From positions 62,001 to 126,000 of the IMG/VR virus record IMGVR_UViG_3300028377_000004: 64,000 nucleotides of DNA; one strand, given 5' to 3'. Position numbers and translations under genes: made by a program. This document shows positions 1 to 64,000 of the stretch, in pieces. Origin of the DNA: a virus. Positions within the stretch are counted from its first letter, which is position 1, and every line of letters starts with the position of its first letter. The notes beneath the pieces were generated by a model that was not told the origin of the DNA, did no database searches, and was given only the letters and a program-made list of their open reading frames with translations.

Positions 1-2734
1 CCACCTGGGACTGCACCGCACCATGAGAAAGAACTACAGTCATTTCCAAATCAATTAAGTTTTGAATTGCCTGCTTTGCAAGTACGTCTGCGGTGATATG
101 GCGTTGCCCGTCTACTTTCCTTTGTACATTTTCTAAGACTTCATTGATGGTATAGGAAATCTGGAAATTTTCATCATGCTCATAGTCTACACTGACTTCG
201 GATCCATCCTCGATATCTCCATCAGGGTTTCTAACGATCTGCAAAGGAGTAGTTTCGGATCCTGCCTGAATGAAAAAATCAGGGTCCGCAGTTAGTGGGC
301 CGTCATATTCGATAGTGCGATCTAACGAGAAAACTCTAACGCTAAAAGGTGTTACCCCAAGGTTCACTAAGGCTGCAGGTATTTCCCCTACCAGTACATG
401 CCTCTCATCATTGATATCAATGATGTCTCCCGAAGGGATTCCCCCGCTTTCAGTAAGTACCAGATAATCTCTGGCCCTAGTGGAATAGCCTTCAATGAGG
501 GGGTCTTGAGTCCTGAAGAATTCATAATGATCTCCTTCTGCAAGAACATCATCGGAACTCAAACTCTGGATCGTATTGACTGCTTGAACCGGCTGTCTGG
601 AAAATACATATTCATCCGTTTCTCTAAATCGGAAATCACCAATAACCACGTTATTAGGCCCTACAGGAGGTTGAGGAATCTGTGTGCTTAATTGAATTCT
701 GTTATGAGATAACAGGCTATAGTCCGTAAGATCAAAAGACTGTCCTGTAGTCACATTTCGGAATCCAAATCCTTGCGCCTGTTCTTCGGGGGTTTCTCCT
801 AATAACTGAGTGATTGGATTCTCGGGGGTAACTCGATCGTCATCTACAACGAAAATATATTGATTAGGAACGGAATCCAAAAAGAATCTCACATCTCTTT
901 CAATGCGAAAACGGAGAGCAAAAGTATCTTCGACTTCTCGCCTTTGTTCCCCTTGTACCCATACATCTACTTTTCCCCCAATATGTTTATCTCTGACCTC
1001 ATCATAATCCCGAACCATGTGCGTATGTCCAGCGTCAATAATTTTGGCCCTGAAAACTCCTACCTGCCCAAGTGCGGTCGCCAGATACCCTGATTTTGTT
1101 CCAGCATCTACAGAAGAAAACGCAAGCATGGATCTCTCCGCAAGGTCCTGATTGGATTCTTCATTGCGCCCAAATCTAGTCGCCTCTAAATTAGTAACTT
1201 GAAGTCCAGAAGCACCTCCAATAACACGGGTAATTTGACCCGCGGGAACATTTCCATTTTCGCCCGGAGTCGTTGCAATGATATTTGCTTGAATTTCCCA
1301 TCTTCTTCGTTGAATATTAAAGTAGGAATCTCGACTAGTAAAGGGAAGTGTAACTCTAGAGGTGACCCTGAAAGTTGCACTTCCATCCTGAGTTGGGACA
1401 AGGGTTCCTTCCTCAACTACCAGATCATTCTGAGGTTCTGTTGGAGTATAAAACGTTGCAGTTCCTACCGCAGGCTGCGCCCCCAAACGAACTTTATTGG
1501 TATTGGCAGATAATTTATCGAAAGAGTCATCAATGATTTGCTGAACATTCGCTACATTGGTGAACCCCATAGCAGAAGCGAGAGCCTGTTTGTACGAATC
1601 TAATTCGTCTACTACTAATAGAGTTGCAAAGGACTGGGATCTACGAACGAAATCTGCAATAAAATAAAGCCGCTCTGCTTCCGTAGCAAAAGGATCAATA
1701 AAAACGTCTTTTACCACGGACCCTGGCATAACTGATATTTCATTATCATAGTTAATTACACGGTCGATATAGTCTTCTGTAACATCAAACCTTGTGCGCC
1801 TGGGGACATCTCGAAGTTGCGTGTCTATTTCCAAAGGATATCCAACTAATTCAGAACTATAAGCAGATTCAATTTCCTGGTTGGTTGTTTGATTATAAAC
1901 TACCGTCGTCATTACATAATAAAGAGGCTCATCATCTGGAATGTCAGCAAAAACCTCATTATTAATGAAACCATCCTGCTCTGTTCCTGACCTGTTGTGG
2001 ATGAATGAGAAATAAGTGTCAGTAACCACACTCTCTACTTTTGTGGTTACTTTTATTTCGGGTCCCGAAAGCGACGTGTCGATAAAAGAGTCTTGAACGG
2101 TCTGAATAGTCCCTCCATTAAAATCCTCTTCTGTCAAGAATAAACGTAGCTGCCCGAAATTATTATTATAGAAGGTAGAATCCTCAGTAATTTCGGTAAG
2201 GTTCTCTTCTTCAAATGAAGCTTCCGTTATGAGGTCCCTATTGATACGGACATATCCTTCCTGCCCTCCACCTGGTTCTGAGGAAGCATAAATATGATAT
2301 CCCCTGACATTTGGAATATCTGTATCTACCCAGACTAATTCTACACTGTCTCTTCGCCTACGAACTCGAAGTCCTGATGGGGCAGATGAGATAAGGTCCA
2401 ATTCACCGGGCCTAAGAATTCGTATCGTAGCCCTAGCTGCGGTCGAAACTGCACCCGTAACTCCAATGGATCTTATTTCAATGGTATTGACTCCAAAGTC
2501 CAACGTTAATCCCTCTGGATACACGTTTTGATTGGGGACAGAAAATTCGTTTTGATCAAACTCTACTAATGAAGGATCAGAAACGAAACCTTGTCCGTTT
2601 ACGTTGACCTGGACATCTACCACATTCCCAGAAAGAATGCCGGTCAATGCTTGTTTGCGGATCGTTGATACAAATTCTAGGTTCGATATAGGAGATCCCT
2701 GAGGAGTATTAAATTGTGGAGTTTGTAAGCTCAT
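1..2734 (-). CDS. Baseplate J / gp6-like wedge protein (C-terminus cut by window edge)
   Basis: The frame stays open from the ATG at 2734 to the left edge, about 911 codons, so the end is missing. My translation shows N-terminal beta-rich segments with fibronectin-III-like character (residues about 100-170, ending GYHIYAS). About residues 420-560 carry a recognisable Baseplate_J pattern: a G-E-N-G-N-V-P-A-G turn, then GGASGLQV, then RNEESNQDLAERS. In the family this forms the wedge ring joining baseplate to tail (T4 gp6, P2 gpJ). The start overlaps the stop of the gp25-like gene upstream (TAATG), which indicates translational coupling. It is the last member of the leftward baseplate operon in this window. 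The family call is fairly secure; the role of the N-terminal extension is inferred. Confidence 0.8.
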   Translation of the reverse strand, partial: MSLQTPQFNTPQGSPISNLEFVSTIRKQALTGILSGNVVDVQVNVNGQGFVSDPSLVEFDQNEFSVPNQNVYPEGLTLDFGVNTIEIRSIGVTGAVSTAARATIRILRPGELDLISSAPSGLRVRRRRDSVELVWVDTDIPNVRGYHIYASSEPGGGQEGYVRINRDLITEASFEEENLTEITEDSTFYNNNFGQLRLFLTEEDFNGGTIQTVQDSFIDTSLSGPEIKVTTKVESVVTDTYFSFIHNRSGTEQDGFINNEVFADIPDDEPLYYVMTTVVYNQTTNQEIESAYSSELVGYPLEIDTQLRDVPRRTRFDVTEDYIDRVINYDNEISVMPGSVVKDVFIDPFATEAERLYFIADFVRRSQSFATLLVVDELDSYKQALASAMGFTNVANVQQIIDDSFDKLSANTNKVRLGAQPAVGTATFYTPTEPQNDLVVEEGTLVPTQDGSATFRVTSRVTLPFTSRDSYFNIQRRRWEIQANIIATTPGENGNVPAGQITRVIGGASGLQVTNLEATRFGRNEESNQDLAERSMLAFSSVDAGTKSGYLATALGQVGVFRAKIIDAGHTHMVRDYDEVRDKHIGGKVDVWVQGEQRREVEDTFALRFRIERDVRFFLDSVPNQYIFVVDDDRVTPENPITQLLGETPEEQAQGFGFRNVTTGQSFDLTDYSLLSHNRIQLSTQIPQPPVGPNNVVIGDFRFRETDEYVFSRQPVQAVNTIQSLSSDDVLAEGDHYEFFRTQDPLIEGYSTRARDYLVLTESGGIPSGDIIDINDERHVLVGEIPAALVNLGVTPFSVRVFSLDRTIEYDGPLTADPDFFIQAGSETTPLQIVRNPDGDIEDGSEVSVDYEHDENFQISYTINEVLENVQRKVDGQRHITADVLAKQAIQNLIDLEMTVVLSHGAVQSQV

Positions 2735-3801
2735 TATTGCATCCTCTCGAATCCGTCGATATTATTAATAATCAATGTTTTTTGAATTTGATCTACCTGA
2801 TCTGATCTATTTTGAAGATCGACTCTAATTCTAAAAATGGTGGGATCTACATCATCCTGACGTACCTCAATATTTTTGATACGCATCAAAAATTCTTGAT
2901 CGGTTACGGGTTGGAGTTTCGACTGTTGGATTTTAACATCCCTATATCGATTCAAAGTAAGAGCAATTTCCGTAACCAATTGTGACTCCACTAATTGTCC
3001 ACTTCCTACAATTTTCTGTCCTACCAAATCCGAAAGTGTTGTCCCATACCATGAGTAGAAAATATTAGATCCTCTAATTGTGAATACGATTTTCTCAACC
3101 TCCTGAACTAGAAGGTCTACTCCCCTCACAAATATGGGATTGCCCCTAGAATCGTATCGAAAATCATTTTCTATACCGATGCCCGCACACCTTCGACACT
3201 CACGTCTCTGGGTAAAATAGGACACTTCAAATACGTCATCTGCGGATTGTAGTGGTCTTTCAAATACGATTTTCTTAGAACGGACTCCAAAAGTGTTGGT
3301 TTCCTTTATTAAATTCCAGGGAGGAATGATCTCTCTACCTTGGTAAAACCTATGGAAAGGGAAACCTAATGCTTCGTGTCCAGATCCTTTTTGGAGAAAA
3401 ATCGTCTCGTCTACGCCCCCTCTTACAGTTTCTAAACGAATTTTCCCTGCATTGGCTTTTGCTAGGACACCGGATCCCTGTTCATTAATAGCATTTACTA
3501 CACGGGAAGCAGATACTTGATTACCGGAAGGTAAGGCTATTGTTTGGAGTACACCGTTATTAGTCTGGAACCTGAGTTCTGCGTCTTTCTCAATTTCAAA
3601 AGGTTGTGCTTTCCTACTAGAAAAAGAAACTTTGGAACCAATTCCTTCTTGCGGTATTTCCATTCCATTCTTTTTGATTCGAACATTGCTGGAAGAAGGA
3701 TCTCTAACGGTTTTGAGGGTTTTTCTATCCTCATCTAAGGCAAGCCATTCATCTATCACTAGATGGGGACATTTTTGTTTGATCTGTAAATCTTTTGCCA
3801 T
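2734..3801 (-). CDS. gp25/GPW-like baseplate wedge subunit with N-terminal extension
   Basis: 355 aa when started at the ATG at 3801 (MAKDLQIKQ). An in-frame ATG 54 nt upstream lies inside the preceding gene and has no better ribosome site. Residues about 225-350 resemble the gp25/GPW family: a conserved WYGTTLSDLVGQ segment, a helix beginning QLVESQLVTEIALTLNRYRDV, and two strands. In phages of this type gp25 is the wedge subunit that contacts the sheath. The first 200 residues are beta-rich, contain a CRRC pair near residue 207, and are not part of the usual 120-residue gp25. Position directly upstream of the baseplate J gene supports the call, since gp25 and gp6 are normally adjacent. Confidence 0.6.
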   Translation of the reverse strand: MAKDLQIKQKCPHLVIDEWLALDEDRKTLKTVRDPSSSNVRIKKNGMEIPQEGIGSKVSFSSRKAQPFEIEKDAELRFQTNNGVLQTIALPSGNQVSASRVVNAINEQGSGVLAKANAGKIRLETVRGGVDETIFLQKGSGHEALGFPFHRFYQGREIIPPWNLIKETNTFGVRSKKIVFERPLQSADDVFEVSYFTQRRECRRCAGIGIENDFRYDSRGNPIFVRGVDLLVQEVEKIVFTIRGSNIFYSWYGTTLSDLVGQKIVGSGQLVESQLVTEIALTLNRYRDVKIQQSKLQPVTDQEFLMRIKNIEVRQDDVDPTIFRIRVDLQNRSDQVDQIQKTLIINNIDGFERMQ

Positions 3802-3805
3802 AGTA

Positions 3806-4447
3806 TCAGTTTCCGTTGTTGTTTCGATGTCCTTGGCCTGCACCAATAAATTCATCAGAGTTTAGATAATAGTTGATCTGTGATCTTAAATCCTCTATAG
3901 TATCTACTCCTGTTGATCGTTGTACCAATAGAATAATTTCTTCCAAATATTGATCTACCAGATCAATGGACTTTTTGATTTTGAATTCCCAATGCTCACG
4001 TTTTGTCTGGATAGCAGGTATCATCCAGTCTTTTACTTTTGCTACAGTAGCACTTTCGACCATATCATCCTTATGAACATTGGGAGCATAATAGTCATCA
4101 CTTCCCTGAATACGACCTCCCTGAAACTGTTGCTGGCTATCCATACTAGGTTCGCCCTGAGAGAGTGATAGCCACTCACCTCTGCTTAGAATAGGAAGCT
4201 CTAGAAGATTCCCTCCCCAAAACTGGTACGATCGGATATATTTAGATAAGACAGAATTAGAAGGAGTAACTTCGTAAGAAATTGTCCTACCATCTTCGTC
4301 TCTTTCAAAAGTAATCCATCCGTTTTTTTCAATACAGGATCGAAGATACGAAATCCGATCTTGAATATCTTCTAATTGGTCTTCAGCAAAATCTAGAAGA
4401 CCTGCTATTTCGGTTTCAGAAAAAGTCCCTAAAAAATTAAAAGCCAT
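3806..4447 (-). CDS. Unknown baseplate-region protein, helical
   Basis: 213 aa, not recognised. The N-terminal 40 residues form an amphipathic helix (FAEDQLEDIQDRI). A mixed middle segment has Gln/Gly-rich low complexity near residues 105-120, and the C-terminal 60 residues are again helical and charged. The gene lies between the 724-aa structural gene (3-nt gap) and the gp25-like gene (4-nt gap), so it is cotranscribed with baseplate genes and is probably a minor virion protein or assembly factor. No catalytic motif is visible. Confidence 0.6.
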   Translation of the reverse strand: MAFNFLGTFSETEIAGLLDFAEDQLEDIQDRISYLRSCIEKNGWITFERDEDGRTISYEVTPSNSVLSKYIRSYQFWGGNLLELPILSRGEWLSLSQGEPSMDSQQQFQGGRIQGSDDYYAPNVHKDDMVESATVAKVKDWMIPAIQTKREHWEFKIKKSIDLVDQYLEEIILLVQRSTGVDTIEDLRSQINYYLNSDEFIGAGQGHRNNNGN

Positions 4448-4450
4448 TTT

Positions 4451-6625
4451 TTATACTCCGAAAAGAAACTGAAAAGCGTTTTGGATAGCAAGAACATCGG
4501 CAGGTCCCGCCCCTCCAAAAACAAATACAAGGGAAGCCATGTATTCATCACTCACCTGCTCGGGAGGATTATCGGCGCTTCGCAATTCTGAAATAAGGTG
4601 CCCGTTCCCGCCTGTATCGGGGGGTATCCAAAGAAGACGAAGGTTCGTAGCCATATCTGAAAATTCTTCTATGAGAACAATGGCTTCGGATACCACATCC
4701 AAAAGAGACGTGAGAACTTCGAGCCTGTCCTGCAATGACTCCAAAGTAGCTTCAAAATCATCAAGTGTGCTTTGTAATACATTTGATAAAGAGAAAATTA
4801 GATCTGAGAGTTGATTGGTGATTTTATTAACAAAAGGAAAATAGTCATTTAGAACCTGAGTAGATTCCCAGTTTGGGGGAATGCCCTGGGTATCCCCTGA
4901 ATTAATCAGTTGCAGAATGGAAAAAATATCATTGCGGATTTCCGTTTCTTCGGAAAGGTCTAGGAAATGCACGCCCTCAGTGAGAAGTGTGAGGATAGCA
5001 TTCTCGTTTTCAGTATATAAAGTTTGAAAAATGAGAAGTAATTCGTCATTCGCTGCCAAATAAGGGACAAGTGCTTTTATTTTGGTATCTATAATTTTAT
5101 CAATTGCAAGCCTCAAACGAACATTGGGAGGAAGGTTTAGTCTAGGCTCTAAAAATTCGTCGACTCCACCAAAAGGATCAAAAGTGTCTGCATCAATTAC
5201 TAGCGCAGCATTAATACTGTCCCGCATATTGGTATAATCCATTTCTTCTGGAGCCTCATTATCGCTAAAAAGAGGCTCTTCAAAAAATGGCAGAATTTCA
5301 GTAATAGTATCTCCTTCGGGATCCGTGTCCAAATAGTCATATTCTTGGGCACCAACCTGTTCATAAAGAGATGCTTTTACCGAAGGTGTCATTAGAGAGG
5401 GTCCCAAAGCCTCAATTCCAAACTGTGTTTTGTAGTTAGCATCAAAGCGAAGAAGATAGGCGGCTCTATAGGTATTTAGTAGCGCAGTAGGTAGATCAAA
5501 AGAGGTATCCAAATCTGGTAGATATCCAAAAGCAGGAACGCTAGGTCGGGATACCGGACCTATATTGTCATTTCCTAAGACCAAGTTATAGACCTCTTTT
5601 TCTACTTCTTCCCCCTGAGAATTTCTTACCATTTTTGTAGCAGGAACTAATCCTGTATTTTTAGGAACGGATCTAACTCGATAATAGTAGCCATTATCTG
5701 ATCCCTTTTCCACGTCAGTAATGATATGAGCATAAGAACCCGCAAGGAAATTGATCCTGCTATTCTTAATATCTAAAGTATCCACCAAATCAATAAAAGG
5801 GTCGTTAGGATCAAGGGGTTCCCAATGATAAATCAAGTCTCCAAATTCATCACGAGCGGGGATATGTTTTATTTCGCTGTTATCTCTTCTTCGTTCCTGG
5901 GGTGACCTCCTCGTAACAGGTATTTGTTCTGTCAATTCGAGATCTCCTTGACTGCTTTTAGAACGTTCAATGTAAAATTTATTTTCCGCAAAAATGTCGA
6001 GTAAGACATCATTGCTTGTACGAGGTTCTTGCCATTCAATACGAAGACGATCTAGCTCTCTTCCTTCTTCTGTAAAGACATTCAACAATTGGTCTTCAGG
6101 AAGTCCTAATTGACCCGCAGGTTTGACTTTGACATTGACAGGGGATGGGTACCTCAGGTCAAAAGGTTTATCAAAAAAAGAAAACAGACGGTATAAAGAT
6201 TCGATAAAGCGACTTGGGTTAGGTTCTGTCACTAATAAGAAGAGAGCCCCTGTTGTGGATCCCGAGGAGAACTGAGGTCTGTTGGGATCCTCTGTGTCAT
6301 AGAGACTCTGATAAAACAATTGCTTAAATTTTCCATAACCTCCTTGGTATCGCTCCAATTCCTCGGTTGTAGTAGGAAGCATAGCTAGAGAATGAACTCC
6401 CGTCTCAGAAAGACTAGCCAATAAGTCTTGAATTTCTGTGAGAAGTGCTTGAACTGCCGCCATTACAGGACTATCAGATACTACCAAAAAAGAAGACAGT
6501 AACTCCAATATTGAAATTCCGGTCCCTACTATTGTCGCAAGGGCTTGAACCGCAGTATCTAAACCATCTCCAATTGGTTCTATTTGGTCCACAATACTTA
6601 TTTCCAGTTCCTGCCATTCAGCCAT
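4451..6625 (-). CDS. Large baseplate-associated structural protein
   Basis: 724 aa, no family recognised. Residues 1-80 are hydrophobic and helical (GTGISILELLSSFLVV). Residues about 160-370 are beta-rich with fibronectin-like strand spacing (GYYYRVRSVP). Residues about 560-690 are a long helical bundle rich in Leu, Ile, Asp and Glu with heptad character. There is no signal peptide cleavage site, and the N-terminal hydrophobic part could insert in or contact the tail tip. It starts 8 nt inside the small ORF upstream. Being embedded in the baseplate operon makes a virion role likely, but this is inference from position. Confidence 0.65.
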   Translation of the reverse strand: MAEWQELEISIVDQIEPIGDGLDTAVQALATIVGTGISILELLSSFLVVSDSPVMAAVQALLTEIQDLLASLSETGVHSLAMLPTTTEELERYQGGYGKFKQLFYQSLYDTEDPNRPQFSSGSTTGALFLLVTEPNPSRFIESLYRLFSFFDKPFDLRYPSPVNVKVKPAGQLGLPEDQLLNVFTEEGRELDRLRIEWQEPRTSNDVLLDIFAENKFYIERSKSSQGDLELTEQIPVTRRSPQERRRDNSEIKHIPARDEFGDLIYHWEPLDPNDPFIDLVDTLDIKNSRINFLAGSYAHIITDVEKGSDNGYYYRVRSVPKNTGLVPATKMVRNSQGEEVEKEVYNLVLGNDNIGPVSRPSVPAFGYLPDLDTSFDLPTALLNTYRAAYLLRFDANYKTQFGIEALGPSLMTPSVKASLYEQVGAQEYDYLDTDPEGDTITEILPFFEEPLFSDNEAPEEMDYTNMRDSINAALVIDADTFDPFGGVDEFLEPRLNLPPNVRLRLAIDKIIDTKIKALVPYLAANDELLLIFQTLYTENENAILTLLTEGVHFLDLSEETEIRNDIFSILQLINSGDTQGIPPNWESTQVLNDYFPFVNKITNQLSDLIFSLSNVLQSTLDDFEATLESLQDRLEVLTSLLDVVSEAIVLIEEFSDMATNLRLLWIPPDTGGNGHLISELRSADNPPEQVSDEYMASLVFVFGGAGPADVLAIQNAFQFLFGV

Positions 6626-6782
6626 TCTTATTACCTTCTTCCTCTATCTGGAATTCAATACGCTCTTTTTCTTTTTCCAACTCTTCTTTTAAACGAATAA
6701 ATTTCTCTTTCAAAAGAACTAGTGAGCTTTTTTCAGGCTGGGCTTCTTGCCATTCTACATTTTTTTTATCATCGTCAGTCAT
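6618..6782 (-). CDS. Small acidic coiled-coil protein
   Basis: 54 aa. The ATG at 6782 follows an AAGGAG box by a suitable distance, and the gene fills the gap between two structural genes. Residues 20-46 form a charged coiled coil (LKEKFIRLKEELEKEKERIE). It ends overlapping the next start by 8 nt. Function unknown; a scaffold or chaperone for the large flanking proteins is possible. Confidence 0.65.
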   Translation of the reverse strand: MTDDDKKNVEWQEAQPEKSSLVLLKEKFIRLKEELEKEKERIEFQIEEEGNKNG

Positions 6783-6795
6783 GAGGGTAATCTCC

Positions 6796-9700
6796 TTATT
6801 GCATCGAAGCTAACTTGATTAACTCTTTCAAAAGTTTATTTTTCTTCTTTGTCTTAGTTTTTTTGAACCTATTAATAGCAGGTAACAGACCATCTTCCAG
6901 ATTGATTCTGAAATCGATCCATGCGAATCGAAGATCGTATAAGGACTCGGTGCCCTTTAGTATAGCTTCCAACTCATTTCTTAAAGACGGTTCATCTACG
7001 ATCCAGTTTTTCCTAGCATCAATGGGGTTCAAGTGAATTGTTTGGATCAACGTATCAGCGGGGTCGCCCGGCCTTACAATACTGGGATCCTCAGATATCA
7101 GTTCGTTCAGATCGTGAATGGTCGCCCTTATTCCCGCATCAATACGATCTATCTCGTCTAGTACATTGTAATACTCATACAGTATTAATTCATAAGTACG
7201 TTCTGAGAAACTAGACACCTCAAAAACCTCAAACTCTAGGTTTGTCTCATCTTCAAGGGATCCTTGAACGAAATTAGAACCATCAACCAAGTCAATCGTA
7301 TCATTGGTAAAGGAAGCTACCCGATAGAAACCCCTGGAGTCCTCATTATTGATCATGACATAGGCATTATCTTCATTTTCAAGATCACTGAAAGATCCCG
7401 CACTAGTGAGAGTGTTTCCTACTATTTGACCATTTGTCTCAGACACAGAAGGAGTACCAAACATCTCTGTCACCAGGCTTCTCAGAACGTCCAGAGAAGG
7501 CGTAGAAGGATTTGAGGAAGTTACGCTGTTTACATAAGGTTCTATGTCTACGGGAGCCTCAGAATCGTCCTGATAGATTATTCTTCTCTGGGCCAACTCA
7601 TCTCTCAGGTCGTTTAATTGGTTACTAAATCTACGCGGTCGATAAGTTTTCCAAGGTACCTCAAGGTCCACAGAATTACTTTCGTTTTCTCTGGTATCTG
7701 GACTGACAACAACATGATCTACTTCAATGTTTTGAATCTCATACAGTCCTCCATTAGGACTTGTGCCTGAAACAATGAGTTGGTCCCCTACATCTATATC
7801 CAGACCTTGAGGGTCGAAGAAAATCCTATTAGGGAGTTCAACATAAGCATTTCCAGTCTCTCTTTCTCCCTTTAAAATAGCGAGGTTAAGAGGAAAAGAC
7901 AGAAGAGACGGGTCTAGAGTTGAGGGTAAAACATTGATCAGTCCATTCTCTCCAGAAGCGATATCATAGGTAATACCTACATCAACTCCCCTATCTCCCG
8001 AAGTAATAGTCAGAGTTCCGGTGACCCCCGAGAAATCGGTGCCCACATTTTTCAATGAATGAAGATCATCTACAATAGTGCCGGTGCCTACCATAGTACC
8101 TCCTCCTGTCAGGTTTATTTCATAACCTACGTTCGTATCCTCTACTGAAAAAGCAGCTAATATAATGTCATTTCCGTCTATTTGGGATAGATGAAAAGTT
8201 GGGACCACGCCTTCTAAGATAACCTCATTATATTGCGAGTGACCCGAAGGAATAACAACTCCAGGATCCAGACGAAAGATATGATCATCAACCAGTGAAA
8301 TAGCTGTCTCTACAATTCCTTCGTCAGTTTCGTTGATCACATCTTCCCATGCTTTGATCTCAGCTTGGAAGGATACGATCTCCGAATCCGTAATAGGATA
8401 GGAATAAGGCAATCCCGTGAGTCCCCCATCGTCAGAAGGTTCACCGTCCAGGGCGGGGAAACGATAGGGTTCTGTTCTCTGGTTTTTATGAACAACAGTA
8501 GCATCCAAAAACGTAAAAGGCTCGGGAGCTTCCTGTCCTATGACAGAAGCAATAAAACTAGGTAGGGTTGCATTGACCAATTCTCCCTCAGAAGAATCCA
8601 TACCATAGTCGAAATTCTGCCGGAAATACCCTTGGCTCTGGACAAAAAGGGTATCATTTTTTAGGGGAGGATTATTTAGAAGGTCCGCAGGATCATCTCC
8701 GTCTACAGGAAAACCTTCGATATCATCTGCTATTTTAAGGTAAATCCGATCGGAGCCTGCTGTAGGAGATTGAGCTATCTCCATATTAGAAGCATAAACA
8801 TCTATTTCTAGGGTTACTGCCCCACTTGTAGGATCTTTGCTGAAGTTGACCCTACCCAAACTTACGATATCTCCCTCTTTGAAACCGGGAATCAAACGGC
8901 TAGGATCCCCATCTTCGAGGTTAGGAGGATCATTTGGATCGTTAGTCGCCTCACTAGTACCCAAAGGAAAAGACATTCCTACTTCCACATAAACGCCTCC
9001 ATCATCGGTTGCTCCATCTTTTTTAAGCCATCCTCTAGCAGGTCTTGCAGATAGTTCCGTTACAGAGAGAACATTTTCCACTTTAAGATCCCCTAATATC
9101 TCTTGGAAATCTCGGAGGAAAGTGTATTCATTTTCAGGGGCTCCAGTGCTAGGAGGTGTGACGGTAGCAATTTTGGATAATTGTGGGTAAAAACGAGATA
9201 GCCGATGAGGTTCCCATGCTTGTTTGAATGTTCCTTCAAATTCTAGGGAAGGGGGAATGTCAAACTGAAACTCATAAGGCTTTTTTGAAGTAAGAACAAG
9301 GTCGTCTATAGAATTTCTTATGTACCCACTCTGTGCCTGTAAATTCATGTTTTGAATGGCAGTAGATGTGGGTTTATTACCACTACCGTCAGGGTTAGCA
9401 TAATAGGGAATTAGATCCCCCGTCACAGGGTCTTCTCCTCCAGATTCCCCATCATCGCCTAAGAAGAATGAGAATTGTCCATCCCGATCCCCAACGACTC
9501 GTCCATCAAGAATCTGGAAATAGGATTCAATGCCCTGCGCTATCTGGTTATAATACCTGACAAATCTTCGAGCCACTCTATCTCTATCCCTGAGATCTCC
9601 CCCTTCCCAAATGAGTGTTTCGGATCCTCTATCCTGATTGTCTTGACTTAAACCAAAAGATAGGGTAGGCCCGTTGGACGAAGAAAGAGAAGAGGCACTA

Positions 9701-12700
9701 GCACCAATGGAGTCTGAGACTTCCTGCGAAAATTCCTCCAAGGGAAGTGCTCTGAAATAAAAGGAGTCGGGGCTTCGGAAACTATAAGATGCAACCAGTC
9801 GAGAACCCTCAATACCATTGTCTGTGGTAGCACTAACAAATCGAGTATAAGAAGCTTTGACCCTTGGGAAGATCACCTGAGAGGGTAAAGATCCTATTGG
9901 TTTTAATTCTCTTCTGCCTAGATATCCTAGATGCCATACTTCTCCCGATTTAGGAAGTGAAGTTGCAACAGGATCCAAAATAATCGATCCGTTATTGATC
10001 AGGCGATAATCAATACCATCTTCTAGGAAATGTCCTTTATCATCCTCATCAAATCGAACCAAATAATGGGGTTCTGTTATAAAAGGAAGAATATCAGTTT
10101 GCAGTATGGAAGGGTTAGGAGGATAGACAGGGAATTCTGATACTTGCACATCAGGACCCGTGTATTCCCTCAAGAGGTCACTTCGAACTCCTACCTTGGT
10201 CATACCCTTGCCCTCATCAAAAGAGGATGAGTCTATGTGGTAGGGAGCGCCATCGAGGGTTAGGATATATGAAGTAGGGAATAGATCCGCAACATCTCCA
10301 AAAAATCCAATTTCCTGATCTCCAGAACTGTTGGAGTCCGCTACTACCTGGATCAGATCAAATTCAGTTACAGGATCCGAAGTCCCCTGGATTGCGGGAG
10401 ATACTAGAGACTCGGGAACCGAAGGGATAAAACCTACAGAAGTAATATCAGAATTTGGATCATAAGTGGGTGTGCCATCTATTCTGAATGCCTGATCATC
10501 AACGAAAATCACAGTATCTTCCTGAAGTACCGATCTATGATCCCCATAAAACGTCTGGTTCAGCCCTTGATCCACAACGATGTCAGGAAAGAAAGGCTTT
10601 TGTAAAAGACGAACTAATTTCTCCCCACCACCAGCCTCAGTCACATGATAGTTGACCTGTACTAAACGGTTTCCCGAAATGGGAGAAAAAGATAGAGTCT
10701 TCCCATTTCGAGTAGAAGGTGTTGGAGATCCATTTACGAAAAGAGTAACATCCCTTTGATCGTCTAGTTCTATAGGTCCTGCAGCAAAAGTTGCACTACT
10801 CTGGCCCGACGATACTGAAAGGGTTTCTTTTCTCTGAAAACCCACATCCTCTATAATTTCGGTGTCCCCGTCTGTATAATACCTAACTCGTAAACGAGTT
10901 CCTTCTTTTATTTGAGAATCGAAAAAGATAGATCCATTTGCTTTCTGGACGGTGTATTGAGTTTCTTCTAAAAGAACTACCACCTTCACGTTATCTAGAG
11001 AGGAAGGGATGCCTACGGTACGATTTTTAGAAAGGACTTCGATTAAAGAATCAGGATGTCCGTCATCTGAAAGAGAAGGTTCTAAAATCACTTGGGCATC
11101 TGGAAAAGCTTCAATGTCATCTACATTAAAAGTGAGTTCGCCGTTGCTGGGGTCTATATAGAACTCACCCTCATCAGGTACAGGATTGGCAGTCTCTGTC
11201 ATCTCAAATGTATTTCTCAGAAGCGTATAATTAGCTTCGGATTCTCGATAATAAACAGGAATTTCCAGAGTATCTTCAATGAGTCCCAACTTTTGAGACT
11301 CCAATACTATATGGTCTACTTCATTTCCTTCTGACAAGAATGAGAAACTTTCACCATCGGGAATATATTCACCGTCTGAAAGAGGATAGATAAACTCGGG
11401 ATAGATCCATCTCCGATTTAGATTCAAATCTCGAAGGGCATAATTGAATACTACCTCAGAGGTATCTATCACTCGAAAAGGGATCGAATCCTCACTATCT
11501 TCTGCTATAGGGATATGAGTAGTAAGAGTGTTAATAGTTGCCTGTTCTATTCGATATACAGATGATCCTATAATCAATAGAGGCTGCTTCAACGGATCTG
11601 ACGGGATAGGGTCGAAATCAAATTCGGTATTGTCCGCAGAAAATTGAGTAGCACCTGTAGTAAAAGAACCTATTCCTTCATATAGAAGCCGTCCCCGGTC
11701 TTCCGAAAAGAATAGCTGGCCTCCATCAAAATCAATGAGGACATCCTGACCCGGTTCAATTATCTGAGGACCAGCCCCTTCATCCAATGTAAATTCAAAA
11801 TCCGAAGCCAAAATAACTTCATTATTCAGCTTCAGGGAAGCGCTCGGGGATCTAATATCATGAACTTCATTAGTAACGGGGCTTGCCCATCTTATCTGTC
11901 TACTATCAAAATCATAGACCACATCTTTATTGGGTTCCAGAACTCTTCTTATAGCTCCATCTTCCAGACGGAAAAAGGTATTATCGTCGTAACCAGGGAT
12001 GTCCTGTAACGGGATTTGAGTAAGCGCCGAAAAAGTTCCCGCATTTACAGAGTCCGAAATGACTTCATTTTCTAGGGCCACTAGATTTTGAGCGTCAGGG
12101 ATCTCTTTTGTATTAGAGGGGTCCAGTAGCGACGGAAACATACGAAACGTAATTCCATTTTCTAGGTAGTAATCTCCGGTCCCTACTGCCAGCGTATTTC
12201 CGTCATTGGCAGCTACAAACTGGGAAGACAGACGGACCAATAGGTTGGTTCCTGTAAGGATAGCCTCTGCCCTGCTTTCGGGAATGGCATAAGGTCTCGA
12301 AAATTCTTCTACGATCCTAACATCTTCGATAATTAGACCCGTCTCTTTGACATAGAGTATTAAACCGCCTACATCATAAATGGTCGTGTCAATCGAAACC
12401 TCTACGGGAGTTAAAAAAGTAGCAGGTTTAGAAAGCACTGCTAGATCTGTAGATTCATAAGGATCTATAAGATCCAGTGAGCTATAGACGCCGTCATAAT
12501 AGATCGGTTCGCCTTCATAGTCCGAATTAAGGAAGGTAAGTTCACCCGTATTTGTATCCCAACTGATATCAGAGGTATCCAAATAGGACCCATACTTGGA
12601 TCGAATAAGGGGTCTTTCTGTTGCAGACGGAATTGGATTTAAAAACAAGTCTTCGCCCGCTATTCCAATGACACCTGTCACGTCTTTTCTGTTGAAAAAA

Positions 12701-13290
12701 TTATTACGGAATTGATAGACGGGCATTCCAAAGGACCCTGCTACAATATCAGATGCAAAATAAATCTCACCAGTACTAATAAGTGCTATTGCTTCTCCTG
12801 GCGGAATAGCGGGAGGAGGCCAGTTTTGGTCATCGTCCTCCCACTCTACAGGGATGGGAGTTTCTGAGGGACTTCCAATAGTAATTCTAGGTTCTCCCAG
12901 ATCCGACTCCACTACTTTCAGATTTAACTGCCCACTTTCAGGTAGAAGTCCCAAATTATCAGGCTTAGAACCTGGTTTCGGTTTCCATCTATTTTCCGAA
13001 GGATCAAAACCGAAACGATCTATCTCATCATTTTTTGTATAGAACACGGACAGATGATCTTCGCCAGGCTTGGCAATAATATTGCCCGTATTCGCAGGGA
13101 TCACCAAGAACTCAACAGCTTTGGCATCTTCGTCATTGACAAAGGTTGCCAGATATTCATCCCGATCAGACGTACCACTACTATCTGAGTCCCTAGAGAG
13201 AACAAGGGTGTCAGGCTCCGAAGTGAAAGGAGAATTTGAAGAGGCTACTTTTGGCTTGCGTAGTACAAAGCCATCAAAACTAGTGGACAT
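6796..13290 (-). CDS. Giant 2164-aa virion protein, beta-rich, probable baseplate/tail fibre-like component
   Basis: One uninterrupted 2164-codon frame, the longest gene here. It has an AGGAAGG ribosome site before the ATG at 13290. The protein is acidic and dominated by short beta-strand units with recurring hydrophobic-turn patterns (for example INPxDG, VRYYTDG, ILDPVATSL). The last 90 residues switch to a helical, Lys-rich tail (KKTKTKKKNKLL). I see no enzyme motif, transmembrane segment or signal peptide. Its size, beta content and placement between the spike group and the gp25/gp6 group point to an extended baseplate or tail-tip component, perhaps a scaffold for receptor-binding parts. 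It heads the promoter-distal half of the baseplate operon after a 236-nt non-coding leader. Confidence 0.75.
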   Translation of the reverse strand: MSTSFDGFVLRKPKVASSNSPFTSEPDTLVLSRDSDSSGTSDRDEYLATFVNDEDAKAVEFLVIPANTGNIIAKPGEDHLSVFYTKNDEIDRFGFDPSENRWKPKPGSKPDNLGLLPESGQLNLKVVESDLGEPRITIGSPSETPIPVEWEDDDQNWPPPAIPPGEAIALISTGEIYFASDIVAGSFGMPVYQFRNNFFNRKDVTGVIGIAGEDLFLNPIPSATERPLIRSKYGSYLDTSDISWDTNTGELTFLNSDYEGEPIYYDGVYSSLDLIDPYESTDLAVLSKPATFLTPVEVSIDTTIYDVGGLILYVKETGLIIEDVRIVEEFSRPYAIPESRAEAILTGTNLLVRLSSQFVAANDGNTLAVGTGDYYLENGITFRMFPSLLDPSNTKEIPDAQNLVALENEVISDSVNAGTFSALTQIPLQDIPGYDDNTFFRLEDGAIRRVLEPNKDVVYDFDSRQIRWASPVTNEVHDIRSPSASLKLNNEVILASDFEFTLDEGAGPQIIEPGQDVLIDFDGGQLFFSEDRGRLLYEGIGSFTTGATQFSADNTEFDFDPIPSDPLKQPLLIIGSSVYRIEQATINTLTTHIPIAEDSEDSIPFRVIDTSEVVFNYALRDLNLNRRWIYPEFIYPLSDGEYIPDGESFSFLSEGNEVDHIVLESQKLGLIEDTLEIPVYYRESEANYTLLRNTFEMTETANPVPDEGEFYIDPSNGELTFNVDDIEAFPDAQVILEPSLSDDGHPDSLIEVLSKNRTVGIPSSLDNVKVVVLLEETQYTVQKANGSIFFDSQIKEGTRLRVRYYTDGDTEIIEDVGFQRKETLSVSSGQSSATFAAGPIELDDQRDVTLFVNGSPTPSTRNGKTLSFSPISGNRLVQVNYHVTEAGGGEKLVRLLQKPFFPDIVVDQGLNQTFYGDHRSVLQEDTVIFVDDQAFRIDGTPTYDPNSDITSVGFIPSVPESLVSPAIQGTSDPVTEFDLIQVVADSNSSGDQEIGFFGDVADLFPTSYILTLDGAPYHIDSSSFDEGKGMTKVGVRSDLLREYTGPDVQVSEFPVYPPNPSILQTDILPFITEPHYLVRFDEDDKGHFLEDGIDYRLINNGSIILDPVATSLPKSGEVWHLGYLGRRELKPIGSLPSQVIFPRVKASYTRFVSATTDNGIEGSRLVASYSFRSPDSFYFRALPLEEFSQEVSDSIGASASSLSSSNGPTLSFGLSQDNQDRGSETLIWEGGDLRDRDRVARRFVRYYNQIAQGIESYFQILDGRVVGDRDGQFSFFLGDDGESGGEDPVTGDLIPYYANPDGSGNKPTSTAIQNMNLQAQSGYIRNSIDDLVLTSKKPYEFQFDIPPSLEFEGTFKQAWEPHRLSRFYPQLSKIATVTPPSTGAPENEYTFLRDFQEILGDLKVENVLSVTELSARPARGWLKKDGATDDGGVYVEVGMSFPLGTSEATNDPNDPPNLEDGDPSRLIPGFKEGDIVSLGRVNFSKDPTSGAVTLEIDVYASNMEIAQSPTAGSDRIYLKIADDIEGFPVDGDDPADLLNNPPLKNDTLFVQSQGYFRQNFDYGMDSSEGELVNATLPSFIASVIGQEAPEPFTFLDATVVHKNQRTEPYRFPALDGEPSDDGGLTGLPYSYPITDSEIVSFQAEIKAWEDVINETDEGIVETAISLVDDHIFRLDPGVVIPSGHSQYNEVILEGVVPTFHLSQIDGNDIILAAFSVEDTNVGYEINLTGGGTMVGTGTIVDDLHSLKNVGTDFSGVTGTLTITSGDRGVDVGITYDIASGENGLINVLPSTLDPSLLSFPLNLAILKGERETGNAYVELPNRIFFDPQGLDIDVGDQLIVSGTSPNGGLYEIQNIEVDHVVVSPDTRENESNSVDLEVPWKTYRPRRFSNQLNDLRDELAQRRIIYQDDSEAPVDIEPYVNSVTSSNPSTPSLDVLRSLVTEMFGTPSVSETNGQIVGNTLTSAGSFSDLENEDNAYVMINNEDSRGFYRVASFTNDTIDLVDGSNFVQGSLEDETNLEFEVFEVSSFSERTYELILYEYYNVLDEIDRIDAGIRATIHDLNELISEDPSIVRPGDPADTLIQTIHLNPIDARKNWIVDEPSLRNELEAILKGTESLYDLRFAWIDFRINLEDGLLPAINRFKKTKTKKKNKLLKELIKLASMQ

Positions 13291-13526
13291 TACAGACGTA
13301 CCTTCCTAGAGGGGAGGGAGTTACAAGCTAATTGTTTGAGTACCTACCTAGAATAAAGATGGAATCTCAAAATTATTCAAACTGATGAGAGAGATAATCG
13401 TATTAAGATAGCGAATCTCTCCGTCTAAAAATTCCTTTTCAGGTCTTCTATAGAGAATCCTTTTATTTAGAACTTATGTAGAACTAAACAGGCTTACCCT
13501 TATCACTACTTCTTCGGAGATTCCAA
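13291..13526. other. Non-coding divergent leader
   Basis: 236 bases between the divergently transcribed 2164-aa and 145-aa genes. It is AT-rich and contains the AGGAAGG ribosome site for the left gene and CGGAGAT for the right gene. Promoters for both directions are expected. I see no copy of the TTGTAA-N14-GGGTATAT motif and no clean TTGACA/TATAAT pair, so the promoters here may be of a late phage type I cannot define. Confidence 0.4.
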
Positions 13527-13964
13527 ATGAAGCTGAAAGACACCCTCATTAAACTAGGACATAGCAATCCAGAGCTTAGAGATGATCTAAGACCTATCCT
13601 TCGCCACATAGACTCTTCTCACACTAGGTCTAAAAAAGCGGGGAGTAGAAGGATTGAAAACGTAACTGGAGGGGGATGGATCTTAGGGCCTACTCTTTTT
13701 GCTGCGGGAATGATCAATGATGAGCTTCATAATGCCCGACTGCTACCTTTCGAGGCCAGCACTCTAATTGACGGAGGCACTGCATCTCTACTAATTGCAG
13801 TGGAATCTGGAGATAATCATGATCCTACTGATCAAGAATTAGATCAAGTAGCACAGACAATAGCCAAAAGACTGTCAGGTGTGGGGCATCCGAACGTAAA
13901 AGGAGAAGGCTTTCATATTGGAGGACCGCCTTCTGCAAGAATTATTCTCAAACAGAAATTCTAA
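13527..13964 (+). CDS. Small protein with LGH-NPELR motif, lone plus-strand gene in the virion block
   Basis: 145 aa with a good ribosome site (CGGAGAT). Residues 7-24 read LIKLGHSNPELRDDLRPIL, a helical motif that recurs at the C-terminus of the 32736 gene and in the 53105 gene. The middle contains a Gly-rich segment (GGGWILGPTLFAAG). The rest (SGDNHDPTDQELDQVAQTIAKRLSG) looks like a small alpha/beta domain. It converges with the minus-strand gene on its right, their stops overlapping by 4 nt. Function unknown; the shared motif suggests it joins the same assembly or targeting route as the other motif carriers. Confidence 0.7.
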   Translation: MKLKDTLIKLGHSNPELRDDLRPILRHIDSSHTRSKKAGSRRIENVTGGGWILGPTLFAAGMINDELHNARLLPFEASTLIDGGTASLLIAVESGDNHDPTDQELDQVAQTIAKRLSGVGHPNVKGEGFHIGGPPSARIILKQKF

Positions 13965-14548
13965 AATACTTTTCCAATCCCAACTCCGGTCGAGTTGTTA
14001 AAAGGTGGTGAAGGGGTTCCTGTATCTACCGTGTTGATAATAGCAAAAGATAGCCAGTTCGCAACTCCTTCTCCAATAGCATTGGCGAGGGAGTTTGCTT
14101 TTGGTCCTACTATTCCGGCTCCTCCAAAAGAAGCGGTTAGTATTTGAGTGAACGTTGCTCCTACTCCCCCTGACAGAGTTCCTACCCCCGCCCCCACCGA
14201 AGTTCCTATAATTCCTACCTGTACAATAGCAGTAGTATTGATTTCTTGAGCCAAAGCTGTTATAATACCCGAAGCCATCTGAGGGGCGGATGGACCTACA
14301 ATTCCATTGGCAGCTAAGGTACCGGTAAGTATTGCAATTCCCGAAGCGGGTTCTATAGCTACTTTCCCCGTACCTGTTCCTACCCCCAGGACGCCGACAT
14401 GATTAGTCGTTACAGGGATAGTAGCAAGAAAAGAAGGGAATGCAGTACCAATAGCTCCCGCTAATTGTGGTACTGAGGGTCCTTGTATGGCAACTCCAGT
14501 TAGAGAACCAATTAATGAGGGAGTTAATGTTGCAGGGGTCACAGGCAT
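13961..14548 (-). CDS. Gly/Ala-rich protein of three repeats beside the spike gene
   Basis: 195 aa, very rich in Gly, Ala, Ile, Thr and Val. Three imperfect units of about 60 residues each carry a GP-x-x-P/N-x-L/M-A motif (QGPSVPQLAGAI, VGPSAPQMASGI, VGPKANSLANAI) followed by a VGxLGxGTG-type strand. Such composition suits a compact beta/helix repeat in the virion. It directly follows the OB-fold spike gene (7-nt gap), where many myoviruses encode a spike tip or spike-associated protein, so that role is inferred. No PAAR-type His or Cys metal site is visible. Confidence 0.6.
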   Translation of the reverse strand: MPVTPATLTPSLIGSLTGVAIQGPSVPQLAGAIGTAFPSFLATIPVTTNHVGVLGVGTGTGKVAIEPASGIAILTGTLAANGIVGPSAPQMASGIITALAQEINTTAIVQVGIIGTSVGAGVGTLSGGVGATFTQILTASFGGAGIVGPKANSLANAIGEGVANWLSFAIINTVDTGTPSPPFNNSTGVGIGKVF

Positions 14549-14555
14549 TATAAGA

Positions 14556-16709
14556 TCACATCGTTTTGACTATAGGATTTCCAGTCAAGGGAAGTCCTGT
14601 TATATGATCGACATGAGGACTTGGACCGGGGATACCTCCTACAACAGCGTTAGGTGCTGTACTTGTTCCCAAGGACACAGACCCCACCAGATTGATGGAG
14701 GGACCGCGAACATCCACACCGGATGTAGATATCTCGACGGAACCTGCTCCGGCTGTGAGGGTTACTGAACCGGTTGCAAGGGTTACTGAATAGGATCCTG
14801 TAGGGGCTTCAAAGGAATAATTACCTGAAAGAGAAGCAGATCTTTCTATAGTGAGTGAACCACCTGCTTGGATTTCATGGGTACCCGCAGCCAAGAACTC
14901 TAAACTTCTAGTAGCAGGGGCCGTAAAACTGGTTTTGCTATCTCCTTTTAGGATGTTCGTCTCTTCCCCTCCGGTTAGGATCGTAGTTTCAGTTCCCGAC
15001 CCAACCGTCATGGTCTTCTCCCCTTGAATATTCATATCATGGTCAGAAGCTACGGTAGTAGTAAAGTTCCCTTGTCCCACTTGTTGCGCAATCGAGTCTG
15101 CTCTAACTTCTTTCTTGCCAGTAATCTCTTCAATGGAATCCCCTGTCGTAAACATACCATGAGTTCCTTCTACTGCTACACCAAAATCCCCTGTCATTTT
15201 GAGGTCAAGGCCGGTTCCATTGGAGTCAGATCCTCGTATGTCAACTGAGACTCCTCCAGAGGTTAATAGATCCAGTGATCTCTTAGAAGCAGTAGCAGAC
15301 CCAAGGGACCATTTTAAACCACCTTTGGTAGCTAAGTCAAAAGAAACGTTATCTCCTTTTTCAGCTCCCATTACTAACTTAGTAGACCCTTTCAAGTCTG
15401 CTTCCAAAGACCGTCCGGCTCCTAAGTTACTTTTCTTGGAGGTAGAAGAAGGAATAGAAAGAAATACATGTCCTTCTTTATCGTGACTAAGGAAAAGCTC
15501 CCCAAGTCCGTCAGGTCGCTTCATTCGATACAGCCCTGCCCCTACCAAACTTTTTTCGGTTTCGCTTTCGGAGTTTTCAACAACTTCTAATCTAGGCTGA
15601 CCTTGCGTAGAGCTAGGAGTATCAAATAATACAGGTTTTAACAATTGTCCGTATTTAACTCTGCCCGATGCGGAATAAGGATCATTGCCTACAACGGTTC
15701 CTTGCACACTTTCAATGAACGGGCTATAATGCGGATCGGGAGCAACTGAGTCAGGATCAAATCCCATATTATCCGATCCAGGAATCATACCATCGCTAAA
15801 TTCCTGAATCTCTTTACGATTTTCAGTATACAATCGAGTCTGAATATCGTTGGGATCTGCCATATTTTCTGTTATGACAGTATGTTTTCTACCATCGGGT
15901 AGTGTAACCGAAGGAAAACCATTCATATCTGAAACGGGAGTTCCATCTGCAAAGAGAAAACCTGCATCCAATAGATCCTCAAAAAGAGGATGGTCCACAG
16001 GAAATACACCCTCAGGATCTAGGAAATCAGAAGGTAAGTTCAGAGCGTTGCGAACTATTCTACCAGACCTTGACCTTCCCGCAGCAGTGGTAGAATACAT
16101 ATCCATTGTGGTCAAAACTCCCGCCTGATCAAAATCCCTTAAAAGAAACTCTGAGCCTGCCCGATCCATTAAATGAACACCCGAGTCTAAAATCAATTCA
16201 GACCCCGCTTCTGACATGCCATAGACAGTTCCAGGATAGATCTTTCGGAATTTCCTACGACTAGGTCCGTAGATCCCTTTTAGTTCTTTAAAAGCCACCT
16301 CGGGAGGGAGGTCCATCTCTTCTGCATCTCGGGGAACCGCCCCAAAAGGATCAAATCTAAGAGCAGTCTTGATGCCATTAGGTAAAAATGCTAGAATAAA
16401 AGGTCGGGTCGCTCTGTCTTGGTGTACCGCACTATAGCCTACAATACAGATAGCACCTTCTTCTGGCATGGCACCAAGAAAAGATCTTTTGGACCAATAA
16501 GCAGCCGAAATAGGAACCTCTTCTGCGGGAGGAGTGTCCCCTTGAAGAAACGCGAGGTCACATACCATTCCCTCGTAGTCTACTCGAATGATCTCTGCCA
16601 TTCGTAAAGAGAAACGTAGGTCGTTATTTCGACCAAACATTTTACTTTGAGCTGGTTTTGATCCTATAGGAGCCGGAGGACCATATCTTTTTGGAATATT
16701 ATTAGACAT
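14556..16709 (-). CDS. Baseplate central spike, gp5/gpV/VgrG-like
   Basis: 717 aa. Residues about 35-110 fit the OB-fold of spike proteins: GMVCDLAFLQGD, then AYWSKRSFLGAMPEEGAICIVGY. From about residue 440 to 700 the sequence is a run of short alternating strands (TTTVASDHDMNIQGEKTMTV, GSLTIERSASLSG), typical of the trimeric beta-helix needle of gp5 and VgrG. It lacks the lysozyme domain that T4 gp5 carries inside; in this phage the muralytic domain sits in the hub gene upstream. Its start overlaps the hub stop (TAATG). In the family this protein punctures the outer membrane during contraction. Confidence 0.8.
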   Translation of the reverse strand: MSNNIPKRYGPPAPIGSKPAQSKMFGRNNDLRFSLRMAEIIRVDYEGMVCDLAFLQGDTPPAEEVPISAAYWSKRSFLGAMPEEGAICIVGYSAVHQDRATRPFILAFLPNGIKTALRFDPFGAVPRDAEEMDLPPEVAFKELKGIYGPSRRKFRKIYPGTVYGMSEAGSELILDSGVHLMDRAGSEFLLRDFDQAGVLTTMDMYSTTAAGRSRSGRIVRNALNLPSDFLDPEGVFPVDHPLFEDLLDAGFLFADGTPVSDMNGFPSVTLPDGRKHTVITENMADPNDIQTRLYTENRKEIQEFSDGMIPGSDNMGFDPDSVAPDPHYSPFIESVQGTVVGNDPYSASGRVKYGQLLKPVLFDTPSSTQGQPRLEVVENSESETEKSLVGAGLYRMKRPDGLGELFLSHDKEGHVFLSIPSSTSKKSNLGAGRSLEADLKGSTKLVMGAEKGDNVSFDLATKGGLKWSLGSATASKRSLDLLTSGGVSVDIRGSDSNGTGLDLKMTGDFGVAVEGTHGMFTTGDSIEEITGKKEVRADSIAQQVGQGNFTTTVASDHDMNIQGEKTMTVGSGTETTILTGGEETNILKGDSKTSFTAPATRSLEFLAAGTHEIQAGGSLTIERSASLSGNYSFEAPTGSYSVTLATGSVTLTAGAGSVEISTSGVDVRGPSINLVGSVSLGTSTAPNAVVGGIPGPSPHVDHITGLPLTGNPIVKTM

Positions 16710-19700
16710 TAACTGTCCTCCTCAGCATCATCATCATCATCCTCAACATCAGCGTCTACATTTCCATTAACATCCGTACCTGAAGTGTCAGCAACGTCTC
16801 TAAAAGTGGACTTAGCTTGCCCCCATTGTTCCTGTACCTGTTGCCATTCCCCTCCAGGACCAAAAACCTCCGAAGGAGTTTGTCCAGAAGCTAATGCGTC
16901 CTGTACTTCGGGTCTTCCTAGAGAAGTGTCCACTAAGCGGTCTTGCTCTGTTTGAACTCCTGGCCGGACTGGAGAATTTCTATTAGGGATTTTAGTCTCC
17001 CCTCTTAGCTTTCTTTCCAACTCTTTTTCTAAGGCAAATCCTTCTGCATAAATAGCTTGCAAGAAAGAGGTAATATGGACCATAAGTCCGGGATCCCTGA
17101 CGGGTCTAATACCTGAAGGGAGAGAGTTAATTCCTTGATCCCTGTTGGCTGCCAACGCATTTCCAAACAGTGTGTTAGACGCTCTCCTAGCTTCAAGGTC
17201 ATCCCCGGTTTCCGGGGGAATACCATCGGTATTAACGTCTTCTACTGAGGGTAAAGGCTCTTCTACTACAGTTCCATTGGGATCCGACCAAACCGACATT
17301 GCCAAACGTACTCTGGCAACATAAACATCTGTGCCGTTTTTTGCACTAAGGATCCCTACCGCAGTAGTAGGGGACTCTTCCATTGCAGCATTAAATCGAT
17401 CCAAAGTAGTACCCCCACCTTTCCAGAGGATTGCCATCCTATCGGGATCATGATTGTGTCTGCTTCGGTATCTCTGGGTATATTCAATCATATGATTTAG
17501 CGAGTCGATAGCAACTTCTCTATCATTCGGACCATTTCCTAAAAAATCTGTATTCTCTCTACCTAAATCCCCCGAGTTGCCAACCCCCGATTGAACAAGT
17601 CCACAATACTGACTTAGGCGACCGTCGTCATTTGTTCTTCGAGCATCGGTTCTTCCATTTGATTCAGTATGAATAATTGCTAGTAAATAGGTATCAGGAT
17701 ATTCTTCCGCAGAAACACCGCTCTGGGATCTTACTTCATCAAAAACTTCTCTCCATTGACCTACTTGTGTATTTCGAGTGAAGGGTTTATCCGAAGGACC
17801 TACTTCAAAATCATAATCACCAGGGGTTGAGGAAGGTAAAGTCCTCTCTATTTCCTGAAAAGTACGCCCTTTAATTAGATTGCGCGCGTCCTGTGCAAAG
17901 TTAAAAGAGTCGGGTCCTGAAGGTCTGAGATCCAATAACCTTCTGCCATAGTTATTTGGATCTAATTTGGCAACCCGATCCTCGTCACTCATGGCAGCAT
18001 TGGAAGCGAATTGCTCGTCATTCATATCCTCATTAGTTTGATTAGTGGTGGTTCTTTCTGGACTCAGATTAGCTAATTCAGACGCCCTCCGGTTGGTCTG
18101 CCGACTAAAATCCATGCCATTCCTAGTAAGTCGCACTGTTCGACCATACTCATATCCACCAATAACTTCATACCCGCGTTCATCGGAGACGGGGAAAGTA
18201 GGAAGGATACGGTTTTCCCCTCCCACCTCTTTTCTCTCTACTTTTAAAGAAGTTAAGGGACCCGATGTTTTTCTACCCTGTTCATCATAACGGAGAGTTT
18301 CATCTCTAGTAGGATCTATGGTATACATGAAATCATTATTCCCAATAACCCTGAATTGTGACCTCATCGAAACTAGATCTGTAGCAACTGACTCTGCCCT
18401 TGTCTGTTCCCCTTCCACCGCAGAAAAAGTATCATTTTCAACGTTTTCCCTGTCGGTAGCTTCTTTCTCAACTGCGGTCAAAATAACGTTACGATCCGGA
18501 ACAGGATCGCCGCTCTGTGCTGAGACAGGTCTGCGGTATAGATTATTAGGATAATCCCCTGGATCCGCAGTGTCTCCTAGGGAAGGTTGAAATTCTTGAT
18601 TAGACCTAGAACCAAACTGATCGGGGTCCTGCACTTCTTGCTCCGAACCATTAATGCCATTCCAATAAGGGAAAGCTGCATAGAACTTAGCCCTTTTAGC
18701 CATAAGGTTTAGGGTAGTGGTACACTGTCCCCCATAAGAGAATTGATGCGCAATATTATCTACATAGTAGAAAGCATCTTGGTCCTCATAGTAGATCGGG
18801 TATCCTAATCGAAGCTCGGGCCTCAAAGGAATCGTAACAGAGCCGGTGTGAATTCTTGAATTTTGCTTGTCTAATTGGTCGACCAAGTGGTAGAATAAAT
18901 TCCGGGGGGCATCTCCTCCAAGACCTGAACCAAAGAATTCAGAGTTATAAGAACCTGGTTTCCAACCGTATTTTTGTACCAATCGGTAGTCGATATAAGT
19001 GGCCTTTGGTTTTGTTATCTCCTCGGCCCCAACATCTAAGTTCCTAATTAAACTACCTGTACCTTCCAAGAAAGTGACGTCAGGGATGTTCTCTGCAAAG
19101 TTCTCATTGATGATATCAACGGGTCGAATCCAGGACACCGGCTTATTAGACATAACATCCAAATTATAGAAAGGCGGCTTGAATATTATTTCACCTGTCA
19201 TATCCAGAAAAAATTCATAGCCAATAGATTCCTTAACAGTATCCGCAATTTCTTTTTTCGTTTGATGTTCCGAAGTGTGGAGGTCAATCGATCCCAATCT
19301 AGAAAGGACCTCGGAGAAAGCAGAGACATCTTCTAAGTTAACCTCATCATTGAACTGAAACTGAGGTTGACGATTTCTTCTTGCCAATCCAACTCTTCCG
19401 AAAAGAGCACTTTGCTTATTAGAGTCAGAAAGTACCGATGACAGTAAATCTCCTTGAAGAAGATCTCCCCTTGGACCGTACATACGAAGGGCAAAAGCAA
19501 TTCGTCCCCACTGCTTAGTCCAGTACCACATTAGTCTTTTATTATCTACAGGATTTGGCTCATTTGTATTCTGCTTGATTCCTAGATAGAATTCTTGAAG
19601 GACTGCGTCTCCATAAGCATGTCTTGCCAGTGAATAGATCGTATCAAAAGGATTCATATTAGTGAAAACACCACTACCTTTCAGGTTAAAAGCTCCCTGT

Positions 19701-20179
19701 GCAGGAGCATCAGCTCCCATGTAGGAAGCATTCGTGACAATTCGTTGAATAGTCCACCAATAAAGAACGTCCTGACAACTTAATTCTACGGTTCTTTCTC
19801 CTCCAGACCATGAATGACTAACAGAAGTAACTACTCCCCAAAAAACTGGATAGTAACGGGGAACCCCGCCCACCAAAAAATGGCCTTTCATGTAAATACG
19901 AACTTCCATCATGTTGGTCAGAATAAGCTGCCCACCCCGGAAAAAATCCTCTTCATGATGGGTTGGTATGTGCAAAGATAGCTGTGCGGTCCCAGGGCTT
20001 TGCTCTACGCCTCCATTAGCACTAATACTAGTAACCAAAGGTTGAATGTTAACTCTACGTCCAGGCGCAGCACCAGAGGGGAGAGATAGCTCTCCATTGA
20101 TATAGACCAGTGCGTCAGGCGCAGTCGTGATCACGGGTCTTTTATTGTCTGAGAACGTTCCTCTTAATCCGGTTGCCAT
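16709..20179 (-). CDS. Baseplate hub protein with embedded lytic transglycosylase domain
   Basis: 1156 aa. Residues 1-560 look like a gp27/gpD-type hub: strands around LVTSISANGGVEQSPGT, a WGVVTSVSHSWSGG segment and a late VDNIAHQFSYGG strand. Residues about 825-945 are an SLT-like lytic transglycosylase: a Tyr-Leu-Leu-Ala-Ile-Ile-His-Thr-Glu-Ser-Asn-Gly core with catalytic Glu near 839, then YCGLVQSG and MAILWKGGG. The end is a linker and a very acidic tail (DVEDDDDDAEEDS) encoded by a (TCA)n tract. Such enzymes cut peptidoglycan locally during tube penetration. It is the neighbour of the spike gene, matching the usual hub-spike order. The hub call rests on pattern and position, the SLT call on motif. 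Confidence 0.75.
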   Translation of the reverse strand: MATGLRGTFSDNKRPVITTAPDALVYINGELSLPSGAAPGRRVNIQPLVTSISANGGVEQSPGTAQLSLHIPTHHEEDFFRGGQLILTNMMEVRIYMKGHFLVGGVPRYYPVFWGVVTSVSHSWSGGERTVELSCQDVLYWWTIQRIVTNASYMGADAPAQGAFNLKGSGVFTNMNPFDTIYSLARHAYGDAVLQEFYLGIKQNTNEPNPVDNKRLMWYWTKQWGRIAFALRMYGPRGDLLQGDLLSSVLSDSNKQSALFGRVGLARRNRQPQFQFNDEVNLEDVSAFSEVLSRLGSIDLHTSEHQTKKEIADTVKESIGYEFFLDMTGEIIFKPPFYNLDVMSNKPVSWIRPVDIINENFAENIPDVTFLEGTGSLIRNLDVGAEEITKPKATYIDYRLVQKYGWKPGSYNSEFFGSGLGGDAPRNLFYHLVDQLDKQNSRIHTGSVTIPLRPELRLGYPIYYEDQDAFYYVDNIAHQFSYGGQCTTTLNLMAKRAKFYAAFPYWNGINGSEQEVQDPDQFGSRSNQEFQPSLGDTADPGDYPNNLYRRPVSAQSGDPVPDRNVILTAVEKEATDRENVENDTFSAVEGEQTRAESVATDLVSMRSQFRVIGNNDFMYTIDPTRDETLRYDEQGRKTSGPLTSLKVERKEVGGENRILPTFPVSDERGYEVIGGYEYGRTVRLTRNGMDFSRQTNRRASELANLSPERTTTNQTNEDMNDEQFASNAAMSDEDRVAKLDPNNYGRRLLDLRPSGPDSFNFAQDARNLIKGRTFQEIERTLPSSTPGDYDFEVGPSDKPFTRNTQVGQWREVFDEVRSQSGVSAEEYPDTYLLAIIHTESNGRTDARRTNDDGRLSQYCGLVQSGVGNSGDLGRENTDFLGNGPNDREVAIDSLNHMIEYTQRYRSRHNHDPDRMAILWKGGGTTLDRFNAAMEESPTTAVGILSAKNGTDVYVARVRLAMSVWSDPNGTVVEEPLPSVEDVNTDGIPPETGDDLEARRASNTLFGNALAANRDQGINSLPSGIRPVRDPGLMVHITSFLQAIYAEGFALEKELERKLRGETKIPNRNSPVRPGVQTEQDRLVDTSLGRPEVQDALASGQTPSEVFGPGGEWQQVQEQWGQAKSTFRDVADTSGTDVNGNVDADVEDDDDDAEEDS

Positions 20180-20201
20180 AATAATTCAAGCTCTTTTGGT
20201 G

Positions 20202-21542
20202 TTATTCATTATCTAATTCTGCTAATTCTTCGGGACTCAGTTCGGTTTCATCAGGGCTGAAAGTCATCGCATCTCCTCCATCATCAAAATCAGGATCCGT
20301 AGGAAAGAAAAACATCTCATCCTCATCTCCTCCATCATCAAAATCAGGATCGTCGGGAGAAAAAATCATCTCATTTGCGGAAGCCTCTTCCTCAGTGAAA
20401 AACATATCATCGTTTAATCCTCCACCACCTGTGAAATTATTCTCAGAAATGGAGGAAATCGAGTCCTGAAACCGGACTGTAAAATCAAATTTATACTCCA
20501 GAGTAAAAGGTGTTGCTTCGGATTCTGTAATAGAAAACGAGTCAAAAGACCCCGTATAAATAGTTCCATCATAGAAAATTTTTACGCTCCCCAAGACAGA
20601 AATTCGACGGTCTAAATTGTAGATATATGAGTTGTTCTGGTAAATCTGGAACAGGTTCATAAAATTCTGATATGCGGCAGACGATTGTCTATTGATCTGA
20701 GTAAGACCTCCAGTCCCTTGTCCCCTTCGATTAGTGGAATGGATATAGGTAGCTCCAATCGTACCCCCAGCACTGATAGTAGGCTGTTGTAAACCCCAGT
20801 GTTCAACTATGTAGCCATTTCTTCCTTTATTACCATCACTTATGACATGGTTATACGATATACTAAACTCCGAAGGGTTTACATACATGATAAGTGGGGG
20901 GAGATCTTTCATGGCTAATATTTGTGCCCTTATGAACCCTTCGTTGTCCTCTTCTTGTCTGGCTTGTCTTATTTCTTCACTTCTTGCTGCAAAGGTATCT
21001 CGTATTTCTTCTCGATTGGCCACTAGACTTCTACTTTGATTAAGAAGATCCCGATCAACTCTCCCTTTTTGGTTTTGGAAATTGCGATATCTTTCTATCT
21101 GTGTATTCAGGTAGTTCCCTATGTCCAATTCTTTAGGTTCAAAAACTACAGACTCATTGGGATTACCTGCTACTCTGGATCCTGTTGCTTCTGCCTCAAA
21201 GTTCCCGTCTAATTGTCGGGACTTAATGGGGCGTATCTCTAATTCCTGTGGGGCATTGATAGGGACGCTCCGGCTTTCTGTACTTGGATAGGTATCTGGG
21301 GGAACCAAAGCTATCATAACGGGTATGAGAGGCTTCTGAGTAGTTCCTACCGCAGCGTGTGGCGCAGGTTGTCCGTGAAACTCTACCCCTTTCTGACTAT
21401 TCAGGATTCCATACTCAGATAAATTAGATCTGGTAATTTGAAAGGTCCTTTTAATAGTGTTGGCCTGTTGGTCATTAACACTAAGATCTTCCTCTTCATC
21501 AAGAAAACCCGCGACCGGATCTATTTCTACAATTCCTGCCAT
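20202..21542 (-). CDS. Tail/baseplate structural protein, paralog of the 21558 gene
   Basis: 446 aa. Residues about 215-370 match the neighbouring 184-aa gene segment by segment: VNPSEFSISY / VNPQNLDFSY, YIVEHWGLQ / FVEQHFGKE, an ISAGGTIGA / ISASGSTGA turn, IYQNNS / VYKNNG, and a closing FDSFSITESEATPF / FTSFNENETAEQPF. An N-terminal arm of 200 residues, partly coiled coil (REEIRDTFAARSEEIRQARQ), and an acidic repeat tail (two PDFDDGGD copies) are added. The position between tape measure and hub suggests a baseplate-to-tube connector. The family is widespread in myoviruses in my recollection but I cannot give an experimentally based name. Confidence 0.65.
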   Translation of the reverse strand: MAGIVEIDPVAGFLDEEEDLSVNDQQANTIKRTFQITRSNLSEYGILNSQKGVEFHGQPAPHAAVGTTQKPLIPVMIALVPPDTYPSTESRSVPINAPQELEIRPIKSRQLDGNFEAEATGSRVAGNPNESVVFEPKELDIGNYLNTQIERYRNFQNQKGRVDRDLLNQSRSLVANREEIRDTFAARSEEIRQARQEEDNEGFIRAQILAMKDLPPLIMYVNPSEFSISYNHVISDGNKGRNGYIVEHWGLQQPTISAGGTIGATYIHSTNRRGQGTGGLTQINRQSSAAYQNFMNLFQIYQNNSYIYNLDRRISVLGSVKIFYDGTIYTGSFDSFSITESEATPFTLEYKFDFTVRFQDSISSISENNFTGGGGLNDDMFFTEEEASANEMIFSPDDPDFDDGGDEDEMFFFPTDPDFDDGGDAMTFSPDETELSPEELAELDNE

Positions 21543-21557
21543 ATTGAGATCTCTTAG

Positions 21558-22112
21558 TTAGTAGACAAAAGTATAACGCTCTTTTTGAGCCTTGAAAGAC
21601 CAATCTACGGTAAAAGAAAAAGGCTGCTCCGCAGTTTCATTTTCATTAAATGAGGTGAAGTATCCATCATAAATACCTCCTCCAAATAGAAGCCTAATTC
21701 TTCCTCTGAATTGGACATTCCCTTTGTCGTCATAGACCGAACCATTATTCTTATAAACGTCTAAAAGTTGCTTTATCTTTCGATGTGCAATCGTATTACG
21801 GCGGTCATAAGTGGTCACTCCATTTTCCACAGACACAAAAGCTCCGGTTGAACCAGAAGCGGATATATCAGTTAGTTCCTTACCAAAATGCTGCTCTACA
21901 AATCCACCTTTCGTTTGGACTCTATTTACGTTCTGTGAATAGGAAAAATCCAGGTTCTGAGGGTTAACATGAAGATACAGATAATCCGGTAGAAGAGGCG
22001 TATTTAGGTCGGGAGCTAGGACTTGAAATAAGACAGGCATGGCTCCTTTGGCATTCCTACCCCCTTCAAAAGCAGATGGAATACTGAAACGACTATTATT
22101 CTGATTGGGCAT
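21558..22112 (-). CDS. Small tail/baseplate structural protein, paralog of the 20202 gene
   Basis: 184 aa from the ATG at 22112, chosen because GGGGAGGAG lies just before it; the longer frame would run into the metallopeptidase gene. It overlaps the end of that gene by 17 nt. The core (VNPQNLDFSYSQNVNRVQTK, FVEQHFGKELTDISASGSTG) is shared with the next gene, and this copy is the minimal version without arm or acidic tail. Probably a ring-forming component at the tube-baseplate junction; inferred from position. Confidence 0.65.
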   Translation of the reverse strand: MPNQNNSRFSIPSAFEGGRNAKGAMPVLFQVLAPDLNTPLLPDYLYLHVNPQNLDFSYSQNVNRVQTKGGFVEQHFGKELTDISASGSTGAFVSVENGVTTYDRRNTIAHRKIKQLLDVYKNNGSVYDDKGNVQFRGRIRLLFGGGIYDGYFTSFNENETAEQPFSFTVDWSFKAQKERYTFVY

Positions 22113-23124
22113 AACTAAACTCCTCCCCTCGAATGATATATTTCTCAAAAACTTCTTCATGTTCCGAAGGAAGAACGCCCAAACAATACATAGAAAACGC
22201 TTCACAGAAATGTTCTTCTTCGTTTACGGAAGAATACCTAGTAGGATATGAAAAATATTGTGTATAAGCATCTAAGATTTTTCGGGCGGATAAATAACCT
22301 CCACCCTCCAAAAAGAATTTGTCTCCTTCGATCTTGGTAATAAGAGGCTCGTCATTCCCTTGGATTGGAAACCCTAAAGGATCTCCAACATCTGGGAGGG
22401 GCATATTAGAACTACCAATACTTCGATGGTATCTGCCCCATTGTCTTTTTATTTCCTTATCTAGTTTTCTATTCCAGAGACGATGACCAAATTCATGTAT
22501 AAGAGCTTGAACTGCATCCGCATCTACTTTTTTACGGATACGAAGGCTGATATTATCATTCTCCACATTGTACCATGCGTTAGCATGTGCCTGTAATAAT
22601 TGCCCGGTTAAAAGAACGTCTCCATACAAAAGACTTTTTGCTGAGGGAACTGAACTTGAAGAAATAGACTTGTGTGATTTTCTAATTAGGTCTTTGATAA
22701 ACTCTAGCTCTTTCCCTTCTGCTCCTACCGTGTTATGTACAGTAAAAGGACCTACCTTAAACATCTCGTCAGAACCTAAAGACTTTTCGGGAAGGTCAAT
22801 GGTGGACCTAAGGAAATCAATACGTCTTTTATTTTTCTTAATCCAAGCCTTAGGCTTAGAGGGAGCCCTTTTTACTTTCATAAAAATTCGAGTAGCCATC
22901 TCCATATCTTTTTTAGAACGGGCGGGAATGGATTTATTATGCAAAACGTACTTAGCCAGTTTGATTCCCGCATTGATAAAAGGTATCAAAATACGCTTTG
23001 ACACCATCTTAGAATTGTGAGAAGGTTCAGTATCGACCAATTTCAAGCCTTTAATTAGTGCCTCATAAACTCTATCGAAATCCTTATAAAGTTGTCTTCC
23101 ATCCTCTGCTGAAAATTTAAGCAT
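22096..23124 (-). CDS. Zinc metallopeptidase (HEFGH) in the tail module
   Basis: 342 aa. Residues 206-218 read ALIHEFGHRLWNR, a classic HExxH zinc-peptidase helix (H210, E211, H214). A probable third ligand is E308 in HFCEAFSMY, about 94 residues on, the arrangement of gluzincin-like enzymes. The first 110 residues are basic and helical (KKNKRRIDFLRS). It sits immediately after the tape measure (start overlapping its stop, ATGTTAA-like) and before the tail connector genes. It could mature a tail protein or digest a host surface barrier. Metallopeptidase activity is well supported by motif; substrate unknown. Confidence 0.75.
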   Translation of the reverse strand: MLKFSAEDGRQLYKDFDRVYEALIKGLKLVDTEPSHNSKMVSKRILIPFINAGIKLAKYVLHNKSIPARSKKDMEMATRIFMKVKRAPSKPKAWIKKNKRRIDFLRSTIDLPEKSLGSDEMFKVGPFTVHNTVGAEGKELEFIKDLIRKSHKSISSSSVPSAKSLLYGDVLLTGQLLQAHANAWYNVENDNISLRIRKKVDADAVQALIHEFGHRLWNRKLDKEIKRQWGRYHRSIGSSNMPLPDVGDPLGFPIQGNDEPLITKIEGDKFFLEGGGYLSARKILDAYTQYFSYPTRYSSVNEEEHFCEAFSMYCLGVLPSEHEEVFEKYIIRGEEFSYAQSE

Positions 23125-26100
23125 TAACTTTCTCCATATCTTTTGCGTTCGGCCATTTCAAGAACTCTCAAAATAGTGTTTTCCACTTCTTGCAAATTCC
23201 CGCCATTAATATTAAAAGTGTTGTGCATTGCCATATTAGAAGATCCCCGGCCACTGCCGCCTGCTCCCAGAGCATTAAAAAGATCTGGTACAAACTGCCC
23301 AGATCTACCTGTCACTGTGTCAGCGATCTCATTGCTTTTGATAATCATATCTCCAGGGGCAAACAAGTGCGGAGCGAACCCTCCACTTAGGATCTGGGCA
23401 TCCTGAGCATCGGACAAATACCCTTGGTCCGTTAGAATTCTTCTAGCCTCATCCGCCTTAGGTCCTGCTATTGAAGAAGGATTATTGATGGCGAGGTTCG
23501 CATTTCCCTCAGAATAACCTATGTCCCTAAGTTGACTTATAGTTTCCCTCTTCTTTTTCTCATCTTCAATAGCTGTTGCAGTTTCTCTTGCCATCCTTAG
23601 GGTGGTTTCCCCATCTAGTATGGTGTCATTAGACACTTCGGTAGCAATCGTGGCTAGTCTATCTTCCATTTCGGCTTCAGTTAATACCCCTTCCTCCATA
23701 AGATCTGCTACTCGTGAATCTAGCCTTTCTTTCGCTCTGGCACGGGCACGGCGACCTCTGTTATCCTCCCGACCTTGATACATCTTCTGGTCAACTTCTG
23801 ACTCTAAACCTTCAGGTAGTTCAGGAGTCCCACCCCCGGGTCCCACAAAACTCGCGTACGGTCCATACTTTGCGAAGGCCACGACGTTTTCAATTATAGA
23901 ATTTACTGCCATTTCAACTGGATGCTCATCAATGACCTCTGCGGTCCTCTCCGCAGTAGTCCCTCCCGTTTCCGCTATTTCTTGTTCTTCTATTGATCCA
24001 ACTCTAGAACCTTCTACAGTTTCTATTGAGGCTCCCAGTCGTAGCTGTTCAATAGTACCTTTCTCTGTTTCTATAGTTTCGTTAAGACTTTCAATATCCT
24101 GTGCTATATTTCTCGCAGCATCAATGTCTTCGTTCTGGTTTGCTTCCCTCAATTCCTCTTCTTTTTGATGCATTTGGTCTTGCAATTGCTGAACTTCCCT
24201 TCTTCTTTCTGCTTCATACATGGTTCTATCGGCTTTTAGGATCGCTTCGTCATCTTTTAGAAGCCTAGCCACAAATGTTGAAATCATAGCAGTGTAATAC
24301 CCAATCGTATTAAGGGCATCATAAATCAGGTATTGAAGGATATCCGCAACGCTTTGTGTAGCCTCTACCTGCAATTCTGCTACATCTTTTTGCATATTAG
24401 CTTGCTGTCCAATTCTATCTTTTTCCTCATCAGACATGGCTTTGATAATATCATGCTGGTCTTCGATAGCCTGGTTTGTCTCTGCATTGATTAGTTGACC
24501 ATTCTCAACGCGAACATCCAGACCTCTATCTCTAGCCCAGGCCATGATTTCATTTTCATCCATTCCCTCTTCTACAGCTCTTTCCAAATAGGATAACTGA
24601 CCCTCACTTACCACAGAAAGTCGCTGCAAAGCAATGAGTTCTTTTTCATTGACGCCAACCTGTTCTGCATAGATGAGAGGGATGTCAGCAATCGGACCAA
24701 AAAGTTGTTCGAGGCCCGCAGTTTTGATTTCCATTTGGTCGAGGCCCCCCAAGTTTCTCATAGCATCTGCTACGTGAACTCCACCCTTATCAATACTCTC
24801 AATCATTTCAGCACTTTGCTGTAAATTTCGTAGCTGATCTTCTGAAACAGAGTCAATTCCTTTCGCATGAGCAATGAACTCCCCATAGGCATCACCATCT
24901 TTATCTCTAAGCTCTTGAAGTGCCGCCCCTAACTCTTCTCCACTGGAGACTGCATTAACTCCAAACTCTGATAGAGCAGTATTGATCCCGCTGAACCCTC
25001 CTTCCATTTCTCCGAGATTATTAAGCATTTCCCTAGAGGTTTCAGTCAACATCTCTTGAACTCTTCCTGTACCTGCTAATAGACCTGCTCGTATCCTTTC
25101 CTGTGCATTCATATTCTGAATACCGGTGGACATAGCGGTTGCAAACTCCTTGGCAGTGTCAGCGTCTAGGTGTTGACTCATCTCCCCAAGAATGAAAGAA
25201 GTCTCTTCGATCTTATAGTTGTAAAGACCCATTTGACCTGTAATTTGAGATACCGTGCTGAAAAAATTCTTTGTGGACATACTTGCTTTTTCCGCTGCAC
25301 CCACAACGTGCTGTAACTTCTCTTGGATCTGAGGCAACTCCATTGCATGTAAATCGGACAGTTTACCCACAAACTCCGAAACTGTCCCCATGTCAGTGGC
25401 TAAATTAAGAGAGGCTTCCCGCACCATGGTAACTACACTAGTAGCTGCATATCCAAAATCTGCATACCCGTCTCCTAGATCTGTTAAGCTTGCATTATGG
25501 TCTTCAAGAGCGCCGATAACTTCATAATGCTGTTTGGGATCAAGACCCAATCGAACATTGGTTCTAAAATCAGTAGCAGCTTCACTCAAAGCCTCCATTC
25601 TTTCTTTAGCTAAGGCAACGTTACCTTCTCCCAATTTCATTAGGGATACAGAAGAGGTTAACGCTTTATTTAATTCAATAACTTGAGCTTCGGAATCAAT
25701 AAGAAGCTTTACTAACATGCTGACGCCGCCGACAGCCATCATGATGGGACCTAGCATTTTTACCAGACCTCCCAGCATTTTAGTAATCCCTCCAATGCCC
25801 TTTCCAACGACGGGAAGATTACCTGCTCTCTCCATCATTGAAGGACCCATAGAAGAGTTATGTTTTCGTTTAGATGCTCTCCTCTGACGATCATGTGAGA
25901 ATTTCTTGGCCCCCGCTGTAATAGCTCCTCCCATAATTCCTGATAAAGAATTTAGGATCCCTGCAGCGTCCCCCTCAATAGCCCCTTTAATAGAGCCTCC
26001 AATGCCCTTTCCTAACTTGTCAGGGAGATCTTTTTTCAGGTACTCACTTAGGTCCTCCCGATTATCAATGAAGGCTTTTTTGAGGTCCTTCCCCTGTTCC

Positions 26101-26531
26101 TGTGCATTTTTAAGGAAGTCTACCTGTTTTTTCGATACCTCTTGATAAAAACTGTCGTAAGCTGCTTGTTTCTTAGCTAAAACTTTTTCATTACCAGATG
26201 CTTCTGCTTTTTTTAACTCATTCTCTAATTTAGCTAATTCCTTAATGGATTTTTGCATCTCATCGATGCCTTTCTGATTTTGTTCAAAAATCTGTTTGAA
26301 GGATCCTTTACCTTCAAACGATTTTAGCATTTCTTTATGAGAATCCCCAATTTCCGATATGGATTTCTGGAGATTTTTAAACTGCTTGACACCCTCCGAT
26401 TGAGATTTATTTATCCCCTTCTGGACTTTGTCGTAATGATTCCCCATCTGATCGATCAGATCAATAAGACCCCGAACACTGGAGTCATCTACGACCATCT
26501 CCATTTCAGTTGTAATTTTCTCATTAGCCAT
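23124..26531 (-). CDS. Tape measure protein
   Basis: 1135 aa with GAGGAA before the ATG. Residues 1-180 are coiled coil (KQFKNLQKSISEIG). Residues about 180-290 hold Gly-rich hydrophobic stretches (GGSIKGAIEG, GGLVKMLGPIMMAVGG) typical of tape measure membrane-interacting segments. The rest is helical with Gln/Glu-rich coiled coil near 770-830 and ends in a Gly-Ser loop and short helix. Position after two chaperone-like genes and before the hub group is canonical. In the family, length sets tail length and the protein enters the envelope at injection. No peptidase or muramidase motif is visible inside it; these functions are in neighbours. Confidence 0.85.
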   Translation of the reverse strand: MANEKITTEMEMVVDDSSVRGLIDLIDQMGNHYDKVQKGINKSQSEGVKQFKNLQKSISEIGDSHKEMLKSFEGKGSFKQIFEQNQKGIDEMQKSIKELAKLENELKKAEASGNEKVLAKKQAAYDSFYQEVSKKQVDFLKNAQEQGKDLKKAFIDNREDLSEYLKKDLPDKLGKGIGGSIKGAIEGDAAGILNSLSGIMGGAITAGAKKFSHDRQRRASKRKHNSSMGPSMMERAGNLPVVGKGIGGITKMLGGLVKMLGPIMMAVGGVSMLVKLLIDSEAQVIELNKALTSSVSLMKLGEGNVALAKERMEALSEAATDFRTNVRLGLDPKQHYEVIGALEDHNASLTDLGDGYADFGYAATSVVTMVREASLNLATDMGTVSEFVGKLSDLHAMELPQIQEKLQHVVGAAEKASMSTKNFFSTVSQITGQMGLYNYKIEETSFILGEMSQHLDADTAKEFATAMSTGIQNMNAQERIRAGLLAGTGRVQEMLTETSREMLNNLGEMEGGFSGINTALSEFGVNAVSSGEELGAALQELRDKDGDAYGEFIAHAKGIDSVSEDQLRNLQQSAEMIESIDKGGVHVADAMRNLGGLDQMEIKTAGLEQLFGPIADIPLIYAEQVGVNEKELIALQRLSVVSEGQLSYLERAVEEGMDENEIMAWARDRGLDVRVENGQLINAETNQAIEDQHDIIKAMSDEEKDRIGQQANMQKDVAELQVEATQSVADILQYLIYDALNTIGYYTAMISTFVARLLKDDEAILKADRTMYEAERRREVQQLQDQMHQKEEELREANQNEDIDAARNIAQDIESLNETIETEKGTIEQLRLGASIETVEGSRVGSIEEQEIAETGGTTAERTAEVIDEHPVEMAVNSIIENVVAFAKYGPYASFVGPGGGTPELPEGLESEVDQKMYQGREDNRGRRARARAKERLDSRVADLMEEGVLTEAEMEDRLATIATEVSNDTILDGETTLRMARETATAIEDEKKKRETISQLRDIGYSEGNANLAINNPSSIAGPKADEARRILTDQGYLSDAQDAQILSGGFAPHLFAPGDMIIKSNEIADTVTGRSGQFVPDLFNALGAGGSGRGSSNMAMHNTFNINGGNLQEVENTILRVLEMAERKRYGES

Positions 26532-26548
26532 GAGCTAGTTCCTCATTA

Positions 26549-27769
26549 TTAATCTTTATTGGGATCATCATCGCCAATAATATCGGGATAATCTAAAGCA
26601 TCGGGATAGGATAAGTCTTCTTCTGATACACGGTAGTAGTCATCCATTATGGTTCCACTTCTACTTTTCGTCTTTTTTCCGTGATTGCTTTCGTTTTCGC
26701 TTTTAATAATGCCCCATTTTTCAAGCCTTTCTCTGTTTTCTGCAAAGTCTCTATCTGTTCTATAAGAACCATCTTTCAAATGTTGGGCTTTTCTTATGTT
26801 TTGAGCGCGTACCTGTTCTTCTACTTCTCCCTCTTCATAGAATATGAAAGGATCTTCACTAGCATCGGTTCCTTTAAAAACCTTTTCCCTATTTTTTCGA
26901 GCTTCTTCCCTTTTAGCTTGTATTCTAGCCTGTTCTCTAAGATAATTTTCTTGAACCCGGTTTTCATGATCTTCAATTACACTATCATGGAAGTCTTTTT
27001 GACCTTTCAAAGACCTATTCATCTGTGTGAGAAGGTCATCCACGGACTCATTGGAGACTTTGATTTCGCCTTTAATATTTTCAGTAGCTTTATTGAAACC
27101 CGCAGATTTGAAAGCTTCTTCTCGTCTTCTACTTTCTTGACGCTGTTTATCTGCATCTTTTGCATCAATTTTTTTCAAAGCTTTTGGATTATGAACCGAA
27201 GCTTGAAATTTGGTGAGAGACCACTGACGATCATTTTCTTCTTTAATGTCATCAATGCTATTAAAAAAAGTCCATATTTTTTGATGCATATTAAGTCCTA
27301 GAGACGAAGTTCCTGAAATACCCGTAATTCTGGAATCATTTAGAGGGTGTCCCCGATAGGAATACCACCGTTGGCGAGAGAGGTACCCATAAGTATAAGG
27401 CTGAACCTTATGCATTTCCTTGGTAGCTTGTATGTTGAGGAATTTAAGCCGTCTTAGGATCCGATCTATGACGGGAGTTGGCAGGTCTAGAATCACGTCT
27501 ACAAGTTTTGGAATATAAAAATCCCTATCAGATAGCACGTTAACCTGATCAAATAGGAAAACACTATAGGCTATCATATAAGCCGATCTCTGTTTTTGCC
27601 TTTTTTGATAAGGTAAGTTGAAAGGGAGATAGACTTCCAGAAGATTATTTTCAAAGGTATTAATTGTTTTGAAGACGACTGGAGTTCCCCCCAAATCTGC
27701 GTGCAAAACTAAAAATCCTCGAAATAAGAGTTGTTCCAGATTGTCATATTTTGATCCTGTTGATATCAT
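26549..27769 (-). CDS. Probable tail assembly chaperone-type protein (second of pair)
   Basis: 406 aa. Residues 1-170 are a compact helical domain (YMIAYSVFLFDQVNVLSDRD) and the rest is long, charged, partly coiled coil (NYLREQARIQAKREEARKN). It lies directly upstream of the tape measure, where tail chaperones are normally encoded, and behind the 377-aa gene. Unlike the lambda G/GT arrangement the two genes do not overlap: 24 nt separate them and each has its own start, so no programmed frameshift is needed. Assignment is by position and composition. Confidence 0.5.
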   Translation of the reverse strand: MISTGSKYDNLEQLLFRGFLVLHADLGGTPVVFKTINTFENNLLEVYLPFNLPYQKRQKQRSAYMIAYSVFLFDQVNVLSDRDFYIPKLVDVILDLPTPVIDRILRRLKFLNIQATKEMHKVQPYTYGYLSRQRWYSYRGHPLNDSRITGISGTSSLGLNMHQKIWTFFNSIDDIKEENDRQWSLTKFQASVHNPKALKKIDAKDADKQRQESRRREEAFKSAGFNKATENIKGEIKVSNESVDDLLTQMNRSLKGQKDFHDSVIEDHENRVQENYLREQARIQAKREEARKNREKVFKGTDASEDPFIFYEEGEVEEQVRAQNIRKAQHLKDGSYRTDRDFAENRERLEKWGIIKSENESNHGKKTKSRSGTIMDDYYRVSEEDLSYPDALDYPDIIGDDDPNKD

Positions 27770-27793
27770 TGTGAGCTAGACCTACAACAAGAA

Positions 27794-28927
27794 TCATTTA
27801 TTTCGCTTATTAGGAGGTCGAAAATTTGGGTTTACGTTGGGATCCGGACCTTCATTAATTTTAGGATTACCCCTTTCAATGGGTTTTCTTGGGGTCAGGA
27901 CTTCTACATCATCGGAAAGAGAGGGATCTACTTTCATGTCGCCAGTATCATTCTTCCTTTTATTAGCATTCACAGTATTTTGAGGCCCGTCATGACCTCC
28001 TAATACCTGTGCATCTACCTGATTAAGAGGTTGCCTACCTTCATGTTGCTGGTCTTGTGCCTGGGTGTTATGACGACCTTGTCTCTGCATAAGCAATCGA
28101 TCCTGCGCCTCCGCAGCTGCTAATTCATCTCCCGCTAGAGGTTCACCATGTTCATTGTAATATAAAGGTTCCTCTCCTGTATTGGCAGGATGTTCCACTC
28201 TTTCAGGATGGTTTTGTGGTGGTGTTTCTTTTCTCGCAGGTTCCCTTTGTGGAGCGTTTTCATACATGAAGTCCTCTGAAACATGTGGCGGCTGTGAATC
28301 TTCATCCACTTCGCTAAACATCTGTTTCTTTAAAACTTCTTTATTTACAGAACTGTCTTCTTCTTCGATATCTGAAGAAGGCGCTTTATTTTTTTGAACC
28401 TTGGCTCTAAGCTCTCGCAATTCTTGTTCTAATTCTTCTATTCGTACTTCGGGGTCATTTTTAGCAAACTCAACCCCCTCCAAAGCTTTTTCCTGTGCCC
28501 TTTCAGTTAGTTCATTGAACTTCTTGAAAACGGTATCAATAACTGAATCTTCCCATTCAGAAACAATACCTCGTACAAAAACATGCTTTTGCACCTTAAT
28601 TGGATGTCCGGTTTGATCATCAATTTTATCTGTGGTAATATAGTCTACCCCATGAAAATCAATGGAGTCTAATTCCATAACAGCATAAGTTAATGTCTCT
28701 ATTTTCATTGCCTGAATCCAGTTAGAAAATGAAAAAGAATCTTCACTTTCTTGGGACAAATCAAACAGGGGTTGACACACTTGATTAGCTGCTTCGAGTT
28801 CCCGTCTTAAAACGGTTCGTAAAGTAATAGACCTCCCGATGATATCGAAAGTATCTTCTAGGTGGCCTAGTCTGCGGACTTTTTTGAGTCCTTGTTCGAT
28901 TTGACTGACGTGGAGAGTTTTTGACAT
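27794..28927 (-). CDS. Probable tail assembly chaperone-type protein (first of pair)
   Basis: 377 aa with GAGGACT before the ATG. The N-terminal 190 residues are helical, with a WIQAMKIETLTYAVMELD segment that recalls chaperone-like proteins upstream of myovirus tape measures. Residues 175-195 are coiled coil (IEELEQELRELRAKV). The C-terminal 180 residues are disordered, rich in Gln, Asn, Pro and Glu. Followed by a second chaperone-like gene and the tape measure. Role inferred from order. Confidence 0.55.
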   Translation of the reverse strand: MSKTLHVSQIEQGLKKVRRLGHLEDTFDIIGRSITLRTVLRRELEAANQVCQPLFDLSQESEDSFSFSNWIQAMKIETLTYAVMELDSIDFHGVDYITTDKIDDQTGHPIKVQKHVFVRGIVSEWEDSVIDTVFKKFNELTERAQEKALEGVEFAKNDPEVRIEELEQELRELRAKVQKNKAPSSDIEEEDSSVNKEVLKKQMFSEVDEDSQPPHVSEDFMYENAPQREPARKETPPQNHPERVEHPANTGEEPLYYNEHGEPLAGDELAAAEAQDRLLMQRQGRHNTQAQDQQHEGRQPLNQVDAQVLGGHDGPQNTVNANKRKNDTGDMKVDPSLSDDVEVLTPRKPIERGNPKINEGPDPNVNPNFRPPNKRNK

Positions 28928-29033
28928 TTTTAGTCCTCTAATTTAGATACAAATGTACTAGGGTTCGATCTTTTGGGACCGAATAATTTGATGAACAATG
29001 ATGTGGTTTATTATGTAAAGTATAGACGGAATA

Positions 29034-29690
29034 TTAGAGCACGTCGTTTTCGCGCATCCATTCAATATCGTCTTCTTCGGACCTGCCGGGGAATAGAAAT
29101 CCACAGCCTTGAAGTCTCATTTCATAACCCGCGCCGCCGTGACTAAGGGCATAAGGTCCATAAACGTAGGATGTTAACTTTCTTCCGGGAAAAGTAAGAC
29201 CTACCATTCTCTCAGGGGGAACTCTATCTAGAGGATCATAAGGTCTTTCATCTTTTATAACGAGTCGAACCCCTTTAAAAAGGGTAGCAGGATCAAAATC
29301 TACGACATTAGAAAACGAGTCAAATACTTCTTGCAGGAAAGGACCCATAACGGAAGAAGGGACATAGTATTTAGTGGACTCAAATTCAACTTTAACGCCC
29401 TTTACCTCGTAGAAAGGTTGAAAGTTGGACAAACCATGCCAATAAGTGGCCCAAGTCCCAATAAGCGCAAGAGGGACTAGCACAAGCCCAATCAAGGCTA
29501 CGGTTCCCGAAGTAAAACCATTAGTTACTACCAGAAAGATAGTAGCTATAACCGCCAATACAAGAAAGAGGGGGAGTGGCCAATTTCGGAGTAAAACAAA
29601 CTTCCATCGCATCGACATAGGAGGTTCCTCATAAGTATGAGGCTCTAGTAACCCTTTGTCATTTAGTATTCTCTGTACTTCATTTCTCAT
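29034..29690 (-). CDS. Two-helix membrane protein of the tail region
   Basis: 218 aa, start supported by AAGGTAA. Two adjacent transmembrane segments lie at about residues 38-57 (LPLFLVLAVIATIFLVV) and 64-85 (VALIGLVLVPLALIGTWATYW), followed by a 130-residue soluble domain with FESTKYYVPSS and a Gly-rich YGPYALSHGGAGYE stretch. A holin role is conceivable, but the large soluble domain and placement among tail genes argue equally for a membrane-associated assembly or injection factor. No catalytic motif is seen. Confidence 0.6.
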   Translation of the reverse strand: MRNEVQRILNDKGLLEPHTYEEPPMSMRWKFVLLRNWPLPLFLVLAVIATIFLVVTNGFTSGTVALIGLVLVPLALIGTWATYWHGLSNFQPFYEVKGVKVEFESTKYYVPSSVMGPFLQEVFDSFSNVVDFDPATLFKGVRLVIKDERPYDPLDRVPPERMVGLTFPGRKLTSYVYGPYALSHGGAGYEMRLQGCGFLFPGRSEEDDIEWMRENDVL

Positions 29691-29703
29691 AATAGTTACC
29701 TTT

Positions 29704-31422
29704 TTACATGTCCAAATATTGAGCGAGATTTTTAAGTAATTCTTTTCCCGAAAGAGGTTTAGGTTTAGCTCCAGGTTTTAATATGATCTCTTTTTCAAAA
29801 CTCCACCTTCCATCCCCTAATGGGTTTCTAGGAGTTCCATAATGAATTAAAACATCGTCTACTTTTACCTTATACCCTTGTATGGTATTTTTTATTTCCC
29901 ATTCAGAAGGATCATTATATTTTGCTTGACTAAGCGGCTCCCCTCTTCTAACATCATAAAGATTTTTTATGAAATCAGTAACCCTTCCCCTTTCAAGGGA
30001 GTCGTGCATAGAATAACCTCCGAAGTCCGTAGGAAAATTCCCTGAACTTTCCACTCTCCACATAATTGAGGAGGACCCCATTGCCTTCCTATTTGCTGTA
30101 TTCAATGCCTCTTTTAATTCGGGATGTAAGTTCTGCCAAATGTCTACAATCTCATCTTTAAGAGATCTGGAAGGAAATTCAGTCCAACGTGCTAAAGGTT
30201 CCCGAAGCGCCATCATGGCATGGTCATAAGGATCTTCCTCCATAAATTTCCAGGGGACTTCTCGACGTTGGTCAAAATAATCCATATTCATAGCCTCTTT
30301 AACATAACGAGAAGCTATTCTAGTTATTGAGGCTTTTATGAAGTCCCCGGGCACCGTAAAATGATCCACCGATTCCATAAAATTGGCGAAACTTTCAGGT
30401 ACAGGTAGGATGGAAAATTCTTCTCCATCATCCAGCACCCCTTCCACCTGAGTCACCCCATTCTCATTCCTACCGAACTCTATCTCTACTTTTCGTTTAT
30501 CATCAGAGAGCGCATCAATCTTCTTATTTAACTCTTTTCTCCTTTGTATTTCAGAAGGAGATTCTTCTTGTTTTTCATAAATATTTCCGGTTTTCAAATA
30601 GGAAGAGAAAATAAGATCAATCTGGTCGGAAGCTAAGGGCAATTCCACTTTTGCTTGTGACGAAATAGTCTGCAAAACCTGTTGAGCCTCCCACTCTTCA
30701 AGTCCAATCTTTATGAGAAGTCTGATAGCATGTTTCTGAGCTCTCTCTGGTCCGGTAGCGGTATCCTCAGCCAACCCATTAGCCATGTCATCAATCATGG
30801 AGTTAAATCGTTCTAGCATCCTCTGAGGGATTTCCAAAGAATAACCCACTTCTTGAATAGCACTTGCAATAATAGAAGGTGTCACTTCTACCTTTGCCTC
30901 TCTAACAAGATCTCTCACAAATTTATGAGCATCTTCGACGGACAGGGATTGGCCTCTTAAATATTCAGACATTTCGTGTCTAATTTCCTTAGCCAGTATA
31001 GACTCTAGTCTTTGAGGGTCTATCGTGGGGAAAGGAGAAATCCCTTCCTTTATAAAGGTTTTTAACGATCTCTTAATACCTTCCACTAATTGTGAAGGTA
31101 AATTAATCATAAGAGCTTGCTTATTATAATAACGAGAAGCAACCCTGATAGCAGCTTCTTTATACTCTTTACCTTCGGAGATTTTCTTTACTATTTGCTC
31201 TATACGGCTTGAAGATTTTTTACCCTCAAAATAATTATCTTTTTTACAATGAGGACTATTGGGATACTTGTACTTACAGTACCTAGACCATGCTAAAGCG
31301 TATGCTTTCCCCTCATCATTGCCCTGTTCTAGATGCTCTTCCACATAGCGCTTGACTGTTTTGGGGACATTATCAGCGGTTTTGGATAGATATCGTAAAG
31401 CTATTTTCTTTGAGTTAGTCAT
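29704..31422 (-). CDS. Multidomain virion-region protein with probable ADP-ribosyltransferase domain
   Basis: 572 aa. Residues 25-68 hold a domain with an AWSRYCKYKYPNSPHCKK core (Cys pair, basic). Three ALRYL/ASRYY/ASRYV boxes occur near residues 8, 94 and 365. Residues about 100-290 are helical. The C-terminal 140 residues fit an ADP-ribosyltransferase fold: an Arg strand (IMWRVESSG), a central SMHDSLERG segment, then VDDVLIHYG and a SFEKEIILKPG strand giving the E-x-E that binds NAD in R-S-E type toxins. If correct it could be packaged and modify host proteins on entry, as known for other phage ARTs. The ART call is from pattern only and the Ser of the S-T-S motif is uncertain. Confidence 0.55.
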   Translation of the reverse strand: MTNSKKIALRYLSKTADNVPKTVKRYVEEHLEQGNDEGKAYALAWSRYCKYKYPNSPHCKKDNYFEGKKSSSRIEQIVKKISEGKEYKEAAIRVASRYYNKQALMINLPSQLVEGIKRSLKTFIKEGISPFPTIDPQRLESILAKEIRHEMSEYLRGQSLSVEDAHKFVRDLVREAKVEVTPSIIASAIQEVGYSLEIPQRMLERFNSMIDDMANGLAEDTATGPERAQKHAIRLLIKIGLEEWEAQQVLQTISSQAKVELPLASDQIDLIFSSYLKTGNIYEKQEESPSEIQRRKELNKKIDALSDDKRKVEIEFGRNENGVTQVEGVLDDGEEFSILPVPESFANFMESVDHFTVPGDFIKASITRIASRYVKEAMNMDYFDQRREVPWKFMEEDPYDHAMMALREPLARWTEFPSRSLKDEIVDIWQNLHPELKEALNTANRKAMGSSSIMWRVESSGNFPTDFGGYSMHDSLERGRVTDFIKNLYDVRRGEPLSQAKYNDPSEWEIKNTIQGYKVKVDDVLIHYGTPRNPLGDGRWSFEKEIILKPGAKPKPLSGKELLKNLAQYLDM

Positions 31423-31499
31423 AAATATCTCAGTAGGGGAGAAACTGTTTTAGTTCAATGTCCTTAAAAACAAAAACTTTAATAAAACTAGCGTCAAAC

Positions 31500-31536
31500 A
31501 AAAAAAACTTCCTCCCCATTTACAAGGATAAGGAAG
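31500..31536 (-). terminator. Rho-independent terminator after the 124-aa gene
   Basis: Read on the minus strand: CTTCCT stem, a short AT-rich loop, AGGAAG stem, then eight T. It ends transcription of the 31563 gene before the 31422 gene. Confidence 0.7.
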
Positions 31537-31562
31537 CCCGTTTCGATCTAATACTATAATAA

Positions 31563-31937
31563 TCAGATAGCGCCCAAATAAGTGAGAACTTTTCCGATCA
31601 GTTTTACTCCACTTTCATCCGAGGACACACTGAATGTTTTGGGAGCAACTGATACGGGAACCTCCCTAGATTCTTTCATGGAGAAATTGCTACCACGTTC
31701 TACGGTAGCAAAGATATGAGCTTTATCCTGTAAGTAGAAAAACTTAATGTTTAAATCTGGCATAACCAAATCAACTTGCATACCTTGACTGGTTCTATTA
31801 TGCTGAATGTCAACACCCGACTGAAAATGGCCAGGCAATTTTCTCAAACATAGTAGAGCAATGTCAGACAGATATTCTTCCGCGACGGATTCTAAAGACC
31901 CATGTTGGAATAATAGATTTGCATATTTTCTAGCCAT
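31563..31937 (-). CDS. Unknown small protein downstream of tail tube
   Basis: 124 aa from the ATG at 31937 (MARKYANLLF); the ATG five codons upstream sits in the terminator T-tract and is a poorer start. Helical N-terminus, then strands (GMQVDLVMPDLNIKFFYL, KAHIFATVERG). It is flanked by terminators on both sides, so it is probably expressed at a level different from the tail tube. Not recognised; a tail completion or adaptor role is possible. Confidence 0.6.
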   Translation of the reverse strand: MARKYANLLFQHGSLESVAEEYLSDIALLCLRKLPGHFQSGVDIQHNRTSQGMQVDLVMPDLNIKFFYLQDKAHIFATVERGSNFSMKESREVPVSVAPKTFSVSSDESGVKLIGKVLTYLGAI

Positions 31938-31954
31938 AACAATATTTCTCACAT

Positions 31955-31986
31955 AAAAAACCCGCCCCCTTTTTAAAGAGGACGGG
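31955..31986 (-). terminator. Strong terminator after the tail tube gene
   Basis: On the minus strand CCCGTCCTCTTT pairs with AAAGGGGGCGGG (two G-U pairs) and is followed by TTTTTT. It starts 13 nt after the tail tube stop, as expected for a very highly expressed gene that needs to be insulated from its downstream operon. Confidence 0.85.
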
Positions 31987-31998
31987 CCATTAAATCAT

Positions 31999-32667
31999 TT
32001 AAATAGTAGGGCTTCCTGTTCCTGACCCGAATCTGAAGGATCCTCCAGTAGAGTCAGAGAAAGGATTATTACCGGTAGACTCACTGTCAGAGCTTAACGA
32101 CCCGTAAGTGCTTGTTCCGTCAATGATATCGGAAACCATTGCACTTACACTTTCAGCAACCATCGCACCATCTGCGGCGAAGTCATAGGAATAATCATTC
32201 AACCAGCAAGCCTCGAAGAACGTCAGAAGCGCTTCGTTGGCACCATCACTAGCAGGACTTACCTGCTTGGGGACGTTAGCCTGTGTAGCGATTCTAGAGA
32301 ACACAAGTTCTTGCTTGATATCAAAAGGCCACTGGTGATGCTTTAGAGAACGTACTAGACCGTCAACACCACCGGCGTATCCAAATCGTTGGTGAGCATT
32401 TGCTAAATAAAGCAACTGACGTTCAATGGAAAGGGAAATTGGATCCGTAACACCAGGAACCAACTCTGCTACTTGATCCCCATAACCAATACCACGAACG
32501 GCTTCAACCGATCGAGATTCAGATACAGAGAAAGACGACATAACGCCGACCTGAGAGAAAGTGCTGTTGTCATAAGACACCGAATAAATCTTGTTCTTTT
32601 GGGAAACTACAACCCTTGTGTTGGGCGTAGTACCTTTTCTATAAATATAGCTGTCGTTGTCTTGCAC
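31999..32667 (-). CDS. Tail tube protein (gp19-like)
   Basis: 222 aa with a GTG start preceded by GGAGG at ideal spacing; no in-frame ATG fits. Features seen: VGVMSSFSVSESRSVEAVRGIG, AELVPG, then PISLSIERQLLYL and LVRSLKHHQWPFDIKQELVFS. These match what I remember of tail tube proteins in large myoviruses (a beta-sandwich with an outward loop binding the sheath). The C-terminal 40 residues are Ser/Gly-rich and flexible. A strong own terminator and strong ribosome site fit a major virion protein. The sheath gene, normally adjacent, is not in the window. Confidence 0.7.
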   Translation of the reverse strand: MQDNDSYIYRKGTTPNTRVVVSQKNKIYSVSYDNSTFSQVGVMSSFSVSESRSVEAVRGIGYGDQVAELVPGVTDPISLSIERQLLYLANAHQRFGYAGGVDGLVRSLKHHQWPFDIKQELVFSRIATQANVPKQVSPASDGANEALLTFFEACWLNDYSYDFAADGAMVAESVSAMVSDIIDGTSTYGSLSSDSESTGNNPFSDSTGGSFRFGSGTGSPTI

Positions 32668-32735
32668 AGCGAGCCTCCGGTAAAGAGTTAAGTTGGTGAG
32701 GGTATATTACTATCTATTATGAAAGGATTATTAAA

Positions 32736-34067
32736 TTACTTCAGTGAATCCAGTACAGATCGTAAATGCTCTCGAAGTTCGGGATTAGTATGTCCCAAAT
32801 GAATCAGTGAGCCTCGCAAGCTATTGAGATTGCCTCTTGCTTCATCGCGATCTTCAATGACGTGGGGAGCTTGATGAGGAGCAGGAGAGCCCCCTAAATC
32901 GCCATGTCCTCCTTCATATTGTTCGACTCGGGGAGCTTTCATATCCACTCTTTGATCCCAAGTATCGAACTCACCTTGGGTAAAATACCCAGGCTCATTG
33001 GCAGGTTGCATGGATTCTTTATATTCAGGGAAGTCGCGAGGTCCGTTAAGAGAAGGTTCCACATCATGATATTTAGGATCATATCCTGTGTCGGTCACTC
33101 CTTCCATGGGGGAAGGAACTCCTACCCCTGGTTCTGCTACCCTGTCGTTTCTACTCTCTTCCCAATCTGTATCTTTCAGACGGTATTGGTCTGGTGAGAT
33201 ATCATAAGCTTCGACATAAGGGTCATCCTCAAGCCCATCTCCATCCCCGAAATCTAACCAGTCTACTTCACCTACGTCCTCTCTTACATCTTCGCTGTTA
33301 CGAGAAGGATACCAAGTTTCGTTTTTGGATTGGTCGCCCCAAAAATCATCATGTTCTTTTTCAATTTCATGGAGGGGTCTATCAGCTACATGAGTGGAAG
33401 CTGATTTTCGTCCGGGATAGAACGTTTGGTTTTTGGATTGATCCCCATAAAGACCATCCATCTCTTTTTCTACATCTTCCAGAGACATATCATACCATGA
33501 AGAACCTTCTACTGTTGCTCCAGGTTGTTCAGAGGCAGCCTGTCTACGAAAAGAATTACGGGAAGGATACCAGGTATCGTTCTTGGACTGATCCCCATAA
33601 AGTTCGTCCATTTCCCTTTCCACTTCTTCCAAAGTCATATGAGAAGAAGCATTTTTTCTGCCTGGATAAAATGTCTCGTTTTTAGACTGGTCTCCATAGG
33701 TCTTATCCATGACCTTTTCTGCTTGCTCCAGCGTAAGAGCAGACCAGTGAGGGACTTTAACGGAAGCATTTCTATTCTTCCGGTTAAAATAGTACGTTTC
33801 GTTTTTGGACTGATCCCCATAAATAGCATCGACTTCTTTCTCAACTTTTTCTAGGGTCAGATCTGTAGACTTGGTAGAAAGAATAGAAGCCAACTTTCTT
33901 CGGAGGCGAAGTTTACCTTGGGGAGAAGCTACTTTTTCCGCAAATAAGATAAGAGACGCGATCTTTCTTTTGACACGGCTCTCTCTCTTTTGATTGGTAA
34001 TTTGTAAAGAAGAAACTTTGGATTCCATTTCGGAGATCCAAATGTCAAGTTCATTTTTATAAGACAT
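32736..34067 (-). CDS. GDQSKN-repeat protein with C-terminal LGH-NPELR motif
   Basis: 443 aa from the ATG at 34067 (AGAGG ribosome site). Residues 1-60 are basic helical (KRKIASLILFAEKVASPQG). Residues about 70-265 contain five repeats built on [LM]-x-x-[AVI]-E-[KR]-x-x-D-x-x-[YW]-GDQSKN-[EDQ]-T-[YFW]-Y-x-x-R. Residues 270-415 are acidic, Pro/Asp-rich and probably disordered. The last 20 residues read SLIHLGHTNPELREHLRSVL, a motif shared with the 13527 and 53105 genes. No enzyme motif. It is upstream of the tail tube, so it is probably a scaffold, tether or processed precursor. Function unknown. Confidence 0.65.
   Translation of the reverse strand: MSYKNELDIWISEMESKVSSLQITNQKRESRVKRKIASLILFAEKVASPQGKLRLRRKLASILSTKSTDLTLEKVEKEVDAIYGDQSKNETYYFNRKNRNASVKVPHWSALTLEQAEKVMDKTYGDQSKNETFYPGRKNASSHMTLEEVEREMDELYGDQSKNDTWYPSRNSFRRQAASEQPGATVEGSSWYDMSLEDVEKEMDGLYGDQSKNQTFYPGRKSASTHVADRPLHEIEKEHDDFWGDQSKNETWYPSRNSEDVREDVGEVDWLDFGDGDGLEDDPYVEAYDISPDQYRLKDTDWEESRNDRVAEPGVGVPSPMEGVTDTGYDPKYHDVEPSLNGPRDFPEYKESMQPANEPGYFTQGEFDTWDQRVDMKAPRVEQYEGGHGDLGGSPAPHQAPHVIEDRDEARGNLNSLRGSLIHLGHTNPELREHLRSVLDSLK
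33312..33822 (-). repeat. Five-copy coding repeat (GDQSKN units)
   Basis: Near-identical stretches reading on the plus strand as GTTTTTGGACTGATCCCCAT or close variants occur near 33320, 33430, 33580, 33690 and 33800. Spacing is about 110 nt, with one 150-nt interval. Silent and missense differences between copies show divergence under selection for the peptide rather than recent DNA duplication. Confidence 0.85.
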
Positions 34068-34209
34068 GATATGATAACCTCTAAGGAGGGGCATAGAAGG
34101 GTAAAGAATAATTTTAGACCCAACCAAGGACCGTTGGTTTAACTATCCTGGTAGGATATAAAAAGATCCTTGCCTTCTTAGTGATTACCCCCGTAATTTT
34201 AGAGGTTTT

Positions 34210-34722
34210 TTATCCTTCTGCTACGGGTTCTGCCCATTCAGATCGATAGGTCGATCTATAGGTTCTAAACCTTCGCAAGTAAACACAAGCAGAGTCAGAT
34301 TCGTCTACACAGACTGCATCCCCGAAAGAGGTGTTACCCTCCATCCGGTCCAAAATTTCCTGAAAAGCTACGGGACCTGTTTTATGGAGAACAGCTATTC
34401 TCTCTACATTCCAATTGTGGAGAAAAGAATATCTCTGCATATACCAATAAAAAATCTGGATTGATCTTGGACCATCTCCGATAAGAGTAGACGCGGGTTC
34501 AACGGGTTGTCCTGCATAAACCAGTGCATCTTCCATATAGTCGTTGGAAATTTGTAAAAGACCGTGGTATCTTGAACCGGGTCTACGAGCTTCATCACAT
34601 CCGGTAGACTCGACATGAATGATAGCCATCATTTCGTAAGGCTCGATTTCTTCTATATATTCAACTTCGGTTCCCCAGGATAAAACCTGCATAGAGAACA
34701 TTATAGCCATTATCAAATTCAT
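34210..34722 (-). CDS. Secreted lytic transglycosylase (SLT-like), candidate endolysin
   Basis: 170 aa. Residues 1-16 are a short hydrophobic signal (MNLIMAIMFSMQVLSWG). Residues 28-110 are SLT-like: MMAIIHVESTG with catalytic Glu38, then RYHGLLQISNDYM, equivalent to the ES-x(n)-GLMQI signature, and a later ERIAVLHKTG helix. The same core (AIIHTES) is in the hub gene. Four Cys in the C-terminal half (CDE, CVDE, ACVY) might form disulfides in the periplasm. It starts on the stop of the 294-aa gene (TAATG) with AGAGGAAG upstream. Lysis by a signal-exported enzyme or a periplasmic role in entry are both possible. Confidence 0.75.
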   Translation of the reverse strand: MNLIMAIMFSMQVLSWGTEVEYIEEIEPYEMMAIIHVESTGCDEARRPGSRYHGLLQISNDYMEDALVYAGQPVEPASTLIGDGPRSIQIFYWYMQRYSFLHNWNVERIAVLHKTGPVAFQEILDRMEGNTSFGDAVCVDESDSACVYLRRFRTYRSTYRSEWAEPVAEG

Positions 34723-35606
34723 TACTTCTTCCTCTTTTTACTTATTATCAGTTTAGTATTTTTCCAAATTACTTCTAGGGATAGAGAAGTTCCTTCCATA
34801 GTTTCCCCCTTAGTAGGACTAACAGTTGGGTATAATAGAATGTTAGGATCTTTGCAACTTAACCATCCAACCCCTTGTTTCCCCTTTATAGAGAACTCAT
34901 CTGCATTCAAAGATCGTCCCAATTCTTGCAGATCAAAAGAAACAAATGAAGATTTTCTAAAGATAACGGGACGTTCTAATCCTTGGGATGAGGGTGATAA
35001 CCAAATGCCACAGAGAAATCCATGTTTATAAAACTCTCCCCACCTAGGAGTCTCAGAGCGATACATCGCTAGGGGACCTTCTTCTTTTAGAAAGGTTATT
35101 TCTCCGTTTTCTTCCTCCTCCATATCAAAAGAGAGAATGCCAAAGGAAAGATAAGACTCAATAATGGTAGATGCATTTCCTAAACGACGAAGTTGTGCTT
35201 CTAACGTATCTTTATTATTTCCCACCTCTTCCAGTGTTTTTATCACTTCTTGAATGATCTGCAAGTGAACTTTAGGGATATGAGCATGAGACACGTCTGC
35301 CCATTTATGAAAAAGATCAAAAGAACTAATAAGGGATAAACATTCTTGTGTCAATACCAATGACGGATCGGTGAATAATGCTGCGGCAAAAGCATGATTA
35401 GGAGTGCTGATTCCATTAATAATCATCTCTGGCGGGAATGTAGACCCTAAACAGATTCGTTCGTAAAACAATCGGAGGGCCGTTCCTTGGATACTGTCTT
35501 CAAAAGTAAAATTAGTTGAGTCATTTTGACCAGTTAGAGTCATAAAGCAGACCGCTCCTTTTTTACTGCCCCGAAACCCGTGGATAATACGAATATGACG
35601 TTCCAT
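34722..35606 (-). CDS. Unknown protein at the head of the virion operon
   Basis: 294 aa, start supported by AAAGGATCG. No family recognised. Helical N-terminal half (PKVHLQIIQEVIKTLEEVG), beta-rich C-terminal half (GEFYKHGFLCGIWLSPSS) and a basic end (KKRKK). It is the first gene of the leftward virion operon and is translationally coupled to the lytic transglycosylase, so it may be tied to lysis or tail function. Confidence 0.6.
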   Translation of the reverse strand: MERHIRIIHGFRGSKKGAVCFMTLTGQNDSTNFTFEDSIQGTALRLFYERICLGSTFPPEMIINGISTPNHAFAAALFTDPSLVLTQECLSLISSFDLFHKWADVSHAHIPKVHLQIIQEVIKTLEEVGNNKDTLEAQLRRLGNASTIIESYLSFGILSFDMEEEENGEITFLKEEGPLAMYRSETPRWGEFYKHGFLCGIWLSPSSQGLERPVIFRKSSFVSFDLQELGRSLNADEFSIKGKQGVGWLSCKDPNILLYPTVSPTKGETMEGTSLSLEVIWKNTKLIISKKRKK

Positions 35607-35661
35607 TATAACGATCCTTTTTACGAAATGAACTTAAACGCTGGCGATATGGTTATTTTTA

Positions 35662-35690
35662 GTATGAAAACGCCGCGTTTTGAGCGTCAA
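35662..35690 (-). promoter_or_regulatory. Candidate sigma70-type promoter for the virion operon
   Basis: Minus strand TTGACG, 17-nt spacer, TCATAC. It lies about 55 nt upstream of the ATG at 35606 in the divergent intergenic region. The -10 box is a poor match, so this is tentative. Confidence 0.35.
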
Positions 35691-35777
35691 CGTCGGTATT
35701 CTCTTAGTGTAACGCCTAAGTGAGCCAAAGAGTTCCATAATCTTATCCTTTACTTAACCCAATGACGGAGATATTTC

Positions 35778-36740
35778 GTGAAAAAGTGGACAAAAGAGAA
35801 AATTCAAAAAGCAGTAGAAATTCTGCAAAATAATACAGATTATCAAAAAGCTCTGGATGAATTAGGTGAGACACCAGATGCTCTATATAACGGTTTCAAA
35901 CGGCAGGGAATGTCAAGCCCAACCGAATACCTAGCAGATGATAACGAGGATGTCCAGAGAAGACAGAGCTTGACAAAGCCTAAAACAAGTAGTGGCATTA
36001 AGACGATGGTAATCTTTAATGATGTCCATATTCCTTTTCATAACGAAGCAGCGTGTAGAAACGTACTTCGATTTTGCAAAGACATGCAGCCTGATAATAT
36101 CGTCATTAACGGCGACCTTCTCGACTGCTATTCTCTTTCCTCTTTTCCTAAAGCACCAGGTATGCCCGATTTACAAGGGGAGCTTGATATTGCAGCAGAA
36201 ATGCTCCATGAGCTTAGGAATAACAACCCTACTGCCACTATTGATTATCTGGAAGGCAATCATGAAGAGAGACTAAAAAGAGTTGTACTGGAAAAGAGAG
36301 CTTTCTTTGGTCTCAAAGCCTTAACAATTCCTTCTCTTCTTGACCTAGACTCACTGGACATTGCCTATCATGCGTATAAGCATCCCGTTGATTTTAATGG
36401 AAAGGTACTGTCTATTGTACATGGTCATAGAGTTCGTAAACATGCAGGTTCTACTGCCAAAGCGCAATTGGTTGACAGTGGTTTCTGGAACGTAATCATC
36501 GGACACACTCACCGGATGGGATCTTATTTCCATAGTGGACATTATGGTAGAAGAAGGGCCTATGAGAACGGCGGGCTTTTCTGTAAAGAGAAACTGGAGT
36601 ATATTGTTGAACCAAATTGGCAGAATGGCTTCTGCGTCGTATATTTGATGGAAGATGATCCTGATTTTATTCAGATCATTCCCATCGAAATGACGGATGA
36701 GGGTTCCTTCATCTGGAAAGGAATGCTTTACGAGAGCTAA
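35778..36740 (+). CDS. Calcineurin-like metallophosphoesterase with N-terminal helix-turn-helix-like region
   Basis: 320 aa. The metal-binding signatures are in order: NDVHIP (D82, H84), NGDLLD (D113), GNHEE (N161, H162), VHGHR (H215, H217) and GHTHR (H243, H245), the full two-metal phosphoesterase set. Residues 1-45 form three short helices (KEKIQKAVEILQNN, YQKALDELGETPDALYNGFK) resembling a small DNA-binding helix-turn-helix. The family hydrolyses phosphomono- or diesters, and phage members include nucleases of the Mre11/SbcD type and nucleotide phosphatases; substrate here is unknown. First gene of the plus-strand block, with its own downstream terminator. Confidence 0.85.
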   Translation: MKKWTKEKIQKAVEILQNNTDYQKALDELGETPDALYNGFKRQGMSSPTEYLADDNEDVQRRQSLTKPKTSSGIKTMVIFNDVHIPFHNEAACRNVLRFCKDMQPDNIVINGDLLDCYSLSSFPKAPGMPDLQGELDIAAEMLHELRNNNPTATIDYLEGNHEERLKRVVLEKRAFFGLKALTIPSLLDLDSLDIAYHAYKHPVDFNGKVLSIVHGHRVRKHAGSTAKAQLVDSGFWNVIIGHTHRMGSYFHSGHYGRRRAYENGGLFCKEKLEYIVEPNWQNGFCVVYLMEDDPDFIQIIPIEMTDEGSFIWKGMLYES

Positions 36741-36763
36741 TTAGTAAGAAACTAATCTAAAAG

Positions 36764-36796
36764 CCCCAGCTCCCTATTAGTGGGTTGGGGTTTTTT
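36764..36796 (+). terminator. Terminator after the phosphoesterase gene
   Basis: CCCCA stem with TGGGG, an inner CCC/GGG step, loop TATTAG, followed by six T. Only 14 nt before the next start, so it probably attenuates rather than isolates the downstream genes. Confidence 0.75.
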
Positions 36797-36810
36797 CATG
36801 GAGAATACAC

Positions 36811-37455
36811 ATGTCTTATAATGAAACGAAAAAAATAGAGCACTTTCAAAATAGGGTCGATGAGGATCCTGAGAATGGTAAAAAAAGAGCGGAACTTATC
36901 TGCGTCCTATTGGCAGAAGGTCTGAGATCCGAAGCTATTGAGGCTATCAATCTTGCCTGTCAAGAACTCCCTAAGAAGTTACGACTTCCCGAGTTTTTCC
37001 ACAAACCTGTGATCGCGGAGCTTGGAAAAATGGGAGAGGTTGAGCCGATCGAAATGCTTTGTGTTGATCTGGAAACTCATTATGATCCTGACGATGACGA
37101 GACGATCAAACGAATGATCCGTAAGGGAAGGAAATTCATTTCAGAAAAATATGATTTTTTTCCACCCAAGATCAATGAAGAAGATTGGTGGCGGGGAGGG
37201 CCAAGGCTTCTGGACGAGTCAGAAATAGTAGCATGGTTAGCGGGGAATATAACCTTTAGAGAGGACACAGTAGGGCTTCAACTGGCTTCATTAGATGATA
37301 AGAACTGTCTGGAAGGAGAGTTTCTAGAAATGGACCTAGATGATTTTCAGAGGGCCTTTAAAGAACCTTTGAATTTGTCTAAAGCACCTAAGAAAGCTAT
37401 CATCGAATTCGGGGTCTTGCCTGACGATTCATTTATCATCAAAATCTACACATAA
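36811..37455 (+). CDS. Unknown protein with TPR-like N-terminus
   Basis: 214 aa, GGAGAAT before the ATG. Residues 10-55 look like a helical repeat pair (EDPENGKKRAELICVLLAEG, RSEAIEAINLACQELP), suggestive of a TPR. The remainder is mixed and acidic with no motif. It lies 10 nt upstream of the thymidylate kinase gene and is presumably cotranscribed with it. Confidence 0.6.
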   Translation: MSYNETKKIEHFQNRVDEDPENGKKRAELICVLLAEGLRSEAIEAINLACQELPKKLRLPEFFHKPVIAELGKMGEVEPIEMLCVDLETHYDPDDDETIKRMIRKGRKFISEKYDFFPPKINEEDWWRGGPRLLDESEIVAWLAGNITFREDTVGLQLASLDDKNCLEGEFLEMDLDDFQRAFKEPLNLSKAPKKAIIEFGVLPDDSFIIKIYT

Positions 37456-37465
37456 GGAAGTAACA

Positions 37466-38167
37466 ATGCATATCATCATTATCGAAGGAGTCGACGGCAC
37501 GGGAAAAAGCACTTTTGCTAAACTATTACAGGAAAAGAGAGAAGGAGTTATCTTAAAATTCCCCCCTTCCCTACCCGAACCCTCAGATCTTTCCGATCCG
37601 GTAACGGAATCCCTTTTCTACATTAATGGGATGGCTTCCTGCCCATACTTTAGGAGAAGTGAAGAAGACCTTCTCTTTTCCCCTTATGCCCGAGAAAGTA
37701 ACTTGATATGTGACCGCTCTTTTATTACCACCATGGTCTATCAGGGGTATGTAGAAGAAAGTACCGAAAGGAGTTTCTTTTTTGATCCTATCTTTCGTAT
37801 AGGATCCGCAGCGTTATTTTCTAGGTTTAAGAAGACCTTTGACGTTACTTTCGTAAAACTTCACTGTGAACTAGAAGAATCATTGCGAAGAATGGACATA
37901 AGGAATTCAATAAAAGAAGAGAAAGACCTTGATAGGGTAGACCGACTTTCCTTAAAAGAAAAACGATCTAAACTAGAAACCCTGTCTTCCCGATTTGAAG
38001 ATGCTCTTTCTTATATGAAAGAGGAAACCCAAAACACTCTAGATAGGTATCAGCCCCATTTACAAACGTTGAATTTCCTGGAAGTGGATACCACTAATTC
38101 AACGCCAGAAGAAGCAGTAGAATCTATTCTTCATCATCCGCATCCTCATCATCATCTTCTTAGGTAG
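37466..38167 (+). CDS. tmk: Thymidylate (dNMP) kinase
   Basis: 233 aa. P-loop GVDGTGKST at residues 8-16, DRSFITTMVYQG at 83-94 (the DR-x-x-S/T substrate segment), and a charged lid region near 150-180 (RRMDIRNSIKEEKDLDR). Phosphorylates dTMP to dTDP, completing the route served by the thyA and folA genes at 50-52 kb. The C-terminal tail is a His-rich run (HHPHPHHH) coded by CATCAT repeats and overlaps the stop of the convergent clamp gene by 8 nt. The tail is unlikely to matter for catalysis. Confidence 0.8.
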   Translation: MHIIIIEGVDGTGKSTFAKLLQEKREGVILKFPPSLPEPSDLSDPVTESLFYINGMASCPYFRRSEEDLLFSPYARESNLICDRSFITTMVYQGYVEESTERSFFFDPIFRIGSAALFSRFKKTFDVTFVKLHCELEESLRRMDIRNSIKEEKDLDRVDRLSLKEKRSKLETLSSRFEDALSYMKEETQNTLDRYQPHLQTLNFLEVDTTNSTPEEAVESILHHPHPHHHLLR

Positions 38168-39428
38168 TATCCGAACCCGAATGTACAAAACTGATAGCAG
38201 AGATCTTCTCATTGGTAACTCCCGGACATCCAATTACCAGTGGTTTCCCAGACTTGGCATCCCCCTGTAATTGAAGCAATAGAGCGTCAGTGTTTAGACC
38301 TTCAATTACATAGCTTAGTTCCTCAGAATTCAGATATCGTTTACAACTCTGAAAATTCTTAGCAGTTGGGACTAATAAATCATACGAGGAATGCTCTGTT
38401 CCTACCGTAAGCACGCCTGCAAGATCTTGGTCTGCTAATTGAGGATACGTTTTCTCGATGCAGCTTTTTCCATGACCCAAAGGATTCAACTCCAAATAAC
38501 AGACAGGTTCCATCGTGTCTTTGGACATTGAAAGGGCTGCGTTTACTGCATCCTGAAAATCATCTCGGGGAATCAACATCAGGATAGAGTCAGAACGATC
38601 TACTTCCAGTGCCTTGGCAAAATCATAAAATTTCAGTACACTTGTCTGTGTGCCTAGCTTAAGGCCAGTTTTCTCAGAAGTAAGGACAAAATTACCTAGC
38701 GTCTCTGAGAAAGGAGGCATCTCGTACTCTCTAGGCTCTTCACTGGCATGGAGACAAATTTCTTCCCCTTCTCTCACCATATGACTCGCAGCTTCCAAGA
38801 CGGGCGCAGGAACCAAATGAAGAGAATCTTTCTTATGAAAAGAGGAAGGGAGGGGACACTGCGAAAGAACCCCTTGTCCATCCGTTACCTGCAAGAATAG
38901 CGAATCTTCCCCACTTCGGAAAGCTACATACCCTTTTAGGGGATAAAGCTCATCGATATCACCCTTAATAGCGCGCCGGACATGCTCCCATGCATCAATA
39001 AAATCTTCTTGCTGGAAGCGAGCAACTTCTTCCTTATTTGAAGTCTTAATGACGGTAGGGGAATTATGATAATCAGAGACATGATAAGACGTGATAGAAA
39101 ACGCGCCAATATCAAACTTGATCTTGACCACTCCCATTTCAGAGTCAGAAACAAAACGGTAAGTACCCGCCTGACCTCTAGTAGGTTCTATGAGTTCATG
39201 AATAAGGGGAAATCGTATTTCTAGAGCCCCTGCTTGCTCCACTCGGGCTTTGAACACTGCTTGAGCAGCAACCTCGTGATTTGCCATAATAGACAGTAGG
39301 ATTTCATTGTCCCCCAAGCTGGCGATAAGAAGACGGTCACTTAGGCTTCTTTGGTTAGAAATTTTAGACATGGGATAAATCGCATCCAATGCCCGATGAA
39401 ATTCTTCCTCTACCGTTTCAAAAATCAT
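38160..39428 (-). CDS. Divergent DnaN-like (beta) sliding clamp
   Basis: 422 aa; bacterial beta clamps are about 370. Three consecutive domains fit the clamp pattern: 1-125 (helix FHRALDAIYPMSKI, SLSDRLLIASLG, ILLSIMANHEVAAQAVFKA), 135-255 (FIDAWEHVRRAIKG, LKGYVAFRSG, LFLQVTDGQGVLSQCPLP, LHLVPAPVLEAA) and 270-420 (VLKFYDFAKAL, LMLIPRDDFQDAVNAALSMSK, CYLELNPLG, LNSEELSYVIEGLNTDALLLQL). Clamps ring DNA and tether the polymerase; a phage copy implies its own replisome. It starts with GAGAGGATT before the ATG. Overall identity must be low, so this is a fold-level inference from strand and helix spacing. Confidence 0.55.
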   Translation of the reverse strand: MIFETVEEEFHRALDAIYPMSKISNQRSLSDRLLIASLGDNEILLSIMANHEVAAQAVFKARVEQAGALEIRFPLIHELIEPTRGQAGTYRFVSDSEMGVVKIKFDIGAFSITSYHVSDYHNSPTVIKTSNKEEVARFQQEDFIDAWEHVRRAIKGDIDELYPLKGYVAFRSGEDSLFLQVTDGQGVLSQCPLPSSFHKKDSLHLVPAPVLEAASHMVREGEEICLHASEEPREYEMPPFSETLGNFVLTSEKTGLKLGTQTSVLKFYDFAKALEVDRSDSILMLIPRDDFQDAVNAALSMSKDTMEPVCYLELNPLGHGKSCIEKTYPQLADQDLAGVLTVGTEHSSYDLLVPTAKNFQSCKRYLNSEELSYVIEGLNTDALLLQLQGDAKSGKPLVIGCPGVTNEKISAISFVHSGSDTT

Positions 39429-39489
39429 GGAATAATCCTCTCTTCATTAGGTTCGTGTCTTAGTCATAAATAGAACAACGGGAAAAACC

Positions 39490-40050
39490 TTAACACGAAA
39501 GGAGACGATTAATCAAGTGAAGAATTTTCTTATGACCGCCTCTTTCTAAATATCCAAAAAGCTGATCGATATTTGGAAACATTTTCATTGCCTTATCTAC
39601 TTCGGAAGCAGGAAGATCACTTTCTAAAAGAGCCATCTCTATTTCATTTCGATAGAGGTGTGGTCTTTTCTTGGGAGTATCTGTATTCAAAAAAGCATAC
39701 ATGGAATCTGCGACTCCCACAGGCATACGATCTTGAAGCATTAAAATTTGGGGAGCAGCTCCATCTAGAGCGGCGGGACCATATTTATGAGGAAACCATT
39801 CTTCTGTAGGACGTCCAGGATAATTAGAAAGCACTTTCCTTGAAGAGATCACTTCTCCCCTTTTACCAATTTTGGCACTATAGAGGTCGAAGTTAAAAGG
39901 ACCTCTCAGACCCTCATTAGCAGCATCTCTAAGGCTTTCGTGATGATTGGCAGTCCTAGTGCTAACCTTATGCGCAAGAATGTCCCTACGTCCCTTCAGT
40001 ACCTTAGAAGAGGAAGGCTTTACGATCCATACGGTTTTTTCTTTTGTCAT
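39490..40050 (-). CDS. Unknown basic protein
   Basis: 186 aa from the ATG at 40050, which follows CTGGAGATTTTC; the upstream ATG of the longer frame lies within an inverted repeat. Basic N-terminus (KVLKGRRDILAHKVS), then FNFDLYSAKIGKRGEVISSRK strands and a helical C-terminus. Not recognised. It lies between the clamp gene and the first small-gene cluster. Confidence 0.55.
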   Translation of the reverse strand: MTKEKTVWIVKPSSSKVLKGRRDILAHKVSTRTANHHESLRDAANEGLRGPFNFDLYSAKIGKRGEVISSRKVLSNYPGRPTEEWFPHKYGPAALDGAAPQILMLQDRMPVGVADSMYAFLNTDTPKKRPHLYRNEIEMALLESDLPASEVDKAMKMFPNIDQLFGYLERGGHKKILHLINRLLSC

Positions 40051-40072
40051 GAAAATCTCCAGTTCAAAGCAA

Positions 40073-40121
40073 AACATCCTTTCCCTTACTACTAAAACAA
40101 AAGCAATAGGGAAAGGATGTT
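40073..40121 (-). terminator. Perfect 14-bp inverted repeat, probable terminator
   Basis: AACATCCTTTCCCT pairs perfectly with AGGGAAAGGATGTT around a 21-nt loop. On the minus strand it is followed by a short T run (TTTTG). It sits between the 59-aa gene and the 186-aa gene and probably ends the small-gene transcript started at the 40365 promoter. Confidence 0.6.
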
Positions 40122-40145
40122 ATATTTTACTATGGATGGTGGGGT

Positions 40146-40325
40146 TTACATCTGGAAGGTGATGACTCCTCTTTTTTCAGAAGGTTCGTCTTCCTTTTCT
40201 TGTGAGTGCAGTCGTCTAACTGGTTGTGGGGCGTAAAGACGGGGGCGTTCATTTCGTACTTGACTCTCGTTCTCCAAATATTCACTAATAAGTACATCTT
40301 CAGGTACGGTCTCTTGATTCGACAT
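40146..40325 (-). CDS. Small unknown protein under a phage promoter
   Basis: 59 aa with a perfect AGGAG five bases before the ATG. Acidic N-terminus (ETVPEDVLISEYLENES), basic middle (RPRLYAPQPVRRLH), no membrane segment. It begins 40 nt downstream of a TTGTAA-N14-GTGTATAT promoter. Unknown function, likely an early or middle host-takeover peptide by context. Confidence 0.65.
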   Translation of the reverse strand: MSNQETVPEDVLISEYLENESQVRNERPRLYAPQPVRRLHSQEKEDEPSEKRGVITFQM

Positions 40326-40364
40326 TACATCTCCTGTACTGATTAAGTATTAACATCTCCTACA

Positions 40365-40398
40365 CCCAATATACACTGGAGATCATCTTTTTACAAGA
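40365..40398 (-). promoter_or_regulatory. Phage-type promoter, copy 1
   Basis: Minus strand TTGTAA, 14-nt spacer, GTGTATATTGGG. Same spacing as the copies at 42279 and 54703, and a similar distance (40 nt) to the following start codon. Confidence 0.65.
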
Positions 40399-40403
40399 GA
40401 AAA

Positions 40404-40625
40404 CTAGAAATCTTTGACCTGGATCGTAGACACTAGAAGCTGAGGATGAATTTCTTTGACTTTTTCTTTAAGAGAAGAAAGGTGATCTCTATTAAAAGAG
40501 GGTGTTCTTCTGAGAAAGACCATTTTTAAAGTTCGGTCAAAATGATCAAAAGCAATGTTCTCCTGAAATTCTCTTTTCAGGTCAAGTTGCCATTCCAGAA
40601 AAGCGGTTTCGATATCTTCTTGCAT
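40404..40625 (-). CDS. Small unknown protein
   Basis: 73 aa, GGAGATACC before the ATG. Charged and mostly helical (EWQLDLKREFQENIAF) ending in a short strand (QLLVSTIQVKDF). It precedes the 40365 promoter, in the same direction as the zinc-ribbon gene. Not recognised. Confidence 0.6.
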   Translation of the reverse strand: MQEDIETAFLEWQLDLKREFQENIAFDHFDRTLKMVFLRRTPSFNRDHLSSLKEKVKEIHPQLLVSTIQVKDF

Positions 40626-40646
40626 GGAGGTATCTCCTAGGGTCTG

Positions 40647-40862
40647 TTATTGGTAATTTTTCTTGTTTACATCCGTCTGATAAAAGCCATCCCCTTTATA
40701 ATGAATCAAATAGGATCCAGAAATGACCTTACACATTTCGCCTTCACATTTAGAACAAATGGGTCGCTCTTCGGCTTCCCTACTAACTGAAGAAATAAGA
40801 ACATCTTCTTCGACGTGTCCACATTCTTCTTCGTCTTTACATTTATAAGTATAAATCGGCAT
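40647..40862 (-). CDS. FmdB-type zinc ribbon protein
   Basis: 71 aa. It begins MPIYTYKC and has Cys at 8, 14, 36, 39 and 44; the SKCEGEMCKVISG block and the closing YKGDGFYQTD follow the pattern of the FmdB/CxxC regulatory family (usual form PLYEYxCxxCG ... CPxCG ... GxGWYxTD). Family members are small putative nucleic-acid or protein-binding zinc ribbons common in phages. The first Cys pair is spaced unusually (an insertion KDEEE). Metal binding is likely; target unknown. Confidence 0.75.
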   Translation of the reverse strand: MPIYTYKCKDEEECGHVEEDVLISSVSREAEERPICSKCEGEMCKVISGSYLIHYKGDGFYQTDVNKKNYQ

Positions 40863-40886
40863 TACAATTATTCTCTTGGATAAGTG

Positions 40887-41444
40887 TTAGTCTTCTTCCA
40901 TCGACAAATGAACAGCTTCTACGTCTTCCACGAAAATAGAACTGTCTCTTTCATAAAAAACTGTCCCATCATGATAAGCTTGCCGGGCAAGGATGGAAAT
41001 AACCATAGGGGTTTTGATTCTCCTTCGCTTTCCGTCAGCTATTGCTGCTCCAAAGTCATCAAAAATTTCTGTATATTTTCGACGCATAGGTTGAATCCCA
41101 TATTCAGAAAGGGACCTATAATGCCTACGACTCTCCACCCGAAAAAGGACTTGGGAGGGAGGCTCAATAACTTTGTACCGAACTTTTTCTGTGGTGTGAC
41201 CCACCAAGGCTCTGAGGGCAGTCTCATCATCTGAGATATCAAACCGACCCCTATTGGCGTTTGTAACTGCATCCAGAATCTCTTCTAATGTAATCTGATA
41301 CGGCGTCATCTTCTCAAATCCCGTAAGAAGACTCTCCATAGGAACCCAGCCATCATCATTCATAACGAGATCAAGTCGCTCGGGTTCATGACGAAGGATC
41401 AATGCAATTTCACGAGCTAATTCAGTCTTCGTCAGTTTCATCAT
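40887..41444 (-). CDS. Tpt1/KptA-like RNA 2'-phosphotransferase, divergent
   Basis: 185 aa from the ATG at 41444 (the 190-aa frame starts five codons earlier). N-terminal half matches the family: ILRHEPE (R18, H19), DGWVPMESLL (31-40), LEEILDAV, RGRFDIS, then LRALVGH (R78), the equivalent of RAxQGH. A third Arg cluster (GKRRRIKTPMVISI) corresponds to the last catalytic Arg. The usual LYHGT and HVHLS motifs read VLFRVE and KYTEIFD, so NAD-binding residues have diverged. The family moves an internal RNA 2'-phosphate to NAD, finishing RNA ligation by healing-sealing ligases. Overlaps the upstream gene by 23 nt. Confidence 0.7.
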   Translation of the reverse strand: MMKLTKTELAREIALILRHEPERLDLVMNDDGWVPMESLLTGFEKMTPYQITLEEILDAVTNANRGRFDISDDETALRALVGHTTEKVRYKVIEPPSQVLFRVESRRHYRSLSEYGIQPMRRKYTEIFDDFGAAIADGKRRRIKTPMVISILARQAYHDGTVFYERDSSIFVEDVEAVHLSMEED

Positions 41445-41757
41445 TATTTTCCGGGGCATTATTTGGAGAAATTAAAACAGAGATAGTGCCTACCCTTTCA
41501 ACATCTAAAATAGAACTACAAGGAGCCTCACTACTATCATCATCATCATCATCATTTGTATTGGGCCAACTTTGAGGGATAGGAGGAGTCACTTTATAAC
41601 GCCACCACCCTTTACCACTTCTAGTGAGTACTACTTCTCGATCAGGAAAACAGGAAGTAGCAACTTCTTCATGGATAGTAGCCGCCACATAAATTCCCGT
41701 TCTTCCATAGTTGCGATAAGGAGCTACGCGAAATTTCGTCATCTCTTCTTTTTTCAT
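41422..41757 (-). CDS. Unknown protein with poly-Asp linker
   Basis: 111 aa. A compact N-terminal part (FRVAPYRNYGRTGIYVAATI, GKGWWRYKVTPP) is followed by a DDDDDD run coded by GAT repeats and an acidic tail. Not recognised. Its end overlaps the Tpt1-like gene start, which suggests coupled expression. Confidence 0.6.
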   Translation of the reverse strand: MKKEEMTKFRVAPYRNYGRTGIYVAATIHEEVATSCFPDREVVLTRSGKGWWRYKVTPPIPQSWPNTNDDDDDDSSEAPCSSILDVERVGTISVLISPNNAPENNDETDED

Positions 41758-41818
41758 TTTACTATCCCTAACGTTGTCCAGAATATATCAATACTTTCTA
41801 CATAAAGAAAACCATATT

Positions 41819-42043
41819 CTAAGGAAGTAAATCCTCAACAGGAATAAAGATGAAATTGCCATCTTCCCCTTCGGCCACATTCCACCCTAGTTTCCTATAT
41901 TCGTTTAACAGGTAATGTGGAACGGGCGCAGGAACTGTTACTTCGGGTTCCTCAGTGTCCCAATTATGATGGTACAGAATATGATCAATTCGTTCTTCTT
42001 GAAGACGCAATTTAGCATTTGAGGCGCGATAAGGAGACAACAT
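41819..42043 (-). CDS. Small unknown protein
   Basis: 74 aa, AAGGATGG before the ATG. Amphipathic helix at 10-28 (KLRLQEERIDHILYH), then a Pro-rich link (PAPVPHYLLNEYRKLGW) and a short hairpin (GNFIFIPV). Not recognised. Confidence 0.55.
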   Translation of the reverse strand: MLSPYRASNAKLRLQEERIDHILYHHNWDTEEPEVTVPAPVPHYLLNEYRKLGWNVAEGEDGNFIFIPVEDLLP

Positions 42044-42150
42044 ACTTCCATCCTTTAGATAAAGCAGGGGTTAAAAATTCTTTGGAGTAATTTTTCGTCT
42101 TTTTGTGTTCTTTCCGAAGATACCACATCTCCCTCAAATGACAAGCTAAT

Positions 42151-42243
42151 TTAGGCGTTACGGTTCAAATCCACATGTTGAATATAGGGAGAAAAAAGGG
42201 CCATCGTTCCATTTTCCAAAACTATATATTTTACATCGTTCAT
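42151..42243 (-). CDS. 30-aa peptide gene directly under a phage promoter
   Basis: A 30-codon ORF (MNDVKYIVLENG start) with an ideal AAGGAG six bases before the ATG. It begins 36 nt after the promoter box at 42279. Too short for family assignment; promoter and ribosome site make it a real gene candidate. Confidence 0.5.
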   Translation of the reverse strand: MNDVKYIVLENGTMALFSPYIQHVDLNRNA

Positions 42244-42278
42244 AATACTCCTTTTGAGAAAGAACCCTCCCCTCTCCG

Positions 42279-42312
42279 CTCTATATACCCGGGTCTTTAC
42301 TAAATTACAAAA
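42279..42312 (-). promoter_or_regulatory. Phage-type promoter, copy 2
   Basis: Minus strand TTTTGTAATT, 12-nt spacer, GGGTATATAGAG; both boxes and the spacer length are identical to the copy at 54703. Confidence 0.75.
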
Positions 42313-42352
42313 AGACTTTAGGAATAGATCCTATCAAGGGGAGTCTCTGGTG

Positions 42353-42871
42353 TCAATCCAAAAGGCTACCAAAGAGATCCTTGAAAGAAACCTCATCGGG
42401 GAACTTAGCCGGATGCTCTTTTGAGATTTCTCCCTCAAATAAGATATCAGGTCTTTGGTGTGGGGGCAATTCATCTAATAGAGCCTCTTTTTGACCATGA
42501 AGACGCCCTTCAATGATATTCCGATACACATCATCTTCGTCCAGATCAATCAGTGAGCAGGACCTTCCTTGGCGCATGGCAGCAATTCCGGTAGTGCCAG
42601 AGCCGCAAAAAGGGTCTAGAATATGGTCACCTTCCTGGCTAAGGGTAGATACCAACCATTCCATAACTTCGATGGGCTTGACTGTTGGATGAATATTTCC
42701 AGTTGTAACCTGGGGACCCTTATCTTTTTGCTCTAAATGGTCATATTCATTTTTTTCTATACGGATCCATTTTCCCTCTTCTTGCGTCCAATATAAATGC
42801 TCACATCCCAAATCCCGTTCGGATCTAGAAGCTTTTGCAGCATAGCGAAATGGTACTTCTTTGTCAGTCAT
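42353..42871 (-). CDS. DNA methyltransferase, C-terminal half (motifs X and I)
   Basis: 172 aa with its own AAAGGGATA ribosome site. It begins with FRYAAKASRSERDLG, the segment that follows the WEP-x-x-x-xRKP block in single-chain N4/N6-type enzymes. Then NIHPTVKPIEVMEWL (motif X) and ILDPFCGSGTT (motif I, AdoMet binding) at about residues 85-100, and SLIDLDEDDVYRNIIEGR. The catalytic DPPY motif is missing here and is in the upstream ORF, 18 nt away. The two ORFs together make one complete beta-class methyltransferase, so the gene has been split between the target and AdoMet halves. The halves presumably assemble. Confidence 0.8.
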   Translation of the reverse strand: MTDKEVPFRYAAKASRSERDLGCEHLYWTQEEGKWIRIEKNEYDHLEQKDKGPQVTTGNIHPTVKPIEVMEWLVSTLSQEGDHILDPFCGSGTTGIAAMRQGRSCSLIDLDEDDVYRNIIEGRLHGQKEALLDELPPHQRPDILFEGEISKEHPAKFPDEVSFKDLFGSLLD

Positions 42872-42889
42872 TTTAGTGTATCCCTTTAG

Positions 42890-44644
42890 TCATTCTTTTG
42901 GAGGTGTCATTATATACTCGATTTGATCCTCAGAGCATCCATAGTTAGCAAGCAATGCGGGCAAGTCTAATTGTATAGGCAATTCGGGCTTCCTAACTAT
43001 TAAACATGGTTCCCAGGCGGGCTTAAGGGCTGTGCCTAGTCCGTTAATGCTTTCTACATATTGATCGTCAGGAAGAAGGCACCACGAGCATACACGGCAA
43101 GTTAGATCATGGTCCTCATAGTCATCAAGGATCAATTTTCGATCTTGCTCTTTGTTGGAGTCTGGTCCCGCATTGATATCAAATAGGGAGTCGTCATAAA
43201 TATAATTATCCTTTTCAGAGCCACACTGGCAGCGTGCGTTTCCTTCGGGACCGTACCTGCCATCTTTCTTGAGCTTCTTCTTCAAAATTTTGAAAACATT
43301 TTGACTTTTTGGGAAGCCGCTATTTCCACTAATGAAAATCCTTCCGTTACGACGAACCATTACAGCGCCAGTCTCTACTGTGACACACCACACGTCTCCT
43401 TCATAATGTTGTTTGTGATGAGCTTTTAAATGTTTACCCTGTAGTTGAGTCTTAGGATTATCGTGGAGTGATACGCAGATAGCTTTTTCATTAATCCTAC
43501 CCTGCAACCCAATCATGTGTGCAAGAGTTTGCATCTTTTCCAGATCCTCTAAGCTTTTTTGATAGAAATCAAAACTGCCACGAGCAGTGCATCCATCCCC
43601 TCTCATAGCTGCATCAAAGAAAGCCAGCTTTTCTTTTTGAGTCATTTGCCATAAAAGATCCCAGGAAGGACTTTTATCTGGCAGAATTTCCCGAATCTGT
43701 AGTGCAGGATCTCCAGACATAAACCACATACATTCTCTTTCCCTACTATATTCCTTATGGTCAATGCTCATGCGAACAAGAAGATCCCTTATGGAATCTA
43801 CATGTTCTTGATTGGTACAGGTCTGATAAATACGAACTCCTGTTCCAGAATTGTCATAACCCCCTTCTGTCCAAATCCAACCAAGTAACGAAGCAAAGTC
43901 TTTCCCTCCAATGCCGGGACCTTCGTGGCGTCCTGATAATGGTAAGTTTACCGTATTCCACCGATTAATTTCACCTGCTTCTTTAACCTCCCATTGATCC
44001 TCGAATGAGGTTTTACGGATACCATCGGTTTGTTTCCTGTGCAGAGGTTTAGCATAAACCCTATGGTTAGGGGTCAGAAGTTGGTCTGTATTGTCGTTTT
44101 TGAAATGGATCATATCTCCCTTATAAGGGGCTAGGATCTTTCGTTGTACGGGAACAAAACGAATTTCTTCTGTTTCAGGATCCCATGCTGCTACCTTATC
44201 GCCTTCCAAAACCTCTGTACCCTTTTTCCATCCTTCCGGAGTCAGGATATCTGTGTCATCACTATAGCATCCGTAGGCCCAGGCAAATATTTTTTCTACA
44301 GAAAATCCTGAAATTCGTAGGGATGCAGTCATAAGATCTAAAGTTCTTGTCCCTGAAAATACCGCTCCACGAGCACCCGGTTTTAATACCCTCAACACTT
44401 CACGCCAGATCTCTGGGCCAGGCACAATTGAGTCCCAATTTGCGTTCATAAAACCTCCCCCTTTACCTGCATGATCCCCTTCCTGAATCCAACTTCTTAA
44501 AAGTTCAACAGGATCAGGTTCTTGTCCAAGTCCGTAAGGTGGATCAGTAATTAAAACATCTACTGAGTTTTCCTCAAAATTTTCTCGAAGCACCTTAGCG
44601 GAATCTCCAATAGATAAATCAATCTTCAATTTTTTAGTCTTCAT
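42890..44644 (-). CDS. DNA methyltransferase, N-terminal half (DPPY), interrupted by an intein
   Basis: 584 aa, GGAGG before the ATG. Extein: DVLITDPPYGLG (motif IV, residues 29-40), NANWDSIVP and LRVLKPGARGAVFSG (motif V/VI). Splicing out residues 126-441 joins FAWAYG to SGFPKSQNVFK, restoring the SGFPKS motif of these enzymes. The C-terminal extein holds an inserted zinc-ribbon-like piece (RCQCG, CRVCSWC) and WEPCLIVRKP. It then stops; motifs X and I are in the next ORF. Function in the family: N4-cytosine or N6-adenine methylation, for protecting phage DNA from restriction or for regulation. Activity would need both protein splicing and association of two chains. Confidence 0.85.
   Translation of the reverse strand: MKTKKLKIDLSIGDSAKVLRENFEENSVDVLITDPPYGLGQEPDPVELLRSWIQEGDHAGKGGGFMNANWDSIVPGPEIWREVLRVLKPGARGAVFSGTRTLDLMTASLRISGFSVEKIFAWAYGCYSDDTDILTPEGWKKGTEVLEGDKVAAWDPETEEIRFVPVQRKILAPYKGDMIHFKNDNTDQLLTPNHRVYAKPLHRKQTDGIRKTSFEDQWEVKEAGEINRWNTVNLPLSGRHEGPGIGGKDFASLLGWIWTEGGYDNSGTGVRIYQTCTNQEHVDSIRDLLVRMSIDHKEYSRERECMWFMSGDPALQIREILPDKSPSWDLLWQMTQKEKLAFFDAAMRGDGCTARGSFDFYQKSLEDLEKMQTLAHMIGLQGRINEKAICVSLHDNPKTQLQGKHLKAHHKQHYEGDVWCVTVETGAVMVRRNGRIFISGNSGFPKSQNVFKILKKKLKKDGRYGPEGNARCQCGSEKDNYIYDDSLFDINAGPDSNKEQDRKLILDDYEDHDLTCRVCSWCLLPDDQYVESINGLGTALKPAWEPCLIVRKPELPIQLDLPALLANYGCSEDQIEYIMTPPKE
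43322..44269 (-). mobile_element. LAGLIDADG intein inside the methyltransferase gene
   Basis: 316-residue intein coded within the host frame. It starts with Cys (CYSDDTDILTPEGWK, block A). Block B is TPNHRVY (His194 of the precursor). Two LAGLIDADG-type motifs are seen (LLGWIWTEGG at 253-262, FFDAAMRGDG at 343-351), so a homing endonuclease is present. Blocks F and G are VWCVTVETG and IFISGN followed by extein Ser. The penultimate His is replaced by Gly, a variation known in other inteins. The insertion point is the conserved SGFPKS motif. Confidence 0.9.
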
Positions 44645-44712
44645 TTTCTAATTCCTCCAACCTTATCACAATTGACCGATCCTCTGGCGTCAACATTCCC
44701 TTCTATATTTCC

Positions 44713-44943
44713 TTAATGTAATTCATTTTCCACTTCTTCTTTTTCGTTTACATTTTGGGATAATTCAACGCCGGATTCGGAACTACAGGTCATCTTATAA
44801 TGGGTACCACTTACGGTAACTCCAAAAATCAATGCCCAGACCAAAATAAAAAATATGATAATGGAAGTACAACCACAGCCTCCACCTCCGATGGTAGCAC
44901 TTGCTGAGGCTCCAGATGATGATGATGATGATGATGATGACAT
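44713..44943 (-). CDS. Poly-Ser small membrane protein
   Basis: 76 aa, GGAGGAG before the ATG. It starts with nine Ser coded mostly by TCA repeats, then a GGGGCGCTS turn and one transmembrane helix (residues 27-46, IIIFFILVWALIFGVTVSG), followed by a polar, acidic tail. Small Ser/Gly-rich one-helix proteins occur in large phages; function unknown, with holin-related or superinfection roles possible but unsupported. Confidence 0.7.
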   Translation of the reverse strand: MSSSSSSSSSGASASATIGGGGCGCTSIIIFFILVWALIFGVTVSGTHYKMTCSSESGVELSQNVNEKEEVENELH

Positions 44944-44944
44944 T

Positions 44945-45265
44945 TTATTCTCCTCCGTCTTCTTTCATGTCTTTTTTAATTCGGTCTTTCAGGACAATTT
45001 TTGTGGATTTATCGCTGGAATAGAAATTAGGTTTAGGTTTGGCTTGCTCACGAAAAGGATACCATCCAATGAACTCCAAGATCTCTTTTTGTGTAGCCCA
45101 TATCCTATGTCCAGGAATTTCCAAAGCATATTCCATTTCAGGAATATTAGGATCATTATATTTAGTATTATTTTTCTCGTCTTTGGTCATGGGGCGGATA
45201 TTCCACTTGACTTCGGGACTGAGAGCTATCAATTGAACGATCGAATTGTCTTTTAAACTACTCAC
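44945..45265 (-). CDS. Unknown protein, GTG start
   Basis: 106 aa, GTG start with GAGATAA upstream. Contains LSPEVKWNIRPMTK, YALEIPGHRIWATQKEILEFIGW and a basic C-terminus (KIVLKDRIKKDMK). Not recognised; it ends one base before the poly-Ser gene start. Confidence 0.55.
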   Translation of the reverse strand: MSSLKDNSIVQLIALSPEVKWNIRPMTKDEKNNTKYNDPNIPEMEYALEIPGHRIWATQKEILEFIGWYPFREQAKPKPNFYSSDKSTKIVLKDRIKKDMKEDGGE

Positions 45266-45274
45266 TATTTATCT

Positions 45275-45463
45275 CTACATTTCGCTTGCTATTTTACGGA
45301 TTCTGGAGTCAATTAATGCAATGCTGGCTTCCAGAGTATTCTCTTCAATAAAAACCAACATGGAATCTACAAGTCCATCCACTTTCAGGTCTAAATCAGG
45401 ACGGTCTGGACTTGTTGTAAAAACTTCATACGCAGTTTCTGCTATTTGCTTGATATTACTCAT
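45275..45463 (-). CDS. Small helical unknown protein
   Basis: 62 aa from the ATG at 45463, which overlaps the stop of the preceding gene (ATGAGTAA), indicating coupling; a frame extension of nine codons lies within that gene. Mostly amphipathic helices (VDGLVDSMLVFIEENTLEASIALID). Not recognised. Confidence 0.55.
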   Translation of the reverse strand: MSNIKQIAETAYEVFTTSPDRPDLDLKVDGLVDSMLVFIEENTLEASIALIDSRIRKIASEM

Positions 45464-45818
45464 AGGAACGTAACTCATCTTCGCACTCATTGAAAGTTTG
45501 AATCAACGCTTCCATTTCGTTTTCGAGAACAAACAGGGTTCCCACCAATGAATCTCCCTCTTTAAGATCTACACCTTTGGGAGCAAGAAGATCATAGCCA
45601 TATTCCCCATTGTTCTCTTCATCACAGAAAAGACTTGTTCCGAAATAATAGAGAGTTTTCTCGGTATCTGAGGCAACGCTCAGGGAAAGGTTAAGTTCCT
45701 GTCTCAACCAACCTATTGGTTCTAGGTCAAAGGTAGGATCAATTTCCTTTAGAATACCAAAGAACTCCGTAAGAGCTTGTTTTTCATCGGAAGGTAGAGG
45801 TCTTATTTCATCGATCAT
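45456..45818 (-). CDS. Unknown protein with YYFG motif
   Basis: 120 aa from the ATG at 45818 (MIDEIRPLPSDEK); a 139-aa frame is also open. The core LTEFFGILKEI ... TLYYFGTSLFCDEENNGEYGYD resembles the C-terminal part of the 63136 gene (FLDLFRLV ... FYYFGSN ... QWGYFY). A small alpha/beta domain of unknown role. Confidence 0.55.
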   Translation of the reverse strand: MIDEIRPLPSDEKQALTEFFGILKEIDPTFDLEPIGWLRQELNLSLSVASDTEKTLYYFGTSLFCDEENNGEYGYDLLAPKGVDLKEGDSLVGTLFVLENEMEALIQTFNECEDELRSYE

Positions 45819-45878
45819 TTTATATCCATTGTTTGTAGTCAAACGAATAGTATCATTTTCTAGGTGGAGACGCAACCC

Positions 45879-46170
45879 TTACTTAGAAAGGAAACTTTCA
45901 AACACGGTATTAGAGTCAGAAGAAGGGTCAAAGCAGTGGGGACTAAACCAGATCCGTTCTCGGGATCTATTTTCATGCCCCCTACTCTCTTTTTCTTTGT
46001 TAATTTGACAGAAACCACCGCCCGCTTTCCACGATATCTCAGACCAACCTTGCATTTTTGGACCCTCATATCCGCAAAGGGCTATTCTAAAATTAGGATC
46101 TTCCCCATTCTCTAAACACCACTCTCGTACATCCTCGAAAATAAGGGAAAGGTGCTTGTAATTTACTCAT
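45879..46170 (-). pseudogene. Deletion remnant of a D12/Dam-type DNA adenine methyltransferase
   Basis: The ATG at 46170 with AAGGATA upstream begins MSKLQAPFPYF, the conserved N-terminus of phage adenine methyltransferases (APFPYFGGK). The frame then breaks and stops at 46093. In another frame the sequence continues as EDVREWCLENGEDP, FRIALCGYEG, SWKAGGGF and RERIWFSPHC, a C-terminus typical of the same family, ending at 45881. The middle of the gene (catalytic DPPY included) is absent. A single internal deletion with frame change explains both parts. Not functional. Confidence 0.7.
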
Positions 46171-46408
46171 TATCCTTAACCTCCTCATTAGCCTCTGAGA
46201 ATGAAGAATTTTTAAAGATCTCCAATGCCATAGGGAGGATATATTGAGGGTTTGCAGCAGCTTCTGCTCCCATCTGATTGGAGATAATCTCAATACTGGC
46301 AGAAACACAGTCCGCCATTCTTTCCATACTCTTCGCCACCTCGGGATGGTCTTTTTCAATCGCGGTCTTAACTGTTTGAAATGATTGATCTCTACTTAAA
46401 TGATTCAT
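46163..46408 (-). CDS. Small helical unknown protein
   Basis: 81 aa, GAGAGGACT before the ATG. Helical throughout (QTVKTAIEKDHPEVAKSMERMADCVSASIEIIS). It overlaps the start of the methyltransferase remnant by 8 nt and abuts the 41-aa ORF. Not recognised. Confidence 0.55.
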   Translation of the reverse strand: MNHLSRDQSFQTVKTAIEKDHPEVAKSMERMADCVSASIEIISNQMGAEAAANPQYILPMALEIFKNSSFSEANEEVKDNE

Positions 46409-46410
46409 AT

Positions 46411-46536
46411 TTAGTCCTCTCTATCACCAAACGAGAAATATTCATAAATCTTTCCGGGGTATCCACAATTGGGACTAAACCAGATCCGTTCTCTAGAGAT
46501 TCTAGATCGCGAGTCTACTATATCATTAAATTTCAT
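46411..46536 (-). CDS. 41-aa ORF carrying a second methyltransferase tail fragment
   Basis: 41 codons from the ATG at 46536. Residues 11-24 read RISRERIWFSPNC, matching RSRERIWFSPHC of the neighbouring remnant; a stretch of about 21 bases (GAACGGATCTGGTTTAGTCC and one more base) is identical in both. It then continues differently (GYPGKIYEYFSFGD). Either a truncated copy of the same methyltransferase end or a short gene assembled from it. Confidence 0.45.
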   Translation of the reverse strand: MKFNDIVDSRSRISRERIWFSPNCGYPGKIYEYFSFGDRED

Positions 46537-47027
46537 AGTCTAAATACCTTTTCTTTTATTGCAGTAATAATTTTCCGTACCCAATGATCATTTGCCCTAG
46601 GGTCATAGGCATCCACTTTGCTGATAGGATATTCATTAGGCTCAGGGTAATCGTCTAAGATCACGATGAATGCATATCCTTGGCGGAAAATTTCAATTAC
46701 ATCCTGTGGATCCCCTTCAAAACCAAAAGCAATCCTACAAGGTTTTTCGGGGTCCGTTACTTTCCGCAAGAATTTTAGAGCAGATGGGATGAAGAAAACG
46801 TTATGGAGTATCTTTCTACTAGCAGGTCCGATCTCACTGCTAATAACGTCCTCGGTTCCCAAGTAGATAATATTATCCTTGGTATCATAACTCAAATGAG
46901 TAACGTCACCACCCACATTAGAACTAGGACATAGGATTCTCCAACCTCTATTACATCCGGTTCTGGCCGCAGACAAAGGTTTCTCACCTAAGGTCTGGAC
47001 CCTTTCAATAAATTCTTCATTTGTCAT
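46533..47027 (-). CDS. Unknown protein coupled to the topoisomerase gene
   Basis: 164 aa from the ATG at 47027, which overlaps the topoisomerase stop (ATGA) with GGAAATGAA upstream. Contains [44 protein letters not shown] and [13 protein letters not shown]. Mixed alpha/beta, acidic. Not recognised; translational coupling to a gyrase-like subunit is its only clue. Confidence 0.55.
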
Positions 47028-49390
47028 TTCATTTCCACCGTTTCTCGAAGCCATTTAACATAAGTTCCTCTCTTGAGGGCACGAGTTCCTAGTTGACCAC
47101 GGGCACCAATTCCATGTGTGGTGTGCCTCAAGTCATGGGTCGCTCCCCTATTCGTTTCAACGCTTAGGGACCCTCCTCTAGTCCCGCTAGACATTCCGAA
47201 AGCAAGGATAGAATCCCCTTTGGAGAGGGTGATCGTATTGACTCCTTTGCCGACTCCCTTGACATGCCTAATCTCTTCTGGCTCAAAGGACAAACAACGA
47301 CCATCTCTAGTTACCAGAACTACATGGTCATCCTCGGACATTATAGCTTCTACATTCACAATTCTTTGGTCATCCTCTAGCCGCATAAAAGTACGCCCAA
47401 CCGAAGTAGAGGGTTCGATATATTTAGAAACATCAAACCGGACTCCCGAACCATCCGTAGAGATAGCTACCATCTCTTCTTCTCCAGTGAGACAAGTTTT
47501 GTGCTGTGTGAAAGCAGCTATCACTTTTTCGCCGTTGTCAAAAGAGAAAAGACTTTGAATAGGCTCACCATAACCCGTGGTATCGGGCAACTCATCTACC
47601 CTTTCTGTATAGACTTTCCCTTTGTTCGTAAAGAAAATAGCAACGTCACGGGTAGAAGCTGAGAGGACCCAGCCCAACTCATCATTATCCCGGACTCGCA
47701 GGGTAGAAAGGTCCGTATAGGATTTCTGACGGCGAATCCAACCCTGGCGAGACAAAACACAGTGAACATCTACTTCTTCGATGTAAAGAGACTCGTCATA
47801 CTCGAAAGTACGCAGGTCTTCTGCGATGGTAGTCCTTCTGCCATCCCCATATTCCTTTTTCAACGTCTTTAATTCATCAATCAAAACCTGTTTCAGTGAA
47901 TCATCGTCCGCTAAAAGATCTTCGATTTCTTTGGACCGTGCTTTCTTTTCTTTTAGTTCTTCTTTGACACCTTCGATCTCATAAGAAGCAAGACGATAGA
48001 TTTTCGTGTCCAAAACATGATTTGCCTGATCCTCATCGATCTTAAAGTGATCCATCAGAAGAGTACAAGCTTCTCCCTTGGACTTGGAGATCATAACCAA
48101 ATCTACTGCTTTTTGCGCGTCGCTTAGTACCGTGATAAATCCATCCAGAATATGGATCCTCTCTTTTAGTCCTCCCAGTTCATACTCCAACCTTCGGGTG
48201 ATGACACTAACTCGAAAGTCCAGAAACTCTTGAAGCATTTCTTTAAGGCTTAAACGCTTCGGAATTACCCTGCCCTCATTGTCGGGGTCGGGAATTAAAC
48301 AGGTCATATTAACATGAAACCCGCTCTGTAATGGAGTGTATTTGAGAAGATAGGCCATTACCGCATCAATATTGGAACCTTTTTTCAGTTCGAGTACCAC
48401 CCTAATTTCTTTGGTAGACTCATCTCTGATATCAACAACCTGGGGAATCTCCCCATCCACTATATGCTGTGCGATTTTCTCGACTAAGTTTTGTTTGGCC
48501 ACTGCATAAGGGATCTCAGTGATTACCAGATAGGATGTTCGACCTTTCTTTTCGGTGTGCCACTTGGACCGAATCGTTACTGTACCTTTTCCTGTTTCAT
48601 AGATCTCTTCTATTTCTTCGGGGCCCTCCATGATGTTGCCACCCGTTGGGAAGTCGGGACCAATAAGATGGTTTCTAACCAGTGTTGCATCCCTTCTAGA
48701 AGGGTTTCTAAGAAGGTCTACAGCAGCGTCGCACACGTTATCTATGTTATGGGGAGGAATATTCGTAGCCATCCCCACAGCGATTCCTGTGGCACCATTA
48801 ATAAGAAGCAAGGGCAGTGAGAAAGGCAAGACCTCGGGTTCCATCGCAGTATTGTCAAAAGTAGGTCCAAAATGAACCGCCTCTTTTCTAATATCTTCCA
48901 TTAGGTCGCTCATTACAGGCTGCAACCTAGCTTCTGTATATCGGTATGCCGCTGCATTATCCCCGTCTACTGACCCAAAGTTGCCATGACCATCGACCAG
49001 TGGTAAACGAACCGACCATGGTTGCGCCATCCTAACCATTGCTTCATAGCACGCACTATCACCGTGAGGATGGTACTTCGCTAGGACGGCTCCCACGACA
49101 GCAGCACTTTTTCTGTGCTTTTTATTAGAGGTCAATCTCAAGTCTTCGTGCATCGCATAAAGGATGCGACGTTGCACAGGTTTCAGGCCATCCCTCACAT
49201 CGGGCAGGGCTCTACTAGTGATCACGCTCATCGCATAGTTGAGATAACGAGAGGTCGCTAACTCGTGAAGGGGCTTCTTCAAGTCTTTAGATTTCTTTGA
49301 CAATTTTACAGCCTTTTGGGTCTGGGAATCTTTAGAGATTTTTGTTTCTTCGTTAGATTTTTTTTCTGAAAACTGGTCTAACAGGGACAT
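47024..49390 (-). CDS. gyrA: Type IIA topoisomerase A subunit (GyrA/ParC-like)
   Basis: 788 aa, GGAGCC before the ATG. A 40-residue Lys/Ser-rich N-terminal extension precedes the breakage-reunion domain: [22 protein letters not shown] (59-80), [14 protein letters not shown] (105-118) and catalytic Tyr151 in [11 protein letters not shown]. Then [14 protein letters not shown] and a coiled-coil arm. The C-terminal third has beta-pinwheel blades ([20 protein letters not shown]) but no exact GyrA box (QRRGGKG), so supercoiling ability is uncertain and a ParC-like decatenase is possible. The ATPase (GyrB) partner is not in the window. Likely relieves topological stress in phage replication. Confidence 0.85.
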
Positions 49391-49424
49391 AAGAGGCTCC
49401 AGCCTGAAATTTATTTGGTAATCT

Positions 49425-49456
49425 TATAATAATTACAGGATCTTGGAGTCCTGTAA
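49425..49456 (+). promoter_or_regulatory. Promoter -10 box and operator-like inverted repeat between gyrA and the protease gene
   Basis: TATAAT at 49425-49430 on the plus strand, followed by an 8-bp perfect inverted repeat TTACAGGA / TCCTGTAA (8-nt spacer, 49433-49456). On the minus strand TATAAG overlaps the same region. The repeat lies where a repressor would block both divergent genes. Confidence 0.5.
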
Positions 49457-49482
49457 AACACACTACTATGAGGTATCAACTG

Positions 49483-50241
49483 ATGGATAGGAAAAAGAAT
49501 TTCATAAAAACACTAGGAACACTCGTCATAACAGCATTTATTTTTACTTCATGTGCGTATGTTCCGCAAGAAGAAACTCCCTGTTGTGAGACAGAGAATC
49601 CGGCTTTTGCAGAGTCTCAATATCCTCTTTCATCCTTTGTAAAATTGAACCTTTATCTAGATGAAACTCTCATTAGTTCGGGATCTGGATCTGTCATCGA
49701 CCAAGACGACGAAGCTTCTTATGTGCTCACCGCTGCCCATGTATGCCAAAACCGAAGATTCCTGATGGGAGCTTTACTAGAAAACAAAGAATTAAACCTC
49801 GAAGTTGCAGATGTCGACGGGGAATTATACCAAGCCAATCCTTATTCTGTCAACCATAAAGAGGATCTTTGTATTATGAGAGTTCCCGGAATGGAGCGTC
49901 CTCCCCTCAAAATGGCTTCGAGTGGACCAATAGTTGGAGACACCTATCATAATATGGCAAGTCCTCTAGGTATTGCACAGAAAAAAGCAATTCCGATTTT
50001 TACAGGTATCTATTCTGGAGAGTTTCAGTTCACTAAAGAACATCCCATTCATGATCTATACACCATTCCTGCGGAAGGAGGATCTTCTGGATCCGCTATC
50101 ATGAATGAGAATAATGAAGTAGTAGGTATAATAGTTATCGGATTTAGATCCCTTGAAACAGCTTCAATAAGCCCTACTTATATACAGACCAAGACCTTTG
50201 TGGAGGAAACCCTTGCTCATCTCCATGAAGAGGGAGAGTGA
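49483..50241 (+). CDS. Secreted trypsin-like serine protease, lipoprotein
   Basis: 252 aa from the ATG at 49483 (GAGG nine bases upstream; an in-frame ATG 15 nt earlier has no ribosome site). N-terminus is a lipoprotein signal: Lys-rich, hydrophobic FIKTLGTLVITAFIF, lipobox FTSC with Cys24. The chymotrypsin-fold triad follows: His86 in LTAAHVC, Asp128 in NHKEDLCIMRV and Ser202 in GGSSGSAI. Family members are surface or periplasmic endoproteases. As a membrane-anchored phage product it could act on periplasmic or outer-surface proteins, for example in superinfection exclusion or lysis. The only plus-strand gene in this region, with its own promoter and terminator. Confidence 0.8.
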   Translation: MDRKKNFIKTLGTLVITAFIFTSCAYVPQEETPCCETENPAFAESQYPLSSFVKLNLYLDETLISSGSGSVIDQDDEASYVLTAAHVCQNRRFLMGALLENKELNLEVADVDGELYQANPYSVNHKEDLCIMRVPGMERPPLKMASSGPIVGDTYHNMASPLGIAQKKAIPIFTGIYSGEFQFTKEHPIHDLYTIPAEGGSSGSAIMNENNEVVGIIVIGFRSLETASISPTYIQTKTFVEETLAHLHEEGE

Positions 50242-50258
50242 AAATAGACCTGTAAAAG

Positions 50259-50302
50259 AAAAAGCCACACTCACCCTCAGTTACGGAAAGTGTGGCTTTT
50301 TT
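50259..50302. terminator. Bidirectional terminator between protease and DHFR genes
   Basis: AAAGCCACACT pairs perfectly with AGTGTGGCTTT around a 17-nt loop. It is flanked by T runs on both strands, serving the converging protease (plus) and folA (minus) genes. Confidence 0.9.
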
Positions 50303-50304
50303 CG

Positions 50305-50856
50305 TTAACCCCTCACATCTCTGCGAACATAGTCAATATAGGTATGGGTTTCGTGTGGCTCTACGCACGAAGCCGCCCAAGTATCATCATCAATCTCAGG
50401 ATAGAAAGTGTCACCATCTTTTACTTCTTTATGTACTAGGGTTAGTCGAAGTTCATCTGTAATATCAAGGGTTTCCTCATAGATACCCCCTCCACCAATA
50501 ATATAAACCTCATTGGCATCCTCACAGAGAGATATTGCTTCTCCGATCTCATTGGCAATTGCCAGTTCAGTGAGATGTCCTTTGGTCCGACTAACGTTTT
50601 TAATTCCGTCCCGTTTATTGCAGAGAGTGAAACCATCCCGTGTTAAAGAAGAGGATGAAGTTAGGATAATATTACGACGGTTAGGAAGGGGGGCATATTT
50701 TCCCATAGATTCAAAAGTAAGACGTCCCATGATTACCGCATGTCCTACCGTAATTTCTTTGAACCTTCTTAAATCCTCTCGTATTTGCCAGGGGATTTTT
50801 CCTTTACGGCCAATAACGTGATTTTCCGATAGAGCAGCAACGTGATAAATTTTCAT
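50305..50856 (-). CDS. folA: Dihydrofolate reductase
   Basis: 183 aa, AAGGAAGTA before the ATG. Typical features in order: VAALSENHVIGRKGKIPWQ (residues 7-25), EDLRRFKEIT, AVIMGRLTFESMG, NRRNIILTSS, EVYIIGGGGIYEE and LTLVHKEVKDGDTFYPEID. It reduces dihydrofolate to tetrahydrofolate with NADPH, recycling the product of thymidylate synthase encoded 1 kb upstream on the same strand. A slightly long loop around residues 78-95 is the only unusual point. Confidence 0.9.
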   Translation of the reverse strand: MKIYHVAALSENHVIGRKGKIPWQIREDLRRFKEITVGHAVIMGRLTFESMGKYAPLPNRRNIILTSSSSLTRDGFTLCNKRDGIKNVSRTKGHLTELAIANEIGEAISLCEDANEVYIIGGGGIYEETLDITDELRLTLVHKEVKDGDTFYPEIDDDTWAASCVEPHETHTYIDYVRRDVRG

Positions 50857-50868
50857 AATTATACTTCC

Positions 50869-51333
50869 TTAATTGAGATAATCTTCGGATGAGAAAAGAG
50901 ATGACGGTGGCGGCAGATCAACACCTTCCGTTTCATCTTTCAAGACTCGCCCTCCTTCTTCTTCACTTTCCTTCTTTTCATTCGGATTGGATCTACCCAC
51001 CATCTCCCCACGACCGCCCTTTTTATTAGGGTTATTAGACCTCCCTTTCGTAGAGAAAGGGATTAGATCCGAAGCGTCTAAATCTCCTCCCAAGGCTTCC
51101 TCCATCGCAGTTCTCAAAGTATCTTTGAGGTCTTCCCCATCTTCCGCTACCATCAACCCTTCTTCGATCTGGAAGTCTATACTTTGTAAGAATCCAGTGA
51201 TCAAATCCTCGGTGAACATGGCCAAGAAAGCTTCTCGATATGTCTCAGTATCGGGGAGACCATAAGTTTTCAATCCTTCTTGGTACAGAGCTTCCATGTA
51301 AATTGCGGCTGCTATTGAAGCTAACTCATTCAT
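50869..51333 (-). CDS. Unknown acidic protein
   Basis: 154 aa from the ATG at 51333. The N-terminal 90 residues are helical (SIAAAIYMEALYQEGLKTYG, LKDTLRTAMEEALGGD). The rest is low complexity with RSNNPNKKGGRGEMVGRSNPNEKK, where RSNNPN/RSNPNEK recurs, and an acidic end. Not recognised. It lies between thyA and folA and has a good sigma70-like promoter upstream. Confidence 0.6.
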   Translation of the reverse strand: MNELASIAAAIYMEALYQEGLKTYGLPDTETYREAFLAMFTEDLITGFLQSIDFQIEEGLMVAEDGEDLKDTLRTAMEEALGGDLDASDLIPFSTKGRSNNPNKKGGRGEMVGRSNPNEKKESEEEGGRVLKDETEGVDLPPPSSLFSSEDYLN

Positions 51334-51380
51334 TTTCAATCCTCTACTACGTTAAATTAATTATCACCATCATCTAAGTA

Positions 51381-51409
51381 TTCTTACCCTAGATGATTTA
51401 AAATGTCAA
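51381..51409 (-). promoter_or_regulatory. Sigma70-like promoter
   Basis: Minus strand TTGACA, 17-nt spacer, TAAGAA. The TTGACA contains the TGA stop of the 49-aa gene. It lies about 48 nt upstream of the 154-aa gene start. Confidence 0.6.
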
Positions 51410-51555
51410 TCCTCTTCCATTCGTTTTAGAAGCTCTTTACAAAGTCTGATCTTATCCTGATCCGCTAGTAGACCTGTTAGAGTATTCACTAGTTCTTCTT
51501 TTTTTAAAATCTCTTTGATCTCTTGTTTACTAATTAGGGGGATTCTATCACTCAT
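51406..51555 (-). CDS. 49-aa helical peptide
   Basis: 49 codons from the ATG at 51555 with AAGGA 11 bases upstream. Two charged helices (SKQEIKEILKKEELVNTLTG, QDKIRLCKELLKRMEE). It fills the gap behind thyA. Unknown function. Confidence 0.5.
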   Translation of the reverse strand: MSDRIPLISKQEIKEILKKEELVNTLTGLLADQDKIRLCKELLKRMEED

Positions 51556-51578
51556 TATTTAATGTTCCTTTTTAAAAA

Positions 51579-52511
51579 TTAGACTGCAATTGGGGCTTTT
51601 ATTCCGGGATGGTATTTATAATCTACTAACTCTATATCCTCGGAGGTAAGATCATCTATCGTTTTGATCGAACTATTCAACTGGAGGGTAGGCAAAGCCA
51701 TAGGCTCTCTACTCAGTTGCTCTTTGACCTGGTCAAAATGATTCTGGTAGATATGAAGGTCTCCAAAAGAATGTACTAGTTCTCCAGGTTGGAATCCACA
51801 TATTTGCGCCATTACGTGCGTAAACAGAGAATAGAAACTAATATTAAAGGGAACTCCCAAAAAAACGTCCGCACTTCTTTGATACATTTGACAATCTAAA
51901 TACTCAAGGGGGATACCATAGAGTGAAGAGGCTTTCTGTCTTATTGAAGCATTTTCAGGACACGTTACTGCATTCTGACCGCGCTTCTTTTTCCTCGCCT
52001 CATCCATCATTGAGAGAAGCGTATGATCGGGAATAGGTCTGACATAAAATTGAATTACAGTGCCATGACAGCAAGGCAGGGTCGTTCTTCGCATGTCTGC
52101 GGGGTTCCACAAGGACAGAACATGACGGCGGCTATCTGGATTAGTCTGAAGAGTCTCAATCACTTCCTGGACCTGATCTATCGTGTTATTACCCTCATGA
52201 TCCAAATGTGATCGGAACTGACGACCATACCCTTCCCCAATGGTACCATCATCCCCCTTCCAAGCCGACCAGAAATTTACTCCCCGATCTTCAAGTTCCC
52301 TAACGTCTGTAGACCCCCTTACTACCATCCAGAGAAATTCTTCGACAACTCCTTTCCAGTATATCCGTTTCGTAGTTACAATGGGAAAGCCTTTCTGCAA
52401 ATCATACCGGTTCTGATACCCGAAAACGCTACGAGTGCCTGTGCCGGTCCTGTCGCCCCCGTCAGTGCCCGTCTCTAACACATGTTCTAACATTTCTAAA
52501 TACGTTTTCAT
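51579..52511 (-). CDS. thyA: Thymidylate synthase with a central insertion
   Basis: 310 aa; the usual length is about 264. Motifs: DRTGTGTRSVFG (20-31), FPIVTTKRIYWKGVVEEFLWM, catalytic Cys148 in LPCCHGTVIQFY, then SADVFLGVPFNI and HSFGDLHIYQNH. It converts dUMP to dTMP with methylene-tetrahydrofolate. About 45 extra residues (158-204, EARKKKRGQNAVTCPENASI in the middle) separate QFYVR from the DCQMYQRSADV dUMP-binding segment. They have no intein blocks and probably form a surface loop. Forms a dTMP module with folA and tmk. Confidence 0.9.
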   Translation of the reverse strand: MKTYLEMLEHVLETGTDGGDRTGTGTRSVFGYQNRYDLQKGFPIVTTKRIYWKGVVEEFLWMVVRGSTDVRELEDRGVNFWSAWKGDDGTIGEGYGRQFRSHLDHEGNNTIDQVQEVIETLQTNPDSRRHVLSLWNPADMRRTTLPCCHGTVIQFYVRPIPDHTLLSMMDEARKKKRGQNAVTCPENASIRQKASSLYGIPLEYLDCQMYQRSADVFLGVPFNISFYSLFTHVMAQICGFQPGELVHSFGDLHIYQNHFDQVKEQLSREPMALPTLQLNSSIKTIDDLTSEDIELVDYKYHPGIKAPIAV

Positions 52512-52585
52512 TATACACTCTTCAAAGTAAAAGGGTCTTGGACTTTATGAACATTTGAAAGGAAAAACATAATTCCTACTCACAC

Positions 52586-52616
52586 AAAAACCGCCTCTCC
52601 CTTTCGAGAGAAGCGG
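52586..52616 (-). terminator. Terminator upstream of thyA
   Basis: On the minus strand CCGCTTCTC pairs with GAGAGGCGG around a GAAA-containing loop and is followed by TTTTTG. It ends transcripts from the 52656 gene before thyA. Confidence 0.8.
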
Positions 52617-52655
52617 CTAGTTTCAACCTAATGAAAAATATTGGGTTCTACCTTC

Positions 52656-53030
52656 TTATTTATCCTTATCTTCATCCTCTGCGCCGAAATCCAAAAGGGA
52701 ATCAGACTCGCATCTAGGACATAAGTAGAACGCAGGTTCACTATCCTGATATTCATACAGACAGTGAATTTTTTCATGCTCTTCTATATGCCGATGGCAT
52801 TGTAAGCAAGTGCCATCTTGTAAAGACTCTGAAGTTTCATCAAATTTTAAATTGGTTTCAAAAAAAGAATTCGCATCAAATGGATCTTCAAATCCAACAT
52901 ATTCCTGAGAAGAGATCTCTCCAACTAAAACATTAGCCCATAGGAGACCTTTGCTCTCTCTAATGGCATCGTGTACTAGACGATGAACGTCTGGGGTCAA
53001 AGTGTCTATATTCAAAGATCTAGCTGACAT
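52656..53030 (-). CDS. Small zinc-finger-like protein
   Basis: 124 aa from the ATG at 53030 (AAGGAG eight bases upstream); the longer frame start is inside the non-coding leader. CLQCHRH at about 78-84 and CPRCE at about 109-113 form a four-Cys metal site. Acidic C-terminus (AEDEDKDK). Nucleic-acid or protein-binding role likely; not further recognised. Confidence 0.65.
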   Translation of the reverse strand: MSARSLNIDTLTPDVHRLVHDAIRESKGLLWANVLVGEISSQEYVGFEDPFDANSFFETNLKFDETSESLQDGTCLQCHRHIEEHEKIHCLYEYQDSEPAFYLCPRCESDSLLDFGAEDEDKDK

Positions 53031-53104
53031 AGAATTCTCCTTAAGAGTAGATAGTGGTCCTAAAATGGATCCAATTAGTATGAAATACAAAAAGGTTATC
53101 CATT

Positions 53105-53266
53105 TTAAGAAGCATCTTCTCTCTTAGACGGGTTCTCTGCCCCCTCTTCTCGTCTTTTGTGGAGTTTCTGTAAAATAATACGAGCAGCATGGCGTAGTTC
53201 TGCGTCTTCTACGCCAAGTCGGATAAGTTTTAAAAAGAACTCATCACTAAGAAAATCGTCAGACAT
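53105..53266 (-). CDS. 53-aa peptide with an LGx-x-ELR helix motif
   Basis: 53 codons, CGGAG before the ATG at 53266. Residues 13-34 (KLIRLGVEDAELRHAARIIL) resemble the LGH-NPELR helices of the 13527 and 32736 genes. The tail is basic and Glu-rich. Unknown function. Confidence 0.55.
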   Translation of the reverse strand: MSDDFLSDEFFLKLIRLGVEDAELRHAARIILQKLHKRREEGAENPSKREDAS

Positions 53267-53309
53267 AATAAAACTCCGTTAGATGGTAAATATCTAATAG
53301 AGCTAATTA

Positions 53310-53756
53310 TCAAAACTTTACGGATTCAGAAACCAGATCCCAAAGCTTTTTAACATAGGATGTTTGTGGATAGTGCGATCTTCGGAGTGCGGATTCCAGA
53401 AATATATCAGACCAATCACTAGGTATTTTTTCTAGGTGTGGAGCCGCTGCTTCTAGGAAATCTTCTGCTTCATTTCCAATTTCTAGCAAAGGCGCTAGTG
53501 CCAATAGAGTTTCAGATCGATATAAAGAATACTCCAGGTCCTCGGGCCTGTCGTCGTGAACACCATTCTTAATGTCGGTTAGGATACCTTTCCAGTCAAA
53601 GGCTTGTGAGAGAGCTAGGACTATAGATGGGTCTACCTGTTGAAAAACACTTTCAGCCCTTAATAGACTTTTTTCTAAATCAGAAATAGCCTCTACTTCT
53701 AGCCGTCCAAAAGAAATAGCCCTTGCTAACCACCATAACTTATGGTCTCCGCATCG
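53310..53756 (-). CDS. ORF without a normal start, -1 to the upstream gene
   Basis: The frame is open for about 148 codons (WWLARAISFGRLEVEAISD, LALAPLLEIGNEAEDFLEAA, LWDLVSESVKF) with protein-like composition. It has no ATG or GTG; the first TTG is at 53504. It overlaps the last 28 nt of the 53726 gene in the -1 frame. Either a frameshift joins the two, or one base has been lost or misread. No classic slippery heptamer is visible in the overlap. Confidence 0.45.
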   Translation of the reverse strand, partial: RCGDHKLWWLARAISFGRLEVEAISDLEKSLLRAESVFQQVDPSIVLALSQAFDWKGILTDIKNGVHDDRPEDLEYSLYRSETLLALAPLLEIGNEAEDFLEAAAPHLEKIPSDWSDIFLESALRRSHYPQTSYVKKLWDLVSESVKF

Positions 53757-53944
53757 TCATAGGAAATACCTAGGTCGGGGTGTTCTTGTCTTTCCATAAT
53801 ATCTGCAAGGTCGGGATTTAGGGATCGAAGTTTTCCCATATCTAAAAGAGAAATAGAAGCTGAGTCGTTGTCAACTCCAGTCAAAATTTCTTGAATGGCC
53901 CAGACTTCCCCTACTGCACTAGTTGTAATTTTGGTTTCCGTCAT
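53726..53944 (-). CDS. Small acidic unknown protein
   Basis: 72 aa. ITTSAVGEVWAIQEILTGVDND, then ISLLDMGKLRSLNPDLADIMERQ. Weak ribosome site. Its 3' end overlaps the 53310 frame, with which it may form one 200-residue protein. Not recognised. Confidence 0.5.
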   Translation of the reverse strand: MTETKITTSAVGEVWAIQEILTGVDNDSASISLLDMGKLRSLNPDLADIMERQEHPDLGISYDDAETISYGG

Positions 53945-53958
53945 ATCGTTGCCCGTGT

Positions 53959-54162
53959 TTAGTAATCGCAGTTGTCCGAAAATTCAGAAGACCAACCTTC
54001 CTCGTCTGAAAGGTCATCGTATAAATTGACCTCTTCACGATACCGATCCAGCGCTTCTTCATTCCTCTGCGGCTTCGGTTGAGACTTCAACTTTCTTATA
54101 GCTCTGATAGCGAATCTCAGTCGTCCCAGCTTTTCTTCGAGTTCTTCTTGTGTTATTTTCAT
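53959..54162 (-). CDS. Small charged helical protein
   Basis: 67 aa, AAAGGAAAC before the ATG. Basic helix (LGRLRFAIRAIRKLKSQPK) then acidic tail (LSDEEGWSSEFSDNCDY). Not recognised; possibly nucleic-acid or protein mimic type, but this is only composition. Confidence 0.55.
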   Translation of the reverse strand: MKITQEELEEKLGRLRFAIRAIRKLKSQPKPQRNEEALDRYREEVNLYDDLSDEEGWSSEFSDNCDY

Positions 54163-54165
54163 TTT

Positions 54166-54552
54166 TCAGTTTCCTTTCTTGATAGAATTTCGAGCTTCGT
54201 CAAATGAGATCTTTCGGAACCCTTGGTGGGCTTTCATTTTATCAAGAAGAAGGGACAGAGTTTCCAGGCCCTCTTCAGAGAACTCATCAAGGAATGGAAT
54301 TCGGAGGACAGCATCCTCTTCATTTTCAAGAGTCATTCCAATGGCAGGTTCATCTTGAAAATAAAACGAACAATGGATTTTATCCATTTCGGGAGCATAC
54401 GCATGGAAATTATAAATTCCCATTCTATGCCAGTAATTTCCCGCTCGCAGATTCTCATCGATCTCCGGCAGACCCGAGTCGGTTTTGACAGAGTTACCGG
54501 GAACATCCATAACTCCAGTTAAATACTGCATGAGGGGGTGCATGTGATTCAT
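54166..54552 (-). CDS. Unknown protein
   Basis: 128 aa. The start overlaps the stop of the small membrane ORF (ATGA). Contains NYWHRMGIYNFHAYAPEMDKI, CSFYFQDEPAIGMTLENEED and a C-terminal helix (GLETLSLLLDKMKAHQGFR). Not recognised. Confidence 0.55.
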   Translation of the reverse strand: MNHMHPLMQYLTGVMDVPGNSVKTDSGLPEIDENLRAGNYWHRMGIYNFHAYAPEMDKIHCSFYFQDEPAIGMTLENEEDAVLRIPFLDEFSEEGLETLSLLLDKMKAHQGFRKISFDEARNSIKKGN

Positions 54553-54665
54553 CGTCCACTCCTTTCGTTCTCAATCATTTGGTCGCCAAGGCGCTCAATA
54601 GCGCTTCCTACATGCCAGAGAATAAATCCTCCAACTATAAAAGTCAAGCACAGTAGATAACACAT
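54549..54665 (-). CDS. 38-aa membrane peptide under a phage promoter
   Basis: 38 codons from the ATG at 54665, AAAAGGA upstream. One hydrophobic helix (residues 3-20, YLLCLTFIVGGFILWHVG) and a charged tail. First gene after promoter copy 3; membrane-active takeover peptide is a possibility only. Confidence 0.55.
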   Translation of the reverse strand: MCYLLCLTFIVGGFILWHVGSAIERLGDQMIENERSGR

Positions 54666-54702
54666 GAGGGTTCCTTTTGAAAGTGTTTCTTCTCTTCTTA
54701 CA

Positions 54703-54736
54703 CTCTATATACCCTGGTTGATCAGGAATTACAAAA
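54703..54736 (-). promoter_or_regulatory. Phage-type promoter, copy 3
   Basis: Minus strand TTTTGTAATT, 12-nt spacer, GGGTATATAGAG, identical in both boxes to copy 2. It lies 38 nt upstream of the 54665 start. Confidence 0.75.
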
Positions 54737-54848
54737 GTTTTTCAATTATTCTTTTATTTTCTCTAGCACGTTAGCTTTATCACCTTTCTACCAATGAGGT
54801 TTTTTGAGATGACTCAAAACCCTATTTTAACGTACTGGAGATTATATT

Positions 54849-55262
54849 ATGAACACCGAAAAAACCTGCTATTTAACACGTCTTAGTCACACCGATCATG
54901 ACGATCTTTTTCAAGGACTTTCCATGTCCCTTTCTGATATGGGAGTGACCCCCACGGGAATTTACCTAAATGGAAACCGTGAACTTATCTTTGATTTTGA
55001 ATACAAAGGAAACATTACCGCTATATGTTTCCAAGCCATTCTGGACCTGAGATGGCGAAGGTTTTACTTTCTCAAACAAATATCGGCTCCCCTTACCTTT
55101 GGAACATCCTCGTTCCTAGAATCTCCTTTTCTCACTGAAAGGGAATTCATTACTGAAATAAAAACCCTAGAAGATACCTCAGATTTCTCTAAAATTTCGA
55201 CAGAAAAAATCGAAATTAATGAAGAAGATTTTCGATACGTGCTCAGTCGTATTGGAGCGTAG
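54849..55262 (+). CDS. Unknown plus-strand protein
   Basis: 137 aa, CTGGAGAT before the ATG. Beta-rich (GIYLNGNRELIFDFEYKGN, RRFYFLKQISAPLTF) with an acidic C-terminal helix. Its leader contains an imperfect inverted repeat (GGTTTTTTGAG / CTCAAAACC). It converges with and overlaps the next minus gene by 20 nt. Not recognised. Confidence 0.6.
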   Translation: MNTEKTCYLTRLSHTDHDDLFQGLSMSLSDMGVTPTGIYLNGNRELIFDFEYKGNITAICFQAILDLRWRRFYFLKQISAPLTFGTSSFLESPFLTEREFITEIKTLEDTSDFSKISTEKIEINEEDFRYVLSRIGA

Positions 55263-55671
55263 AACTACGACTCAGCATAGTGTGAAATTCCTCTATATTA
55301 TGGTCTGCATAGATGAAAGATACCAGACCATAAACCGCTTCCTTAAGAGTATCTGCAAAGAAAGCCGGGGGCTCTTCCATAAATTCTGAATAGGAATACA
55401 TCAAAAGGGTAAGAGATGAACATCTATCCTCATAAGACTGATCCTCTACGGGGTAATCCAGAGGAATGCAATTCGCGGAGAATGTACCCTTATCTCTTCT
55501 AGAACTTATCACATATTGATAATTCTTATAGTCGAAAACGATACCCCACTGTTTAGATATCACAACAGATCCAGGTAAGTATTTTTTGATAAATCCAGTG
55601 GGGGAGATATTAGAGAGGGTATGAGAAACGTCGGGGTGAAGAATATGTTTAGTAGCTAGAATAGAAGACAT
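55243..55671 (-). CDS. Unknown protein, accessory cluster
   Basis: 142 aa. Strands GSVVISKQWGIVFDYKNYQYVISS and a closing helix FADTLKEAVYGLVSFIYADHNIEEFH. The order (strands, then an acidic helix with a small-residue face) recurs in several neighbours. It starts directly on the stop of the next gene. Not recognised. Confidence 0.55.
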   Translation of the reverse strand: MSSILATKHILHPDVSHTLSNISPTGFIKKYLPGSVVISKQWGIVFDYKNYQYVISSRRDKGTFSANCIPLDYPVEDQSYEDRCSSLTLLMYSYSEFMEEPPAFFADTLKEAVYGLVSFIYADHNIEEFHTMLSRSSTLQYD

Positions 55672-56280
55672 CTAAAAGTATCCGTAAAAAATCTGCTTTA
55701 AGGCCATTCCTGCGCCTGTAAGGGTCTTTGAATAAGAATCGGAGTCCTCGGTCCACGTTCGTCCTTTAAACCCTACACGAGCAATATAACGTCCTTCTGC
55801 GAAGTTATATCCAATTACGGCTAGAGGATTTGAGGTACTTTTAGTGTGACCTTCAAACTTTAACCCCATAACTGCCACTTCCTCGATCTCATTCCATCGC
55901 CAAAAGCTAGGAATAGCTACTATGGGTTTCTCTGCAAATATCCGTTTACACTGTCCTAAAAAATCCTCGTGCATATTGCCAAGGACATATTTACGGTATA
56001 AAAAGATAGCCTCTTTAAAAAGATCATTGGGATCGTCTATTTTGGGTCCATTCAAACGATCCCAACCTTGATTTCCAAGGACGATAGAAGTATCTAACTC
56101 TATCGTAAAAGTTTGGTTTTTCATGGATTTGACTATAAAAGTCTGTACGCCATATCCAATACAAAACCGTTCTTCCCAACACGGGTCATTGACCTCTTTT
56201 TTGAACTCTATTATCCTGAGATAAGGAACATCAAAAAGGCTATTAGTTTTTGTTATGTTTTGGAGGGTCACTTTATTCAT
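55672..56280 (-). CDS. Unknown protein, accessory cluster
   Basis: 202 aa. RIIEFKKEVNDPCWEERFCIGYG, a middle helix (NDLFKEAIFLYRKYVLGN) and a C-terminal KFEGHTKSTSNPLAVIGYNFAEGRYIARVGFKG sheet with a final helix (TLTGAGMALKQIFYGYF). Weak ribosome site. Same general architecture as the 58774 and 59357 genes. Not recognised. Confidence 0.55.
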   Translation of the reverse strand: MNKVTLQNITKTNSLFDVPYLRIIEFKKEVNDPCWEERFCIGYGVQTFIVKSMKNQTFTIELDTSIVLGNQGWDRLNGPKIDDPNDLFKEAIFLYRKYVLGNMHEDFLGQCKRIFAEKPIVAIPSFWRWNEIEEVAVMGLKFEGHTKSTSNPLAVIGYNFAEGRYIARVGFKGRTWTEDSDSYSKTLTGAGMALKQIFYGYF

Positions 56281-56310
56281 ATCGTCATCGTCGAAGGCGA
56301 AATCGTTAGT

Positions 56311-56844
56311 TTAGCTTTCCAGTATTAGAGAAGGAATGAGACAGGATCCAAAACCCTTGGTAGGGCCACTTGACTTAATGTCAAAACCTAACGTCCCCAT
56401 CGACTCATAAAATCTTTTGTTTGCTGCGGAAGGTGGTACTTCAAAAGAGAGCCTGATAGGAACGCTACTCATTTCAGTGTCCACTACTACAACACTGGAC
56501 TCGAAATTTGAAGAGTTGCCCCCATGCCCTAATTTACAGATCAACCAGGAAATAGCCATGGCAGGTGTTTTATAGATATAACCCTCTTCCATAGGCGTGT
56601 CAGGATCGATGTCATGGATCATAATTCCACCGCCCCTCTCAATCTGGATCATTCGCCCCTGCGCATATCCTACTGCATAGGATCCGCCCCTCCCTATCCC
56701 GTCATCCCTGCTTGGAATGATGATTCCAAAAGGTAGAGTTTCGAGGATATCACAGATCGCATCTAATGTATCTTCTTCGGTTTCTAGCCCATCAAGGGAG
56801 GCAATGGGATTGGTGTAAATGTCGGGGATAAGTTCATCACTCAC
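56311..56844 (-). CDS. Unknown protein, accessory cluster
   Basis: 177 aa. DTLDAICDILETLPFGIIIPSRDDGIGRGGSYAVGYAQG, then PAMAISWLICKLGHGG and a beta-rich end. The Gly-rich loop is not a P-loop. AGGAGTAT precedes the ATG at 56844. Not recognised. Confidence 0.55.
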   Translation of the reverse strand: MSDELIPDIYTNPIASLDGLETEEDTLDAICDILETLPFGIIIPSRDDGIGRGGSYAVGYAQGRMIQIERGGGIMIHDIDPDTPMEEGYIYKTPAMAISWLICKLGHGGNSSNFESSVVVVDTEMSSVPIRLSFEVPPSAANKRFYESMGTLGFDIKSSGPTKGFGSCLIPSLILES

Positions 56845-56860
56845 GGTATACTCCTTTTTG

Positions 56861-57523
56861 TTATAAAGTTAACGCTCCAAAAAATTCATCATAAAACTTG
56901 TCTAAGTCATAATTAGCATAGACATAATTGATACCTGCCCATATTAGGAAAGAAGGATCTTCCCCATATAAAATTCGGTTGGAGGATTCTCTAGTTTCAA
57001 CTACAAGTACAAAGGTATATGGAACCTCTTGCGGAGACCACGTAGGTCCTGCCCCTTGCCAGTTCTCCTCTACGCCAATATCATGGCCCTCTATCGAGAA
57101 AGAAGGGAGTCCTATATTGGAATGTGTATTTTTAGCTTCGGGCAAATACTCCTCAACCAAAGTATCTGCTAATATGTCCCTTTTGTCAATGGAAGATTCA
57201 TAAGCATGATCCCCCATTTCAAGGGTACCAACCTTGGGAATGCCGATAAATCGATCTCCAAACGTCAGGCGAAGTCCTAACCTGTCAGGATCTGGATTCT
57301 TGGAGGTAGATAAGATTTCTAAAATTTTAGGGTCTTGTGAATTTCCCTTCAAGTCCTTAAAAATATCTGTACTACCAGGATTATAGCAATCTTTCCAGAC
57401 CCCCTGCTTAGAGGGAGGATCCTGCTTTTCCTGCACAGATTCTAAGATATCAAAAAACTTCTGATTTTCATGCTTGATAATCTGACGCCTTAAATACTCC
57501 CGCAGTTCTTTCAGTTTTGCCAT
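56861..57523 (-). CDS. Unknown protein, accessory cluster
   Basis: 220 aa from the ATG at 57523, with TTAGGAG upstream. Basic N-terminal helix (KELREYLRRQIIKHENQKF). The middle has LADTLVEEYLPEAKNTHS, whose EYLPEA also occurs in the 62671 gene. C-terminal strand-helix pair (YTFVLVVETRESS, FLIWAGINYVYANYDLDKF). Not recognised. Confidence 0.55.
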   Translation of the reverse strand: MAKLKELREYLRRQIIKHENQKFFDILESVQEKQDPPSKQGVWKDCYNPGSTDIFKDLKGNSQDPKILEILSTSKNPDPDRLGLRLTFGDRFIGIPKVGTLEMGDHAYESSIDKRDILADTLVEEYLPEAKNTHSNIGLPSFSIEGHDIGVEENWQGAGPTWSPQEVPYTFVLVVETRESSNRILYGEDPSFLIWAGINYVYANYDLDKFYDEFFGALTL

Positions 57524-57630
57524 AAACAATCTCCTAATCATCCTTGCACTTTTAAACTACAGGTCCAATAATTAAATTACTGACCAAAAATGCAGGTACT
57601 ACTTAAACGAAAAGGAAATGTTTTCTATTC

Positions 57631-58194
57631 TTATTTCAACGGATTATCTAGATAGTCAGAAGGATCTGCTAAAGGATTGATAATTTTGAGGGAAGCAGGC
57701 TTGCCGCTTTTCCTAGAGATGAAACCTTCTTCTACCAATTGAGCATACAGTCTAGAAAGGTCTACACTGGAAAACCCCAGATTTGAATGAATAGCTGAAC
57801 TACCAGGTATTGAGCCTGTACCATGTTTTTCTTTATAAAATTGGATGAAAGCTAGAAGCCGGAGATGATCATTATTGGGATGAGGATGTCTATCCAATTC
57901 CTCTCGAAGGTGCTCGTCACCTTCCTCTATTTTGGCGTAGGCGTCTTCTTGTTCCGTATGGGAGGAAACTATATAGTCAACATCAAACTCTTCCGCTAAC
58001 TCTGCCAGAGAGCTTTCTAGAGCCTCATTAAGCATTGTTTCCAGTCTACTCTTTAAAGTTTTCTCAATAAAAGCCTGTCCCATAGGAAGTAGAACGTCTT
58101 CAATAGCAGTTGCCATTTTATCTTTAATAACGGATTCTACCTTGGTTTCGATATAGGTATCTATTTGTTCTCGTAGGGCCTGTAATGATTTCAT
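57631..58194 (-). CDS. Winged-helix protein with LexA-like C-terminal DNA-binding domain
   Basis: 187 aa from the ATG at 58194 (TAAGGT upstream). Residues 1-90 are a long amphipathic helical region (MLNEALESSLAELAEEF) suited to oligomerisation. Residues about 115-185 fit a winged helix: RLLAFIQFYKEKHGTGSIPGSSAIHSNLGFSS, then VDLSRLYAQLVEEGFISRKSGKPASLKI, matching the LexA-type pattern (helix, Pro-containing turn, recognition helix, wing with SGKPA). No peptidase domain. A phage transcription factor is the likely role; targets unknown. Confidence 0.6.
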   Translation of the reverse strand: MKSLQALREQIDTYIETKVESVIKDKMATAIEDVLLPMGQAFIEKTLKSRLETMLNEALESSLAELAEEFDVDYIVSSHTEQEDAYAKIEEGDEHLREELDRHPHPNNDHLRLLAFIQFYKEKHGTGSIPGSSAIHSNLGFSSVDLSRLYAQLVEEGFISRKSGKPASLKIINPLADPSDYLDNPLK

Positions 58195-58204
58195 AATTTT
58201 TACC

Positions 58205-58708
58205 TTAGAAAGTGGCAGAAATGAGCGTGAAAATAGAAAATAGAAAGGCAATAAGGGCTAAATAGAAAGCTCCCCACATCATCTGGTCTTTTTTATTAGG
58301 TGCGGTTAAATTAGAAGGCGGCTTATTATTTTTCAGGTAAGCCTTTACATCTGCCCTGTGAATCTTAATAGGGCCTCTAGTATACTCCAAAGGATTCCCT
58401 TCGATGTCTGTAGCAGTAACCAGAAAAACGATGTTATCACCCTCTCGGGCGAACTCGATGATGTCTTCTGACGAAGATAACAGTTTCATTGATCGGGCGC
58501 TGGTGGTTAGAAGCCCGCGATGAGTTTCTAATCGCACGGGTTTATTGTGAATAGTGCCCAAGGTCACTAGTTTTTCTTTGTGAACATAAAAAGACGTGAT
58601 CTTATTGGGGACGCTTTCGGGAACATATAGTTCCATGAGAAGATCCTTCAATTGCTCTTTAGTTTGAACTAGACGTCTAGTTCTTGGTATTTTTACGTTT
58701 TTCTTCAT
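58205..58708 (-). CDS. Tail-anchored membrane protein
   Basis: 167 aa from the ATG at 58708 (a 203-aa frame would extend into the next gene). Basic start (KKNVKIPRTRRLVQTK), then a beta-rich domain (KITSFYVHKEKLVTLGTIHN, DNIVFLVTATDIEGN). A single C-terminal transmembrane helix (GAFYLALIAFLFSIFTLIS) ends two residues before the stop, so the soluble part faces the cytoplasm. Unknown function. Confidence 0.6.
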   Translation of the reverse strand: MKKNVKIPRTRRLVQTKEQLKDLLMELYVPESVPNKITSFYVHKEKLVTLGTIHNKPVRLETHRGLLTTSARSMKLLSSSEDIIEFAREGDNIVFLVTATDIEGNPLEYTRGPIKIHRADVKAYLKNNKPPSNLTAPNKKDQMMWGAFYLALIAFLFSIFTLISATF

Positions 58709-58773
58709 TAGTGATCCGTGACTCCTAAAGTTATCTTCTTTTAGAACCGATATGCAACGGGCTTTCTTCAATT

Positions 58774-59373
58774 CTATTTCCCGAAAACAGCATATTGCAA
58801 GGCATCCGATACACACCCTACCCAGTCTTCAGTAGCTATTATCTTGCTTTGATCAAGATATTGTGTCCCATCAAATTCAAATAAGTACATTGATCTGGCA
58901 TAGTCATATCCAAACCAGATATTGTATTTTCGGAAAAATTCCACCCTAAGTAGAACCTGTCCCTCATCCCCCAAATATACCTGTTCTCTTTTAACAAAAT
59001 TGTCAGGTTCCCTTGACAAATATTTCCTAGCTTGAAATTGAAAACTATTCATCAAAACATTAAGACCTTCCCTATGAACGATCTTTATACACTGTCGAAA
59101 AAGATGTAGCCCTTGTTCCCAAGGAAATCCTAGAATCATCTTAGGGTAAACTTGGCGATTAGAAATAGGATTAAAATATTTTTCTAAGATATAATAGCCA
59201 GCAGCGGACATTTCAATATCCATCTTATTTCCAAAATATTCTATCTCTAAATCAGTAGGAAATTTCTCGAATTCCCGTTTACAGTTTGTAAGTATTTTAA
59301 AGCCCTTTGGCAATGAAAACAAGTCTGTATGATAAGAATTATTTTCCAAGCTCACTCTATTCATCTTCATCAC
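58774..59373 (-). CDS. Unknown protein, related to the 59357 gene
   Basis: 199 aa; the first codon is GTG followed by ATGs three and nine bases on, so the exact start is uncertain. FSLPKGFKIL, LEIEYFGNKMDIEM and a C-terminal EDWVGCVSDALQYA are shared in order with LPQGLKIY, LEISYFGIPMFIKI and DTWKGAVTPMVRAI of the next gene upstream, showing a tandem duplication. It overlaps that gene by 17 nt. Function unknown. Confidence 0.55.
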   Translation of the reverse strand: MMKMNRVSLENNSYHTDLFSLPKGFKILTNCKREFEKFPTDLEIEYFGNKMDIEMSAAGYYILEKYFNPISNRQVYPKMILGFPWEQGLHLFRQCIKIVHREGLNVLMNSFQFQARKYLSREPDNFVKREQVYLGDEGQVLLRVEFFRKYNIWFGYDYARSMYLFEFDGTQYLDQSKIIATEDWVGCVSDALQYAVFGK

Positions 59374-60031
59374 ATGAGGACCAAGGGCTTGACCATGGGT
59401 TGGTTCCCCTCTTAATCCTTTTTATTGCCCTAACCATGGGGGTAACTGCCCCTTTCCAAGTATCAGCGTCCAAGGTCTTCATACCGTCTCCAGTATCCAT
59501 TCTGGCCAATATTTTCTTATCTCGAAAATGGTATCCAAGGGCACATTTAACCTGAACATACTGACGGTTAATTCTTGGTTGTAGAATAAACCCTCCTAAA
59601 CAAAAACTTTTATCGGGCATACTCAGATTTACAAAATTCTGAACATCAGGAAAAAACTCAGAATTTGACTCCCTATTTGAGAGACATTCTGACATGTGTG
59701 CCGCAGTGTGATGATGGAGTTCTTCTACCAGTGACTGGAGACGTTCCATAAAATCCGAAGGATTTGAGCTTACCTCAATCTGACAATTCCCCTGTGTAAA
59801 AACATTATTCATAGTAGCAAAAGGCCATTTAAATTCAGCTTTCGTATGTCCATACGCATCAATTTTTATGAACATAGGAATACCAAAATACGATATCTCT
59901 AGTCTCCCTCCACTAGCCGTTCCAATAATCCCCATTTTACCCATGTCTATTTGATAAATCTTTAGACCTTGCGGAAGGGTAAAAGGTTGGAATCTAGTTT
60001 CGATAGCTCCTTTTAATGAAACATTTGCCAT
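59357..60031 (-). CDS. Unknown protein, related to the 58774 gene
   Basis: 224 aa from the ATG at 60031 (AAGGACC upstream); the longer frame starts in the tRNA region. Beta-rich N-terminal half (GGRLEISYFGIPMFIKIDAYG), a His-rich helix (VEELHHHTAAHMSECLS), and a C-terminal sheet plus helix. Paralogous to the following gene. Function unknown. Confidence 0.55.
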   Translation of the reverse strand: MANVSLKGAIETRFQPFTLPQGLKIYQIDMGKMGIIGTASGGRLEISYFGIPMFIKIDAYGHTKAEFKWPFATMNNVFTQGNCQIEVSSNPSDFMERLQSLVEELHHHTAAHMSECLSNRESNSEFFPDVQNFVNLSMPDKSFCLGGFILQPRINRQYVQVKCALGYHFRDKKILARMDTGDGMKTLDADTWKGAVTPMVRAIKRIKRGTNPWSSPWSSCDEDE

Positions 60032-60060
60032 AATTATTAGGTCCTTATTTAGAATGAAAA

Positions 60061-60186
60061 TGGGCACGGTGGGACTCGAACCCACAACCGATCCGTTATT
60101 CGCCTTTCTGGGATTCGAACCCTAACTACCGATCCATATCGGGAGAGACGTGAGCGGATGGCTCTAACCAATTGAGCTACGTGCCC
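60061..60186 (-). tRNA. tRNA-Met(CAU) with a 52-nt insertion in the anticodon
   Basis: Minus strand: acceptor GGGCACG / CGTGCCC with discriminator A, D arm GCTC / GAGC, anticodon stem ATCCG / CGGAT, 5-nt variable loop, T arm GTGGG-TTCGAGT-CCCAC. All stems are perfect. Removing 52 nt gives the loop CTCATAA, so anticodon CAU of elongator tRNA-Met (or modified Ile). The insertion lies between the second and third anticodon bases, give or take one. It contains its own GGATCGGTAG and GGGTTCGAATCCC, like a degraded second tRNA 3' half, plus a CCGAT/ATCGG hairpin. CCA is not encoded. It is too short for a group I intron, so it may be a pseudo-tRNA or need unusual splicing. Confidence 0.7.
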
Positions 60187-60200
60187 TAACTTTTTACAGT

Positions 60201-60407
60201 CTAGCAAACTTCTTCGACGGAGTCCAGGGTCCATTTTCTTTGTGATACCTTATACCACGCCTTTTCCAGAGATTCCATTCCTTCTGACACTAATGAAACT
60301 CTTTTAATCTCAGTAAGTTGATCTTCTACTTCTTCTTGAAAATTTCCTTGTTTGTTTTTTGTCTTGGGGTCATCTGTCGAATTTCTCCAAATTGTACATC
60401 TTATCAT
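60201..60407 (-). CDS. Small unknown protein
   Basis: 68 aa from the ATG at 60407 with AAGGA upstream. Basic N-terminus (MIRCTIWRN), charged helix (FQEEVEDQLTEIKRVSLVSEG) and KAWYKVSQRKWTL. The first gene upstream of the tRNA. Not recognised. Confidence 0.55.
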   Translation of the reverse strand: MIRCTIWRNSTDDPKTKNKQGNFQEEVEDQLTEIKRVSLVSEGMESLEKAWYKVSQRKWTLDSVEEVC

Positions 60408-60420
60408 CAGGTTAGATTCC

Positions 60421-61053
60421 TTAGTAATCCCATCGATCGCGCTGATTGGGGTCAATTAAATCTTCTAATATTGTCGCACATTTTGCTTTGAGATTTGGGA
60501 TAGCATGGTCTTTAGTTTTAGCTGCCAATTCAAAGATTTCCATTACTATTTCAGACCGTAGTTTAAGTTCGGGATTTACTTTAAAATGCCAGTATCCGTG
60601 TGAGGAAGCATGCTCCCTGATATTATTTAGGGATATCTTATGAGTAGTAGGGTAACTGACGGAACCTTGTTTAAGTTCCTTTTTCATATCCAGGAAAAAA
60701 GGTGTTCCAGATAGGGGGAAATCGTTACCGTTATACTCAACTACAAAGGAAGTTAGGTCCCTCTCACTAGAGACAGAACCTTCAAAGAATTCCTCCCAGA
60801 TGCGGAAATAATATTGACCACCTTTTTTATTTTTCAGGCTATATTCTAGGAGAACAATGCCGTGTCCAAAAATGAGGTAGGGATACCAGCCCTTTTTATG
60901 GAGAGCATAAAGAATAGGATGCTTGGCCCATTTCACCAAAATATCAAAAGGGTTTCTAACCCCATTCTTTATGACGACTTGTCTTTTCTTAGGAGTATTG
61001 GACTCATCTTTTTCGAGAGCGGGTTGAAATGAAATATCGTTTGGAGAAGCCAT
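60421..61053 (-). CDS. Unknown protein, accessory cluster
   Basis: 210 aa. Pro-rich charged start, then RNPFDILVKWAKHPILYALHKKGWYPYLIFGHGIVLLEYSL, FRIWEEFFEG and a helical end (IVMEIFELAAKTKDHAIPNLKAKC). Preceded by a good sigma70-like promoter. Not recognised. Confidence 0.55.
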   Translation of the reverse strand: MASPNDISFQPALEKDESNTPKKRQVVIKNGVRNPFDILVKWAKHPILYALHKKGWYPYLIFGHGIVLLEYSLKNKKGGQYYFRIWEEFFEGSVSSERDLTSFVVEYNGNDFPLSGTPFFLDMKKELKQGSVSYPTTHKISLNNIREHASSHGYWHFKVNPELKLRSEIVMEIFELAAKTKDHAIPNLKAKCATILEDLIDPNQRDRWDY

Positions 61054-61087
61054 ATTAGTATCTATTTAGTAGAAGCCATTTTCGTGA

Positions 61088-61116
61088 ATCTTAAAACCTA
61101 GAGACTAAGATGTCAA
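61088..61116 (-). promoter_or_regulatory. Sigma70-like promoter
   Basis: Minus strand TTGACA, 17-nt spacer, TAAGAT; 35 nt upstream of the 61053 start. A second TTGACA lies 40 nt further upstream. Confidence 0.65.
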
Positions 61117-61172
61117 GCCCGTTTTTCTTTTTGTCAAAGAAGTTATTAACCCCACACAAATAAGAGGTTTTA

Positions 61173-61664
61173 ATGCTACATCTAAATAAACTAGAAGTCC
61201 AAGGTCCAGGCGCTGCTTTTGTAGCAGATAAAATCAATGATGGAATTTTAATCATTGACCCTGAATCTGAGAAAGGAAATCTAGGTCTGTCCCGAGATCA
61301 AATGCCTCAATTAGATGAGGACACAACCTGGAGATTCATTAAAGACCTCCAGAAAGTAGGGGTTGCGACCACTGCAGAGGACATGTTAGTTGCAGAACTA
61401 AGGGCTACTCAGAGCGAAATTAGCACAGAGAAAATTGCCTCCATTCTGAAGGAAATTAGTTGCGGCAAAAAGACTGTCAGAGAGCTTGGAAAAAAGATCA
61501 TTATCTCCAATGACAATTACATTCTGGACGGCCACCACAGATGGGCCGCTCTTTTGATTCATGATCCTCAGAATACCATGTCATGTTTGAAGGTAGACCT
61601 GAAAATGAAGAAGCTCCTACGAATAGCTAAATCCTACGCAGGCGTAACCTCAGAAAGTCTATAA
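61173..61664 (+). CDS. ParB-like nuclease-domain protein
   Basis: 163 aa, AAGAGGTTT before the ATG. NLGLSRDQMPQLDED near residues 36-50 and NYILDGHHRWAALLIHDPQN at about 113-132 follow the ParB/Srx fold signature (D-G-H-x-R with preceding ILDG). Between them a helical region (TAEDMLVAELRATQSEIS). Stand-alone ParB-like proteins in phages may bind or cut DNA or act as CTP-dependent switches; which applies here is unknown. It lies alone on the plus strand between minus-strand operons. Confidence 0.75.
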   Translation: MLHLNKLEVQGPGAAFVADKINDGILIIDPESEKGNLGLSRDQMPQLDEDTTWRFIKDLQKVGVATTAEDMLVAELRATQSEISTEKIASILKEISCGKKTVRELGKKIIISNDNYILDGHHRWAALLIHDPQNTMSCLKVDLKMKKLLRIAKSYAGVTSESL

Positions 61665-61765
61665 TAAAAGGTCATCAGCACTAAAAAGGGAATTAGTCTT
61701 CCGAGGGATTTTTGTTTCCAAATATTTCTCAGAAAAATATAATATAATAGAAAAGAACAGAAAGA

Positions 61766-62065
61766 TCAAGTCCAGACTGCGTAGAGGATCCCGCCAATGC
61801 TGGAGTATAACTTAGGGTCGCCGTCCTCATTAAATATGAGAGCACCTTCATACTGATTACGGAACCCCATCGCCCCTTGAAATTCAGAATAGCTTTCAAA
61901 GCCCAAAGGCACTTCATTTTTGTCGGATGGAAAAAGGATATAGGATATGGTAGGACCTAAAGGTACGATTTCATCCGCTATTCTAACTTTTTTCGTTTCC
62001 AAAAAAAGGTCAAAAGCGTCTGATAATGAAGCGGTAAGTAGGTTTTTGTTTAAGGTATTACCCAT
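61766..62065 (-). CDS. Small unknown protein
   Basis: 99 aa. Helix LSDAFDLFLETKK, then strands (PTISYILFPS, GALIFNEDGDPKLYSSIGGILYAVW). Part of the accessory small-protein operon ending here. Not recognised. Confidence 0.5.
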   Translation of the reverse strand: MGNTLNKNLLTASLSDAFDLFLETKKVRIADEIVPLGPTISYILFPSDKNEVPLGFESYSEFQGAMGFRNQYEGALIFNEDGDPKLYSSIGGILYAVWT

Positions 62066-62074
62066 AAGAGTATA

Positions 62075-62662
62075 TCAACCTAAAATACCTGGAATTAACT
62101 GAAGGTCTAAAAATACGGATCCCCCACTTCTGCACTCACACCTAGAGATCATATCAATATAGTGCTTGACCGCAGGGGAACCCTCCCCTTTATCTAGAGA
62201 GAGTACCAGAAACTCTACCCCACCGTCATACGACCAGAGGGAAGTTACCGAATCTCCTTTCACAAAAGTCCAACTAGGATGTGATCCTAGATACTGTAGG
62301 AAATCTGACGGAAATTGAATTTCTGCAAGTCCCTTATCACTGGGAGTAATACAAGATCCCGTCTTCAAAGGTATAGGATAAGACTTCTCAACCAGAGGAT
62401 GCTGGTGCGGGGGAATATCCGAGGGTTCAGACACACCCTCAGAAGCCTCAGACAAAGCGTCAAGCACTGCGCTGGATACTCTGAGGGTACGGTCAAAGAA
62501 CTCGTTATTCTCATCTTCAGTGTCAGGTTCCGCCTTCACAGTAATGACGGTTTCTTCCTGTTTCTTGACTTTTGGTTTTTTTATGACCTGACTCAGCGGG
62601 GCAGAAGATTCCGCAGAAAAACTTGTTACCTCAGAATGATCTCTGGGAAATTTTTTTGACAT
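62075..62662 (-). CDS. Unknown protein with disordered N-terminus
   Basis: 195 aa, TAGGTTG before the ATG. Residues 1-105 are disordered, Ser/Glu/Lys/Pro-rich. Residues 110-195 form a compact domain (FLQYLGSHPSWTFVKGD, WSYDGGVEFLVLSLDKG, HYIDMISRCECRSGG). Not recognised. Confidence 0.55.
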   Translation of the reverse strand: MSKKFPRDHSEVTSFSAESSAPLSQVIKKPKVKKQEETVITVKAEPDTEDENNEFFDRTLRVSSAVLDALSEASEGVSEPSDIPPHQHPLVEKSYPIPLKTGSCITPSDKGLAEIQFPSDFLQYLGSHPSWTFVKGDSVTSLWSYDGGVEFLVLSLDKGEGSPAVKHYIDMISRCECRSGGSVFLDLQLIPGILG

Positions 62663-62670
62663 TATACAAC

Positions 62671-63129
62671 CTACTCCATAAACAATTTTATGTCCTCATA
62701 CCATAACGCATAAGATCCTTTCGCTGTTCCCAGTACAGCTTTACTCAAAGCCAGCCAAAAGGCAATCTCCAAATTATCAGAGGTAAACAGAATCTTTCTA
62801 GCTTGAGGGCGAATCCTAAAAGAATTTTCGGTGCCCATCCATATGTCATCATTTTTGAACAAGCCATATTCAAACCCACCACCTAGTCCCTCATCGCAGG
62901 CAACTCGAAAAAAATTAACGACAAAAGTTTTCTTTGTCCTAGGAATCCAAGCCTCCGGTAGATACTCAGAGAGGAATAGTTTCATATTTTCAGTAGAATT
63001 TGAAACATCTCTCAAATTACTCTGGACTAGATTCCAAAACGTACCATTCACCAACCCTTCAATCTCGGGAAATTCTTCATTACCAAAAATTTTCACGTAC
63101 CTATGACTATTAGTATTTACTGCTGTCAT
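62671..63129 (-). CDS. Unknown protein, accessory cluster
   Basis: 152 aa, GAGAGTAA before the ATG. Contains LFLSEYLPEAWIP (EYLPEA also in the 56861 gene), FVVNFFRVACDEGLGGGFEYGLF and a C-terminal helix LEIAFWLALSKAVLGTA. Not recognised. Confidence 0.55.
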   Translation of the reverse strand: MTAVNTNSHRYVKIFGNEEFPEIEGLVNGTFWNLVQSNLRDVSNSTENMKLFLSEYLPEAWIPRTKKTFVVNFFRVACDEGLGGGFEYGLFKNDDIWMGTENSFRIRPQARKILFTSDNLEIAFWLALSKAVLGTAKGSYALWYEDIKLFME

Positions 63130-63135
63130 TTAATG

Positions 63136-63618
63136 TTACTCTCTTTTCAAAAATCCATTTGGATCTGACTCTTCTGCATAGAAATATCCCCACTGCTCAT
63201 CATCTTTATTGCTACCGAAATAATAAAAAGGGGGTGCTTCCATGTTCAGAAGTTCCAATAGGTCTTCCATTAAATAGTCAGCCTGATCTGAAGACCCCCA
63301 GTCCGCATCGTCATTCTCCCAAATATGGGAAGGTAGGGACTGAGAAATCTGAACGTACTCTGGACCCGCATCGGAAACCAGACGGAACAGGTCTAGGAAC
63401 CCTTCTAGGACAGAAGGTAGCTTCTCAGGGTCAACGCTAAGAGGTCCTAGCACCTTTTCCTTGTGCAAGTACGTGGTAATAGACAGGAACTCATCTCGAC
63501 ATAGCCGGTGAAGTTCTGGTGGGTTCTCTGTAGCCTGTCCTTCATACGCAAGTTCCCGAAGACGTTCAAGAATCTGGGGATATGTACTCTCTTCATTATT
63601 GAGAATTAACTTTGCCAT
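63136..63618 (-). CDS. Unknown acidic protein with YYFG motif
   Basis: 160 aa, GAGGCCCT before the ATG. N-terminal helices (YPQILERLRELAYEGQ, CRDEFLSITTYLHKEKVLG). The C-terminal FLDLFRLVSD ... PPFYYFGSN ... EQWGYFYAEES part resembles the 45456 gene. Not recognised. Confidence 0.55.
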   Translation of the reverse strand: MAKLILNNEESTYPQILERLRELAYEGQATENPPELHRLCRDEFLSITTYLHKEKVLGPLSVDPEKLPSVLEGFLDLFRLVSDAGPEYVQISQSLPSHIWENDDADWGSSDQADYLMEDLLELLNMEAPPFYYFGSNKDDEQWGYFYAEESDPNGFLKRE

Positions 63619-63619
63619 A

Positions 63620-63940
63620 TTAGGGCCTCGATATGAAATGAGAAGTCAGGTACTCCCGTTGAACTTCCAGAGCGGTTTTGCGCATGATTCGCCTCCAGGT
63701 AGGGGTCAAAACCAGAGAAGGCAATTGCTCCAGGAAGTAAGTAATCCGAAGGGTAGCACCTGCCAAATTAGCAAGGTCTTTCTCGTCTTTCACCATGAGC
63801 ATGACTGCAATACGGAAGTCCATAAGAGCATTTTTTATTTCGTGAGCATGAGCATAGTTCCCATCAATATGAGAATTATGTCCCATCGTTTCGTAGGAAG
63901 GACCCCAGTCTTCTTTGATCTTTTGAGTTTCCATCATCAT
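63620..63940 (-). CDS. Unknown helical protein
   Basis: 106 aa, AAGGAAATA before the ATG triplet. YAHAHEIKNALMDFRIAVMLMVKDEKDLANLAGATLR suggests a helical bundle, with a basic end (RRIMRKTALEVQREY). First gene of the terminal operon, 55 nt downstream of a sigma70-like -35 box. Not recognised. Confidence 0.55.
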   Translation of the reverse strand: MMMETQKIKEDWGPSYETMGHNSHIDGNYAHAHEIKNALMDFRIAVMLMVKDEKDLANLAGATLRITYFLEQLPSLVLTPTWRRIMRKTALEVQREYLTSHFISRP

Positions 63941-63961
63941 TATTTCCTTTTTGTGTGATTA

Positions 63962-64000
63962 CCGGAAGGAACCTTATCAGATCCTTCCGGCTTATGTCAA
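63962..64000 (-). promoter_or_regulatory. TTGACA box overlapping a 9-bp inverted repeat
   Basis: Minus strand begins TTGACA, then the inverted repeat CCGGAAGGA / TCCTTCCGG (63962-63990). GATAAG lies 16 nt after TTGACA as a possible -10 inside the repeat loop. It may be a promoter with an operator, or the terminator of a gene outside the window; no T run follows. Confidence 0.4.

Follow-up and report, generated by a model that had tools for sequence, protein, structure and literature searches.

An interrupted phage tRNA gene

Can a phage tRNA gene whose anticodon loop is broken by 52 nucleotides (nt), themselves resembling part of a tRNA, still yield a tRNA, and how might the interruption be removed? 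The gene raising this question lies at 60061..60186 on the minus strand of a 64,000-nt window, i.e., the whole stretch of DNA that we analyzed, corresponding to bases 62001–126000 of a linear 127,574-bp IMG/VR virus record. Judged by its gene content, including DNA polymerase A, thymidylate synthase and a topoisomerase II subunit, the source virus is a phage. The interrupted gene is the sole tRNA in the record. The Rfam model RF00005 covers 60186..60061 across all 71 model positions (55.7 bits, E 2.7e-9), with the insert falling in the anticodon loop. The acceptor (7/7), anticodon (5/5) and T (5/5) stems of the outer tRNA are fully paired, as is the D stem by reading (4/4), and shuffles of the window give an expected count of 0.00 for this pattern. 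The anticodon loop has the form CTCA[52 nt]TAA and removal of the 52 nt restores CTCATAA. The original prediction of a tRNA with a CAU anticodon, split by 52 nt within an otherwise intact set of four stems, is borne out in these respects.

The 5′ exon (60151..60186, minus strand) ends in CTCA at position 35, and the 3′ exon (60061..60098, minus strand) begins with TAA (positions 36–38) and encodes no CCA. The insertion site can be placed between positions 35 and 36 or 34 and 35, cuts after CTC and CTCA being equally possible and giving the same product. Default ARAGORN reports no tRNA for this gene; with introns allowed, it reports a single tRNA with a 52-nt intron at the standard site, which it calls Val(CAC). 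The spliced CAU product could be an elongator tRNA-Met or a tRNA-Ile with CAU read by way of lysidine, and the pair G1–C72 argues against fMet. Hence, the tRNA-Met identity first assigned to the gene holds as to the CAU anticodon, with Met and Ile-CAU fitting alike. The GTG start of an ORF at 59357–60085 (minus strand) lies within the tRNA gene; its true start is probably a later ATG (MANVSLK) outside the tRNA.

The insert as a degenerate nested tRNA

Structural parsing resolves the putative intron (60099..60150, minus strand) into a nested mini-tRNA of 52 nt, all elements of which lie on the same minus strand. Its acceptor-like helix opens at the 5′ junction, a predicted RNase P site, with the strand CGTCTCT (60144..60150), which forms 6/7 pairs with AAAGGCG (60101..60107). 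An extra hairpin, CCGAT-ATGG-ATCGG (60129..60142), evident from the sequence and the computed fold, replaces the D and anticodon arms and is followed by a nested T arm, TAGGG-TTCGAAT-CCCAG (60108..60124), with 4/5 pairs. The insert closes with an AA tail (60099..60100), which comprises the discriminator and one further nt and marks the predicted RNase Z region. By this reading of its sequence, the insert is an acceptor/T-arm minihelix in the order acceptor, spacer with small hairpin, T arm, acceptor and AA, devoid of a D arm. The locus had earlier been described as one 5′ half with two 3′ halves; the T-arm part of that description stands, while the CGTCTCT/AAAGGCG pairing, which it missed, recasts the whole as a tRNA with a nested acceptor/T-arm minihelix.

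The nested acceptor pairing is equalled by about 1% of shuffles at the exact offset and by 2% across three offsets, and an RF00005 search with the insert alone gave no match. The nested fold, taken without the extra hairpin, has an energy of −31.3 kcal/mol as against −47.0 for the computed minimum free-energy fold, where pairs form between the two T arms. With 6/7 and 4/5 pairs and a tail of 2 nt rather than 1 or 4, the insert is, on its sequence features, one of the weaker members of the class described below. The exact insert sequence had no match in IMG/VR; searches with a neighboring protein, the DNA polymerase and the ligase recovered one distant relative each or none, none near enough to offer an empty site.

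Recurrence of nested elements across phages

Gapped patterns consisting of a D arm followed by two T loops close together were scanned over IMG/VR, with a structural parse of the matches, and the first of these was also scanned over 84,980 prokaryote genomes (257 Gb). In an early gapped scan of IMG/VR, ordinary tRNAs that happened to show a second T arm made up about half of the matches, and some others were different tRNA-like RNAs. Strict nested patterns recovered 15 and 27 stretches in IMG/VR, from which the structural parse retained about 20 further distinct genes. The prokaryote genomes yielded 19 stretches with the first pattern, a single one of which, on a 3.4-kb MAG contig, passes clearly, the remainder being artefacts or unrelated. 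The outer tRNAs of the class comprise Lys, Asn, Arg, Thr, Ile, Val and Met. The inserts share little sequence, while retaining the acceptor and T arm; the part between these ranges from 9 to 84 nt, the shortest being too small for an anticodon arm. Representative cases are the tRNA-Arg of L131, CTTC[CGGTCCC..CAAGG-TTCAATT-CCTTG-GGGACCG-TCCC]TAA; the identical loci L014, L137 and L140, CTT[GTCGAAT..GTTCGAC-TCCA]ATAA; the tRNA-Lys of L169, CTTTT[GTCAGAT..GTCTGGC-ACCA]AA; the tRNA-Asn of L164, CTGT[GGCTTTT..AAAGGTC-T]TAA; and the tRNA-Lys of L175, CTT[CCCGGAA-D arm-T arm-TTCCGGG-ACCA]TTAA. L093 and L136 are relatives, with 88% identity over the tRNA region against 70% in a second stretch common to both, and their T stem is preserved through a G-T/A-T change.

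The scans also brought up other tRNA-like RNAs. Among a dozen named large phages, including Lak-C1, the only match to the first nested pattern was an odd gene of the isolated Aeromonas phage phiAS5 (HM452126, 181316–181413, minus strand; L201), which is tRNA-like and combines two T arms with a single matching acceptor stem. Eleven phage RNAs (L012, L022, L024, L025, L026, L043, L085, L097, L119, L123 and L157) combine a 7-bp acceptor and a T arm with a long central part, many of them with a CGTAA..(ACAGCAA/ACTGCAA) motif; these were rejected as not of the nested kind. A further tRNA-like family (L044, L080, L105, L106 and L113), with the acceptor AACAAGG, CGCAAGG or AGTCAGG, has a differently arranged inner hairpin, CGGTTCGAGTCCG, that is T-arm-like.

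Across 21 inserts, 140/147 acceptor-like positions are paired. Among the 19 inserts whose helix lies close to the 5′ junction, the best-of-three-offset sum reaches 126, whereas permutations average 74.9 (sd 5.7) and none does as well (0/20,000), and each of acceptor positions 2–7 displays 5–6 standard pair types, indicating that the nested acceptor helices strongly covary at the sequence level. Moreover, 16/19 inserts end exactly 1 nt (the discriminator) or 4 nt past the acceptor 3′ strand, with NCCA present in nine. Excision at these mature-tRNA ends gives normal 7-nt loops in most cases, namely CTTTTAA (Lys), CTGTTAA (Asn), CTTCTAA (Arg), CTTGTAA (Thr), CTGATAA (Ile) and CTTACAA (Val), the boundary of L175 being read in a register shifted by 1 nt. 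In L014, L090 and L145, the cut that fits the nested ends gives a UAU anticodon, and moving the cut one base further along yields Thr or Arg. The encoding of CCA in outer and nested parts, counted by hand, shows a weak link (p 0.07).

The predicted products fill isoacceptor gaps at their own loci, as judged on the fetched loci rather than whole genomes: L160 is devoid of intact Lys and Thr tRNAs, L180 of Val, L173 of Asn and L175 of Lys. Intact tRNAs with the same loops exist; the tRNA-Lys of L161 is 88% identical to the spliced L175. ARAGORN calls the nested part plus the 3′ exon a tRNA-Leu(CAA) in L014 (4247–4339), L131 (117–209) and L160 (47–143), likely a recurrent misannotation.

Related introns were previously reported in the Lak megaphages, where anticodon-loop tRNA introns occur as present/absent alleles and that of tRNA-Thr(TGT) was predicted to encode a "possible tRNA" (Devoto et al. 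2019, PMC6784885). The text passages of that report offer no mechanism, and we found none in the later open-access literature. In Lak-A1 (MK250016), the tRNA-Thr(TGT) has a 114-nt insert at CTTGT|AA ending 1 nt past the acceptor, whereas the tRNA-Thr(UGU) of Lak-C1 (MK250029) has no insert, with exons and flanks identical to those of Lak-A1. Conversely, a Gly-like tRNA of Lak-C1 has an insert at CTTCC|AA and its Lak-A1 counterpart is intronless, but the anticodon stem also differs. In both Lak inserts (L202 from Lak-C1 and L205 from Lak-A1), the nested tRNA is preceded by a hairpin of 5 bp, whose loop is AATAAA, and by an A-rich linker. We term these two type II and that of the window type I.

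The window insert parallels its own 3′ half, as originally noted: GGATCGGT..GGGTTCGANTCCCA attains a local score of 37 against that half, with 20 other outer 3′ halves reaching 31 or less, and GGATCGGTAGTTAGGGTTCGAATCCCA of the insert matches the gene's own GGATCGGTTGTGGGTTCGAGTCCCA. We consider this sequence likeness real. It is the best score among the 21 inserts against their own outer halves, the other 20 lacking any such likeness. This raises the alternative of a partial tandem duplication, in which a copy of the gene's own 3′ half entered its anticodon loop and is decaying there, leaving a pseudogene or a transient form. The mismatch in the nested T stem would agree with decay; against it, the exons have stayed intact beside a diverged insert, the T arm is bracketed right at the junction by acceptor-like strands (about 1% by chance), and the same architecture recurs elsewhere without likeness to the own half. 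Tested across the class, derivation from the own outer tRNA is rejected as a general origin (p 0.59). We thus regard the duplication reading as unlikely as a full account, and the allied idea of a recent recombination scar is disfavored by the recurrence of covarying structure and by pristine exons beside an insert diverged from its possible source. Duplication could nonetheless be the route by which the window intron arose, and on sequence grounds it is a possible origin for this insert alone. The insert shares its position, architecture and ligase link with the class, of which it is probably a member; because it is more like its own 3′ half than the other inserts are, its origin may be separate.

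A predicted route of excision and rejoining

We infer that the insert is probably an intron, excised through cleavage by RNase P and RNase Z, with a phage ligase sealing the exons; the splicing of the window copy and every enzymatic step below are predictions. The acceptor stem and T arm form the half of a tRNA recognized by RNase P and RNase Z. A degenerate tRNA reduced to these parts would serve as the intron's own excision signal within the anticodon loop of a working tRNA. Host RNase P would cut where the nested acceptor begins; the other cut, behind the nested discriminator or CCA, would fall to RNase Z or an equivalent enzyme. RNase P leaves a 3′-OH on the leader and RNase Z a 5′-phosphate on the trailer. 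Since leader and trailer are here the two tRNA exons, the cuts would leave a 3′-OH on the 5′ exon and a 5′-phosphate on the 3′ exon, ends of the kind that a T4-Rnl1-type ligase joins without healing. The outer cloverleaf would keep the two halves together while the phage-encoded ligase closes the 7-nt CUCAUAA loop. In the Lak introns, and likewise in L135 and L138, about 25–33 nt precede the nested acceptor, so that RNase P alone would be insufficient for the 5′ splice site; type II inserts would accordingly need an additional 5′ trimming step.

The distribution of RNA ligases (PF09414/PF09511) is consistent with such a sealing step. Among records of at least 100 kb, 9/9 distinct nested ones carry a ligase as compared to 13/23 controls, and among those of 27–99 kb, 5/8 as compared to 6/37 (Mantel–Haenszel p=1.7e-4), the controls having been chosen by pattern and not at random. 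Some of the nested records have weak matches (L135, L140, L160 and L173), and the 35-kb records L131 and L136 have no RNA ligase match. As many large phages encode an RNA ligase in any case, we take the association to be only moderate. Recurrence in many unrelated phages, most with an RNA ligase, suggests that tRNA-end enzymes excise these elements and a phage ligase rejoins the exons.

The window record itself carries, by sequence comparison, a split RNA-repair kit. Outside the window, at contig 55612–57738 (L004), a Pnkp-type phosphatase is fused to an Rnl1-family ligase (CthPnkp-like 4j6o, 1.3e-48; phrog_562, 4e-27; PF09414; no match to PF09511), and a separate Pnkp-type kinase is coded at contig 40759–41886 (CthPnkp-like 4gp7, 1.6e-19). 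Within the window, 40887..41459 (minus strand) codes for a Tpt1/KptA RNA 2′-phosphotransferase (PF01885, E 2.8e-22; phrog_5470, 4.5e-29). At 42353–44644 (minus strand), a DNA methyltransferase lies in two parts. The stretch between them has profile matches in common with models for phage thymidylate synthase, RNR and PhoH that may bear inteins, and is itself a probable intein.

The repair genes suggest that anticodon-loop cleavage matters to this phage, and the kinase/phosphatase and KptA imply repair of breaks with 2′,3′-cyclic phosphate and 5′-OH ends, activities superfluous for RNase P/RNase Z cuts. The intron might then be real and removed by another route: a nuclease leaves such ends, the phage kinase and phosphatase heal them, and KptA removes the 2′-phosphate after ligation, as in fungal tRNA splicing. 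The record with L186, whose tRNA is not a clear nested case, likewise has KptA, and this route could accommodate the Lak-type 5′ hairpin that RNase P and RNase Z leave unexplained. However, most nested records lack KptA, and what the inserts conserve are the features read by RNase P and RNase Z, with boundaries at mature-tRNA ends; we therefore deem this route improbable.

A role of the unspliced pre-tRNA in shielding the anticodon loop from host anticodon nucleases, or of the nested mini-tRNA as the actual product, appears very unlikely to us. Known targets of anticodon nucleases are found among the Lys-UUU, Arg-UCU and Asn tRNAs, which are among those affected, and nine nested elements keep NCCA; yet, most lack an anticodon arm and neither role has direct evidence, nor did we find positive evidence for the nuclease trap originally envisaged. 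An archaeal-type intron at 37/38 in a tRNA-Val(CAC) retains no more than a slight probability: the ARAGORN call presupposes that standard site, which would give Val(CAC) where the CAU product needs a cut at 34/35 or 35/36, the related cases fit 34/35 to 36/37, and we know of no EndA in bacterial hosts.

Relationship to known systems

Like the Lak introns, the window insert lies in the anticodon loop of an intact phage tRNA, is tRNA-like and leaves a 7-nt loop upon removal. However, the Lak inserts sit at 36/37 with a 5′ hairpin and linker, while the window's nested element is shorter, has no D arm and starts at the junction with its acceptor strand; a Lak-type 5′ hairpin with an AATAAA loop is absent from it. 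Of the three ideas originally offered, a short intron is the best supported, though its claim to be of a new kind is partly preempted by the related Lak introns (PMC6784885). T4 Pnkp/Rnl1 repair of PrrC-cleaved tRNA-Lys and the RNA-repair kits of jumbo phages (PMC7824862, PMC9503650) use an Rnl1-family ligase for anticodon-loop breaks, and the window record likewise has such a ligase, together with a kinase, a phosphatase and KptA; those systems mend damage, whereas our proposal concerns the removal of an encoded intron.

The human mascRNA/menRNA offer a parallel in that a degenerate tRNA-like element is excised by RNase P and RNase Z, but at a lncRNA 3′ end and with no rejoining of the flanks; the window insert had no significant Rfam match to mascRNA/menRNA. 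The protein-spliced tRNA introns of archaea and eukaryotes are comparably short and in the anticodon loop, but have a standard site at 37/38 and an endonuclease recognizing a bulge-helix-bulge. Group I introns of bacterial tRNAs also interrupt the anticodon loop, but are self-splicing and far longer than 52 nt; Rfam found no group I core in the window, the tRNA family alone passing.

Implications

To our knowledge, neither bacteria nor their viruses offer an established case of protein-dependent tRNA splicing. The broad class and its mechanism appear new beyond the Lak introns published in 2019. We tentatively propose, at somewhat short of an even bet, that phages have a tRNA-splicing pathway of their own: RNase P and RNase Z would excise a nested degenerate tRNA, and a phage RNA ligase would join the exons. 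Many large phages would then possess "repair" ligases that double as splicing enzymes, and it would be the presence of these ligases that lets such introns persist. Because standard tRNA finders miss nested genes or call their 3′ part tRNA-Leu(CAA), phage tRNA inventories are incomplete. If our proposal is true, splicing could be built from universal tRNA end-processing plus a ligase, which would offer a simple route for the origin of tRNA introns and a second role for phage RNA ligases.
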